From: Hysterium pulicare CBS 123377
Taxonomy: Eukaryota > Ascomycota > Dothideomycetes > Hysteriales > Hysteriaceae
Length of the DNA stretch: 55,891 nt
Assembly (NCBI GenBank): GCA_000467715.1
Contig: AJFK01000925.1
Span: 1-55,891 of the forward strand
Direction of reading: 5' to 3'
Part shown: piece after piece, positions 1 to 55,891 of the stretch
How the letters are laid out: every line of letters starts with the position of its first letter
How positions within the stretch are numbered: position 1 is the stretch's first letter
Notes under the pieces: model-generated
What the model saw: only the letters and a program-made list of their open reading frames with translations
The model's database searches: none
What the model was told of the DNA's origin: nothing
Position numbers and translations under genes: made by a program

Positions 1-58
1 TAATATTTTAGAAATATAATATTTTAGAAAAATATTATATTAGTAAAATATTAGGGGC
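1..58. repeat. AT-rich direct/inverted repeat block at window edge
   Basis: Almost pure A/T with a repeated AATATTTTAGA-like unit in direct copies and an inverted ATATTATATTAG-like partner, ending abruptly at a G-rich tetramer near 54. The base composition is unlike the following DNA. It may be the edge of an AT-rich, RIP-affected repeat or transposon relic lying to the left, but too little is visible to name an element. Confidence 0.5.
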
Positions 59-60
59 GA

Positions 61-590
61 AAAATTAGAGTGTAAGCGACTGTAGAAGACTCTACAAGAG
101 AAAGTTCGAAGGCTGAAAATGTAAAGACAAGAGAGCTACCCATTGTGGAAGGATGAGTTTGAGCGCGTGCCGTATAGTCGGAAAGAGAAGATCAAGAAAC
201 ACCGATACAATCTAGCCACTCAGACAAGTAGCAATGATGACCATTGACGCGGGCGCACAAAGAGCGAGAAGACAAAATATAACGAGCTGGTAGCGATCCG
301 CGATGGACTACTGTAGGAGATCTGAAGAGCTAATGAAGCTCTTGAAGAAGTTCATAATTAGTCTTTCGTTGACGCAGCACATAAGAACTTGTTCTTGTGT
401 TATGGTTTCTCCGAGAAGCGCTGAAGCAGAACGATGAAGTCAGGGCAGATAGTGATGAATTGGCCAAAGAGTAAGGAGATTCGACTGAGTGCATGTTATA
501 TAGGGACGAGCAGAACTATGAGAAAAGGAAGGTGGATGTCATTTAGCATTTAACTTAGCGTATCAAATTCAAGACTTTCAAAATAGCTCT
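61..590 (+). pseudogene. Possible decayed coiled-coil protein gene
   Basis: No open frame survives. Reading frame 2 from 61 to about 400, then frame 1 from 403 to about 590, gives lysine/glutamate/arginine-rich sequence resembling a coiled coil. It is cut by stops at 83, 122, 245, 314, 323 and 359 (frame 2) and 472, 544 and 556 (frame 1). That stop density is close to random expectation, and the strand is purine-rich, which by itself yields K/E/R-rich translations. The call rests only on how protein-like the text reads. The similar remnant at 2067-2930 suggests both could belong to one family. No family recognised. Confidence 0.28.
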
Positions 591-599
591 TCTATACGC

Positions 600-2066
600 C
601 CAAACGAGCTCCTATCTGAATCTGCAAGCCCTATCGAATCAAGCTTGAGCTTACTAGAGACATACACTTTTCTCCGGATGCCTCATGTCGTCCACCCTCA
701 CTCTCGAACGATGACGTCGCTCTTCACCCACGCCCTTCAGTCATTGTTCAATCCTGCTTCCATGTCCCAAGGATTGCCCAGTGTCCTGATCCGAAGACTT
801 ATTTGTATCCACGGCCGTTGTACAGCGAAGATTGGAATCCATCTGAAACCTGATGCAAAGCTGGGCGGCTTTTCTAGGGCCGTCTGTGCGCGTTATTCTT
901 CTCCCCCTAGCAGACAGCTTGCTTGTCACTCAAATCTTGGAAGCCGACCCTTTGGTCACATATTACCCATTCACGTGAACCAATATAGAAACCCCCATGG
1001 AAGTCGAGCGAGCGGAGTGCGGTGGTAGGGAAGAATCGACGGGAAAGCAATGCTGGGATTCTGAACTCGGTTATAGCGCAGCGTTGTAGCGACATGAAGA
1101 GGTCAGCTTCAAGGTCGCGGAACACTAACCATCTGGGATTGTAGTTAGTCATGAACGCCATCGAGATATGAAGAGTTGCGAAATACTTCCTCGCGCCTCT
1201 TGCTTTCCTTTTCACACTGGTGGATAGCTTGTCTGGCATGCGGAAACGACAACGATGTTGTATATACCGGGTTGAGATCGAGCTGAGCGACTCTTTCCCA
1301 TTCTTTGAGTCCTAGGTTGCAGCGGAACTTTGACATCAAGATACTTTAGGCGACGAGGTGAGAGCGTCGGCGATGTAGGGCTCCCTCGGAGAACGTGATT
1401 GGGTGTTAATGCGACAACTAAAGATCGGCTTTACAATATGGATGGTAATAGATCCATGAGGCGAGTTCTCCGACGGGCAATTGTTGATGTGAAAGGCAGA
1501 ACGTGGATGAATATCAAGTGTTGAGGCCTAGACACCGATTCGGGTATAGCGTGAATACTTCGTGCACGCAGCACCCTGAGACTTTGACTGAACATAATGT
1601 GGTAGGAAGTTTTATTTTAAAGCACGATATTCTCTAAGAGAATCTGAGTTCTGTAAGGTTCGAAAAAAGTTAGTTTTGAAACATCATAAACGCTCGCTGG
1701 GACTTTCGGTTCACAGTGAAGAGAAATGAGTGTAAGAACCAATCACTCCATCATCAACCTCCTTACGATGCATCTCCGGATGCAACATGCACCGTTCATT
1801 AACATGGACGCAGTTACCAACTTCAACGTAGCGAGTGTTAGTTGGCTGGGGTTTCTCCCACTCTGCTTACAGACTCTTTCCATCGCTTCAACACCATCGA
1901 ATCTTCTTTTCGATTTCACTGCCGTCTGAACGCAATAAAAGTCTCCACCAGCTCCCGGAAGCACCGTACGAGATAAGCTACAGCACGAAGCAAATGCAGA
2001 TATTGTCCACCACCCACCCAATTTGATGAAATCCGCCGGATATTGGCGATCTCGGCACGAAACATG
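600..2066. other. No gene supported
   Basis: Only short overlapping ORFs on both strands, none over 130 codons and none with a convincing splice partner. A minus-strand stretch near 1145-1339 reads somewhat protein-like but has no start or neighbouring exon that I can join to it. Confidence 0.5.
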
Positions 2067-2930
2067 AAAAGCAAACTACAAAGAGCTTTGTGAGACGATA
2101 GATACTCTCCAACGTGGACATGAGGACGAGATAGAACATCATCACGAAGACGAGGAGAAGGTGCTTGTGCTGCTGAGAAAAGTCCATTCTAGTTGACTGC
2201 CGCAAAACTCAGGTTGAGGAAGCCGAAGCAGCCGCCAAGAAAGGGCAGGATGAGTGGCGAGATGAAGTAATTACTGCCAATGCTGGGTACGAATTCGAAG
2301 CAACTGTCGAGAACGAGATAGATGACTGACACACAAGTTGGACGATTGCAAGAGCTGATGTCGCGAGGCTAGAAAATGAGGACAAAGCCGCGGAAATCAA
2401 GAGGCAGAAAGCTCTAGAGGCATTGAAGACGGATTTAGAAGTGGCAGTCGCAGAACAACGTCAGCCTCAAAGACAGGTTGGATGAAATGAAGACTGTGAT
2501 CAGAACCCGAACAACTGATATCGAACGATTATACGACCTCAACGGTACGTTCAACATCTTATACGAGGAACAGCGACAAGTAATTCGAGGTTTCATCGCG
2601 ACCCAAAGTATTCTTCCCTATACGTATAAAGCGATCCGCCGCCTCCGTCGTCTTGTCGAACTCTGCAACGATCAAAAGTTCTTGGTGCCCGATAATCGTA
2701 GAGGCGGAGCCAGGGCATTCGCATCCGTGGATCTTGACGACCGCGACATCACGTACGCGCCAGTGGATGAAGTCCTCAAGACCCTTGAAATCAAGCAAGA
2801 GATATATAGAGTGAAGCAAGTAGTAGAGAGCGCTGATTACGACGAGATTCTTAGATGGCTCCGCCGTGGGGTAGGTGTTGATCTTACACGTGAATGTCAC
2901 CGGTCTCAAGGCGAGACAATCTGGCGTTGA
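2067..2930 (+). pseudogene. Decayed coiled-coil protein remnant
   Basis: Three successive frames read as charged, alanine/glutamate-rich coiled-coil sequence. The middle stretch (about 2175-2490) contains runs such as VEEAEAAAKKGQDEW and ARADVARLENEDKAAE and has one internal TGA. The last stretch, 2478-2930, is an open 150-codon ORF with leucine/arginine-rich helices. Frame changes near 2170 and 2480 have no splice signals that I can see, so indels are more likely than introns. The open 3' part could still be read as a short protein from the ATG at 2484 or 2505. The family is not recognised. Confidence 0.35.
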
Positions 2931-5230
2931 TAGGCAACAGCCTCCGGTTTAGACCCAGGGTACGCAAAGGAGAGAAGATGATGATATGGTTCCGCATATC
3001 TGTGATTGCAGGATAGAATGAAGGTCTGAAAATCATACATATATGATCATCACGAGCCGACATGATCTCCGTAGCGAACGTCCAGCGAACGAGACGGGTT
3101 TGGCGACTGGGTAGATATTGCCACAAAACTTTAAGTCTCCCTCGTTGGTACACAGATGTGGCATCTCTGCGGTAATCGTGAATTGTGAAACGTTGAATTG
3201 TGAATCGTGTAGAGGTTGGATGCCGAGCGGGCGAACCCATGCCTATCTTGGTAACCCCAACGTCAAGGGCGCACAGCGCGTCATAGCTTGCAGCACCTCC
3301 CCTCCTGCAGCACCATACCCAAAAACACAACGCCGCATCGAATCCTCCATGGAAATCACTACAATCAGTCGTCAAAGGCATTGCGGCCGTACCATCTCTC
3401 CCTTTCTGCATCTGACTCAGTATTCATGTCTTGATCCGGCGTGAAGAGACAGGAGAGATCCCCCAAGACAGGACGCAGAACTGGCCGCTTGCAAGAGCTA
3501 CCAATACCGGGAAGCATCAACTTATTCAAGCACTCACTGCAGACGTAGTCGCTGCTGAGGAGGCATGTTTCACTCCTTTACTAGCAGTATCAAGCTAATT
3601 GACTCGAGCAGCTTTATACTCAAGATCAGCGACCCGAAAATATCACTCGCCTACGAAAGCAAGACGACGCGTCAATCTACAACCTGTTCCCTCACCCTCA
3701 AGAACAACTCATGTTTCTACCAGCATACACAGGGCAGCATTCGGTAAAGAAGCGGCTATTAGTGAGACTTTGGGAGAACAAATTGATTGGTGGATGAAAG
3801 GATGGTCAAGAGCCGAATACTCGTCGGATACTCGCAAGGAAGATATGGCAAACTCGGAGACTTATAGAGTATCACCATTCGGAACTGTTTTTCTTCAAGA
3901 AACGCGTAGACCCAAATGGAACAGATATCAAGGAACGGAAAAAGAATCGTTTTGGACAATAGCTTTGACTAATATGATACAGAGTCAGCTTGGACTTCGC
4001 TACCCTCTTGCTCTCTCCACTTCAACCTTGCACAGTGTGCCTCTCGCTGTGAACATTTCTTTGCAACGGCTGGTACTCCGTGCATCAGTAGCTTAAACCT
4101 CCGGCTTACGCAGGTTGATACTTGACGGTAATCGAAACAGACCCGACGCCGAATACACGCTCATCTTTCTACCATGGGAAGCCCTTCCCACCTCAGGTGC
4201 ACAAAGTCTACCACTGCAGATTGGGCTGAGGTTACGAATGAAAACTGAAGTGGAGCGTTGGGCGCCGAGCTATTGTGACGGGTAGACTTTGATGTGGTGA
4301 AGAATTAGCAACAAGAGAGACTGTGAGCTGCAGGCTGAGATAACGCTTGGGGGGCCTAGAGAAGGGCTTTGGGAGAGATGGACTCGTGAGGTGGTGCAAA
4401 GGATAGGGCGGCATTGAAGAATCGTCGGCGACGGCAGGGCGGTCGGACTCCGGTGGCGTTGCGCATCCACAGCCCCACAAGAAGCGACCCGTCGCTATAT
4501 CGCGACTTTGGAGGGAGATGAAGCGTGTGCTGGCCACTCCAAATCCACTTAAGCTTACGAGTACTGTATTTCGATGAAGAGAATGGCACACGAACGAGGG
4601 GAATGAGATGTAGAATGCGCAGGGAAGCAGTGGGCTGCTATCGAACGTGCCGAGGAGAATTATACGGATCTTACTGTGGTTTTGAGCGACTCGAGTTCGG
4701 AATGAGATCGTTAGATGCAGTAAACATAGCCGACGGCGATGAGATCACTACATTCGCTGCTGCTGATGAGGGCCCTTAGGCGATCCGGATCAGACGAAAC
4801 GAAATAGAAGACTGTTTAACTAGCAACTGTAGATGAACTTATCCCAATCTCTCGAGCCACTACCCTCGTTGATTCGAGCCTTATGGTGAGCGGCATCGCA
4901 CTGCTTTTACCATTTGACTTCCCCTTCATGGCCACCAGTGGCCTTACTGCTCTGTCAGTGCCATATGGCATCATCTCAAAGGGTTATTTCAACTTGTGAT
5001 GGCAATGATTTCCTTTCGTCTAAAAAATGAGCCGTCATGCTCATGGCCCAGATCAGGGGTCAGGTAAGAGCACGCCCTCCCTCCGTTATCACTAACAATG
5101 TCCAAGCCGCATTTAGCAGTTCTACTAGCGTTAGTTTATTATACATTGCCTATCTTCGCGACGTCCATTTTGCAAATCCGCGATACGTGACCTACTGCTC
5201 CCGTAGTGTCATCGCAACCTCTGTTCCGCA
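2931..5230. other. Mostly featureless; short coding-like fragments
   Basis: The 175-codon minus-strand ORF at 2884-3411 has no coding character or splice context that I can defend. Plus-strand fragments near 3590-3790 (residues such as QEQLMFLPAYTGQHSVKK) and 4583-4700 (AIERAEENYTDLTVVLSD) read like protein, but only for 30-60 codons and with stops. They could be gene debris. A possible short exon starts at 5028 followed by a GTAAGA donor, but its continuation hits a stop within about 25 codons. Confidence 0.35.
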
Positions 5231-5870
5231 GATCCGCAATTCAACGGGGATATCACAAACTCCCACAATATCGTTGTCTCGCGCATCTCAGCAAATGCAG
5301 CAAAGCACGCTATTCTCATCGGTCAGGTCTTCCTTAACGCCTCCGCCGCTTCTAGAAGAGAGTCCATCGTGCATGATATCGAGTAGTGTGCGCTGAATGG
5401 AGATCCGTCGATTTCGGTCTCCCGGCAAGGAAATGTGAATACGCAGCCAAACACAGTGTTCGAAAGATCTTCAAAGAGGTCAAAAATCTTCCTTTAGATA
5501 TGTCGAGCAAGAGGAGCATGGTGAAGATAGTCGATTTGTAGATATTACTATGAGATTGGCCTTCAATATTGATGAAGTAACCTCAATAGCGGCGGTGACA
5601 CTCGGATCTGTAGTTATTAGGATGCCCGAGCTTTGCTGAGCGGAAATTAATATCATTTTAAATATATTAGCGGCAGTGACTACATCTGGTACTATTGAAG
5701 CCGAAGCTGAACTTTGAAGAAGGTGCAATGATGCTGCGGATATATGAAATGGGAACTGCACCGAAAGAGATTCGACACCATCCCAGTTCATAGTGTCGTC
5801 CCCTCGCGGAAACGGCACTGTCGAGGATGGGGACGGTGTGAATGGATGGCGGCGTAAAAGGGTGATATGA
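5231..5870 (+). pseudogene. Decayed gene of unknown function
   Basis: From 5231 the plus strand reads about 85 codons of ordinary protein-like sequence (for example SRISANAAKHAILIGQVF) with one TAG at 5384. Near 5480 the reading moves to another frame and continues from 5484 for about 130 codons with TGA at 5637, 5715 and 5745. Random DNA of this composition would be expected to carry roughly twice as many stops. No motif, signal peptide or membrane segment stands out. The frame change has no obvious intron, so I infer an indel. The antisense 112-codon ORF at 5480-5818 is read as a shadow. Confidence 0.35.
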
Positions 5871-5924
5871 TCTGGAGTGGAAGAAGATCAGCTAGAGTGG
5901 CTTTTCTTACCATCGGAATCGGCC

Positions 5925-6330
5925 CCAGGACGTTGAACAGGGGCGTAGCAGGATTCGGTTTACCCGAGTAAGGGGTTTTTCAAGGTTGTGGAAATCACGC
6001 TGGTCATGAACTTCCTAAATTATTGTCAACGCATTATCCTTAGGGAATCCGCGTTGCAGAGGACTCTGTCTTCGATATTCTGCCGATGAGTGAGGACTTG
6101 CTATGCGAAGAGACGAGTGGGAAAGCCACAGACGTAATGAAACGAGTATTGAGGCATGGAGCGAAGGAGCACGGCCGGTATCATTATTCGCGAGATTACG
6201 AACTCTTCAGCTGTACAAGGGTCAAGGGTTTCAATTCTATATAAGACATTGCGGATAACCTCATAGCTGGCAACTTGCTTTCAGGCTTCGTACAGTCAAA
6301 ATGGGCTTTTCAGGCCGGTAGTAAGGAACC
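5925..6330 (+). pseudogene. Decayed coding fragment, perhaps 3' part of the preceding remnant
   Basis: From about 6040 the frame gives some 95 protein-like codons (VFDILPMSEDLLCEE, ELFSCTRVKG) with a single TAA near 6241. A CTTAG acceptor-like site lies just upstream at about 6041. It lies on the same strand as the 5231-5870 remnant, so it may be a further exon of that gene. No family recognised. Confidence 0.28.
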
Positions 6331-7240
6331 TGGGTAGACACAAACCATATCAAGATGACCATCTACATACTCTGAAGCATGGTCTGCCACAGCTTGACTT
6401 CTCTTGCTCTTCATTGGACTACTTAGCTTCGTCGTCAGAGGCCATCCTCTCGGGGGACGTTTCTGAACTTTTGCGCTCTTGATTCTAGCGGCAATAGAAG
6501 GCTTCACGACCTCGAGTGTTTGTTGACGTCGAAACTTATCCTCTGCAGCAGTGAGACAGTCAAAACGCTAACGAGTGGATAATAGTATCATATGATTTCC
6601 GACATCCTCTTGAACTGCCTGAGTCGTACTCGTCTCGGCACAACTGATGCTCTAGCACATCGATCTCTCCCCTCGCTAACTGGTACTATGTCCAACTGGG
6701 GTTGTGCAATGTGCCTTCCGGCTTGGATGTGTTTGGAGAGTGCGATGATTCGGGGCGCTTGCGTGAAGGCTTTCTCGTTGCTCAAAGGAGGTGTCCGAGG
6801 TGTCTTGACGAAGCGCGAAGGAGGTATGATATATTGCTGATCTTGCGGAGGGTGGAACATGGTCATGCGTTATGATTGGAGTTGAGTCGCACTGCATAGT
6901 TGAAGATGATACGGAAATGGATGTTTCGCGATGGCGGTTGAGCTTCAGCCTCATCCATTTCAGCGTCTTTAGGGCTGTAGGGCTGTAGGGCTATACAAAG
7001 TAGGGCGGAGGACGGGCTTGGCGCCTGGTTTTCGCGCCTGGCAGCCCCCGCAACACGCCGCTACACCAAGACATCTTCCACAGCCATCTGCCTTCTCGCC
7101 GTCGCTATCGCAAGTCCTGGAGAGCGTGGCGTCTTTTTGTAATGAATGGCCCTTAATCCCACGACGACGCACTCCAAAGACGTGAGGAGACCACCACACA
7201 CCGCGCGCAATCGGTCCAGCAGCGACAAGTCCGCAATGCC
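6331..7240. other. No gene supported
   Basis: Overlapping short ORFs on both strands without splice context. 6976-6998 holds a small tandem repeat (AGGGCTGT-like, three copies). Otherwise I see nothing. Confidence 0.5.
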
Positions 7241-7600
7241 TCCGCCTCTGCCTCACAACCTCGAGAGGTAGCCAACGAACGGCAGCAAAACCATTCCAGC
7301 TTCAACGCTCATATTAGAATCCAAACAGTTCACACTACAAAGCAATGAACATCGCGAAGAGAGACGTCTCCGCAAACAAAACGTAGCTTTTAGAGAGCAG
7401 CAATCAACGAACAACCTTACACATCTTCGGTGGAACAACTAGTCAGTCGAAAAGCTAATTGATGCGGCTTTAGAAAGGCAAATGGCGGGAATCTAAGCCG
7501 CTAGCAGGAATTGCTGAGCAGAGAAGTCCTCCGTCCCGGTCATATCACAACTGTTCAACAGACTTTAGCCGGAAATATGTTTGGATAGGACGAGGTACAC
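7241..7600 (+). pseudogene. Coiled-coil-like coding debris
   Basis: Two alternating plus-strand frames give glutamine/arginine-rich helical sequence. The clearest part is 7445-7520 (VEKLIDAALERQMAG), followed by in-frame TAA and TGA. The strand composition resembles the remnants at 61 and 2067. There is no start codon, splice site or family that I can support. Confidence 0.22.
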
Positions 7601-8322
7601 ACCTTTTTATTCAGCTATAGTTACCATGCGCTTATCTTCACATTCATGTAGTGAAAAATAGGATGCTATGAAAGCTATGGGCAAGCTTACTCAACTTCCA
7701 TATTCCGGCCAACTCAACTCCAGCGATGGATCACAAACCCTCCCTCCCATTAATGTGGAACATGATACTGGATATTCTGGGAATCTTAAGATGGCTGAAT
7801 GTATCATACAATATTCAAGGCATACGTATCGACGATATGGAATGAAATGCCAAGAATGAACCAGATTACCTGCATTTCCCCAAAACCATACCTACCTATA
7901 CATCTAATACAAGGGTCTTTTAAATATTGTATCATACGATTTCAGGTCATGTCCGGTCAGTCCAGAATCGGCACATCGAAAGACTGAATGTAAACCTCCC
8001 ATATCCACCTTGAAGGTATGTCACCGTGTAAACTTGCGCGGGTATCAACATGAAGACCATGCAAAGACAGGCGGTGTCCACCAGGCAGGTGTCCGTATTA
8101 TTGCCGGCTGGAATCTCCTTAAAATCGCCCGAGAGACTGCGCTTCTACAACGTTCTCTGGAACTTCAATACCTGACCACGAACTTCTGCGTCCCAAAAGT
8201 CCCAGGTTTCACTACCCAAAGCACGAGACTCGGTATTATGGGGGATTCAAATGGGTCCAGCGAGGTGTGCCTCCCTTTATTCAATTGCTGGTCAATGCCT
8301 TCTGACACAATTTCATCTTTAG
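7601..8322. other. Unassigned upstream region
   Basis: It contains short ORFs only. A possible upstream exon for the gene at 8323 ends at about 8261, where the sequence GAGGTGTGC could act as a donor for an intron of about 60 nt ending at 8322. The reading frame of that exon is uncertain. Confidence 0.3.
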
Positions 8323-8871
8323 AGCAATTTCCGTATTGTACATCGCGGACAATCGTTTGAAGCGATCGTTACGACCTCGAAAGACGACCACATCTCGGTT
8401 CCGCTGTTCAATTTTGAACACGTCAGGACTTTACAGCTAGGACTACTTGTACGATTTCTTGAGTATCGGAAAACGAAGGAGGGATACAATGACCCTATCA
8501 CCGTGAGGGAATGGATGACGACGAAGACGGCAGACATCATAAAACCGAGGAGAAAGACGAAGAAAATTAGTCTCGCGGAGTATACAAGACGGCGAGCGGA
8601 AGAGAAGGCAAAGAGGGAGAATGATGGCAAGGAGGAACTGTTGGCAGGAACGAAAGAGGGCTATGATAACCCTATCATTGTGGAGGAAAGGATGACGAAG
8701 GAGACGGCAGACACCACAAAGCCGGAGACCAAGCCGAAGAAAATTAGTCTTGCGGAGTATACAAGGCGGCGAGCTGAGAAGGCAAAGAAAGAGAATGATG
8801 GCAAGGAGGGACTATTGGCCGGAACGAAGAGCGACAACAATACGTCACCCCAGCAAGACAAACATCAGTGA
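8323..8871 (+). CDS. 3' exon of a protein with a duplicated lysine-rich 59-residue unit
   Basis: The frame is open for 182 codons from a CTTTAG acceptor-like site (8317-8322) to a TGA at 8869. The first part (HRGQSFEAIVTTSKDDHISV, then FEHVRTLQLG) reads like a folded domain. The second part is two tandem copies of a charged unit, 8479-8655 and 8656-8829. Each begins EGY and contains KISLAEYTRRRAE followed by ENDGKE and LLAGTK. Short KISL-x-x-Y-basic stretches occur in disordered parts of some fungal chromatin proteins, but I do not assign a function. The start codon must lie in an upstream exon that I cannot place with certainty. After the TGA the same frame stays open to about 9069, so the stop could be secondary. 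The antisense ORFs are shadows. Confidence 0.45.
   Translation, partial: SNFRIVHRGQSFEAIVTTSKDDHISVPLFNFEHVRTLQLGLLVRFLEYRKTKEGYNDPITVREWMTTKTADIIKPRRKTKKISLAEYTRRRAEEKAKRENDGKEELLAGTKEGYDNPIIVEERMTKETADTTKPETKPKKISLAEYTRRRAEKAKKENDGKEGLLAGTKSDNNTSPQQDKHQ
8479..8829 (+). repeat. Tandem duplication, 177 + 174 bp, in coding frame
   Basis: Unit 1 (8479-8655) and unit 2 (8656-8829) share most bases, including a long run around the codons for KKISLAEYTR. Unit 2 lacks one glutamate codon. The copies have diverged mainly by substitutions, so the duplication is not very recent. Confidence 0.8.
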
Positions 8872-11150
8872 CAGGGTGGCGTGGCATGGTGGAGGTATGG
8901 AGCGGTGAAAAGTGGCGTTACTTTCTTCCTTCTCAATGAAAGACTCATGATCTACATCCTGGTTAGAAGAGAAACGGAGGCGGTCTGGCATGCACGCACG
9001 GTCGCCCTCCCTGGTCTGAATCGTTGTAAACAACTTCATCACTCTGAAACACGGAGAAGTTGGAATTGATTGAATCTACGTCTACATAAAAGTCCTCCTT
9101 GTGGCTCTTGAAAGCGTGAACCGTCCATATCGGCTCAATCCCCACTACTGGAAGCCCAACCATGCCACGTTCTTGAACTTGCTGGCATCGGACCCGCTCC
9201 ATTATTCCCCGCATCTCGAAAACCCACCCACTTTATAGTAGGAGATCTTGTTCCCTATGGATACTCTAAACTGTCCAGATCAAAGCGATAGCTGCTCTAA
9301 AAAGGTTTGGAGCGAAAATTATCCATCTGACTCTCTAATCTTGGATCATATCTTACTGAAGTGATGAGGTTTCACAAAGCGAACCAACTAGCTTGGAAAC
9401 TCCCTTCGGAATCTTAAGAACGACAATTGTAGCTTCTCCAAACGGCGCAGCTTGTACAGTGAGGTCGCTCTGGTCAATCCACCATTACCGGTCCTTTCTT
9501 GTCATCCGAAGCTAATCGTGCGCCCTGCGCCGACTCCGCAACAGCGTCCTGAACGATTTCGAGAGTCCTTTGTCATGAGGAGGAAGCAAGAGGATTTCTT
9601 AATTGGACGTGGTTCTTTTGGTCCATAGAATTGACCTGGTAACCTGTGGACGGTCCCATTGGTGCCGTTCGTGCTGGCCATCGTTAGTTAGCGTTCGAAT
9701 GTATGGCCATGCCCTTATGCATTTCAGTATTTGAGAAACAGACTCGAAGGCTAGGAGATCGAGGAGATGGAATGAGGGTCGGATGGCAAGGCTCTTCAAT
9801 TCCAGGGATAGTCGAATGGACGTACGAAGTCAATCAAGTGGCCCGGATTCGTTGGGGAAAGAAAAACATATACTGAGAGAAGTTGAGTAAGTCATTTGGT
9901 CTCATACCTACGCTGTTATTGCGCCAAACTCGGTCGAAACCATGCGAGACGAGGGGTGATACGATGACGTTCATGTCTAGGCACGAAACCGTCATGCCGA
10001 ATGAGGCGTCCTTGAGACAGTGGCAGTGTTGGCGATTGAGAAGTGAAAGTCCTCTTCTCCGAACTGTCGAAAGACTCGGAAATCATTAGACATGGTTCTG
10101 TCATTAAGTGTTCTTTTCTCAAAGCCAACGCCTTCTTTCCTTGAGTGATAAAGGAATAGGAGCTTTTCGGGAGCGTTACTTCCGAGACAACTTTGAAGAA
10201 TCGGTGGAAATGTGGAGAAGGATGGCTCTAGGAAATAGAGCTGCTTTTGCCATTTGCATTTGTTGTATGGAAAAGAATAGAAAGAGTATGGATTGAATGG
10301 TGAGCATCTAAGGCGTTTGACAGCTACTATGGAATCTCAGCGGGAAGAAAACTTTTTTGTAGGTCATGCTTCCATGCCCGATTTGAAGAAGTCCACGAAA
10401 CGAAAAAGGGAAACATTTCGAGAAGCTCTGCGTTCTTTAAGCGTTAAATTCCCTTTAGAAAGTTGAATAGAAGAGAATTATGTCAGATGGTAGACCTTAG
10501 GGGTGTTTCCCTTTCACTACAAACACGAATCGGAAAGAATACCTTCTCAGAGGCTCTGCTTCCGAGCCCGAGAACTTTGACAGGCGTTAGAGAAGCAGAG
10601 CTTTTCGTAGCGAAAAATGGAAGCGTCATTTAAGATGTGGCTTCGTTGGCTTTGACTTCGAGGCGCAGTGCAGGGACTGCTGCTACATTTTCGCTGGCTG
10701 CGTCATGGAAGGGCTTGCAGTCCTAACTAGAGCCAGAGGGTTTCCCGAGCGAATTGATCTGATCGACAGTGGATGAAGTATCTGGCTCAGTTCTGCATAA
10801 TGTTGGAAGTTTGGATGCTCCACCTACGCAACCGGCCAGAAGTTTGCGACGGGGCGCCGTCCTGTCGGGGTTGCCAAAGCCACGGCCGCCCCGCCCGGCC
10901 TGAACCGTGGCCATAACAACAACCACCCACCGCTCCACCTCCACGCTCCACCTCCACGCTCACTTTGTCGCTTTCCAGAAACCCACGAGTCAAAGCCAAG
11001 GTATGTACGTTACGACACTGGGAGTCAAAGTTCTTCGTCCTTTCTGGTTTCCTGCAGATGTGCTAATTCGGTTCTTTTCCCAGAAAGAATACGTCGCTTG
11101 ACTGAACGGCCTCTTTCGCCTCTTTCGCGCTCCTCGCCTCCTCCTCAAGC
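8872..11150. other. No gene supported
   Basis: There are many short ORFs on both strands. A minus-strand stretch at 9050-9214 reads moderately protein-like and has a TATAAAG upstream on that strand (about 9230), but it lacks a clear second exon. Around 10985-11060 a GTATGT...CTGCAG pair could be a real plus-strand intron (about 11000-11057), with proline-rich sequence before it and nothing convincing after it. 10360-10620 contains loosely repeated GAAGCTCTGC/GAGGCTCTGC phrases. Confidence 0.35.
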
Positions 11151-11153
11151 CTC

Positions 11154-11935
11154 ATGACGTTTCCCACCGCCGAAGAACGGGCGCAGCTACAAATCACTCT
11201 CGTAGCGTCGCATGCGCCATACGAACACATCACGCTGGCCTAGCAGAGAATACATGGTTCCACACTCCGCGCAAGGAGGTCCAAAGATCCCCATCACGAA
11301 ATCCTCCTCTCGCAGTCAATGCGCCTGGTCAGCTACATCAAACTACCAATGACACTTCCGCTTGGCGTATTCTCCTATCTGAGGCTGGTGTGTGGTGCAA
11401 TCTGCTAGTCATCGCGGAACGGTCCGATCCGGACGCTATCAGGATTAGAGCGAAGACATTCGGGCCGGTTGATAGAAGGTTAGGATATGAGCATGGTTGG
11501 ATGTATACTTGCTGATCTTATAGCTAAGGGCTGCTACACATACCTGGGTCGAAAACCAGAGTGCCGGGAGGATGAGCATGGGGTCGAACGCGGGACTTGA
11601 GTCGACCAAGAGGCTTAGAATTCCCATACCACGAGGTTTGGATAAGGATGCGCAGGAACAGAAGGCTATCAACATTTTCCTGGGCCGGTTTCATCTCTGG
11701 GTCCGTTACATGGCGTTGAGTATTGCATTTCAAACTCGAATACTCTTTTGCAAAGGCGAATGCCCGTTTTGCAGCATACGAAACCCTATACTTACTCTGA
11801 TATCGTTTATTCCATTGGGAGGCAATTGAGATTACCGCGAGAGCGAGAAAATGACCTCGACAAGCAGCTTTCCTTATATCAAATAATTGATCAGTCTGAG
11901 CAAGTCCTCAAGGTAACGTGGTCGTTGCTGTGACC
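11154..11935 (+). pseudogene. Decayed coding debris, unknown family
   Basis: An ATG at 11154 opens about 28 codons, then TAG. A shifted frame gives some 65 open codons (LLSEAGVWCNLLVIAERSD) to about 11480. A further frame from about 11572 gives ALSIAFQTRILF, and one from 11775 gives charged helical sequence (RERENDLDKQLSLYQII) ending at a GTAACG donor-like site near 11914. Each block looks coding by composition, but at least three frame changes separate them. I infer a degraded gene. No family recognised. Confidence 0.25.
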
Positions 11936-12859
11936 GAGATCTTTGGAAAGGGTACGTCTTTTCATACTGAAATTGTGGACACCCTGAACAAGGATTTTGC
12001 TAATTGCCACAGTACCGAACTACTCGCCACTAGACTCTCTAACATACTTCGAGTCCCTTTGCTGCAGCAGGCTGTGTTGTGATTCACCACCCGTCGTATG
12101 GTTCTTCCATGCCGCATCTTCTACTTCTTCAGACCTTACAATTCCGGACAGGTTGGGAGCGCGCACTGAACTCTTCCCCACCGATTATTGATTTCCAGCC
12201 TTGAAAGCACAATGAAGTTTATACTGGTTGACTTTAGCGCTGTCGCCATCTTAGATTTCTCTTTAAGTATGACATGTGATTAAGTTTCTCCCACCCACCT
12301 CCCTCTCCTGTTGACGTTGTCCCCTTTTCGCTCCAAAGTGAGCGATGCTTACTGCGACCTCCACCATCGTTTTCCATGCAGGACCATCGTGGCTCATATT
12401 GCCCCTATAACTCTCCTACCCGCCCTTTATCACAACTAGGACGAGTCTCTCAACAATTTCTTTCCTCTCCCAATTACCGCCATCTTAGACCTCCCGCTCA
12501 CCCTTTCTCGAGATATCTCTCCAACCATCTTCGAAAGTGGCAATAATGATGGGGAAGGAGATGCGAGGGATGCTGTGACAGTAGAGGAGAACTGCCTGAT
12601 ATGACGCGAGTTATTACAGACCCAACGGAAACATCTATACGGGCCGGATAAAGGAGTTGGCCCCGACACAAAGTTCTAGGGAATGCTGAATACTGTCGTT
12701 CTCATTCGGAAGAGTCAAAGTATTTTGCTGGGAAGAGGTTACAGGCTAGGCCACACCGTCGCTAACGTTCGTGGAAGTTGGATGCCGGCGCGAGTGTACG
12801 AAGACTCCAGTATGTCTGATTAGATGGGAGGAGATTGAGAGGTCCAGTACAGCACATAC
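11936..12859. other. No gene supported
   Basis: Pyrimidine-rich around 12280-12480. A plus-strand frame through 12450-12830 has long gaps between stops but lies largely antisense to, or just beside, the better minus-strand remnant that follows. I do not call it. Confidence 0.35.
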
Positions 12860-13450
12860 TCATTGCCGCTTGGAGTCTCGACTATTCGGAATGCCCCAAG
12901 CATTTGCTTCCGCGATTTTCTTAATGTCCTCGAGTTCACCACCGGCCTGCATGTCGAGCGCGACGGCTTTGCCATACCATTGCTGAATGGACGACACTTT
13001 AAAGAGTTTCTAGACCACTCCCATATACTCGCAAGTGGTTGTGGTCGCGGGCAATCTTCATTCGCGCGACGAAATCCAGCTTGTACGCGCCATCGTCCCA
13101 ATGGAGTCCCAACACGACTTATTCGTCAGAGGAGATTTTCTTTGTCGGGGGAAACGTATTGGTGAAGAAAGAACACACCGGGGTGTCACTGCAAACCCCC
13201 TTTCGCAATCCCAACGTCCGACCGGTATGAGCTGATCATTCGGAATGTCTCTGCCGGTATTTGTATAGAGTTGATCAATAAGAACTCTCAAAATCCCTTG
13301 ACTTCCGAAGCCAATGCATCAAATTCAATGGACGTTGCGAAAGCATCCATGAACAAAATCTCGCCCTTTGGCCTACCATCTCGAAGTAACATCTTATTGT
13401 CGCACTCGGCACACTGCTGAGCCGGCACACTGCTGAGCAGCCAACCCAAA
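12860..13450 (-). pseudogene. Decayed minus-strand gene, unknown family
   Basis: Read on the minus strand from about 13450, the blocks are LFMDAFATSIEFDALASE, then HWDDGAYKLDFVARMKIARD, then ALDMQAGGELEDIKKIAEA, ending at a TGA at 12862-12860. They lie in different frames with internal stops (a TAA after about 13120 and a TAG near 13010). The quality of each block is high, and I infer one broken gene. The plus-strand ORF 12863-13165 and the other minus frame are overlapping alternatives that I rank lower. There is a 15-16 bp direct duplication (GGCACACTGCTGAGC) at about 13400-13440 inside the 5' part. Confidence 0.35.
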
Positions 13451-14470
13451 TGAATGATCCCATCGATATCTTTCTAGTTTTCACGACGCGCTCTGTTCGT
13501 TTTACCCTTCTTTTATTCGTTGTACTCCCCCACCCAAGACTTCTTAAAGCGAAGGTGAACCTTGATAAGCTAGCCCCTGCGACAAGAAGTCCTGGTGAGG
13601 ATGCATCCGGGCTACGAGTATCGTGATTGCGAGAAGATGCAATGGTTCTCCTCTACTCGGTCTCTCAAATCGACACTTCCATATGGCGCCTTTGGCTTGG
13701 CTGCTTTTTTTGAACATCGATGTCTACTCAGCCTCCACACCAATGCTAATCTTCATCCCTCTTGGAATGAGAGAGGCACTTCCGGTATCGAGAGAGTTTT
13801 CTAGTCTGGCTGACAAACTCTCGGGCTTCAGTGACCGTCTTTTCCAAAATTGCGCTCTAAGTGTGGTTTCCCATGGACCTAAGGAAGAGAGATGGTCTGC
13901 ACAAAGTCTCGAAATGAGTGTTCATAGCACACTTTCTAGGACCAGCCACACTATCTATACGGGTATGAGTGTGACGGTGCAAGTAAGTCTGGGGTTGCTG
14001 CTGCTCGGGTGAGCCTGTCGCATGCATATATTTGACAATGCCGGTTCCGGATGAGCGGATGGTGATGTCACGTCACATTACCGCACGTTTTCACGAGCGG
14101 AAGCTTGGGTTGAGTTGAAGCCTTTACGGCAGCGAATGTATGTCTATTCATTATCTCTTTACTGAGATTGCCGTCTGTGAGTCATCCAGTTCGCCCGATG
14201 GGATCTATGCCTCCACCTTCGAACTCACTTTCTGAACGTGCCTTTGGGTTGTGTGGACGTGTCAGATGGTGCTTTACCATTTGCAAGTCCTTTGACTCCA
14301 TCGCTGCCACCATCTTTATGCCACTGTAGAGTTATGAGCGGGGATGAAGCGGAGGAGCTATGATATGAACTCGAGTTGCATGGTACATCAAGTACGGAGC
14401 ACGTATCCTAATACTAAAGCTTCTCTATCCTGTTAGGAAGACAACATGTTTCTAACATACCTTAGGAGAA
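13451..14470. other. Unassigned; weak coding signal
   Basis: The 129-codon plus ORF at 13623-14012 overlaps a minus-strand frame that reads more like protein (LEKTVTEAREFVSQTRKLSR at about 13860-13800) but contains TAG and TGA. I cannot decide between them and call neither. Confidence 0.3.
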
Positions 14471-14689
14471 ATACTCCCCTCCGCAATCCGCAGTGAAAAC
14501 ACGTTCTCCCGCCTCCCTTTTAGCGACGTTAAGATCGAAGCAACCTACCACAGCATCGTGGCAGTAGCACACAACTTCGGCAACGAGCTCAACTATATCC
14601 ATACGGCGGAGGACATCTATTCGGCGGCAGCGGCCTTCAAAGAGTATGTTCACTTCAAGGTTATCCCAGCACATACTACTGACTCCTAG
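14471..14689 (+). pseudogene. Single coding-like exon of an unknown gene
   Basis: The 73-codon open stretch begins right after an ACCTTAG acceptor-like site (14464) and reads as ordinary protein (FSRLPFSDVKIEATYHSI, HTAEDIYSAAAAFKEYV), ending TAG at 14687. The antisense 98-codon ORF overlaps it completely. No upstream exon was found, and it may be a gene fragment. Confidence 0.28.
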
Positions 14690-15978
14690 TCTTTTATCTG
14701 TGGTCTGAAGAAATCCGGATGCTAGTAGTTTAGGTTTAAGATGATCCAGGGTGGGCAAATAGCCTTGACTTTAGCACTGCTCTTCGCAACTGCATACAGG
14801 GCTGCCTTGTTGTCATGCTCTTGCAAGCTCTTGTTAATGTCACATATCACAGTATTCAAGGCATGACTACGAAACAAAATGACTAGTACGCATAGTGCTC
14901 TTATCTGCATCCCGATTCATACCGAAATTTCACTACGACGATGGCGACGATGGCGACTATGATGACGATGACTCACTGGAGCGACATGAACCATAATCGA
15001 GTTCTCCAATAGAATACAACAGTGGGTAAAAGAAGGAGCGAAATGCTTTTACAACACAACCTCCCCTGACCTCAAACTTCATTAGAAACAATACGCTGAA
15101 TTGGGTACTCACGTGACCTTACCGTCGGACACGCGACTACCATAATCTTCCTGGCTGTCGCACCAGCTAGCAAGGATTACGGCAGCAATACGTATGGTAT
15201 TTTCACTATCATAATAAATCATATCTACTTGACTCTTGTCTTTGCAGCAGGCACCATTCCCCAACGTACCTTTCCATAATCTCACTCGCCAGAGCATGCT
15301 AACTTACACCCCGTTCTTCGAAGTCCCAGCCATATGAATCAAGCTCGAGGGCAAGACCATTAGGGGCTGCTCTCACTCAGAGGGCATTGAGTGGAACGTC
15401 GAAATGAAGTGTTAAGTTTTGGCGCATTCGGCAAATCACTTAGAATGTACATATTGTGGACAATGCCGAGGAAAGAAGACGAAAAGTTACTACGTAATCA
15501 AGCAAATGCTGTTCAGTTCCACTCTTTCTAGTCGAGCGAAGGACTTCTTGCATCGTGGGTTTCAAGGTACATGGAATCGAGAATACCTCGCCTCCTTTCG
15601 CCTTACCTAAGCGTACCGGACTGTGTTCCTTCCCCCACACCACGGCAAGATCGAAAGGCCCCAAACCCCACGTCCCAAGCAGACACTTTCCTTTTTGGTT
15701 TGATCGAACGAACGATAGAGATTCCGATGACGAGCCATGGACGACGTGTAAAATGAGTAGTTGGCCGGCTGAGATGGGTCTGCGACGGACGAGCATGAAA
15801 GGAACTCGGTGATGACGAAGGTGGAGATGAGCGAGGGCACAGCCTCATCCCAGATAGGCAAAGCGAATGTAAGGGGTGGCGGTGCGGATGTTTTCTAACG
15901 TCGAGTATCTCTCTGCGTTGGAGCTTGGTCGTCATGTGACGAGATCCATCTCAACTTGGTTGGGAGGCTCCTTGGCTG
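14690..15978. other. No gene supported
   Basis: It includes a GAC/GAT-rich simple stretch at 14935-14975. The minus-strand ORFs of 110-118 codons at 15440-15935 overlap each other in different frames and have no splice partners. I do not call them. Confidence 0.4.
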
Positions 15979-16819
15979 GTGTTTGGAGTTGCTCGATCTC
16001 GGACGCGAGGTTCCATGACCGCAGAGATTGCGCACCTCCTCGCTAAACAACCTGGAGTGATTGAATTTCTGGAATCAAGTGGCGCGATGCGCGCCGAAGT
16101 TGTCCGTCCCCTGACCTTGCGCCCTGCGAGTTTGCTCTTGGCAGCTTGGCTTGTGGGGCTGAGAGGCATCATCACAACCTCCGTTTCACGACTTCAAGCG
16201 CCTTTTCATGCAACTCGCCAGAAACCCATGCCCGAGCCCGACATGTTGTCGTATGACATAGGATGCAACTCACTCCCAACGTGGCCACGTGCTTTGAAGA
16301 TTTTTGGGGTTGTGGAACCCAAGGTTGGATCGAAGGCTGGGTTTCGGCACGATGCATCATCATCCCTGAGAGTGCCGAAGCTTTGCAATCAACGTCTTGT
16401 GCATCATCCTAGAGAGCGTAAATGCTGTGTCGGGAGTGCCCAAAGGCAAAGTCAGCATCACCCTGGGGTCGCCGATTGTTTGGGCACCCCTGATTCACGA
16501 GCTACAGCTTAGGATATTCATCCTGCCCGCCGAGACCGAAGTATAAGGAATCGATAATGCTTCTCGCCATGAGATGGGCAGGGTGAATCAGTACCGATCC
16601 CTCCTACACGCTCCACAGAAAATTGACGTGTCTGACTCAATTCATACCGTGGACGGCTTACGACGTGAAAAGTGGAATCCCGTCCCGCTGAGCAGCCTAG
16701 GGCAGAAATGGAGCTATCTGACTACCGCGACGGAAGCATTAGGATGCAGGCGACGACTTTGCCTGCCGATAATCTCAAACGGATGTGTTTTCAATAAAAC
16801 GGCATGCGACATTCCGTGA
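15979..16819 (+). pseudogene. Frame-broken gene of unknown family with one hydrophobic segment
   Basis: It opens at 15979, with a stronger ATG at 16015, and reads well to about 16270 (AEIAHLLAKQPGVIEFLESSG, then a hydrophobic stretch PASLLLAAWLVGLRGII). The next good block lies one frame over (FEDFWGCGTQGWIEGW, about 16285-16370). The last block, 16385-16819, is again in another frame (VLCIILESVNAVSGVPKG, GSPIVWAPLIHELQLRIF) with one TAA at 16544. The final 430 bp contain one stop where about seven would be expected by chance. I infer one gene with two indels. No family recognised. The minus ORFs here are shadows. Confidence 0.38.
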
Positions 16820-18060
16820 GGCTTGGGCCGTGTAACACCGAGATAGTGAGTTTCGCGCGCCACCCGAAGTTGCCCCCAACTGAAGCAAGTCGCCGCATCG
16901 TGGAGAAAAGATAGCTGCAAAGCAATGCAATCCCCTCCGCCTGCAACGGGACGTATGCGACAATGTTTGCCCAACCAGGGTGTCGTATTGATGGACTGCG
17001 AGAGTGTGGTGGATGGAGAGAGGGAAGATTGGAGTTTGTCAAGCGGAAGTGAGCTGGAGTGAGTTGCCAACCGAAGTTACACCAAGCCGCCAGGGGCAAC
17101 AAAGCCACTCGCCGAAGTACGGGATATGAACCCTCGACGCCCACCATTACCGATACCACGGCTGAATGAGCAAACACGTCCCTAGGCCCTGAAAACCCTA
17201 GCAAAATTACAAGATCATTGACGCTGCTCGCCGAAAGCTGGATGGTGTCTTGCTTCTCTGACCTGCAAGGCGCCCTTAATGCCACGGGTCAGAAGCGTCC
17301 ATGCTCGACATCAGGCTTCCAAATTCGGATTCCCGTAGGGGACTCTCATATGCATTGATCAACGCAACTGAAGCGGGGCCAAATATTCGGGCGTCCGAAT
17401 GCAAGACTCCAAATGTGGATCATGAGGCTAGTTGTCACCCACATTCCAAAGTGGTCGGCCGTCCCTCCCCGAGGACCAACTGAGCCATCTTGCGACTTAA
17501 ACCAATGAAAACGAATCCAGGCAGCCAGATACGGACTGCTGAGGGCCAGCCAGCTCCACTTTCAGATCCAAACTCTGGTTCCGCAAAGGTGTGTCACCAC
17601 CATGAGGATGTTATCCAACGATGTCCGCCAGCCAACGCTCTACGGCAACGCACATCACCTGGGCGTCTTGATCGGCTTCACATCAGCCGGATGCTTTGAG
17701 TACATTCGGCGAGCATGAAACCCTGTACGCAACCAATCAACCCTCTAGGACGGGCCCATTTTTGAGGCATGACTTCACGCAGCACTCTACAGAGGTGACC
17801 GTCTTTTCGGCTTGGAACCTTAACTTAGGCAGCATTGCCTTCTTCGGCCAGATACTTCTTGTTGAAAGCCTTATCACCAATAGTATCGGCTTGTATCGTT
17901 GGGTAGATACAGTTTGTTGAGAGACATCTGCTCATGAGCGGCCTCGCCGCAGCCGTGACACCAATGTTTGTTCGGTCTGCATGCCACGTATGTGACATGA
18001 GGCTTTTGAGAGTTTTACTCATGACATCGGTTCACCCTCATTCAGAGTCACGGGAGAGGG
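16820..18060. other. No gene supported
   Basis: The 164-codon minus ORF (16791-17285) and an overlapping 118-codon ORF have no splice context or recognisable domain. Short inverted and direct phrases (CCGAAGTTGCCCCC/CCGAAGTTACACC) recur about 210 bp apart. Otherwise I see nothing. Confidence 0.4.
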
Positions 18061-19028
18061 AAAAGTCAGGTATATAGATCCCCTTCCATCTCACCATTTT
18101 GAAGCAGGCATGTCATTCTTTCAGACCATCACCTCTCTCCATCGCGCTGTTCTACGAATGTCGGACCATTTCTCCAAAAGTCCTAAGTCCCTCATCGTCT
18201 TCAAGTTTCATTCATGCTTTGCTAACATTCGCGTCCAGATCTTCATCCGGCCTTAGGCTTCACGCCTTCGTCATTCCTTACGCCTTCATCTTTTATGCTT
18301 TCATTCTTTACGCTCTTCATCTATTCTTACACCTTCATCCACCCTTACGCCGTCGACCATCCTCAGGTCAGCATTCACTCTGATACCTTCGTTCATTTCC
18401 GAGTCGTCCATCCTTATGCCACTGTGCTTTCTTCTTCTTGGTGAGTGCCTTTACTACTTATGGCTTCATGATTACCTTTCAACTCTACTTCTCATCCTTC
18501 TTGTGCACTGCTTTACTTCTCGAGATGCTCGTTGATCTTTTCGGTTTCTCGTGTGCCCACTTACATGCGTGTACGTTTGTGGGTCTTGTCTTTATGTTCT
18601 CACACTTTTTGCTTTCTTTTTTGTTCTCTATCTTCAATTTTTCCGTCGACTATTGTTTCCATTCATTCCTGTACTGATGTTGTCTTGGTGTCGAATCAGA
18701 AAAACGTTCCTTCATCTTCAATTCACGTTCGGCAAACGATCAGTTATGGCGGTGGTAGGCACCTGTAAGTCGCTCAAACCTTCACTATCTCCCACATTTT
18801 GCTGACTTAGCCCATCGACAAAGCCCAACTCGTAGCCTCTAATCCCTGGCCACCCATCGTCGTCTAGGCCTAGACTCTTTCACCACCTCTACTTCTTATC
18901 TTTATCCGAAGTCACCACTTCTACTTCTTCTCATCTTTATATACCAACCATACCAACCTTTATATACTACTTTTTCACGCGCTCATACTCGAACGCTTTC
19001 TCAGTGTCGAGTCGTTTATATCGCGACT
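18061..19028 (+). promoter_or_regulatory. Pyrimidine-rich leader/promoter region
   Basis: A long C/T-dominated tract on the plus strand with repeated TTCATTC, CTTCATC and ACGCCTTCAT phrases and TATATA-type boxes at about 18070, 18936, 18957 and 19016, immediately before an ATG at 19029. CT-rich leaders are common before fungal start codons. Hydrophobic ORFs inside the tract (18438-18805) follow from its composition and are not called. Confidence 0.35.
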
Positions 19029-19860
19029 ATGCGAAAGATACTCCCTCGAAACAAAGGGAAGGTGGCCCCCGATGTTGAGCTAGATGGGGCCCAGTACTCA
19101 GATCCTCGGTTCTGATGACGTCGTTCCCGTCCTGTTCCAGAGCGGATGCTTCGTGCGACTCCAAGAGTCGACGAAAAGGGTCATGAACAGTTGCTCCAGT
19201 CATCATTTTCTGATTCGGACAAGCTGTCATGCCGAGTTGAACCTTCCTCTCTCGCCACCTACAACGGTGCCACAGAAGGTTCCCAGCATGGTCCGGGAGT
19301 CCACACCTCGCGGCGAAAATATCGCAGCATACACCGTTTCAATTGGTGTAAGTCCAGGAGCGATGGCCGACTACATCATAAACCTCCAAGGCCGTCGTTC
19401 GACGAGACGGGGTATACACCTCTGCTGCAGCGGGAGCTCGCGACTTCAATGCGGAATTGTAAGTCTGATTACACGGATACTTGGAGTTACCGCGATCATA
19501 ACTGATTCACGGGAAGCTGGAGACGAAATGCACAACTTTCGGATGCCGAACGTTCTCTCGTGGTGAGACCCCTTGTTCTATTGCTTTTCCAGAATACCGC
19601 AAAGTCGCTAAAACACTGCAGTCATGAAGGATCGTCCAACCAGCAACGAGCCTGATAATGGCATTATGATCAGACTACTCCGATTCCACTCCACGGAAAC
19701 CCTATATATACCCACGGAAACTCTATATACCGCGTCGTAATTGGCATCTTCCTTGTCGTTGACGGGCTTGCCGTCGTTCAACCAGTCACTACCCAACCAT
19801 GGCTGCTTCGGAAGCTCCGGTTGTGGAACTTAATGATGATGATGATGATGATGATGAATG
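19029..19860 (+). pseudogene. Three-exon gene remnant with intact-looking introns
   Basis: The ATG at 19029 opens a frame that meets two adjacent TGA codons at 19113 and then runs open for about 113 codons to a donor GTAAGT at 19459. The intron is 19459-19516. Exon 2 continues the frame to a second donor, GTGAGA (19563-19621, acceptor ACTGCAG). Exon 3 then shows TGA and TAA. The sequence is basic and serine-rich (DEKGHEQLLQSSFSDSDKL), with no domain that I recognise. The two canonical introns support a real former gene, and the tandem stops suggest it no longer encodes the full product. Confidence 0.38.
19690..19732 (+). repeat. Two-copy about 21-bp repeat with TATATA
   Basis: The phrase CCACGGAAAC-Y-CTATATA occurs twice back to back, the copies differing by a two-base TA expansion. 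It belongs to the wider TATATA-rich segment 18.9-21.6 kb. Confidence 0.6.
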
Positions 19861-20154
19861 TGAGACATCTGAAGACCACGGCGATGAACGACCTCTCTCC
19901 TTGCTCGTGTAGGCCAAATGAAGCGGGCCAGGCTGTGAACCGCCGGTGAGTCAAACTTCTCGTCCTCCCATCTAGCCATGTGAGCAAGACGCCTTTCCTG
20001 TTATAGCTGAGCTAATCGAAGTCTCTGCAGACTATATACCCATTGTTCGCAAACATGGAGATGAGCTGATGACGCCTTCTACCACCCCTTTATATACTTT
20101 GCGTCCAGCGCATATATACGTCGACTGGGCGAGCACGACTTAGGCCAGCCGTCA

Positions 20155-22192
20155 ATGGAGAACCGGTTCGATCGTGTTCGGGAGTCTATTAAGCATTTAG
20201 ATCTCACACAAGAGATTCAAGTGGACGACCACGATAGAGGAATAGCAAATGTAGAAGCTAACTTCCGAGCTGCCTTTGTGGAACCAAGAGCACCGGCACG
20301 AAGACCAGAAACCCGGCCCATACTCAGGCGCAATGCTTCCAGTCCACATTCGCCGACATCATAACGGATGGCAACAAATTCGAGACACCTCATCATTGTA
20401 TACACCTCATCTTTCTTGGTAAGCATTAACCAATTCTCAGCTTGCTCGTCTACTTTCTCTCGAGATCTTACTAACCATGCCTTGCAGTATATACCAGCCC
20501 CTCCGGCCCAACCTATATATATGCGTTCATGCTGTTCACCGTTTCTTTCCCGCCGATATGCATCGGGATCATGAGACGGTGTACAAAACCATCATGGGCA
20601 GTCCATCGATGTGGAAGAGAATCTCGAAGCGTATCGGTCCCTCCCTCCTTATCTGCGACCCTGAACATCCCCCTTATATACGATTGCGGACATCTCCCGC
20701 ATATACGACTCCACAATTCCCCTGGGTATCTCCCCTTTATATGACTGGATATATCCTCTCTATATACCATCGTACAGCCCTAGGCCCGATGACCCTGTTG
20801 TTGCCTCCCGTTCACTCTTGTTAATGCGAGGGAACCATACCACGCATGAGGTCAACGTAAAAGAACAGAAGTGTGGACACATGTGGGGGATTTCCTCCGG
20901 CTTCTGGACTTCCGGGGACAAGACCTAGGCAGGGTCTCTAGGCCAGTGGAACTCGAAAACAACTTCGACCCTCAACATTCCGCGAACGCAAGGCTGTTCC
21001 ACTACCCATCTCCCACATGTTCCTTCGAAGACCGCACCTTTCTATATACGAATCAACCACACATATATATCGCCGTTCCGCTCATTCCTCAGACAACCCC
21101 AGTGGGCATGCTGACCGATGGAGTCGAACGGAATTTTTCGACTATGGGATGCTGGTGGCGGTACAGTTTATGCTCGGTCCACTCCACCAAACCTCTGCGA
21201 CTTCTGAATGAAGAACCCATTGCCAAAGATTTTCAGAACGGTAAGAAAACCCACCATTGCTTACTATTGCTATGCTAACTTTCTGAATAGTGCTCTGTTC
21301 TTATATATCCGTATGGATTTCATGAAGCAGTCATATGCTTTCGCAATCACAGACAAGGATCTAACGTCTTTTCCCCCCGGCAAGGGTCTGTACTTTTCTG
21401 CAGTGCTGGGGATAAGTAACCGCCCACGTGGAGTCAAAGATCCTACACTCCACTCATGCCAAGGGGCGGCGAAACCAAACAGGCCTTTCCATTCTTTTGT
21501 TCTACGAAATTTTTCGCGTTATTTATATACGAAATATTTTACCACCAATATATATAGCCCGACACTTGGCCGCAAGCGCAGTCTCCCTGACTCCAGGTCA
21601 GACAATCAACGACTCCTCTGCCCCACATTCCACTTCGCGATCACGGCAGCCCGATCAGTCACTCTCTCGGCTTATCATCAAGTTCCTCCCAATGCGAGCT
21701 CAGCAACACCCAGCTCACGCCCCCAGCCACCGATGACACCTTCATTACCTCGCCATTCTACTCCCGAGGTAATGAGGGCACCAGGCTTAGGCCGCACGGG
21801 GTTCGCATTGAGGCTTAGCAATGCTAAGCACCGATGAGTCAGAGAACGACGATTCCATCCCGCATGAAGTCGCTGATCCGATGTTCCGGACGTCTCCAGG
21901 AGACCACGCCGGAAAACGGAAGGCGTCCACTCATGTGGAGACGGCTCCAACGATCTACAACCTGGCGGAATTGACCAGTGGCCGATCGTCCAAGACACGG
22001 AGTGGAACATTCAGCATGGGTCGTTCATGGCAGCCCGACGTCGCTTGTGTTGATCTCGACGAAATTTTGGGAATTGTGGCATCTTCTCATGATGAAACAC
22101 ATTCGCCAGATTCAGTGGGGGGTGTTCCTCTCAGACCGCCCTCACTCCGCCAAGCAGCAGCAGTGATAGTCCCTCGTGCCACCGACGACTAG
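20155..22192 (+). pseudogene. Multi-exon tyrosine-rich gene remnant
   Basis: Exon 1 from the ATG at 20155 reads MENRFDRVRESIKHLDL onward, has TAA at 20362 and ends at the donor GTAAGC at 20419. The intron is 20419-20487, with TTACTAAC branch and CTTGCAG acceptor. In phase 0 the frame continues as YIPAPPAQPIYM, then about 150 further codons (NLEAYRSLPPYL, ISPLYDWIYPLYIPSYSP) with two TGA and one TAG. A frame change occurs near 20865. A second good intron is 21241-21290 (GTAAGA, GCTAAC, GAATAG). The 3' part is open from 21292 to 21837 (MDFMKQSYAFAITDKD), and a shifted 123-codon ORF runs 21821-22192. Family unknown. TATATA clusters lie throughout and encode Tyr-Ile or Ile-Tyr pairs. Confidence 0.4.
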
Positions 22193-22837
22193 GCTTCGGT
22201 CAAGTGTTCCGAAATTTTATCCCAGCAACAGTCTGTACTTCGTCGCAGTGCTTGGGCCGAGTAGCCGCTCACGACAAGACGAACAGATTCCAGGAGAGGG
22301 GGACACTGTGACCCTTCTCTCCAGAGGTAATCAGGTGGTGAAACTAAACAGACTTCCAAAAACCCAATTTCTTTCTTCTTTATGATTCCAGCATGTTACA
22401 ACCGTTGTATATAACTCATAGCATCAATACAAATCTGCTCATCCTATCTCACATGAAACTTGCTCGAACATCTTGTCTCTGTCCAATGCGCTTTTCCCCT
22501 CTGCCTCTTCCCAAGGTCCTTCCTTCGCCTTCTTCTTTTTCCGCCATTTAATTACGCATCCCGTTTTCCACAGCCTCTTCGTGGCCCTCTTCGCTGCTCC
22601 AGTGAGAAGCCGGATCAAATAACTTCGGTGACTAGGCGGGTTCGTATCCGACTTTCGACTTCATTTACTCCACCCCTTCCACCGTTCTTTTGCTAATGCG
22701 ACCGAGTAGATGTTTGTGACGTGTCTCTTCATGCACCCGCCTCCGCTTGTAGGCGCCGACGCGATCGAACGATAAATTCCAGACCCCTAATCATCGTCCC
22801 GCCCTGGACAACAGCTCTTGCGAAGTCTATCAACCAG
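22193..22837 (+). other. Diverged partial copy of upstream exon, then CT-rich DNA
   Basis: 22213-22375 resembles 21370-21505: both share TCTGTACTT-n-CGCAGTGCT-GGG and further on GAAAC-AAACAG-CTTCCA. The 69-codon ORF 22176-22385 parallels the exon ORF there (LYFVAVLG against LYFSAVLG). 22470-22690 is pyrimidine-rich with no gene. Confidence 0.5.
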
Positions 22838-23411
22838 ATCCTGACGTGATATCCATCGCAAAAAGTGTGCCGACACCGAAGGATCGAACTCTTTGGAGGG
22901 ATTGTTCACCTTCGCGTCGGACTATACATCTGTGCGGTAAGAGGAAAGCATGTGAGGTCATTCGAACAGGCATGGACGAAAGGGCTTGCAGCGAATAGAT
23001 CCGGAATGTTGTTACGTCTGCGCCGAGTGCAACCATGCCGCTGACAGGATATCCACATTGAGATTTCATGGTCTTCAAGAACGGCTTGTTCGAGAATACG
23101 AGGCACCTGTGGCGGAAATGAAGGCACTCTCATCTGGAAGGTGACTTCGCCTGTCTGGCAGCTCACGAAGTAACGAGTCATAGGAAGTTTTACTCGTCCG
23201 AGCACATTGAATTGAACAGTGGTCTCAACCAAACCGAACTTGGACGCAGTGCATCAGCTGATCAAATGATGCCTACGAGTTCTCGAACACAGTACCAACG
23301 CGGCCATGAGATGGAAAGAAAGCAATGTTCTTGTCAAGTTACTTGGATATGTCATTAGGATAAATAAACTTCTTTTGGGCTGGTCGCGAAGATAAGTTAC
23401 CCTGACTAATT
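22838..23411. other. Unassigned minus-strand ORFs
   Basis: A 108-codon minus ORF (22906-23232) reads fairly well at its N-terminal half (GRVKLPMTRYFVSCQTGEVT), but no intron partner or family is evident. It could be an exon of a decayed minus gene together with 23412-23850. Confidence 0.25.
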
Positions 23412-23850
23412 CTAAATGTCGTCAACGTGCCACTTCCTTCGAAGATCTGGAGTGCCTGACAAGAATACGTGCTGCGGGATCGCCAACCCTTCGTAATCAA
23501 GGTAACGGAAGCATATCTTCAGCCTCTTCGCTATATATCCCGACACCTTTGCTGCTTTCAATGCTTTGCCAATGGGCTCGGCCTCTATCATGACTCCACC
23601 TCTTTGAACTTGACCACTGCTAACGATTCGTGACTGTCGGAGCCCCTACTGCACCAAACATGCAGTATCTCTCCTTCCTCGAGGCTGTGGTAAGCAATGG
23701 TAGCATTGGTCGCGGCGGTCCGTCTATGAGCTTTGTGCTTGAGCGACTTCGCAAGGAGCGACAGGATGGCTTCGATCGATCAATTATGTAGAAGCGTCCT
23801 CTTGGGAAAGTATCTTCACCCCGTCGTCTAGATCTTCCAAACTTGCAATC
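23412..23850 (-). pseudogene. Decayed minus-strand gene, unknown family
   Basis: On the minus strand the frame from about 23790 reads SLLAKSLKHKAHRRTA, then TIAYHSLEEGEILHVWC and LAVVKFKEVES, then two stops. One frame over it continues MIEAEPIGKALKAAKVSG and RLKICFRYLDYEGLAIPQH to TAG at 23414-23412. The two blocks abut, so a single indel near 23600 would join them. Upstream (higher coordinates) two TGA codons interrupt the same frame. No domain recognised. Confidence 0.35.
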
Positions 23851-24700
23851 CTAGCGTTTCTTTTGGCCGCTTCCTTCCCTAGGCAGTTTCTTTTCGAACT
23901 TCTCGTAGATATCCCATGACGGAAGTCTGCCCTTCAACTCCGCTCGCCGTCGCACCAATTTTTGGACGCGTGGGTTGGCTGTGCTTGTGGCTGAGGACCG
24001 TCTCACACACGATCGGTGAGTTCAATCTTTCTACGCCGGCCGTTTTCCTCTCGGCGGCCATCCGGCTTGGGCAATTCCAACATCAACCGTCCACCTTCCC
24101 TTCTGCTGTATACTTGACGCTCTTTTTTCAGAGTATTCGATCTATAGCACCCGAAACACCAATCCTACGACGATATTTAATAGCCCCTAACTCAGCATGT
24201 ACTAGGTCAGAGGCTGGAATCTAGATAACAACTAATGAGACAGTCCCGCTTTCGCAACGCTACGTACGTCATACCCATAAGCAATAAGCCCAAGATTGAG
24301 GCACGAATACGAGGTTTATATCTTGCTAAATGAGTGAAAACAGATCTGGCCTGATCCGGACACCATACGAGTGGTTGAAGCCGAACACCTTGCATGAGGA
24401 ACATCAAGCCGAGATCTATTGACACATTTCCCCCACTAATCCTCTTTTCTGTTCTCGACGTCTCACACTGCGTCCTCTCCCGTACGACTGTCTCTCTCGG
24501 AGGGTTGCGATCTGGCTTATCATGCTCCGCGTCATACCCCTTTTTGAGACCCTTTCTCATCGTCTTTATTGATGTATTTTTCTACGTTCCGGCAGACTAC
24601 TTGTACTCATGCCTGCGTTGGATACACAAGCTGAAGAACGTAGACAGGCAAAGTTAACTATCTGGTGGATAGAGCTTCCGATATCTGACTCCTTTAGTAA
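23851..24700. other. No gene supported
   Basis: The 117-codon minus ORF (24207-24560) and the 88-codon plus ORF (24394-24657) overlap antisense, and neither has splice context. I call neither. Confidence 0.35.
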
Positions 24701-24717
24701 GGCAAGATAGGGGGGAA

Positions 24718-24812
24718 AACTTAATAAAATTAAAGAAATATTACTTTTTTATTTGATAAAACTTACTATAAATAACAGAATTAACTATAACCACTACTTA
24801 ACTTTTAGTTGA
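24718..24812. repeat. AT-rich island
   Basis: About 95 bp of very A/T-rich DNA (poly-T, TTAATAAAATTAAAG-like and ACTTACTATAAATAAC-like phrases) in otherwise mixed-composition sequence. It resembles the block at 1-58 in composition. It could be a RIP-mutated transposon scrap or the boundary of an insertion. No terminal repeats seen. Confidence 0.45.
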
Positions 24813-25190
24813 GCTGTACCAGACTCTTCTTCTTACCGTATATCAGTGATCTAAAGTTTGTGAGACTTCAAGATCTCCTATCTGCAAGCCGCTGGCGGCC
24901 TTCTTCCGCACCGGGCTGATATATGTTGATCTAATACTTTGACTTTGGTAACCCAGTGTTTCGGGGGTGTCGCTGGTGTAAGGCTGGTTGTGGGACCGAT
25001 TCGTTTGGTATATGACGTTGGTGCTTTCGAAAGGTTGGTAACTTTGCACGTGCTCGTGCCTCCTATCTCGCTTAAGTAGGTAATGTTGCACTGCCTTTCG
25101 CCAAACTCCTGACTGCGCACGAAATTGCTTCCTACTTCTACGTCGACAACCTCATCTCGGCCCAGCATATGCAAGGCCACTGACGACTCG

Positions 25191-26122
25191 ATGCCTCCTA
25201 CGCCTCCAGTGCTCCCGCCGCCTTCTACGGCTCCAACACTCCCGCTGCCCTCATCTTACCCCCTACCATCATTGTCTACAACCTCTGTAACTGGTACAAC
25301 GCGGAAACGAGAGAATGAAACAAATTCTGAATGCTCTACTACGAAACGTGCGGCTTCAGCCAAGAGTATCGGCTTCTTATCGATCACGAGGGGTAGTGTG
25401 AAGGATGTGGGTAACGGCCAAGGTTGCTGGCACTGTGGAGCCAGACCAACAGATGCGTGTCACGTAATCGTACAAACAGACGATGAGGTGCGTAGCAGCT
25501 GCTCATTTCTTCATATTGTATGACATTGACCAAAGCCACCATCTAGCTTCCCCAACTTTACTCGCGCGGATTGCTCAACAGTACCTCCCCTGCAAGCAAC
25601 AATGTCGTCCCCCTCTGCCCACTCTGTCACCAAAATTTCGACGGATCCCAAACCCCTGGCTTCGTTTTTGTACCCACCGACCTATCGTTCTTCTCGGCAT
25701 ACGAGGATACAGACATGGCAAGAAGAACGTTGCACTGTAGGCTGTATGGGGAAGTCTTACAGAGAAACCCCCCGACGAGTGGCCAATATCGAATTCATCA
25801 GATACTGCAAGGGTTGATAAAAGCTGATGCTAGTGGTGGGCTCTACGAACGAATCTGTCTCAAAGCATATCTCCCTATATTGCCGGGATATAATGTAGCA
25901 AAGACTCCGCTTAAAGGCAATGTCTTTCCTGATGCATCTTGGCCCGGAGACCCTATGGCCGCTCTGTGGAGAGGATTCAAGATCATTGGAAGTCTTACAC
26001 TGGATGGAGTTCGACATCAAAAGCGAATGGAGCTGAGTTCTCTTCTTGACTTGTATCTTGAGAACGACAATAAGCTCAACGAGCTATGCAGCCAAATGGA
26101 AAAAGAAAACGGCAGCAACTAG
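25191..26122 (+). CDS. HNH-nuclease-domain protein (HNH_2-like), two exons
   Basis: Exons 25191-25487 and 25547-26122 are joined by a 59-nt intron (GTGCGT...ATCTAG) in phase 0. The product is about 290 aa. The N-terminal 65 residues are proline/serine-rich. Then comes CWHCGARPTDACHVI, and across the splice LYSRGLLN, NNVVPLCPLCHQNFDG, FVFVPTDLSFF. The two CxxC pairs (CWHC, CPLC), the ACHVI histidine and the N-n-PLC-n-CHxxFD pattern match the layout of fungal HNH-endonuclease-domain proteins, in which the cysteines bind zinc and the histidines form the metal-finger. The C-terminal half is helical and charged. No stops interrupt it. The ATG at 25191 is the first usable one in frame; an upstream exon cannot be excluded. 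Whether it still cleaves DNA is unknown. Confidence 0.75.
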
Positions 26123-26819
26123 GATTTGATGAGGTGGAAATGTGGCTGTACAACCGTTGAGAATGCACAAGGGGGTGGCATAATTCGTCATTCTCGGGGA
26201 GTGGGTCTGCGCCTACCACCTACTTTACTCCCCGCCTACAAAGCCGATTTAGATTATGTACAAGGCTTAAAAGCCAGTTGCCACCCTTTAGATTATGTAG
26301 AAAGTATCATATAGAATAGATACCTTCTAGGCCTGTACAGCCAAGGGTTTTCACAGTATGGCGAATATTGACACCTGCTGTGGTTGGGCATACTAGTCGA
26401 GACAGCGATCCCCCACGGCTTCTTCTCGAATAGATTTATGGCCAGAATAAAGTTACAATGTAGGAAGAGTCTCACTTTCGTTATTTCTGGACTTCGAAAG
26501 AATACACCTTTGGGCGAAGAATTATAAGGTGTACCTACACCATATAAAATTTGGGCAAAAGGATAAGATATATACTGCGCTAGAGCCCAGAGCCTCTCTA
26601 ATCTTGCGATCGTCATCCCTCAAGTTACGATGACAACCTCTCTGCTTAGATATGTATGTACATACTCTCGAATCCTTCCTCCATATGCTCCAAGTTTTGT
26701 CGCCGCCCAATAGCTCCCTGATGTTACTCTTTGGTCCTTCTTTCTTCAAATTTTCTCGTGGCAAGCATTTGGAATTAGTACTTGGTGTGCGAGAGCCATT
26801 TTATTAACGGAAAGACATC
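26123..26819. other. No gene supported
   Basis: It contains short AGATTATGTA repeats at about 26250 and 26291 flanking a CTTAAAAGCC phrase. Minus-strand ORFs of 80 and 107 codons overlap in different frames. The 80-codon one (26522-26764) reads somewhat coding (RELLGGDKTWSIWRKDSR) and could be a 3' exon of the minus gene at 26960-27405. Confidence 0.35.
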
Positions 26820-26860
26820 AAGGGGGCTTCCGACAGGACATGGAATGAGGTCGATAATAA

Positions 26861-26967
26861 AGGGGGGCTTGGACGCAGTGAAAAGGGGAAGTGGATGTAG
26901 TGGAAAGGGAGGGTGTATGTAGTCAAAAGGGAGGGTGGATGTAGTGCAAGGGGGGGTGGATTTAGTA
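26861..26967. repeat. G-rich minisatellite, about 22-28 bp unit, 4-5 copies
   Basis: Degenerate tandem units of the form GGATGTAGTGVAAAGGGAGGGT, each with one or two runs of four to seven G. It lies at the 3' side of the minus-strand gene remnant and is read there as a proline/threonine-rich tail. Confidence 0.75.
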
Positions 26968-26969
26968 AT

Positions 26970-27405
26970 CCTATTTCCCAATACTGGTGGATCAGATGCC
27001 GAGAGATCTATCACGTCTTGTCCCACAAAACCTGCTAGCCCCTCTAAATGCGCGAGGCGGACGTTCTGACCTCCCAACACAGGTGGAACTAAGAAGTGGA
27101 TATTGCTCGACATAGATTATGTTCCTCCATTGGGTGGATCTGAGCTTGCTGTGGGCGTGCGGAAGGGATCGGTTGTATCTCATACATTTCAGCGCGGGTC
27201 CCTCCATCAAATCTTTGAACCCTCACATACCTAGAGAGTAACCAACAGAGATGAGAAATGTTCTAGTATTGCCTCCAAATCCGCAAGCAATGCAGGTGTT
27301 CAAGAGAATATCGAGACTCCATCTCTTTTCTTCGAGATCCAACACTTTCATCACGTGATATCGCTTCCGGGCGTTCTCATTGAACACAGCCAACGAGCAC
27401 AACAA
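26970..27405 (-). pseudogene. Minus-strand two-exon gene remnant
   Basis: Exon 1, 27405-27231, reads NENARKRYHVMKVLDLEEKR, then ILLNTCIACGFGGNTRTFL. The intron is 27230-27149 (GTATGT...CCCACAG, 82 nt, phase 1). Exon 2 starts with an SSDPPNGG phrase, meets TAA at 27119-27117, then continues open from an ATG at 27113 (IHFLVPPVLGGQNVRLAHLE, VIDLSASDPPVLGN) before entering the G-rich minisatellite. The DPP-n-G phrase occurs twice, about 45 residues apart. A product could still start at 27113 (112 codons). No family recognised. Confidence 0.4.
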
Positions 27406-27559
27406 GTTTATTTTGGTGTTTCGACATTCGCATTTTAAGTCAAGGAGTTCTTCTTGGTGCCCTCATAAAGTGCAATTGACCAGCAAACTGAAACCTCATC
27501 TTAAATGTTTTGAAACTCGCTTCTTTGTTCAAAGTAGGGTCCTTCCCGGTCTCATCATA

Positions 27560-27790
27560 CAATGCCAACCAGAACACCAAGACTACATCCTATGTATTCA
27601 CCCCTCACTCCTTTTGTAGATGTGCTGCTTCATTTCCCATTCAATACAGCCAATCAGCACCTACGGCCAAGTCCTAGGCCAATAAATGTCCACTCGAGTC
27701 CCAGACTCTTTTCCTTCACTTCAGCTTCTACATTCTACTCTCTAAAACGTTCTACCATCTCCCCTCTAGCACTTCCTTGATTCCACCATC
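27560..27790 (+). promoter_or_regulatory. Probable promoter with CCAAT boxes and CT-rich leader
   Basis: Two CCAAT motifs (CAGCCAATCAGC at about 27648 and GGCCAATAA at about 27678) are followed by a pyrimidine-rich stretch directly before ATGATG at 27791. This is a typical fungal promoter arrangement. Confidence 0.4.
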
Positions 27791-28073
27791 ATGATGAAAC
27801 TTTCCAGGGCCCTTCAGGTTCTCCCGTCGGTGACCCGTGTCCTAACAGCAAGTTATTGGCACAACCGGAGACCCCGCTGTTACATCCTCTGGTCGTTTCA
27901 CTCCCAGTAACACCGTGCCACTTGGTATTCCCGAGATACCTATATCAGTAGCCCTCGTGGTCCTTGCCAAACTACTTCTATTGGCGTGCGAATGGAAGGA
28001 GATGCAGAAGCGCGAACTTCATTTCGCGGTTGTGGAGGAAGATATGAACCAGTATCGGAGCCTAGACCCGTAG
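27791..28073 (+). CDS. Small single-pass membrane protein, start uncertain
   Basis: The frame that ends at TAG 28071 is open from 27849 and reads QVIGTTGDPAVTSSGRF, then a hydrophobic helix (ISVALVVLAKLLLLACEW), then a charged tail (KEMQKRELHFAVVEEDM). The ATGATG at 27791 is in a different frame. Removing 27818-27848 (GT...CCTAACAG) would join the two in frame, but a 31-nt intron is unusually short for a fungus. A one-base indel is the alternative. Promoter-like sequence upstream supports a gene here. It would encode about 84 residues with the transmembrane segment in the middle. Function unknown. Confidence 0.4.
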
Positions 28074-30075
28074 GCTCAGGCCCGTGAATGCCATCAAGGT
28101 CATGCTAGACTGCCCTCACACTTACTCTAGGGTGCTCGAGCAACTTATTATCTAGTTTATATATCCTATATCTTTCGGTGTACTAGGAATGTTGCTTGCG
28201 ACTTTACATGCAGAGCTCTGGCAAGTTGAGTGATATACCTCACCTCGACCAATCGAAACCCCTCCTTACTTTCAGCCTTTCAGACCTGGTGATCTGAAAT
28301 ATAGACTTGTCGCGTGGATACGTGGTGATGAGTTCGGTGACAAAGGGATGAGGTGGAACTTTTTAGATTCAAGCCAACTGATTGGAGGGAAGAGGGTGGA
28401 CCATGTCGTTGTCTTCGAAAGCTGGATATGGTCACCTTACTTACTTTCTGGAGTTGATGTTATGCTGAATAAGGGATCGAGAACATCGGTTTAATTTATA
28501 ACTGATCCATGCAAGCTAAAGTTTTTTCCGGCGTTGAAATGTTTGGAATCTACATACTAGGATTTGACACTTACACATTATTTATGAGTATATCATGCAT
28601 GCAAACGATATCGCCTGATTGATGACGATATTTAGCCCCGACGATTCTTCTTTTCCGCCTCATTCCCCACCCTTCGTTAGACAAATGTATAGATACTCGG
28701 CCAATGTAGGCAAACGTCACGTGCTTTGACGGGTAGATGCGTAGACGAGAATGCCTCGCACCAAAATCACGCGCGGACTTCGAAACTTGTTCTTGCGTTT
28801 TCGGGCACCGTGTTTATCCACCATTCAGTACATTTGCATCTCCTCGGTGGTATACCATCCTATTGAAATCCACCTGTAGAATGGGAAGTGCTATCTTGGT
28901 GCATTGTATATGCGTGGTCCGCGACTTCGGATCCAAAGACGTATGTACGTATATTTTCGATCATCTTCCCGAGGCCAATGTAAGCGTTCTTTCTCGGAGC
29001 CTTATGCTAAAATTACTATTCCCAAGTCTCAAGCCTTAGAATCACGTCATTCTTCACCTCCGCCATCTCCTAGTAACCCTCGATTCGATCGCTTCCTTAC
29101 GATTCGCGACATTGGCTTCGACAGCACGGAGAAGAGTCTCGAGTGTTCGGGATAAGTTGGAGGGATGTGAGGAAGGGAAGGTTTTGCTTGGAAGGTTGTG
29201 ACTCCAGGCAATGAAGTGGTGGCATATATCAAGGAAAAGCCAGCACGACACTCGAGGCGTACGGTCTCGGCCCTGGAATAGCGGGAGTGAAGGATGGTGG
29301 AGCGGATCAGGGAAGGTTTAGGGGGGACATGAACAAGTTGCGAAAGATACAGGAAGCAGGTGAGGGCTGTGTTACAGAGGATGAAGGGTGGTGGGGGTAT
29401 AGGGTTGAAGACGGCCGGAGTCAGAAACGTGGTCTCTTAAAAGGTATGTTAGTGATAGAAGATAGAATGTTGGTGGATTGGTGCTACCTGGAGATGGGAA
29501 GGCTGTATAAGCTAATGTAAAGGGTCGGGAGTCTGGTGAAAAGCTGACATAGTAGTTCTGCACTTGTAGGAGGGACTTAGAGACTTGTAAAGGGGGCTTG
29601 TAGAGGAAGCCGTAGCGGAGTTTTCCGATTGATTTAAATTTCACATATTCGATTATCTGTGTCAATTCTCATTAAGATGAATTTCAATTCGAAACTGCTA
29701 TCGCTGGCTGAGACCCAAATGCTTATGTTCTATCTACCATAGTAAGAATCCAGCATCACTCGTTCTTACATCCATACTTACATATCCGGGATACCTTGGT
29801 GTCAACGGCAAACCTCTGTACCATCGTGAAGGATCTTCTGCCCCGTAATTCTACGGTCAGAATCATTCACTTAACCCTCCCCATCCTCACTAGCATCTTT
29901 CTCAAGAGAACCCCACCACTGATCAGCTGATGCCACATGTAAACTTCGAATGAAGTCTTGCCTCATCCACTAATTATAGGTCAGCCCAAGAAAAGCCGCC
30001 CAAAAACTGACAGGTCGCCCGGATTTCGGTCAAAACTCACCCCGACCTAACCAGCCACCTCTAACAAGGCCCTGA
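28074..30075. other. Mostly featureless
   Basis: 28080-28730 shows nothing. The ORF 28737-29039 and its overlapping neighbour 28904-29155 lack context. A minus-strand stretch at 29251-29054 reads like a short helical peptide (TLETLLRAVEANVANRKEAI) but is only 65 codons. 29287-29665 has antisense ORF pairs only. 29700-30070 shows nothing. Confidence 0.4.
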
Positions 30076-30077
30076 CT

Positions 30078-30740
30078 AATATGGTCGCCTAGTAGTGTAT
30101 ATTTCGGAATTACACCACCACTTCAGCCCAAGAAGGAACGGATTTGAGACCTTCGTGAGACCTTCGTAGTCCCAGAAGTGAGGGATGCGTGACGGAAGAA
30201 GAGTGAGTATCAAGTACCGCGCCAGATTCCACGACACCAGGAAGCTCATCAACCGTCTGTGGGAGCAAAAACTGCCCTTGGATGGAATAAAGGGGCCCTT
30301 TAACCGCATCGGTAGTAACCCGGTAGAGACTACATGTAGAATGCGGCGAAACGACGCCGGTCAGTCTGGGTGAGGTTATCTTGAGGGCGTGTGGTAAGGA
30401 AGGACAACGAGCAGGAGCATCCAGAAGTTGAGCTGATTTGGCACCATCACCACTACACTTGTTACAAATACGTGAGCATCGTGGATATATCCGCAAGCAC
30501 CAGCGCCATTCGTCGCCATGTTTCTTCCGCAGTCTCGACTTTCGGTAGTTGCGGTATCTTCTGCCCAACCTCGGATGATAGATTACTGTGATGCTCTGGG
30601 GGAGGTCTCTGGATGTACTCCGTCCAGAATCGTTCGGTGTTCGAAAGCGCCTCTCTGAATCAACCATGAATAAGAGCTTCAAATATAATCACCACTTGCG
30701 CGTGGTCGAGTTTAATCAAACTCTTCTTCAAGGTGCCTCT
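30078..30740 (-). pseudogene. Decayed minus-strand gene, unknown family
   Basis: The best frame runs from about 30740 down to 30466: KLDHAQVVIIFEALIHG, a TGA, then REALSNTERFWTEYIQ, SEVGQKIPQLPKVETAEETW and MALVLADISTMLTYL. It then meets TAA/TAG/TGA close together. The 190-codon ORF in a neighbouring minus frame (30110-30682) is longer but basic and low in coding character. I regard it as a by-product. A hydrophobic block (LNFWMLLLVVLPY) follows in a third frame. No family recognised. Confidence 0.3.
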
Positions 30741-31295
30741 CTTCTAAGGCATAGTAGGCGCATGTGGAGATGGTTGAGAGCAGAAGCGAGACGCCAAGAT
30801 CACGGAGATAGTCGCTGTTAATGGAGCAAGGAAATTGACACATGTTGAATGAAAGAAGCGCAATTATATCTCATAATGAAGTTGAAACCATAAGCAAACT
30901 TCTCAACATAATGATTGCTTACGCGTGGTTGAAGCTTCGTCACCTACCTTTCTTTCGCGCTGTCATGTGACTATGATCGAAACAACCTTCCGAGGTTGGA
31001 CCGATCAACCTCTATCCACATCGCACTGCCGCCTCGCACAGCGAAAAACATCTCCGCTCACATGGGAGCTGATTTCGGTGGGCCGCTGCTCACACGACGC
31101 CGCGACCAATGACCTGTCGTTTGTCGCAGCCATGTTTCTTTCATCGCATGCCTAATAAGATGCCCGTGCCCGTGCCCGGTCTCAGGTGCCTGGCAGCCTT
31201 TGTCTGCTTTCAGCGACTATTTTCCTGTTCCCCCCTCCAACATTTTTCCTCGTTCTCTCGCTCTCAGTCTCGGCGTCTCTCACACTTCACCAGCA
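30741..31295 (+). promoter_or_regulatory. Intergenic region upstream of the membrane-protein gene
   Basis: A short plus ORF (30925-31155) has no coding character that I can defend. 31220-31290 is a pyrimidine-rich leader (TTTTCCTGTTCCCCCC, TCTCGCTCTCAG) directly before the ATG at 31296. Confidence 0.35.
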
Positions 31296-32569
31296 ATGCC
31301 TGCAAAGAGACGTACTGGCCGTCCCCCAGGTATGTTGGAGACGAACGCAACACGAGTCGTGATCAAATACTGACACTTACAGGTCCCCTTGACCCTCACG
31401 CTGATCGTACTCGTGAAGTGCCACCTGGCCGCCCACTTTCAAATGCGGAACGCTTCGGGGAGGAGAGCACCACGAGACCCCTTCCTGCACGGGACAATAC
31501 CCTGCCACCGGAGCGACCGGAAACACTGGAAGTTGAGGAGAATGGACTACCCTGGCCCGTGACACTCGCATTCTGTCTGTTACTCGCATTCCTCACATGG
31601 AAGTTCTTTTTCAAGCCCCAACCTGACAACACTCCCCCTGATATCACTCCCCCCGACAACACTCCCAATATTTATGTCCACGAGTGCATACCACCAGCAT
31701 ACATCAATGAGATGGAACTCCACCTCGAGACCAATAGTGACAGAGTGTACAACCTACGCCAGCTCCTGAACGTCCGCAATACCACAACTAACCAAACGAT
31801 GATCCGGGGTCTCGAAAGACTTGGACCGCTTCTTTCTGGGGTTGTCGAGAACTCTGACAGAGCCATCTCCGAACTCACCGAAGCCGAGGATAAGATGTGC
31901 GCCCTCGAATCCCACCTGTACAACTCTACCTACCATGAACTAGAACGGCTCCAGAAACTCGAGAAGTGGCACTACTCAGATTCCTTTGTGAGAACAGTCC
32001 CTAACATTTCAATCCTCCGCCTTCTACTTTCCGCCACCCTAGTACTCTAAATTGCTGATACCATGCAGAAGACCATTTGTCGTATATTGACGGAGACGAT
32101 TACAGATCTAGACGAGGTCTACCAGGCTCTGGAAGCGGCCGAGAAATCTACGCAAAATGCATCAAGCTACCTGCGACTCACGTACAATAATGCAGAGTAC
32201 ATGTGGCAGAAAGAGAAGACTCGTTGGCCGGGCTGGAAGGATTGGATGTTTGGGAATGAGACCGACTATCCTTCGACCGACTGGGAGCACGCCTTGAAAG
32301 AAGAGCTACTTTCGTTCAAAATGATGGTCAACTTCCTCGGATATGCTAAGAAGTTAGAACGTGATTTCGATGAAACCAAAGGCGGCCTGGAATGGAGATG
32401 TGAGCGGACTGATGCACTCAAGCGATCCTTGAAAGTGGACCTGGATCATTGGGGCTGTCTGGAAAAATGGTATGCCGATGAAGGTCCGGGGTGGCTGGAT
32501 AAGGACGAGCGCCGTCTCATCGAGGAAGTAAAAGCCGACGTGAAGTGGCTTTGGACTGATGAACAATAG
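31296..32569 (+). CDS. Single-pass membrane protein with large extracytoplasmic helical domain, three exons
   Basis: Exons 31296-31329, 31383-31987 and 32069-32569; introns of 53 nt (GTATGT...TTACAG) and 81 nt (GTGAGA...ATGCAG). The product is 379 aa with no internal stop. Residues 1-65 are hydrophilic, starting MPAKRRTGRPPG and rich in proline and arginine. About 70-88 form a transmembrane helix (PVTLAFCLLLAFLTWKFFF). A short proline-rich linker follows (NTPPDITPPDNTP). The rest is helical with coiled-coil character, several N-x-S/T sites (NTT, NQT, NST, NAS) and Trp-rich segments near the C-terminus. The basic N-terminus and downstream glycosylation sites suggest a type II topology (inference). 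The ATG at 31296 follows a CT-rich leader. Ignoring the first intron would give a longer, less likely N-terminus. No family recognised. Confidence 0.72.
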
Positions 32570-32890
32570 GTATCGTAAGCGGTGCGATGGATATACGGTA
32601 GTGCTTTTCTCTTCTGAATCCGATCCTGAATAATTCTTCCTTCACTCTTTGCGAAAACTTTCGGCTTGGGCTTGGGTTTGAGGATGTTACTTTGACATTG
32701 AATGTCAAAGAAACTGAAAGAGAAGCCATTGGAAGCCAGATAAACATTAGTTTCGTTCAACCAAAACCAAAATGACGTTGCTTTCACAAGTGTTGAAGAT
32801 GGCTTGAGCAGTCATGTGAGCTGTTATTTATCGCAGCATTATTTCAACTTGCATTTCACAACACTAAGACCCGGCAAAAACCTCAATTCA
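32570..32890. other. Intergenic, nothing seen
   Basis: Short antisense ORFs only. A GGCTTGGGCTTGGG phrase at about 32663 is the only repeat. Confidence 0.5.
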
Positions 32891-33316
32891 TTACTCATCA
32901 TATCTCATGTGGGATTGCCTTCCCAAAGCCACCACTTCATCCAGCACGTCGTTGCTGATTTCGACAACGCACTCCATCTCCATTCTGGTTCGGTCCAACA
33001 GCTCCGAGTTTCTATCTTAGCCACCCGCTTTTAGATACGTTCTTGGGGTTTCACCTGTTCCACAGGTTGAGTCGGAAGCTCCCGGGCATTCCGTTGACAT
33101 GCCCGATCGGCAGATCCACGGCTGTGGTACAAGTACTTGAAAGAAGTGGCTACGGCTGAAGTCTTTTCGGCGAAGGAGGTCGGCTCCTTGGCGCCGGTGC
33201 GTGTCCTTTTGCTTCTCAAAACCAAACTCGGGATCGGGTCCAACCACGGCAATCGATAGCAGAACGAGTAGGCTCGGAATGCCGAACTCACGTGATGAAA
33301 ACAATCCAGATCTCAT
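32891..33316 (-). pseudogene. Minus-strand gene remnant with a good intron
   Basis: The 3' exon, 33011-32891, reads NSELLDRTRMEMECVVEISN, then VLDEVVALGRQSHMRYDE and TAA. The intron is 33054-33012 (GTGAAA...GATAG, 43 nt). In phase with it the 5' exon reads VDLPIGHVNGMPGSFRLNLW but meets a TAG near 33140. Further upstream two other frames are open for 86-99 codons. The join of a clean exon to a broken one suggests decay. No family recognised. Confidence 0.32.
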
Positions 33317-33447
33317 GGGCTTCTGCCTGCTGAGTTGTCTACGGGGCGCAGGGTAGGCACACCAGACGCCATCCCCTTACTGTAGTCTCCATTTAATCCA
33401 TGGCCCTGTGCATGGCGCACCTTCCCGACATTCATCTCGTCGTTTGA

Positions 33448-33960
33448 TTGTTCGGCCTTGGAAGACGCCCTTCTTGGGTACCGAGATGGGCTGCGGGCTT
33501 GAAGCATCGTGTCGAAGCGGAGCGGGATCAGAAGTGCGGTTCACAGTGGTCCCCACGTCAGAGGTTTAGATGGGAATATGGGAATAGAGGAGACCTCCAC
33601 TGTGAAAGGCGAGAGGATGGTCAAGGCGGCGACATGGGTATGGGAGACGAAGTCATCGCCAACAGCGAAGGCGTTGCTATCCGTCGTGTGGGGTTGGTTG
33701 GTTTCGCATCCGGCAGACTGCCGCCATCCTGGAGGTTGAAGCGGTGAATGATGTGGCAGTAGCCCGCCAAGCTACCACAGCGACATTCGAAGTCGAGCTG
33801 GGAAAAAGGTATGCCTATTGGCAAAGCGATGGTAGTGATGAAGCGAACGAAGCGTGGTCGGAGAGTGAGTAGACACATGATGCGAAGAGATGGATGACAA
33901 GATGGAGAGAAGGGTGGGGTCCCAAGCGAAGCGACGCTTAGCGGGAGGTGAGGGCGCACC
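33448..33960 (+). pseudogene. Plus-strand coding remnant, unknown family
   Basis: After a CCGGCAG acceptor-like site at 33716, the frame reads LEVEAVNDVAVARQATTATF, then ELGKRYAYWQSDGSDEANEAW, a TAG, and KRWMTRWREGWGPKRSDA. The preceding ORF 33448-33747 may hold an upstream exon (DEVIANSEGVAIRRV). It lies on the same strand as the gene at 34188, about 230 bp upstream of it, and could be an older 5' part of it. Confidence 0.28.
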
Positions 33961-34187
33961 AAAACGCGAGCTTCCGTTTCAATCTCAACGCATTGAACAA
34001 CTTCATGTACTCGCCCGCCATGTCCAAGGTCGTCTCCGATCGCTATGAGCGCGATGCCCTACACGCTATTAAGGGCACTCGTCCGGCCATCTTCAACTTC
34101 GACGCCCTCTTACTTCGCTCCACTTTCGTCCCCGCTTCATCTATCTCTCGATATCTTGTATTCTGATTCAGCAAGCTCTCTGGCAGT

Positions 34188-35117
34188 ATGCTTCGCCCCT
34201 CTGACTCTGCTGGCGAGTCCGGACGTGAGTTTGACCCTGACCACAAGCCCAAATCATGTGACGAGGGCAACTTCGACGAGCATTCGACACACGACACATC
34301 TGAATCGTCGGACCTGTTATCACACCCTCCCTCTGCGCCGCTTTGGAATCTCAAGCGACGCCGCGCCAACTCCGTGGCTGACTTTGACGATATTCCCCTG
34401 ATGACACATGCTCGCCTCAGGATGTCTTCCGAGGACTCTATCGAGCTGATCATGAGAGACATCCATGAGTCTTGCAAAGCTGATCCGGTCATAAGCAAAC
34501 CTCCTGACGCCGCCGTCGAGAGCCCAAACGATACAGCCCAAGCTACGACAGCCCAGGTCACGGCGCAAGAAATCGAGTCGGAACCCACATCAAGCGAGGG
34601 TGTGTCTGTCGGAGAGGTGTCTGGCGAAGAGGTGTCTGGCGAAGAGGTGTCTGGCGAAGAGGTGTCTGTCGGAGAGGCGTCTAGCAAAGATGCGTCTGGC
34701 AGAGAGGTGTCTGTCGGAGAGGCGTCTGTCGGAGAGGTGTCTGGTAGAGAGGTGTCCGCCGGAGAGGTGTCTGTCGGAAGTGCTACCCTTGCCGCCATTA
34801 TCGAAGTGTTGAATGTTCCACGGGAGGTATGTAGATCATCCCGAGACCAGCGCAACTAGTACTGACACTGGCAGCATTTGGAAGCCGCCAGAACTGAGCT
34901 TCATCGCGAGCGCGAGTGGTCCGCCAGTGAATATGAACGTCATTTGCATGTGCTCGAGAATGTTCGGTTCCTGAACGGTTTCTGGGATGAACAAGAGCCT
35001 ATCCTCTCCGATGAAGCTTCCAGTCTCCGACGCTGGAATGTGGGACATCCCGGTTTCGAACAAACTGGCCGCCGCATAATGAAACAACCATTCAGCAGGA
35101 TGCGCCCTTTGCATTAA
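34188..35117 (+). CDS. Two-exon acidic protein with in-phase 15-bp minisatellite
   Basis: Exons 34188-34826 and 34875-35117, intron 48 nt (GTATGT...TGGCAG, phase 0). The product is 293 aa. The N-terminus is acidic and hydrophilic (MLRPSDSAGESGREFD), with a basic patch LKRRRANS near residue 50. Residues about 139-197 are twelve copies of a five-residue unit, consensus E-V/A-S-V/G-G. Exon 2 is helical (HLEAARTELHREREW, VLENVRFLNGFWDEQEP). The stop TAA at 35115 may be secondary: the same frame continues past it and past one TGA at 35127 as 74 open, protein-like codons to 35351. The antisense strand gives a 270-codon ORF, which I read as a shadow of the repeat composition. No family recognised; likely disordered and nuclear by composition (inference). 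Confidence 0.58.
34602..34778 (+). repeat. Coding minisatellite, 15 bp x 11.8
   Basis: Tandem GTGTCTGTCGGAGAG-like units, all in frame. Units 2-4 are identical (GTGTCTGGCGAAGAG), showing recent local expansion, while others differ at one to five positions. Confidence 0.9.
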
Positions 35118-36227
35118 CCTTCGCATTGACCTCCACGTCGATCATATGACCACTCACTCTGCCAAAGACAATCTGTCCAACATCCAGACGCTCGAGATGG
35201 GAGGCGGAAGGCACTGAGAAAGATGAGATCGTTGGGCATTACCGAGGTGGCGCGGGAGAGCGGCCATGACGCACGCTCTACTCTAGGAGCTGGCAAGAGC
35301 TGTTTGCGGGATGGAGAAGCAGAAAGGGTAGGGAGCATTGTTCCCGGGATTTGAAGGTGACCAGAAAGAAGCGGGGGAGGGAGGCTGAATGCACGGGAGG
35401 AGAGTGAGTAGTGAGCTCATTGGTCTTCTCTGACGTTTCCGGATCTTTCTTTCCATTTTCATTTGTCTGTTTGAGAATGTAACATTCCTTTATCCCCAAC
35501 TAGCACGAAGGATTTGGACTAAAAGTATGTAGAGAGTAGATTTCCCCAACAATGTAATAGGCATTCCCAAGAGGTCCGACCCCATTGCCCATCGCAATAA
35601 TGACTTTTGCTTCCCTCAATCTTCCTTGTAAACCTCACCACTCGCGATTCACCAGCACCGCATTACCGACAGCGCTCGGAGCTTAGTCAATGCCGATATG
35701 TTCATAGAGACACATGATCCCATTTTCCAGTACCCAATTCTAGATTCTCCAACATCGGGTTTCTGAACAATGGTTGGGATCTTCTTGGTCAATGATGCAA
35801 ATGGACTAACAAGGGCTGCATTCTATTGTTAACCCAATCTTCCATCCACCGTCCACCGCGGAAGTCTTCACGTGCCGACTCGGAAGAACGCTGCTTACCT
35901 AATACTAAGTTCCACTCATGTATATAGATGAACTCAGATACACACGTTCTTGCGTGATTGAAAAAGCGATGAGTGCCTGTCAAGATACTTAAGATTTGAA
36001 ATCTGGTCTTTTAAAGGGGGCGATCACTCGATGTTTCCATGATCACGTGCTCGCCACTTTCGTCGTCTGAGGAGAAGATGAATTGGGATTGTGAGTTGGG
36101 ATTGTGAGTTCGGGTTTAAGATCTGCTGCGCTCACATACCCATAAAACGCTACATATTCGTGCCCCAGGTCCCAACAATCCAAATCCGCCTCGGCACGTA
36201 CACAGAATCTTCCCCGTCGGCGCCATC
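35118..36227. other. Possible former 3' end of the preceding gene, then intergenic
   Basis: 35130-35351 continues the frame of the gene at 34188 (see there). 35360-36227 shows no gene. Some T-rich stretches and a TATATAGATGAAC phrase at about 35921 are the only notable features. Confidence 0.4.
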
Positions 36228-36542
36228 ATGTCCACTACATCACTTAATAAATGCACGCACTATCACATAAACCAAATCAGAAAGAGACTCTCAACCGAGC
36301 GAGACCAGCTTAAAAGCACAAGCATAGATTGTTGCGTTCTACGATTGGACATCTACCCAAGCCCAACGCCCAACAACCAAAGAACTTTTGCCCCGCTCAC
36401 TCGACCGAGAAATGCGGAAATGTGTGAGTCTATTGTTACTGTGTATGATGGATATGATAAGAAGGGAAAAGATAAATGCCACCAGTCATATAGGACGAAG
36501 TCCAGCCTTGAGATGTCGATCCTCCGCCAAAGGGTCACGTGA
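36228..36542 (+). CDS. Small hypothetical protein
   Basis: A single-exon 104-codon ORF whose ATG sits after a cytosine-rich leader (about 36180-36227). The middle is hydrophilic. The C-terminal third reads AEMCESIVTVYDGYDKKGKD, then KCHQSYRTKSSLEM, with two cysteines and many lysines. No signal peptide and no recognised domain. A second frame (36388-36696) overlaps it. I prefer this one for its start context, but the call is weak. Confidence 0.33.
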   Translation: MSTTSLNKCTHYHINQIRKRLSTERDQLKSTSIDCCVLRLDIYPSPTPNNQRTFAPLTRPRNAEMCESIVTVYDGYDKKGKDKCHQSYRTKSSLEMSILRQRVT

Positions 36543-36705
36543 ATTGGAAAGAAAGGAAATGTCGCACAATCATTGTTTGTTTCCCCGGCATGTACTCCGC
36601 AATCAATATCCCATCAAATCCATAACTTTTGTCCCAGATCTAAGCCGAAATAATAACATCCAACTCTACCACCGAACCTGGACGTGCGTGGAGTAGAGTC
36701 ACTCG

Positions 36706-37490
36706 CTAGTGATGGCCATTCTCCAGAGGAGTACGCTCATGAGGGATTGGAGAGCGAGTAGCGCGCCTGCCGCGTGAGGGGCTACGACGTGAGTGATGGT
36801 CACATGCCTCGAAAGAGCCGGGCTCCCGGTCACGCGGAGAGAAATGCTCGGCGAAGAGTCGTGGCAACCATGTGTCCGAGACCGTGCTGATTCCGCTATT
36901 CCAATGCATGTCAGTGATGCTGGTCTAAGCTAGGAAGAGGCGTTCGGTGACTTACTCAAATTGTGTGAGGTATATGATACCGATGAACTTGACGGCGAAG
37001 TACCAAGGGGAAATAGCGAAGAGGCAGCTGACAAGATCCTCGAGGGAAGAGAATGTTGCTAGTATCATGAAGTATGCTTGGCAATGACGGATTCGCCTCG
37101 AGCGGTTGGGAGCGTGGTCAAATAAGGCTCTCATCGCCGGGGTCATGCCAATAGTAACACCAGAGAGATTGACAATCGTTCCGACCCAGTTGCGAAAGAA
37201 GACGAGTGAAAATATCACGTAAGCTCCAAAAACTAGGAGTGGTCTGAGTTTCGACCACGCCATTGGCAGTTTCCAAGTTAGTGGCAACGCTGGTGGTGAG
37301 ATGGTCTGTCACCTTTAAATTTTTCAGTAAATGAGTAGTATGAATGAGATGAGAGCTTGCTCTTACCGTAAACACTCCGCAACTCAGAGATGAGGAAAGT
37401 TCGTTGTCGAATCGCTGAGGCTTGGAGTTGAGGAATGTCAACGGCGAATTGGTGTGGAGAGGACAAGGGAGAGTTGCTTCCCAAACCCAA
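36706..37490 (-). CDS. Probable TB2/DP1/HVA22 (REEP/Yop1-type) membrane protein, 5' end uncertain
   Basis: The last exon, 36895-36706, encodes GISTVSDTWLPRLFAEHF and a basic, serine-rich tail ending at TAG. The intron is 36955-36896 (GTAAGT...GGAATAG, 60 nt). The exon upstream of it reads AYVIFSLVFFRNWVGTIV, then CQAYFMILATFSSLEDLVSC and FAISPWYFAVKFIGIIYL. The order (hydrophobic hairpins, YF-x-I-x-x-x-FSSLE, then SPWYFAVK and a final L-x-x-FDG) matches the TB2/DP1/HVA22 domain of ER-shaping Yop1/REEP proteins. A further intron is likely at 37366-37306 (GTAAGA...GACAG), but the 5' exon (37490-37367, MGLGSNSPLSSPHQF) enters the next exon in a different frame from the domain. So either the start lies elsewhere or there is an indel. 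Confidence 0.5.
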
Positions 37491-38749
37491 GTCTTATGGG
37501 AGCCTCCATATGGCTAAGTCGACGTGGAGTCGGATTCTTGCACAGCTCAAAACGCGTCAACAGACGCCGAGAGCGGAAGGGGGCATGGCGGAATCCACTG
37601 AGCGCATAAGCTAAGTCTTCGCTCATCCTAAACAACACCGCTCTGAATAATTGCTTGTATGTTCGGAGTTCTCTGTAACATTAGGCATTAGAGAAACCGC
37701 TGGGAGAAAAAGCCATAGTCTTGTGCTATTAGGAGGGCTGCTTGGTTGGTGATCGCGCTCCATTCTCCGCTGCCAATCTTGTGGGAGAGGTTGCAATCAT
37801 CGATAGACTACTGCAAATTGTCGGCTTCCTGCTTTGCCCGATCGGACGACCAATCAATTACCGGATTGAGGCCAGCGGTAAGAATATATGGGCAGATGCA
37901 GGCAGAGCGCATAAGTGGATGATGTCGAGCTCGATGAGCGGTGAGGGATGATATTGAATCTTTGGGTTTCGAGGTATGAGTGCAATGGAGAGGAAGATGG
38001 CAATTGAGAAAAATCGAGGGCTAATAGGGGGCAAAACGAAGGGATTTGGATTGGCATGTACCTGTGATGATGGATACCTTGTGAGATGGTGGTTTCGTGC
38101 GATGCAGGCGGGCATCGTCTCACTAGCCATATTCTACCTTAGTGGCTCGGCGGAACATCAATAGTTTTGAAGCATTTCTATCTCCATTTGGGCCCAGACA
38201 GCAACAAAATGGCTCTTAGACTACCGGAAATAGTTTCGTAGATCGCAGACCAATTCATGAATGAATTTAAATCTTACAATCTTATTGTGTGGTGGTTTTG
38301 AATTCGAGCTCCTTCGTACCCAGGTGCCCCTTGACTTCCGAGGATTGGCCGAAAAGCGCGGTAGAGAGTAATGGCTTTAACTTGCTCTCATAGAGTTTGT
38401 AATTAAGAGTTGGCTATTCTAAAAGCCAGTATGACGGAATCCTTCTGTAGCTAGCGACGCTGCTAAGGGCAAAGAGGGCCAAATGAAAGGTGTTCGAATT
38501 CTCGTGACCTGACTGTATGGCACAAGAGCCAAGAGCCAAGCACGCTAAAGCACGGATCGCCGAAACTCGAAAACATCGAAGTCAAACCAACTTTTGGATG
38601 ATGATAACCCTCCACTTTCACAATATCAACTTGTCAGCCTGCTTTCCAGATGTTCTATTCGATGCGGCGATGAATAGTCCTCGAATCTCTCCTTACTGGA
38701 TCCCGACCTGCACGTCTAGCCTTCCTTTTGACGTCTCATCCGAACACCG
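37491..38749. other. No gene supported
   Basis: Minus-strand ORFs of 89-90 codons at 37854-38130 overlap in two frames. One begins MASETMPACIARN and has possible splice sites, but no domain emerges after splicing. The plus ORF 38517-38903 has no context. Nothing else seen. Confidence 0.35.
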
Positions 38750-39037
38750 AAGCGACCGATACGACGCTGGAATTGGCGGATTGGAAGCGGATGGGAAAAT
38801 GGAGAACACTTGGAAGACCGTTTATCGATTGCTGGTACAGCATCGCCGATTGATGACCGCTCGGCCCGCCTTGAAATACCACCACCTTCAGGCTCCGCAA
38901 TGACCGAATCCGAGCGTATCTCATGCTCTACTCTCGCCGAATACAAGCGCGCACGTCAGGAACATGGTGCTAGCATCGAAGTGGTGGAGACTGTCCTCCA
39001 TGTAACGCGACACAGGGCTTTGGACTCAATGCTGTAA
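38750..39037 (+). pseudogene. Coding-like fragment, unknown family
   Basis: The open frame reads DRLSIAGTASPIDDRSARLE, then MTESERISCSTLAEYKRARQ and IEVVETVLHVTRHRALDSML, ending TAA. It may start at the ATG at 38810. No upstream exon identified; could be a small gene or a 3' fragment. Confidence 0.3.
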
Positions 39038-40523
39038 AGTTTCCGTATTGAATTAGCTTAAGATGCCTACTAATGTCTTTTTTCTCTGACATCAGAGCCA
39101 ACTCTTGAGCCTTGCCCCTCTCCCTATTACCCATGATTCCACAGCTCCACGCCGAAGAATATGACTGACACCATTGCAAAGCTTGCGGCTTCGGGACTGT
39201 ATCCATCAAGGCGATTCAGTGTAGCGTACATCCCGGCTAGGAGCAATTGCAAGGGAGGATAAGGGAGGAGCCATTTCGGAAAGAGGATAATGGGGACCTA
39301 CAACGGGCTTGTCAGTGAGCCAACCAGATGCATGTTGAGGTCGCATCTTACTATTCGCGAGAGAATGGCGAGAGGATGGCGGAAGGAGGTGCGGATGATG
39401 CAGGGCCGAGGCCTTTGAGGTGGGATCGCAAAGCCGGCCTGTCAGCGATCCCTTGGCCGCTTGCGGGAGTAGCCGTAGCCCCAGCGTCGGACATATATTC
39501 GAGAAGCATTTCCCAACGTCTTGAAGTCTTTCACAGCTTTGGTACTTATTCTTGCCTTCCTCCTTTTTCTACGGCTCGATGAAATACATTGAGATTGACA
39601 TGATGCGTGAGCATAGACAAAGCTCCGAACACAAAATCGGGAGAATTGCCTTCCAAGGTCGCGATTGGGCTGCTTCGTTCTCAGAAGATCCATGAGAACA
39701 CAGGTGGCTGCGCACTTCAAATGCGCTGCATAATACTGGGTTAGGAACGTTGTTGCCCGCGCCGTTGCTGGATCTCAAACTTGCAGCGCCAAACTCAGAG
39801 CTGTTCTTGTTTTCAATGCATGCCAGCATTTCCTCAATCCCCTTTCTCTGCTTAAAGAAAGATTTTTATTACAAAGATGCCATAGCATCTGCTCGACGGA
39901 TCTGCGAGATCATGGGGTAGGTGGCCGGCACTTTCAGCACGGGTTGTGAGCTAGCGCGTTTGAACTCCCAGAACTAAGGTACCTACGTACCGAACAGTTC
40001 GGCATGGCAAACAAACCACCAAAGAAGTCGTGAGGCATCTGGGAAGTCCGGTCGCCGAGCTCCCACGAAATTTTACTTCAAGATACAATAAATTCGTAAC
40101 AGCTCTTTATTGGCATTTCGTAGGAGGTCTTGAATTCTATGCATCTACAGCATGAAAGTCAAGTTGAGTGCCTTGTCTCAGCCAGCTCGCCCTCAGCTGT
40201 GGTCGGTAGGTTCTAGTTCTGCACGAAGCCGAGACGCCACGCCAATGCAGACAGATCAGTCGCTAGGCTTTCAATACCTTACTTCTTGCTCACCATTTCC
40301 TCATCTTTCTAGCACAATCTTCCTTGTAGAAGCTTCATCTCCACGAGTGTAAGAACCACTCAATCCTACTGGTTCACAAACGCCTCAATTCAAACACGGG
40401 CAAACAGGGTATAAAAAACTTTCCAGTTCGAGAACAGGCAGCTAACCTCGCATCGTAGAGGGCACAGGCTCATATTCTCTAGAAGTGCAGCTTTGAATAC
40501 GCCACTCACTTACTCCGATACCC
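39038..40523. other. No gene supported
   Basis: Short ORFs only on both strands. I see no splice-linked pair, repeat or RNA gene. Confidence 0.45.
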
Positions 40524-40859
40524 ATGGAGTCCACACGTTGCACCAGAAAAGCGTTGAACATGATTACAAGAGGCGCTCAACTCATACTCAACTGTTTCAC
40601 GGCACCCTTCTACTCTGGACACTTCTTCGCGTCCGTCTCCCGCGACGCCACGCCCATTAACATGCACCTGCCGCTCCCAACAATATCCGCCGCGGCTTCC
40701 CTAGGTCGAAGAGGCTCCTGGATTCGCTCTCCACCTCCACCGGAGTTTGGCACCGAGTACGTGGTTCGAAGAGCTCTCTGCGGGGCTAGTCAAGACTCTG
40801 CCTTCGATATTCAATACCCCATTTACTCGGATAATGATGATACGGTGGAAGAACTCTAA
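40524..40859 (+). CDS. Small hypothetical protein with acidic C-terminus
   Basis: Single-exon ORF of 111 codons: MESTRCTRKALNMITRG, a short hydrophobic stretch (AQLILNCFTAPFYSGHFF), a proline-rich middle and an acidic end (YSDNDDTVEEL). It starts with an ATG in a CCC-ATG-G context. No family recognised, and no intron or upstream exon seen. The antisense ORF is taken as a shadow. Confidence 0.33.
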   Translation: MESTRCTRKALNMITRGAQLILNCFTAPFYSGHFFASVSRDATPINMHLPLPTISAAASLGRRGSWIRSPPPPEFGTEYVVRRALCGASQDSAFDIQYPIYSDNDDTVEEL

Positions 40860-41079
40860 CGAGGATCTGACGAAGGTGGGATGAACTACTGTTGGCCCTG
40901 GAACAGAGATACTGAACAATACTAGGGCTCTAGATCTCAGACGTGATATGGGTCGTGGACGAAGGTGTGTGACGTTGGTTTTCCAGTGTTGAATTAAACG
41001 GAGCATCCATGAAGGATTGGTCACTTTTCTGTATTGCTGTGATGGAACATAAAACGGGTATTCAAAGCTGAGTTACCAT

Positions 41080-41324
41080 GGGCGTCATGAAGACTGAAAG
41101 AGAAATTGGATTGTCATTCTTGATATCCAGATCAAAGCTCTTGATGGGACTTGTGTCACCTACTTCGTGAGTCAGCCACCTTCCATCAAAAAGAACATCT
41201 TTCCGCTGACTTCATGGAAGCGCGGCGTGGAGTTATGACACTTCCTGGCGGAGGTGTTACCGACGACACCTTTTTTAATGATATTGTAGATAGTCTTATG
41301 CAGGATCCATGCTTTGATTGTTAA
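41080..41324 (+). pseudogene. 3' fragment of an unknown gene
   Basis: The frame ending TAA at 41322 reads WDLCHLLRESATFHQKEH, then MEARRGVMTLPGGGVTDD and DIVDSLMQDPCFDC. Two TGA codons lie just upstream of it in the same frame (about 41121 and 41139). No start or splice site found. Confidence 0.3.
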
Positions 41325-41975
41325 GTACTGCTGTTGAGTTCATCTTCTGCGACTCTACAACTAACCTGATATTCTTCTAATCCGTCTACATACGCAAGTC
41401 TATACTCATAATAGTTGACACTAGAGTACAGGTCCGGAATTTTACCCGCCCATTACAATCGATCGTTGGTAAATCGCCCTTCCATGATGCCGTACCAGCA
41501 AGTGAATAGTGGGCCTGCTCTTACTGCGGCGACGACAATCTAAATCAAGCGTGTATAGATTTACCACGTCCTAATCTTCGACTGAAAACACCAGCTGCCC
41601 AAGATCAAGCCACCAGACAGGCCTCTACAACACCAGCTTTGAAGCAGTATAAGCCCCCCCTCCCATCCTTCTCCACCTCCACCCCACAGCGTCAGCTAAA
41701 TCTCTACATAAAAATACTCGGCGGTAGCCATACCGGACAGTTTCAAATGATCCTTCGTAAAGTCAACCTCCTATATCAATCCTCGCGCAACCGCAACCAC
41801 AGTTTGCCTCTCTAACACCATCGATTTCCACTCTGCTATCCAGAGAGTCGGCTGTTGCACCGTCTGTTGAAAACGGAGAGATCAGTTTTGCGGTGCGGGA
41901 TGGGGTTCATCGAAAAAAACCTTCCAAAAGGCTATCGGGAAAAGCTATCGAAAAAGGGTAAGAAGAAATGGTATC
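41325..41975. other. Intergenic, nothing seen
   Basis: No ORF of note on either strand. A short A-rich CGAAAAAAACC phrase near 41910 and repeated GCTATCG-AAAA phrases near 41930-41960 are the only structure. Confidence 0.5.
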
Positions 41976-42801
41976 GAAATGATTGACAACATCTATCAAG
42001 TCATAAAGTCCCAGATATTCCGAGACTTACCAGCTGCAGGGCACACCCCCAGCGATCTCGACAGGTTTGCTGGATTTGCTTCTAATGCGATTCCGAATAC
42101 ATCATAACAGAATCCCAACACCGATCAAACACAGCGGGAAGGCTAGGAAAAGATCTGAAGCAAGGCTAACGCAAGGGCCGGCCTACCACGCGGATATAGC
42201 TTCAGGCAAGCTCCTCTTTGTGAGTCCCGCTCTAGCTTCATTTTTCACTTCCATCGTCAGTTCAAACCCCCGGCATCTCCTCAACGCCGCCGTCGCGGTC
42301 GCCATGTTCGAGCCACTCGCAGGCTTGGACCACACTGCCTACCATAATTACCCATCGTTCAAGCTTGGAATCAGTTCAAGGCTGAAGTAATACCATGGGA
42401 GAATGGGCTCGCTATCTACGGTTGTTAGGGAAACTCACGAGATCCTCTGACTCCTTTCACCTAAAAGTGCTGCAAAACCGCTAGTTGTACGTACTTGACG
42501 CCATTGAAAACCGGGCCCACTCTACATGAAGAGATTTGTAACGACCGGCTCGTGGCCCAAATTCAGGGCTTGCACGCCTTCGAAAGTGCTGGTAAACTTA
42601 TCGTGCACATTAAGGATGTTAATTAGCAAAGCTGAAACTGAAGTTGTCGCGGACCTTGGATCACGAGCCAAGAAACACAAACTCGATGAATCGAACCGCG
42701 AAGCGGATATTCAAGAGTTGTACATGCAACGGTTTGGTACCACCACCCGGCGACCTTGCATGCGGCGTGCGCACACCGCAGACTCGCATGACATACGTTA
42801 A
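41976..42801 (+). pseudogene. Decayed gene of unknown family
   Basis: Successive plus-strand blocks read well: GHTPSDLDRFAGFASNAIP (about 42045-42105), then TAA, TAG and TGA. Next come MGEWARYLRLLGKLTR and LYVLDAIENRAHST (42395-42525), LVAQIQGLHAFESAGKLIVH (42550-42610) and KAETEVVADLGSRAKKHKLD, then NREADIQELYMQRFG (42625-42745). They occupy different frames. No splice signals account for the changes, so I infer indels and point mutations. The helical, charged 3' block is the best preserved. Confidence 0.35.
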
Positions 42802-43172
42802 GCAGCCCAACAGGGCGGCCCCCAATCGGACCTGTGCTTATCTTCAATGGACCGGCAAGCAAACATTATCCTTTCGGAAATCTCGCTATCTAATTCGTCT
42901 TGTTGCCTCGCGGATGAGATGCGACATCCTAGTCGCAACACTCTGCAATGCTGAGCGTTCCTTCAACGGCACAGCTTTGAGGGAACCCGGATCGCCATAT
43001 CTGTAGGGTGGTCAGAAGTTCCGGCTTCTCGAGGTTCAGCGGTTAGTAGTTTCCAATTACGTTTAACAAGTTCCCCTTTCGCATCATCATCTTGGCGGAG
43101 TGGCCTCTGATGGGTCTTTTCATTCATCTACAGGATCGTGATTCCTAGCAGGTCGCTCACAGGTTTCAGACT

Positions 43173-44326
43173 ATGTATGGAGCGTACGGAACGGATCTTT
43201 CCCAATTGATCACTCTCGGTCCTACAAAGCTCTCGATCCTCCTCTTTTATCGCCGAATCTTTGGCAGTGAAAGTGATTCAACTCAGTCTCCACGAGTCTT
43301 ATTGTTCTCGTCGTCGTGTGGACTATCACATTTTTCGTTACGAACACGATTCAGTACTGGCTAGTTAGCACTCCGTGGCCGCAAAACCCGGCAGAAATGA
43401 GACCCCACATGGAACTCACCCGAATGTTTTTGAGCCAGTCATATGCCGACGTGGCCTTTGACATGGTCCTCATTTCCGTCCCAATTCCCCTGAGTATATC
43501 CCTCAAGAATAGGAGATAAGTATCAAGAGCTGACGTTCTCCAGTCTGGAAACTTCAAATGGACTTTCGGAAGCTGCATTTTCCTTTTAGGGGCGTTGTGA
43601 GTACGCAGGACTAAAGATTACAACGCACTCCAGCTCATTTGCCATAGAACAACTGCTGCAAGTATTACCAGAACCGTAACTCAATACGGTGTCGCCAAAG
43701 AGTGTACGTTTTGCATTTCTGCTTTGAACTAGTCATGTATCACAACTATTTTCGGAAGTCTTCGTGCAATCAATAGACATAACCCAGACACAATATGTGA
43801 AGCCCTCAATCTGAAGCGGCGACCAGAGTATGCTGACCTCTGGCAAGATCGGCTCTGTCGTACCATCTACTGGCCTTTAATCGAGTCGGCCTTAGGTATT
43901 GTCGGGGCATGTCTGCCCTTGCTTCGCCCGATCGGCTACATTTACTCCGTGAAATACGTCTTTTTTGCCGCGAACACGGCTCTTTCTACTGCCTTTACGA
44001 AAACCACTCGAAGTTTCGGGCACGCGAGCCGTGGACATTCAAGCGAAAGCGTCCCATGCACTGATGTTCCCTCCGGAGTGGCAGACTCATCTAAAAGCGA
44101 TAAATGATTTGCACCTTACCATATCTCGTGAGTGGCGCGTGGAATTCTTGAAGTGCGGAGACTGATCCGAGGCAGTGCACTGGAGGAGACGATCGATCAT
44201 GAAAGCCAGGTTGAGGCTTTGCCGGTAGCCGAAATTCGCAAGAGGAAGAAAGGTTCGGAGGCTGCCATTATAGTTCAAAGAACATACGAGATTAATCATG
44301 GGCCTGCGGGGGCAAGACAATGGTGA
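43173..44326 (+). pseudogene. Fungal rhodopsin-domain (PTH11/SAT4-like) membrane protein, frame-broken
   Basis: Segments match the fungal rhodopsin-like family (PF20684 type) in order: LGPTKLSILLFYRRIFGS; in the next frame WTITFFVTNTIQYW and MVLISVPIPL; after an intron (43494-43543) WKLQMDFRKL; in another frame IFLLGAL; after an intron (43597-43647) AASITRTVTQYGVAKE; then WPLIESALGIVGACLPLLRPI. Such proteins have seven helices; the N-terminal helices are not found here. There are frame changes near 43270 and 43575, the latter inside a conserved segment, and in-frame TGA at 44105 and 44129. Past these the same frame runs on for 65 codons to an IIVQRTYEINHG-like C-terminus, typical of the family's tail. 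It lies on the same strand as, and upstream of, the methyltransferase. Confidence 0.65.
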
Positions 44327-44874
44327 GAAACGTTAATCTGCGATGCTAATTTTGGTCTCTGAAACGTGCAGAGAAGAGAAGCAGCAATGGGAACGGATGG
44401 TGCCGGCTGTCAGGTAGAAGAGGTGAAGGGAGTACGTGCCCGTGGTTCTATTTTCGTTTTCTGAGGAGTCCATTCCTTTAGTCCCAGAGCCGGATTCGCG
44501 GGGGTTCTGAGCTACACATTGACTTGTAGAGATGACATGTGCAAAGTATAGATTGAGAGCAATATGAGTATGAAGTTGACTGAGTGCATACGGGCTCTAA
44601 TCTCCGCTAGGTTAGGGTTCATTTTTGCGAGATGACTACTGGGTAACAATTCCTAGAACTCAATAAGTCGAGGGTCTTATAATAGCCGTACATTGTACGG
44701 GATTCTGGACTGGTATGTGAATTGGGGCGTGTTTTAGATCCCTTACCAAATTGGGTCTAGCGGAGCAGAGTGCGTGCTTTTTAATAAACGTAGATGGCCC
44801 AGTCTTCAAACTCCTGCCCCGACTTTCCCTTCATTTCGTCACGTTCCACACGAGCTACCACCGGTTCTTTTGAA
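44327..44874 (+). promoter_or_regulatory. Upstream region of the O-methyltransferase gene
   Basis: It contains TTATAATAG at about 44676 as a TATA-like element. An upstream in-frame ATG at 44794 would add 27 residues to the methyltransferase. No other ORF. Confidence 0.35.
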
Positions 44875-46385
44875 ATGGCTTCTACAAACCGAATCACCGA
44901 GCTCTCATCCGCGATCGAAAAGAACACGGTCACAGTCAATGACATTCTTGTGAAGAATAAACTGCCCACTCCTTCACTGAACGTGGACGCGCCCTGGTCT
45001 ATCCCCATAGCTGATGATGCCGAGCGTGTCCAAGCAGCATGCGTGGCCGTAATCGAGAATTGTTTGGAGCTACAAGCACTAATGACTGGCCCAAAGCAAC
45101 TGTTGAAGGCCAACGTAAGTTTCTATGAGCTCTCATGTTGGCCTACTTCCACTGACCAAAAACACAGTGGGCCCCGTGGGTTAGTGTGAAAGCAATCCTG
45201 CGCTTTAAACTTGACAGATCGTTTCCTGTGGGAGATTCTACCACATTTGAAGATATGTCAGAATTCTCGCGCCTCAATGTGAAGATCGTTCGGCGGATTG
45301 TCAGACATGCAATCATCAACCACCACTTTTTCCAAGAGAATACGCCAGGCCGTATCACGCACTCTGCCCTGACAGCCGTCCTCGCGGGTGACGACCTCAC
45401 GCGCAATTCGCTTGTTGTCGAGCTGGATGAGTTTTATCCGGCAGACATGAAGGTATGTAACGCCATTTCAGGAGCGGATAGACTGCGTTGACATAAGCAG
45501 ATGGCCGATGCAATGGAGAAATGGCCCAATTCCGAAGAAAACAACGAAACAGTAGGCACCTTCAATCAATGGTACGCGTAGATGGGCGTTTGCTAATGGC
45601 GATAGGGGTTTTCGCTTGCCAACAACAGCGATAAGAGTGTTTTCGACATTTTCGAGGAGAATCCCAACCGCGCGGAGAGATTTGGCATGTATTTCTCGAA
45701 CCCAGACGAATCGTCCGAGCACCTGCTGGAAAACTACCCGTGGCAAACCAAGAAAACTGTGGTGGATGTTGGAGGAGCGCATGGTAGTGTCGCCATTGCA
45801 ATCGCTAAACGGTTCCCTCACATGAAGTGCTTCGTACAAGATTTGGGCGATACCGTCGCCAAGGGAGCTTCCCGACTGCCACCAGAGCTTCAAGGCAGGG
45901 TCGAATTCATGACACAGTAAGATTTCACACCATCCAAAATAGACTCTTCTCTAACTCTAGATGCTGCAGCGACTTCTTCACAGAGCAGCCTGTCCGCGCA
46001 GACGTATACTACTTCCGCTCCATTTTCCACAACTGGGCGGATAAATACTGCATCAAGATTCTCGAAAACCTTGTGCCCGCGTTAAAACCAGGCGCTCGAA
46101 TTATCATTCATGAACGGATCCTCCCGGGCCTCGACACTCTGTCCACAGTGGACGCTCGAACAGCCATGTAAGTCCAAACCAATCGGTGTGGTTGCTCTGA
46201 AACCTAACGCTGATTGGATCAGCAGTATGGACGTTGGGATGGAACAGCTCTTGAATGCCCAGCAACGTGAAACGAACGAATGGCCTGAGCTCTTTCGCCG
46301 GGCGGATTCAAGGTTTCGCTACTTGGGTGCCCGTCAGCCTGCAGGCGCTATGCGGCGGATCATCGAGGCTGAATGGCACGGATAA
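44875..46385 (+). CDS. SAM-dependent O-methyltransferase, six exons, intact
   Basis: Exons 44875-45114, 45168-45452, 45501-45551, 45606-45916, 45970-46167 and 46226-46385; all introns are GT-AG, 48-58 nt. The product is 414 aa, the usual size for fungal O-methyltransferases (Pfam Methyltransf_2 type). An ATG at 44794 would give 441 aa, but MASTNRITELSSAIEKN fits the usual family start. The N-terminal dimerisation part contains LPTPSLNVDAPWSIP. The SAM-binding motif I is VVDVGGAHGSVAIAIA. The FHNW segment carries the predicted catalytic histidine, followed by the usual LVPALKPGARIIIHERILP. Such enzymes methylate hydroxyls of polyketide or aromatic metabolites in the cytosol; the substrate here is unknown. 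It is co-directional with the UstYa-like gene 328 bp downstream. It is the only fully open gene in this block. If the exon-6 acceptor is taken at 46222, one residue is added. Confidence 0.9.
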
Positions 46386-46712
46386 GGTGGTGATGGACAA
46401 GGACCACGGGGATAAAATCCCTGCTTGGGGTTCTTCGGTATACCATGCACTCGAGTTCGTGCACAAACATAATACAAACAAGTTGTCGTGTGAAAGGAAG
46501 TACCAAAAAATCAGTAGCCTTGTTTGTGGCCCCCCTTGTTCGTATCGTCTTTTGTTGATCTAACACCTCTGACCATTGAGATTGGATGACCTATGCTGTG
46601 CAACTTGCCAGCTTGCTTCTGGTTCTGCCGTCGACTGGATCCCGTCACTTGAACTTCAACGCCAGGTCCAACCTTCTTCCAGCCTCTTTCGAATCTTTGC
46701 TGCTTCAACACT

Positions 46713-47665
46713 ATGCCGCTCGACTACTCATACGGTCCGATCAATTAGCAAGAAAATAATCATGACTCCGGTCCCCGCGCTCCAATTACCACACATCGGG
46801 CTTTGATATTCTTTGTAACCAGCGGTGCTCGTGTCTTTCTATCGTTCCTCGCGGGGTCATTATTATACCCTGTGTCTCTTCCTTTGCAGATTCACTTAGG
46901 CTATGCACATTACTCACATGGCAAAAATGGCCCTTCGAGCTTTTGTACCAGAATGTGAGCATATCTACGTTCGTAATGCTCTCCGATGAAAACCTGACTC
47001 GATCAGCTCACTGCTTTTTCGAAGTCTCCACCGAAACGAAGACATTCGAATTCAACAAGACGTTCACGAATGATCCGAGTCAAGAGGTTGCGGCGGCATG
47101 GGTGTCGTTGATACCAAGTGAGATGTCCATGTCCACGGGGCGCTGGGACGATACAGAGATGGCGAAGCTAACATGTTCCAGAGGGCCAAGGAGCAATCAG
47201 CATCCCCGTTCCTAACGAATTCGACAGCGAGGTATATACCATCGGCATCTTTCACGCATTACATTGCCTCGTATGTCGCTCTCTTCCATCTCTGTGCTTG
47301 CCTGCTTCATAACTCTTTACCACATTCACCCATCGCGGTGCGCACACACTTCTAAGCTCTTCTACAGTACACCCTCCGACCAATTTTTCTTCGCGATTCA
47401 TCACATGGCCCCCACTTCTATCGTCCGTAGCGCGGATCAATTAGCATACATGCTGAAGCATGGCCGCCATTGCATCGAATACATTAGGCAGTCTCTGATG
47501 TGCAACCCAGATCTCAACTTGGAGCCCGTCGAAATGGCGAAGGGAGAGGCGAAGGAGTGGGATGAGCGGCAGTGTGTGGATTTCGAAGAAGTGAGGAGCT
47601 TGGCAGCGGAGAGAAGGCACAGCCTATCCCGAGGACGCGCGCCTTCGAAGCCTTGGCACGTTTAA
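46713..47665 (+). pseudogene. UstYa-like (DUF3328) oxidase gene, interrupted
   Basis: The ATG at 46713 begins MPLDYSYGPIN and meets TAG at 46746 (codon 12). The same frame then encodes a transmembrane-like helix (VFLSFLAGSLLYPVSL), as expected for this type II membrane family. Later exons carry the family core: TETKTFEFNKTFTNDPSQEV-AAAW, an intron 47118-47181, GQGAISIPVPNEF, YTIGIFHALHC (first HxxHC motif), an intron from 47271, then HGRHCIEYIRQSLMC (second HxxHC) and a WDERQCVDFEEV end. An intron at 46955-47006 fits. The last exon is out of frame with the preceding one as I join them, suggesting an indel or an unseen intron. UstYa proteins catalyse oxidation and cyclisation in ustiloxin-type RiPP and related pathways. 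This copy looks non-functional from its own start. Confidence 0.75.
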
Positions 47666-47906
47666 GCCGAGTCTAGGATTACCGTTTGTGAGGCTGGACA
47701 ACCTGCTGCGTCAGACGGATCTACCAGACGGTCGAATACGATTGGGTATACCATGTAAGATGGAAGGCGAGATCTCATCACGACGCTCTTCAGTCGTGCT
47801 GTTCCAATAAACGGAGCACCTCGTCCATCAACCCATTCTCACGCAAATGATCACATCTTTCCTCGGGTGGTGCCGTTCCCCGCCGAAAGAGCCTGCCGGG
47901 TAAGCG
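47666..47906. other. Spacer
   Basis: No ORF with support between the UstYa-like remnant and the next gene; a short minus ORF only. Confidence 0.5.
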
Positions 47907-49093
47907 ATGGAGCGACCACCTTCTCTCCATGAACCAGGACATCCTGAAAGCCCATGATTTGAGATACGCAGCCATGATGGTAGATGCGCAACTACCGTGT
48001 GCGGAAGACCAGCAGTGTGGTGCCAGTCAAAGGATGGGATCTGCCCACGGTGTTACGGGTATAACAGCGACAAGACTCTCTATACCGCCTTCGAAACTCC
48101 ACCGCATGTGGGAATCGTGGGTAATTCTAGCCTGGCGATAATCTCGCTGGGCAACCATGCGCAAAATGTCAAATGGCCAAACTCATGCATGTCATTCGGC
48201 TCCCGGCCCTCGAAAAGCTGGATATGTTAGTGGATTCCGACTGCCTCATAGAAATCGACGCTTTCTCCCCATGAGAAAAAGCTGGTACTTGACCCTATTG
48301 ACGGTGAGCCACAGCCGCCACTCCGCCCGTCCGTGCCTTCAATACCAGTGCCTCCCGAAGCCTCCTCTCAAGCGGCGCAACCGTTTACCTCTTCGTCAAT
48401 GGATGGCCTCCCTGCTCGAGCCGAGTCCACACAACACACCCGGTTCTGGTATAAATACTGGGGCAGTTGGTACGAGGCAAATTGCAGAGTACAGATGTTT
48501 CACGATCACTACGTTTTAGAATTTCCCAAAGGTAACAACGCGCTTGAGCACGACTACATCGTATGAGGAGTTACACGTTTATAACAGGTTTAATAAAGTT
48601 AGAGACGTGCCTGAGATGCATCTCGTACCGCCATCGCAAGAAGCTCAGCAATGACCCCATCTCGCCTTTCCTGCCCAGTTGCCAGTGGGAGCTGACCCTC
48701 CGGCATGGATTGAACCGACTGGCAGCTCTCCAATTCACGCTTCCTCAGCCAGCCCTGGTAATACGAAAAAAGATCCCCTATACAAATATCACTCCCATAC
48801 CTTCCTACATTCGGCGCCAACACAACCTCTACAGACTAGAGCTAAGCCTCGCTGATATCCTAAGAATTGCAGGCTGATTGTTCTCCGTGGACTGGTGATT
48901 GCTGGGACTGGTTAAGGATCCTCTCGAACGGCGGATTGGAAACCCGAAGCTACTCTTAGGACTATTCGCGGAGTCTTTGCGACAGGCAGAGGAAGAGAGC
49001 GGTGGTCAGGGAACCATGCCAACTGAGACGGTAGCTACCGGAAGTGACATTGTCATCGCTCTCACAGATGATGTTCAGTCTTTAGGTTACTAA
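47907..49093 (+). pseudogene. Unrecognised two-exon gene with five in-frame stops
   Basis: From the ATG at 47907 a single frame runs 625 bp with only three stops (TGA 47955, TAG 48228, TAG 48249). It then reaches a donor GTAACA; the intron 48532-48587 (ending ATAACAG) joins in phase 1 to a second frame that runs to TAA 49091 with two stops (TGA 48875 and 48896). About 20 stops would be expected by chance. The N-terminal part has a cysteine array (CATTVCGRPAVWCQ, GICPRCYG) that could bind zinc. The middle reads RFWYKYWGSWYEANCRVQ and DHYVLEFPKG; exon 2 reads IKLETCLRCISYRHRKK, SCQWELTLRHGLNRL and LELSLADILRIAG. It has no match that I can name. It continues the plus-strand series after the UstYa-like gene. 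Confidence 0.5.
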
Positions 49094-49440
49094 ATTAGTG
49101 AGCAGCGAAGGTACTATAAACCTTCCTCGCACAGGATCTTCCGCCCTTAAAAGGGAAGCAACTTCAACTGGATCTCGAATGGTCGACCTCCATCCACTCT
49201 CTACTCTTTTTCATCGATTAAACCCTGCTTCGATTCGAATCCTTCGTTGTTTGGCCACGCTTCATAGTTGTGGTGGTCAGAAAAATGCTTTCTAGGCAAG
49301 GCACGGCCAACGCCGTCTTTCTCGACTTCTGCCGAGCTTAATAATTGAGTAGACACTTTACCCGGCAGAATTACCGCCTTGTTGAAAGCCCAATAAGTAT
49401 TAGAGCACAAGTTGGTTGGCTCTAAGTTTCACCGCGGCAA
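49094..49440. other. Spacer, nothing seen
   Basis: Short antisense ORF pairs only. Confidence 0.5.
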
Positions 49441-50001
49441 TAGCAACTTCAAGGGTTGGGTACGCACCACGACACTATTGCATACTTGCGTCTTGCGGAA
49501 ACTTGGCTTGAGAAATGTTCTCTTCTCAGCACCATCTTAATCATGCCGTGCCATCCCTCCAGAGTTGCTCCAACCTGGATAACCACACACATACCGTCGT
49601 ACCGCCATGATGGCTCTGGAATTCTCGTTGGTGAGCGGCAGGACCACACAGCGCGGAGTTTTCAAGGCCACGTCCGTCCCCTTGTTTCCCGCTAACTACC
49701 TCCACAATCGTTGACTTGCGCCTTGAGGTTCAAGAATGTGGAGCAGCTCCTTTCAGCTGCTCAAGCCGCTTACCAAGACCATGACGGAACTCCTTATGAA
49801 GGCACTGCACAGGATAATCCGGCCTGTAGACATTGTTTTGAGCCATTGAAGGACCTAAAATGGCCAGTCCACTATAATGCGGCACGACCGCTATACATAG
49901 GCGCGGCGTCAGAGTCATCGTATAACGCTAAGCCGACTATGTTCCTATCAAAGCTGTTGTCTCCTGCAGAAACTTTCATGCTTGGTGTGGGCGTTCCGTA
50001 G
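49441..50001 (+). pseudogene. Decayed ORF of unknown family
   Basis: One frame is open from 49456 to a TAA at 49693 (TIAYLRLAETWLEKCSLLS) and, after it, to 50001 (LRFKNVEQLLSAAQAAYQDH, CRHCFEPLKDLKWPVHY), with one stop in about 180 codons. A TAG precedes it near 49441. It lies just upstream of the helicase fragment on the same strand and could be its 5' remains, but I see no helicase motif in it. Confidence 0.33.
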
Positions 50002-50302
50002 AGCCATCACATGGTTAATTCAGCACCGGAAGGCCGATAGTATTGACGGATTTTCTCAACGGATTTCCTCAATATGACTTCTTGTAGGCTATCTTATAGC
50101 ACTTATCAAGCTGGCTCGATATGCTATGGTGTATGAATCTCTTAAGTAGCATTGCAACCAAGTTCTGGAAGATGAAATAAAGCTCAAACGAATCACGTCG
50201 GCATTCCGATGAAATCAGCAATGAGCGCCGTACAACGTAGAAACCGTCCAAGAGACGCTACAATTTGCAGGGCCCCGGATACATCGTACGAGAATACCTT
50301 AG

Positions 50303-50893
50303 ATTGATGAAACATGGACGGCTTCATATAATGATTCTCCACCACGAAAAATAAGAGGATTTCAAGACCTCCCTCAGCCCCGTGGGAGACGATTCAAGAT
50401 CAGCCTAGCAATAGCTCTCCCCACTGGAGTCCATTCTAAGAGGATGTCAACCCTGGGTTCATGTTTAGGAAAGATGAGATATCGGGCGAGGTTTGCTACT
50501 ATACTCCCGGGAAAGATAGCGGTGTTTATACAGAGCAAGGACATGGTCAAGAAACTCGGGTGCCCCTCCTTCCACAGTGAAAGACCAAAGCTTGCTCTAG
50601 ATGCATTTCGACAGAGCATTATCAGCATCCTGTTGGCGACAAGGTATTTTTCCCACGGAGTCCACATCCCCGCCATTCGTCTAGTGCTGCACTTTGGCAA
50701 ACCCGATATGATCAAGAATCCGGGCGTGCCGGAACGAATAACAAACCAAGCAGGGCGATCACCCATTGATGGTGGGCTGTCGCCAGAAAGTGTTGGACAA
50801 GCTCTGGACAATGACGATTCCTGGAAGAGGACGAGCAGGCATGTGATGCATATCAAGAAGGCGTCTATGCACCAGCAAATAGTCGAGCCATGA
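50303..50893 (+). pseudogene. RecQ-type DNA helicase, C-terminal core fragment
   Basis: The open frame runs for 197 codons after a TAG at 50300; upstream the same frame has several stops. Residues align by eye with the second RecA-like domain of RecQ-family helicases: PGKIAVFIQSKDMVKKLGCP, FHSERP, LDAFRQSIISILLATRYFSH then GVHIPAIRLVLHFGKPD (motif V region), then a stretch ending NQAGRSPIDGG where the family has Q-x-x-GRAGRDG (motif VI). The second arginine of motif VI is missing, and there is no N-terminal ATPase domain in frame here. RecQ-like helicase copies of this kind are often repeated and partly decayed in filamentous fungi, some near telomeres. The antisense 184-codon ORF (50374-50928) is a shadow. 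Confidence 0.6.
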
Positions 50894-52015
50894 CATACCG
50901 GACACGCAGTCGAAAGGTGGTCCCCCATCGTAGATTAGAACCATCATCATTATACCGAAGATAATGATTATCACTAGAATCTCGCCAAAGAAAACGAGTT
51001 TGATTAGCACAGCAACAGCGTCTCCGCTACGACCCTGAGATCCGAAAAGAACCTTTCCGTTATCCGCGCGCATCCACTACTCTTTTCCGTCTCCGGGATC
51101 GATTCTCCAACTCAGGTTCTCGCCGGTACTATTATATCGATCTGCCAGCATGTATCATCGATACCCTTTAGCCGATAACCTTTCAGTTGATACCGATATT
51201 CTTTACGAGTAGACTGATAGAAGGATTCGGTCTACTTCTCTTCCATTCTTAATGTTCATCCTGGCGGGTAGACTAAATGAGTCCACAAGAATGTGGTGCA
51301 ACTGGCTTTCGCCTCCCCGATTGCAGAGTAGAAATTCATGGGCTTTTGGAACGATGCCGCCAGATTCAACCTATTCCTGACCTGGACCTGAGTATATGTG
51401 CGAGGAGGCCGAGCTCGGAGTCGTCGCTGTCATAATGAGTCTCCGGGTCTTCCAGATTCCAATGGATCCTCCCGAATTGAGGCAAAGTAGTGAAAACGAA
51501 AAGGCAAACTCCGGTTTAGGACTGCCTACGGGCCATCATGTCCCATGTCGCACTACGGTCATGGCACATTGGCCAATGGCGGCAACAAATGGAGGGTATA
51601 TCTCGGGGTTTCATTTAGTTGTCCAAGAACATATGCGTACTACTATCGGAGACCAGCTCTGGCATCACAAAGAGCATCAAATTAAGTGACTTGTCAGGAA
51701 GTATCCAATGATAATAAAGGGCAACAGCTAAGCACCACGGTAAGAGTCCGTCTTCTTCTTGCGAATCCATGTCAGAGGAAGTGTGGCACCAATCTTGCTT
51801 CAGTCAGGATCCAGAGGCCTTCCAGTAACACGCTGAATACTCTTTCCGTTCCTCAGCGGTTGTGTGGAGACAATGTTATGGTCGCAGTGCAGAATCGCTC
51901 TCCCTTCTGGTCGGAAATATCGTAGAGGGTATCAGCATGAAGTCGAAGGACCTAGTGGAGCAAGCGGTCCCCTAGCTTAGAGCTATCACGTTCCTCCGAT
52001 GCAAGGTCTGCATAT
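50894..52015. other. No gene supported
   Basis: It has an ATTATCA/ATAATG-rich stretch at 50940-50980. The ORFs 51396-51689 and 51686-51925 have no context. Nothing else seen. Confidence 0.4.
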
Positions 52016-52600
52016 ATCCGATGACGAAGAGCTACGTATGCATCAACATGTGTTCGGTAGTAACTGGCAGAGCAAATTCGGTTTCTCGGAAGACGTTGTT
52101 GCACCATTGCAGCGTGTCGTCGGGTAGGTAGAAATGGTTTTCCTTATCAGGATTAGCAAGAAACGGTGAGATCAGAGAGATCAAAGACTTTCCAGCGCCG
52201 TTCGTCAAAGAACATGGAAGCTTTAGTGTCGGCCGCCCGTCTCTTCTGTGGTCTGAAAATGTGACTATTGGTTTGCCATGCACCAAGTTCGGCATAGCAA
52301 GGCAGGCACAAGCTCACAAGCCCACGAGCGAACACAACGACTGCATCGGAATTCTCTCTCGCAAATCTTCACCTCGTGTCGTAGTTCCTCCCCTCCCGGA
52401 AGCCTGCCTGTTCTCAGGCGAGTTCTGAATGCGCATTGGCTACCGTCTCTGTCTCCTTGTCATGTGGCTGTACACCCTACGAAGAGCATTGACGCCACAC
52501 TGAGACGAAGGCGCGAGCGCGAGTCTCTACCAAGGAACGGTCTGAATATGAGACTCTCCATACTCTTACTCGACGTTTGACGGCGCTCTCTTCGCCATCT
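52016..52600 (+). pseudogene. Coding debris, possibly helicase-related
   Basis: The plus frame at 52018-52128 reads SDDEELRMHQHVFGSNW, then GFSEDVVAPLQRVVG and TAG, a layout seen before the first helicase motif in some RecQ-like proteins, but no ATPase motif follows in any frame. A later block (52500-52620) reads TKARARVSTKERSEYETLHT. On the minus strand an NGAGKSLI phrase (about 52195-52175) looks like a P-loop fragment but lacks the first glycine and context. Confidence 0.22.
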
Positions 52601-52899
52601 ACTTCATTTTCACGGAGCCATTCCATCACAGTATCAAGATTGTAGTTGCGGTCGGCAGGAAGGTAGGAGATAGGTAGGTAATAGGGCCCGGAGGGAGGAC
52701 AGGCTTCGAATCGGGCCAGCTCTACTCTGTAAAGGTTAGTTTAGAGTTTCTATAGAACTTCTCGGCTTCATCCTACCATTTTGCGACGTCGATATTATGG
52801 CTGAGATGCGGTAGGTTTTCTCGCCTTATCGTACATACGAAAGGGCGCTAATCCCCAAGATAACGATTAGGCGAGCTTACACAGCTGCAACCGATACCT
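52601..52899. other. Spacer, nothing seen
   Basis: Contains a short GGTAGG direct repeat near 52660-52680. No ORF. Confidence 0.5.
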
Positions 52900-52929
52900 C
52901 TGCGTAACATTCAGCAAGAGATCAAGCGG

Positions 52930-53250
52930 AGAGACGCAGAAGAGGTGCGTGTGCATTGATAACGCTAAATCGTCACACCAAATGGCTGAAGACTTCTTGA
53001 ACTACTTCCACGCAGCTAGTACTGTGCCATCTCATCGAGACGTCCACTCAAGAAGCTACGAAAAGCCTTCCTTCTGCCCGCTCCTCCGCTTCCAAGTCTT
53101 TTTTCCGGATCAGCAACCAGTGGAACAAGTTCGTCGCAGTTTCCGTCTCATTAAATTTAGTTTCATCGAGCTCAGGCTTCGCAGCGAGATGAAATTTGCG
53201 ATGTTCAGGAGACAGAAGATTGGTAGTTCCGAATGTCACACTCCGCGGTG
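52930..53250 (-). pseudogene. Minus-strand ORF remnant, unknown family
   Basis: The minus frame from about 53250 reads NLLSPEHRKFHLAAKPELDE, then FHWLLIRKKDLEAEERAEG, TAG at 53050-53048, and in the adjacent frame VSMRWHSTSCVEVVQEVFS with TGA stops. It is partly protein-like but short. The overlapping plus ORF (52949-53254) is ranked lower. Confidence 0.28.
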
Positions 53251-53350
53251 GTGAGGGCGAAAATACTAGCTGAGGGTGTAAGGGAAGAGGGAATAGAACA
53301 TGAATGAAGGCTAATCAGACTTCATTTAACGTGTGTTACATGTAGAATCC

Positions 53351-54361
53351 ATGATGAGAACTTGGACAATCCGAGCACCACCCCTCGAATGCATCCCGAA
53401 GTACGGAATCTTCACCTTATTGGTTCTGCATCCAAATCTTCTCTTCATTCTCTCCTCTGCGCTTCTTGCTCTTCTAGTTGTAGTCTTCATCTACCACAAT
53501 AATCCGCTAGTTATCCAATTCTATAACAGGCAAAATTTTCCTCCAGCCGGCCAGAAAATTCCATAGTCAGCCTCTCTTGAGACCCGAATGTCAAAGCGCC
53601 GCAAATGTCTTGGTTCCTCTCTAATCTTTACGACCAGTACAGCATTATACTCATCTTCTACTATCAAATTGGCTGCGCTAAGTCTATCTATCTTAAAGAA
53701 AAGATGGGTAATGAGAAGTTTTGGGGCATGAAGCTCCATTGGGCTCAGCTGCACACTCTGATCGTTGCGTGAGAAGGAATTCTACCTTCTCAGTCAAGGT
53801 TAGGATGGTATGTTGGTAGGAATCTATGCAGCGAAGCAGCCTGCCGGCCTAAACAAGGCGATCCTACCGAGTGGGCCTGCATGTAGCGCTCTACCTCAAG
53901 TCTGCGAATCTGTTGGTGTCAAAGCTTCCCGAGCACGTCAGAAAAGCGTTGGAGGACTGCGAGAGGCGGGAGAATTAGGAGATTCCAAAAAGACGATGAT
54001 GGAGTTCCTCAAACGTCATGTTTACCGTTTGGATCCGTTGCTTGAGGGTATCCACAAGGCATTCAAACATTTTAGGACGATACTACGAGTTATCTTGCAG
54101 TTTAAGGTCCATTCATCTCTGGTTGGTGGATCACTTCTCCTCTGTATCTTTCGCAGACTCACGCATCTCCTAGCCAAGATCCCTCGAAATTCCAGATCGC
54201 CGGATGGGGCCTCGGCCGAAACCCACAACATCACATTTTACCAGTCCTTCTCATCAACGCAGAATATAGTGAGGGGAAGTATCTCTTCACCAAGCCTTGG
54301 TTTAGGGCGTACCCCAAATGTTGGGGGGATTACTCTGGAAAACGCGATCCACCCTAGCTAG
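53351..54361 (+). pseudogene. Long interrupted ORF with N-terminal transmembrane segment
   Basis: One frame from the ATG at 53351 runs to TAG 54359 with four internal stops (TAG 53564, TGA 53729, TGA 53759, TAG 53801); about 17 would be expected by chance. The N-terminus holds a hydrophobic stretch (LLFILSSALLALLVVVFIY). The 3' part is open for 183 codons (MMEFLKRHVYRLDPLLEGI, KAFKHFRTILRVILQFKV, SLLLCIFRRLTHLLAKIP). A second frame at 53870-53960 (VALYLKSANLLVSKLPEHV) also reads well, so indels are likely. No family recognised; the helical 3' part recalls the helical N-terminal regions of large fungal NTPases, but that is only an impression. Confidence 0.35.
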
Positions 54362-54534
54362 TATGGGCATAGAAAGAGGTACATGGAGATCTGTGGAACC
54401 TTCTCGGGATACTGAAAAAGGCAAGCTGGAAACAGCGAGTGACCGAGAGACGAAACAGAATCTCTAACAATTAATCAAGGCAAACAAGGGCCTCGTTCCT
54501 TTATTGAATGCTTAATTCTGAGCTCTCAATCCTA

Positions 54535-54846
54535 TCAATCAAGCAATTGATTGCTTGACGCCTTGATTTTTAGCAAATCTGGATGGGGGAATGACACAGC
54601 TGCTCGCAATGGCAGGAGCCCTAGCATAGTCCTAATCTGAACGATTCTATCAGTCTCTGTGCGCATCTGATTAGCAAGACTGTTCCGGTCGACAATTTCA
54701 AATTCCTCGGCTTTCACATTAGTGTTGCTAGTCTCTCCCTCAGTGCCGTTCGTTCTGGTACTCTCCTCAGATTCCACTGCATATCCAGCGGTGTTCAGCT
54801 GAGTTGCTAAGATTGCGCCACGCCTAAGCTCGTTTGGTAATGACAT
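54535..54846 (-). CDS. Small hypothetical protein
   Basis: Minus-strand ORF with ATG at 54846-54844: MSLPNELRRGAILATQLN, an acidic threonine-rich middle (SEESTRTNGTEGETSNTN), a helical part (RNSLANQMRTETDRIVQIR) and an end KASSNQLLD; 103 aa. It is open with no internal stop, and the frame extends twelve further codons upstream without an ATG. No domain recognised. It could be a last exon, since a CAG lies upstream on that strand. Confidence 0.4.
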   Translation of the reverse strand: MSLPNELRRGAILATQLNTAGYAVESEESTRTNGTEGETSNTNVKAEEFEIVDRNSLANQMRTETDRIVQIRTMLGLLPLRAAVSFPHPDLLKIKASSNQLLD

Positions 54847-55186
54847 GGCGAAGGCGACTAGAAGAGCGTCCACAACTGTCAAGCGCGATGTTTGTCAAGA
54901 ATAAAGAGGAGGAGTGACACAAGCCTCATAGTATTGGGTCAGGGTGTTGAAAAGCGGCAGTCCGTGCATAAAGAACCGGGTTTGTGTCTTATGCTGCCTG
55001 GATCTGGATGTTTCGGAGTGGTTCTAGTAGTTTGCTTGTCTTTGCTTTTCACGGTCAGTTTCTACCTTATTGACTCCATATAATTACCCTCTCCACTGCA
55101 AGAAAGACTCACCACGCCGATCCAGGAACACCATCCACTTCGGTTCAATACCCTCAAGTTTTTATTGAGCACTTCTTGGACCAGCT
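54847..55186 (+). promoter_or_regulatory. Upstream region of the repeat-protein gene
   Basis: It includes a short ORF without ATG (54892-55083) whose end is hydrophobic (CFGVVLVVCLSLLFTVSFYL). This may be chance or an upstream exon. 55080-55180 is a C-rich leader before the ATG at 55187. Confidence 0.35.
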
Positions 55187-55891
55187 ATGGATCAGCAGCC
55201 CGCAAAGAACCACGCTGGAACTCAGCTTTCCGACCCAGATATTGAGAATGATACGCTTACGGTCGATCAGCGTGGACAACCGGATGTCGAGCATCATGCG
55301 TCCACGGTGCCGCAGCTTACCGAACCAGATGTTGATCATGATACAGTGACCGTGGCTCAGAGTACACAACCAAACGTTGAGCATGATACAGTGACCGTGG
55401 CTCAGCGTACACAACCAGATGTTGCGCATGATACATTGACCGTGGCTCAGCGTACACAACCAAACGTTGAGCATGATACGTCCACGGCAGGCGAGATACA
55501 GCCATCTCGAGAGGAGAATCAATCGAAATCATCCGATGGCGAAGGCTCTAAGCCGGCAGAAGAGGGGGAGAAAGAGGAGAAAGAAGAGAAAGAGGAGAAA
55601 GAGGAGAAAGAGGGGGAGAAGAAGGAGAAAGAGCCCTCATTCATCCAGGACTTTATGGATTGTGGCCTTCCTTCGTTGCAGTTACCTATTAAGAACGGCC
55701 AATTTCGAGACCCCATGATATTTCGCAAGTACGATCGGCTCCAGAAAGAGCGCGCCGCTCAAGCAGCTGGAAGAGAACGTAGGCCGGAGGAAGAGGGGGA
55801 GAAAAAGGAGGAAGAGGGGGAGAAAAAGGAGAAAAAGCCCTCATTCATGCAGGACTTTATCGATTGTGGCCTTCCTTCGTTGCAGTTACCT
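55187..55891 (+). CDS. Repetitive acidic/lysine-rich protein, partial (runs off window)
   Basis: The open frame of 235 codons from the ATG at 55187 (MDQQPAKNHAGT) reaches the window end with no stop. Residues 13-102 are six tandem 15-residue units of the type Q-R-T-Q-P-D-V-E-H-D-T-V-T-V-A. Next comes a hydrophilic linker, then a glutamate/lysine tract (EEGEKEEKEEKEEK). A motif PSFIQDFMDCGLPSLQLP (55634-55687) follows, then KNGQFRDPMIFRKYDRLQKE and a second E/K tract, and the motif recurs at 55838-55891 with two changes, exactly at the window edge. So a 68-residue (204-bp) unit is also repeated. There is no signal peptide or membrane helix in the visible part. The antisense ORFs with repeated WLCTLSHG are shadows. 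Function unknown. Confidence 0.7.
   Translation, partial: MDQQPAKNHAGTQLSDPDIENDTLTVDQRGQPDVEHHASTVPQLTEPDVDHDTVTVAQSTQPNVEHDTVTVAQRTQPDVAHDTLTVAQRTQPNVEHDTSTAGEIQPSREENQSKSSDGEGSKPAEEGEKEEKEEKEEKEEKEGEKKEKEPSFIQDFMDCGLPSLQLPIKNGQFRDPMIFRKYDRLQKERAAQAAGRERRPEEEGEKKEEEGEKKEKKPSFMQDFIDCGLPSLQLP
55223..55492 (+). repeat. Coding tandem repeat, 45 bp x 6
   Basis: Six in-frame 15-codon units. Units 4-6 are nearly identical in DNA (GACCGTGGCTCAG...ACACAACCA), while units 1-3 are more diverged, pointing to recent expansion at the 3' side. Confidence 0.9.
55634..55891 (+). repeat. Second coding repeat, 204-bp period, at least 1.25 copies
   Basis: The 54-bp block 55634-55687 recurs at 55838-55891 with two amino-acid changes (I to M and M to I). 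E/K-coding tracts precede both copies. More copies may lie beyond the window. Confidence 0.85.

Follow-up and report, generated by a model that had tools for sequence, protein, structure and literature searches.

An intact O-methyltransferase gene in a probable relic of a secondary-metabolite-type neighbourhood in Hysterium pulicare

The window, which is the whole stretch of 55,891 nucleotides analysed here, is one entire contig (C553) of the 37.2 Mb Hysterium pulicare assembly. Three plus-strand genes lie in series at about 43149-47662: a rhodopsin-like gene, an O-methyltransferase gene and a UstYa-like gene (Table 1). The sequence-only reading had described a relic metabolic neighbourhood of four plus-strand genes in series. 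The relic is borne out for three of them, through the damaged frames of the rhodopsin-like and UstYa-like genes and the co-occurrence of the families elsewhere in the genome, and the place of the fourth is taken by mosaic DNA without a Pfam match over the cut-off. Rfam and tRNA scans of the whole window gave no matches. DNA searches of this genome found no second copy of the locus, only short matches from 48.6 kb onward, including one to contig C419 at 52.3 kb, and the lack of a match is no proof of rarity.

Table 1. Features of the window, with positions counted from its first letter
Feature	Position	Strand	Evidence or remark
Rhodopsin-like (PF20684) pseudogene	43149..44104; pieces 43149-43361, 43277-43516, 43733-44104	+	Pfam, three pieces
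Intact O-methyltransferase gene, six exons	44794..46385: 44794-45114, 45168-45452, 45501-45551, 45606-45916, 45970-46167, 46223-46385	+	Gene model
UstYa-like, first recognisable coding piece (FEFNKTFTNDPSQEVAAAWVSLIP)	46976..47117	+	Position and by eye; no PF11807 match for the piece alone
UstYa-like, piece with first HxxHC (HALHC)	47172..47270	+	PF11807 profile 116-137, 12.1 bits, E 0.18 (weak)
UstYa-like, piece with second HxxHC (HGRHC) and C-terminal part	47357..47662	+	PF11807
Mosaic of fragments, non-gene	48393..49900	.	DNA matches to C305, C256, C384
C305-matching fragments of mosaic	48393-48446, 49552-49654, 49756-49900		
C256-matching fragments of mosaic	48499-48593, 48606-48654, 48897-48963		
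C384-matching fragments of mosaic	48689-48758, 48761-48821		5' end of DUF7053 gene, start codon absent
Kex2 scan match, CLxxR repeat	34495-34809		Low complexity
Kex2 scan match, K/R-rich frame	55440-55715		Low complexity

The rhodopsin-like gene is dead. Its PF20684 domain is recognised in three pieces, covering profile positions 58-94 (frame 43149, E 4.7e-5, 23.5 bits), 93-165 (frame 43277, E 3.1e-4, 20.8 bits) and 210-234 (frame 43733, E 3e-3, 17.6 bits). Each piece alone falls below the 27-bit cut-off, and a test for a continuous domain over the cut-off failed. The first two pieces join at 43283-43289 in differing frames, where an intron cannot fit, and the gene is therefore broken, as had been claimed. 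Profile positions 1-57 and the start of the gene were not found upstream, either by Pfam over 42623-43003 or by eye in the remaining frames. Because the pieces lie under the cut-off and the frame breaks, we classify the locus as a pseudogene related to PF20684.

The UstYa-like gene is less clear-cut. The frame of its first recognisable piece is open from 46766, with the first in-frame Met at 46976. The piece carrying the second motif gave a PF11807 match of 47.5 bits against a cut-off of 25, restricted to the C-terminal part of the profile (155-217 of 220), and a search with the UstYa family of the genome itself matched at 47429-47605 with 43.1 bits. Both HALHC and HGRHC are kept but in different frames. 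A GT donor follows the HALHC piece at the place where, by eye, many paralogues seem to carry an intron. A conserved LR element, which in paralogues comes after the first motif, lies at about 47368-47379 in another frame than HGRHC, and no splice choice unites the two motifs without losing it. With an alternative acceptor upstream, the third exon stays open and the LR element is lost. UstYa relatives with both motifs in a single open frame do occur, for example on C552. An N-terminal transmembrane anchor is typical of the UstYa family. None of four models with at most one intron contained one, in a weak search whose procedure found the anchor in six of ten paralogues and missed it in the other four. 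A hydrophobic stretch at 46749-46955 lies in another frame and has no start codon. The claim that this gene is broken is thus likely, not certain: the frames of the LR element and the second motif differ, whereas the alternative acceptor keeps the exon open. Judged from its sequence, the gene has probably lost its reading frame and is dead, although it may be alive through the alternative acceptor.

The supposed fourth gene, previously described as an unrecognised and broken two-exon gene, did not hold up. Seven stop-free pieces over 47595-49090 gave no Pfam match over the cut-off, and the DNA is made up of fragments matching three other contigs. By these matches it reads as a patchwork of decayed duplicated DNA, one part of which corresponds to a gene on C384 that itself matches DUF7053 at 266 bits. 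Retroposition of that part was considered and rejected, as the 161 bp absent from the window copy is not a GT-AG intron. Repeat-induced point mutation (RIP) was likewise rejected as the cause of decay. The TA/AT index was 0.56-0.87 and the (CA+TG)/(AC+GT) index 1.15-1.28 over 42001-50000 in 2 kb steps, and the signature is absent by the thresholds usually applied to these indices.

Decay was read from one genome by comparison with paralogues, and the frame breaks from assembled bases, where single-base assembly errors could mimic them. We weighed whether a small metabolite cluster still functions here, its breaks being assembly errors or misjudged introns. The clean methyltransferase gene, the survival of both UstYa motifs, the open third exon under the alternative acceptor, the failure of the one-intron anchor search in four of ten paralogues as well, and an assembly in 596 contigs would all accord with it. 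It is nevertheless unlikely, given that the frame change in the rhodopsin-like gene is incompatible with an intron and the beginning of its profile is missing, that the DNA next to these genes is pieced together from fragments, and that 1.3 kb of methyltransferase coding sequence is free of comparable breaks.

The O-methyltransferase gene fully retained the six clean exons ascribed to it. Its five introns are all GT-AG and 48-55 nt long, and the model of 1329 nt including the stop has no internal stop. The start codon at 44875 is likelier than the alternative at 44794, as judged by eye against the C420 paralogue. Methyltransf_2 matched at full length (profile 51-207 of 210) with 97.6 bits against a cut-off of 22.3, and 95 PDB sequences matched at E up to 0.001, the best being 7bqj at 6.1e-34. 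The model contains VDVGGAHG and FHNWADKYC, aligned with the paralogues, which we take to be the SAM-binding (DVGG) and the catalytic (H(N/D)W) motif. Ranked by E-value, its two best non-self matches lie on C299, and C552 holds the third. It showed no unique departure (0/22) where the other paralogues compared do not vary, and each of eight paralogues showed 1-5 of 23-26. This comparison, made among paralogues of about 29-47% identity, is what makes the gene look constrained, and the predicted product is most likely still a working enzyme. The decay of the neighbouring genes would also fit a methyltransferase drifting neutrally on its way out, intact through luck or because decay is young. The absence of unique departures against their presence in all eight paralogues and the preserved ends of all five introns make such a drift decidedly improbable.

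The three families also meet elsewhere in the genome. We counted neighbours within 10 kb of the 30 other UstYa loci, leaving this locus out and taking even placement as the expectation. A rhodopsin-like locus was present at 16 of them (2.04 expected) and a methyltransferase at seven (0.42 expected), and the kinase control gave 0/30 against 1.78 expected. The complete trio recurs on three other contigs within 10 kb (C299, C420 and C552) and on C37 within 15 kb. These neighbourhoods share the three families with the window but differ from it in gene order and strands. Those on C552 and C299 hold extra UstYa or methyltransferase copies; a P450 piece lies near the C299 trio and an FAD-enzyme-like piece, with all its matches under the cut-offs, near that on C420. 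The view that the three families belong together is supported by these counts. Chance adjacency of three unrelated genes from large families, which the great abundance of rhodopsin-like genes (at least 131 loci besides that in the window) would favour, is very improbable because the paired families, unlike kinases, are found together far more often than even placement would give.

Taken together, the locus is probably a decaying secondary-metabolite-type neighbourhood in which the PF20684 gene is dead, the PF11807 gene has most likely lost its frame, the PF00891 gene is intact and most likely encodes a working enzyme, and patchwork DNA stands in for the "fourth gene". The locus has the look of an unremarkable small-molecule cluster that is dying, one of a type present elsewhere in the same genome. 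The ancestral trio would have combined a rhodopsin-fold membrane protein, a SAM-dependent O-methyltransferase and a UstYa-family oxidase, and its product may have been a modified small molecule or peptide. As decay proceeded, the rhodopsin-like gene would have died and the UstYa-like gene most likely lost its reading frame while keeping its two HxxHC motifs. The surviving methyltransferase, presumably retained by selection, is predicted to methylate a hydroxyl of a small molecule, with a substrate most likely supplied by another pathway. In the single genome analysed, its survival would fit retention for another role as well as recent decay. Cluster decay that spares one tailoring enzyme is a plausible route by which fungi shuffle their chemistry.

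The association of UstYa with rhodopsin-like genes is a more useful lead than the decay itself, and these membrane proteins are poorly understood. Of 35 ketosynthase loci, 12 likewise have a rhodopsin-domain locus within 10 kb. Together with the 16 of 30 UstYa loci, this suggests a general place for these proteins in fungal biosynthetic clusters. More tentatively, they might be regular partners of UstYa, for example in membrane positioning or product carriage; both would have decayed together here and the soluble methyltransferase would have been kept and reused. Titles and opening parts of abstracts in the open-access literature contained no treatment of this pairing, and passages of open-access papers naming both DUF3328 and "integral membrane protein" contained no link between the two.

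The methyltransferase and UstYa families had been said to co-occur in fungal RiPP and polyketide clusters. Their pairing stands, at the seven of 30 loci given above; the cluster types fared less well, as the 30 other UstYa loci all lack both a tyrosinase and a ketosynthase within 10 kb. C553 itself carries none of the 26 tyrosinase matches in the genome. When unspliced stop-to-stop frames of at least 60 aa across the window were scanned for Kex2-type precursors, only the two low-complexity matches of Table 1 emerged.

Among known fungal Methyltransf_2 structures (PDB 7bqj, HpiI 7bqo and 8pha), the full domain is shared with the window protein, which has HNWAD and DVGG motifs. In the PDB alignments, 7bqj and HpiI, which we take to be pericyclases, carry HKEPD at the site of HNWAD. 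The window protein retains the ordinary methyltransferase motif. The locus resembles dikaritin RiPP clusters (ustiloxin, phomopsin; UstYa/DUF3328) in its UstYa-family gene with two HxxHC motifs and the adjacent methyltransferase, but differs from them in having no nearby tyrosinase, no Kex2-type precursor recognised in unspliced frames, and a rhodopsin-like gene instead. According to excerpts of a study of lichens (PMC12048977), Clan R1 clusters place an O-methyltransferase between two DUF3328 genes, and dikaritin-type clusters without one of the enzymes are on record; the word "rhodopsin" does not occur in that paper. A RiPP nature of the ancestral cluster is possible, because excerpts of work on Venturia (PMC9632046) and Epichloe (PMC7317419) place DUF3328 genes within precursor-peptide clusters.

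The best model of the O-methyltransferase in the plus-strand series has six exons separated by five introns (GT-AG, 48-55 nt) and ends with a stop at 46385; its predicted protein scores 97.6 bits against Methyltransf_2. A model using other splice sites was out of frame. The protein matches 95 PDB sequences at E ≤0.001, with 7bqj the best at 6.1e-34, and, judged by eye, a start at codon 28 (44875) fits that of its paralogue on C420, another contig of the same genome. Conservation was counted on a query-anchored alignment with eight paralogues over residues 215-386, in columns holding at least seven sequences; two further paralogues, L047 and L052, were aligned and kept outside the count. Whereas the eight paralogues each show 1-5 unique departures per 23-26 invariant positions, the window methyltransferase shows none at the 22 positions invariant in all other sequences compared, and the predicted protein is thus at least as conserved as its relatives. 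Since the paralogues are only about 29-47% identical and silent sites would be saturated, dN/dS is unsuited to them. The closest relatives by E-value lie in three-family neighbourhoods on contigs C299 and C552.

The rhodopsin-like gene is broken in the assembly as given, as the sequence-only reading had it, and an assembly error is a possible cause. PF20684 is matched by three consecutive pieces (profile positions 58-94, 93-165 and 210-234), each alone below the curated cut-off. Because the first two share DNA at about 43283-43289 but read it in different frames, no intron can reconcile them. Profile positions 1-57 were not found upstream, where one frame was searched against Pfam and the others were inspected by eye.

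The UstYa-like gene is probably, not certainly, dead, and here too an assembly error is possible. Its PF11807 match (47.5 bits) takes in the second HxxHC motif together with the C-terminal part; the first motif, HALHC, lies in a different frame and is weak alone (12.1 bits, E 0.18). Inspection by eye of 29 paralogous loci shows, in at least 12, a V codon straight after the first motif where the frame diverges, the pattern that a GT donor there would give; the window carries GTATGT at that position after HALHC. Eight paralogues read on, with R as the fifth residue past the C of the motif (LDMVR, LNSLR, LKFLR and others). One acceptor gives the window a corresponding LYTLR in a frame that hits a stop ahead of the second motif, which argues for a broken gene; a more upstream acceptor, which argues against it, yields an open UstYa exon without an LR-type element. 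Four N-terminal models, each allowing at most one intron, all lack a membrane segment; among 200 shuffles, 4 carried one. This lack is weak evidence because the same search, with the anchor placed 60 residues before the motif, picked up an anchor for 6 of 10 paralogues but not for the other four; at 75 residues it picked up 5 of 10.

The fourth member proposed for the series, an unrecognised two-exon gene, does not hold up. None of seven stop-free pieces over 47595-49090 matches Pfam above cut-off, one piece having a weak match to DUF7053 (11.4 bits, E 0.28) and another a weak match to a monooxygenase (13.8 bits, E 0.074), and the DNA gives short matches, at 70-89% identity, to three other contigs. 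On these grounds the supposed gene is a patchwork of decayed duplicated DNA. The C384 stretch belongs to an open DUF7053 gene (266 bits), at its 5' end; in the window copy the start codon and 161 bp are absent. An intron was ruled out as the explanation of the absent 161 bp.

Stretches of the window matching other contigs of the same genome
Feature	Positions	Evidence
C305-matching stretches	48393-48446, 49552-49654, 49756-49900	DNA comparison
C256-matching stretches	48499-48593, 48606-48654, 48897-48963	DNA comparison
C384-matching stretches	48689-48758, 48761-48821	DNA comparison
Short dispersed fragments (C240, C552, C375, C408, C513, C419)	24718-24832, 26172-26345, 26871-26967, 30657-30734, 52281-52395	68-88% identity

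Outside the series, 33 of the 34 stop-to-stop frames of at least 130 aa were searched against Pfam, and the sole match above the curated cut-off was a Helicase_C piece (PF00271) at 50303-50890 on the plus strand (25 bits against 23.5), which may, as a guess, derive from a helicase that is mobile or telomere-associated. Scans of the window gave neither a tRNA nor an Rfam family reaching the gathering score. The window spans all 55,891 bases of contig C553, and its introns and gene families point to a filamentous fungus, probably of the ascomycetes. The contig looks low in recognisable genes, and spliced genes with short exons could escape such a frame search. A repeat region at 34046-34856 includes 11.8 copies of a 15-nt unit at 34602-34778; its plus frame reads as repeated CLxxR pentapeptides, with dibasic sites in places, and its minus frame as a TDTSP-like repeat, with no signal peptide seen by eye. 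A plus-strand open frame at 55169-55891 runs past the contig end and carries 15-residue repeats (QPNVEHDTVTVAQRT-like) and a K/E-rich tail.

Co-occurrence was counted in the same genome, a 37.2 Mb assembly in 596 contigs, with the window's contig (C553) left out and even placement as the expectation. UstYa gave 43 matches, Methyltransf_2 29 and fungal rhodopsin 159 (150 of 220 candidates scored; not all matches listed); the kinase control gave 133 listed matches (121 of 244 candidates scored) in 114 loci. Listed matches within 900 nt (1300 for kinases) were merged into loci. Within 10 kb, among the matches listed, a rhodopsin locus lies near at least 16 of 30 UstYa loci (2.04 expected) and at least 9 of 26 methyltransferase loci (1.77 expected); a methyltransferase lies near 7 of 30 UstYa loci (0.42 expected). 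In contrast, kinases among the matches listed lie near 0 of 30 UstYa loci, 1 of 26 methyltransferases and 2 of 131 rhodopsins (1.78, 1.55 and 7.79 expected). Because the kinase figures fall below even placement, placement in this genome is not even; the kinases seem to sit in other parts of it than the biosynthetic families, and some of the UstYa-rhodopsin excess may come from shared regions rather than tight clusters. The tail probabilities are too small because neighbouring loci on one contig were counted separately, but the contrast of the three families with kinases is large despite this. Ketosynthase and tyrosinase were each near 0 of 30 UstYa loci (0.56 and 0.22 expected), zeros that show no association and are unsurprising alone given such low expectations. 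A rhodopsin was near at least 12 of 35 ketosynthase loci (2.38 expected) among the matches listed. PF20684 loci are thus far above even placement near both UstYa and ketosynthase loci within 10 kb, and kinases are not.

The idea of a relic metabolic neighbourhood with the methyltransferase as survivor stands for the first three genes, whose families recur together within 10 kb on C299, C420 and C552 and within 15 kb on C37, and falls for the fourth. We consider it quite likely, from this one genome, that the trio is a decayed example of a neighbourhood type recurring there; our confidence slipped very slightly because of the paralogues missed by the anchor search. Cluster decay as such is ordinary, and the UstYa-rhodopsin association is the part of the finding that merits a wider count. 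Clusters of the trio type gave no sign in this genome of a dikaritin-with-tyrosinase or polyketide character. In lichens, O-methyltransferases are described between two DUF3328 genes, alongside tyrosinase, and the authors of that report state that such enzymes had never before been reported in dikaritin clusters (PMC12048977).
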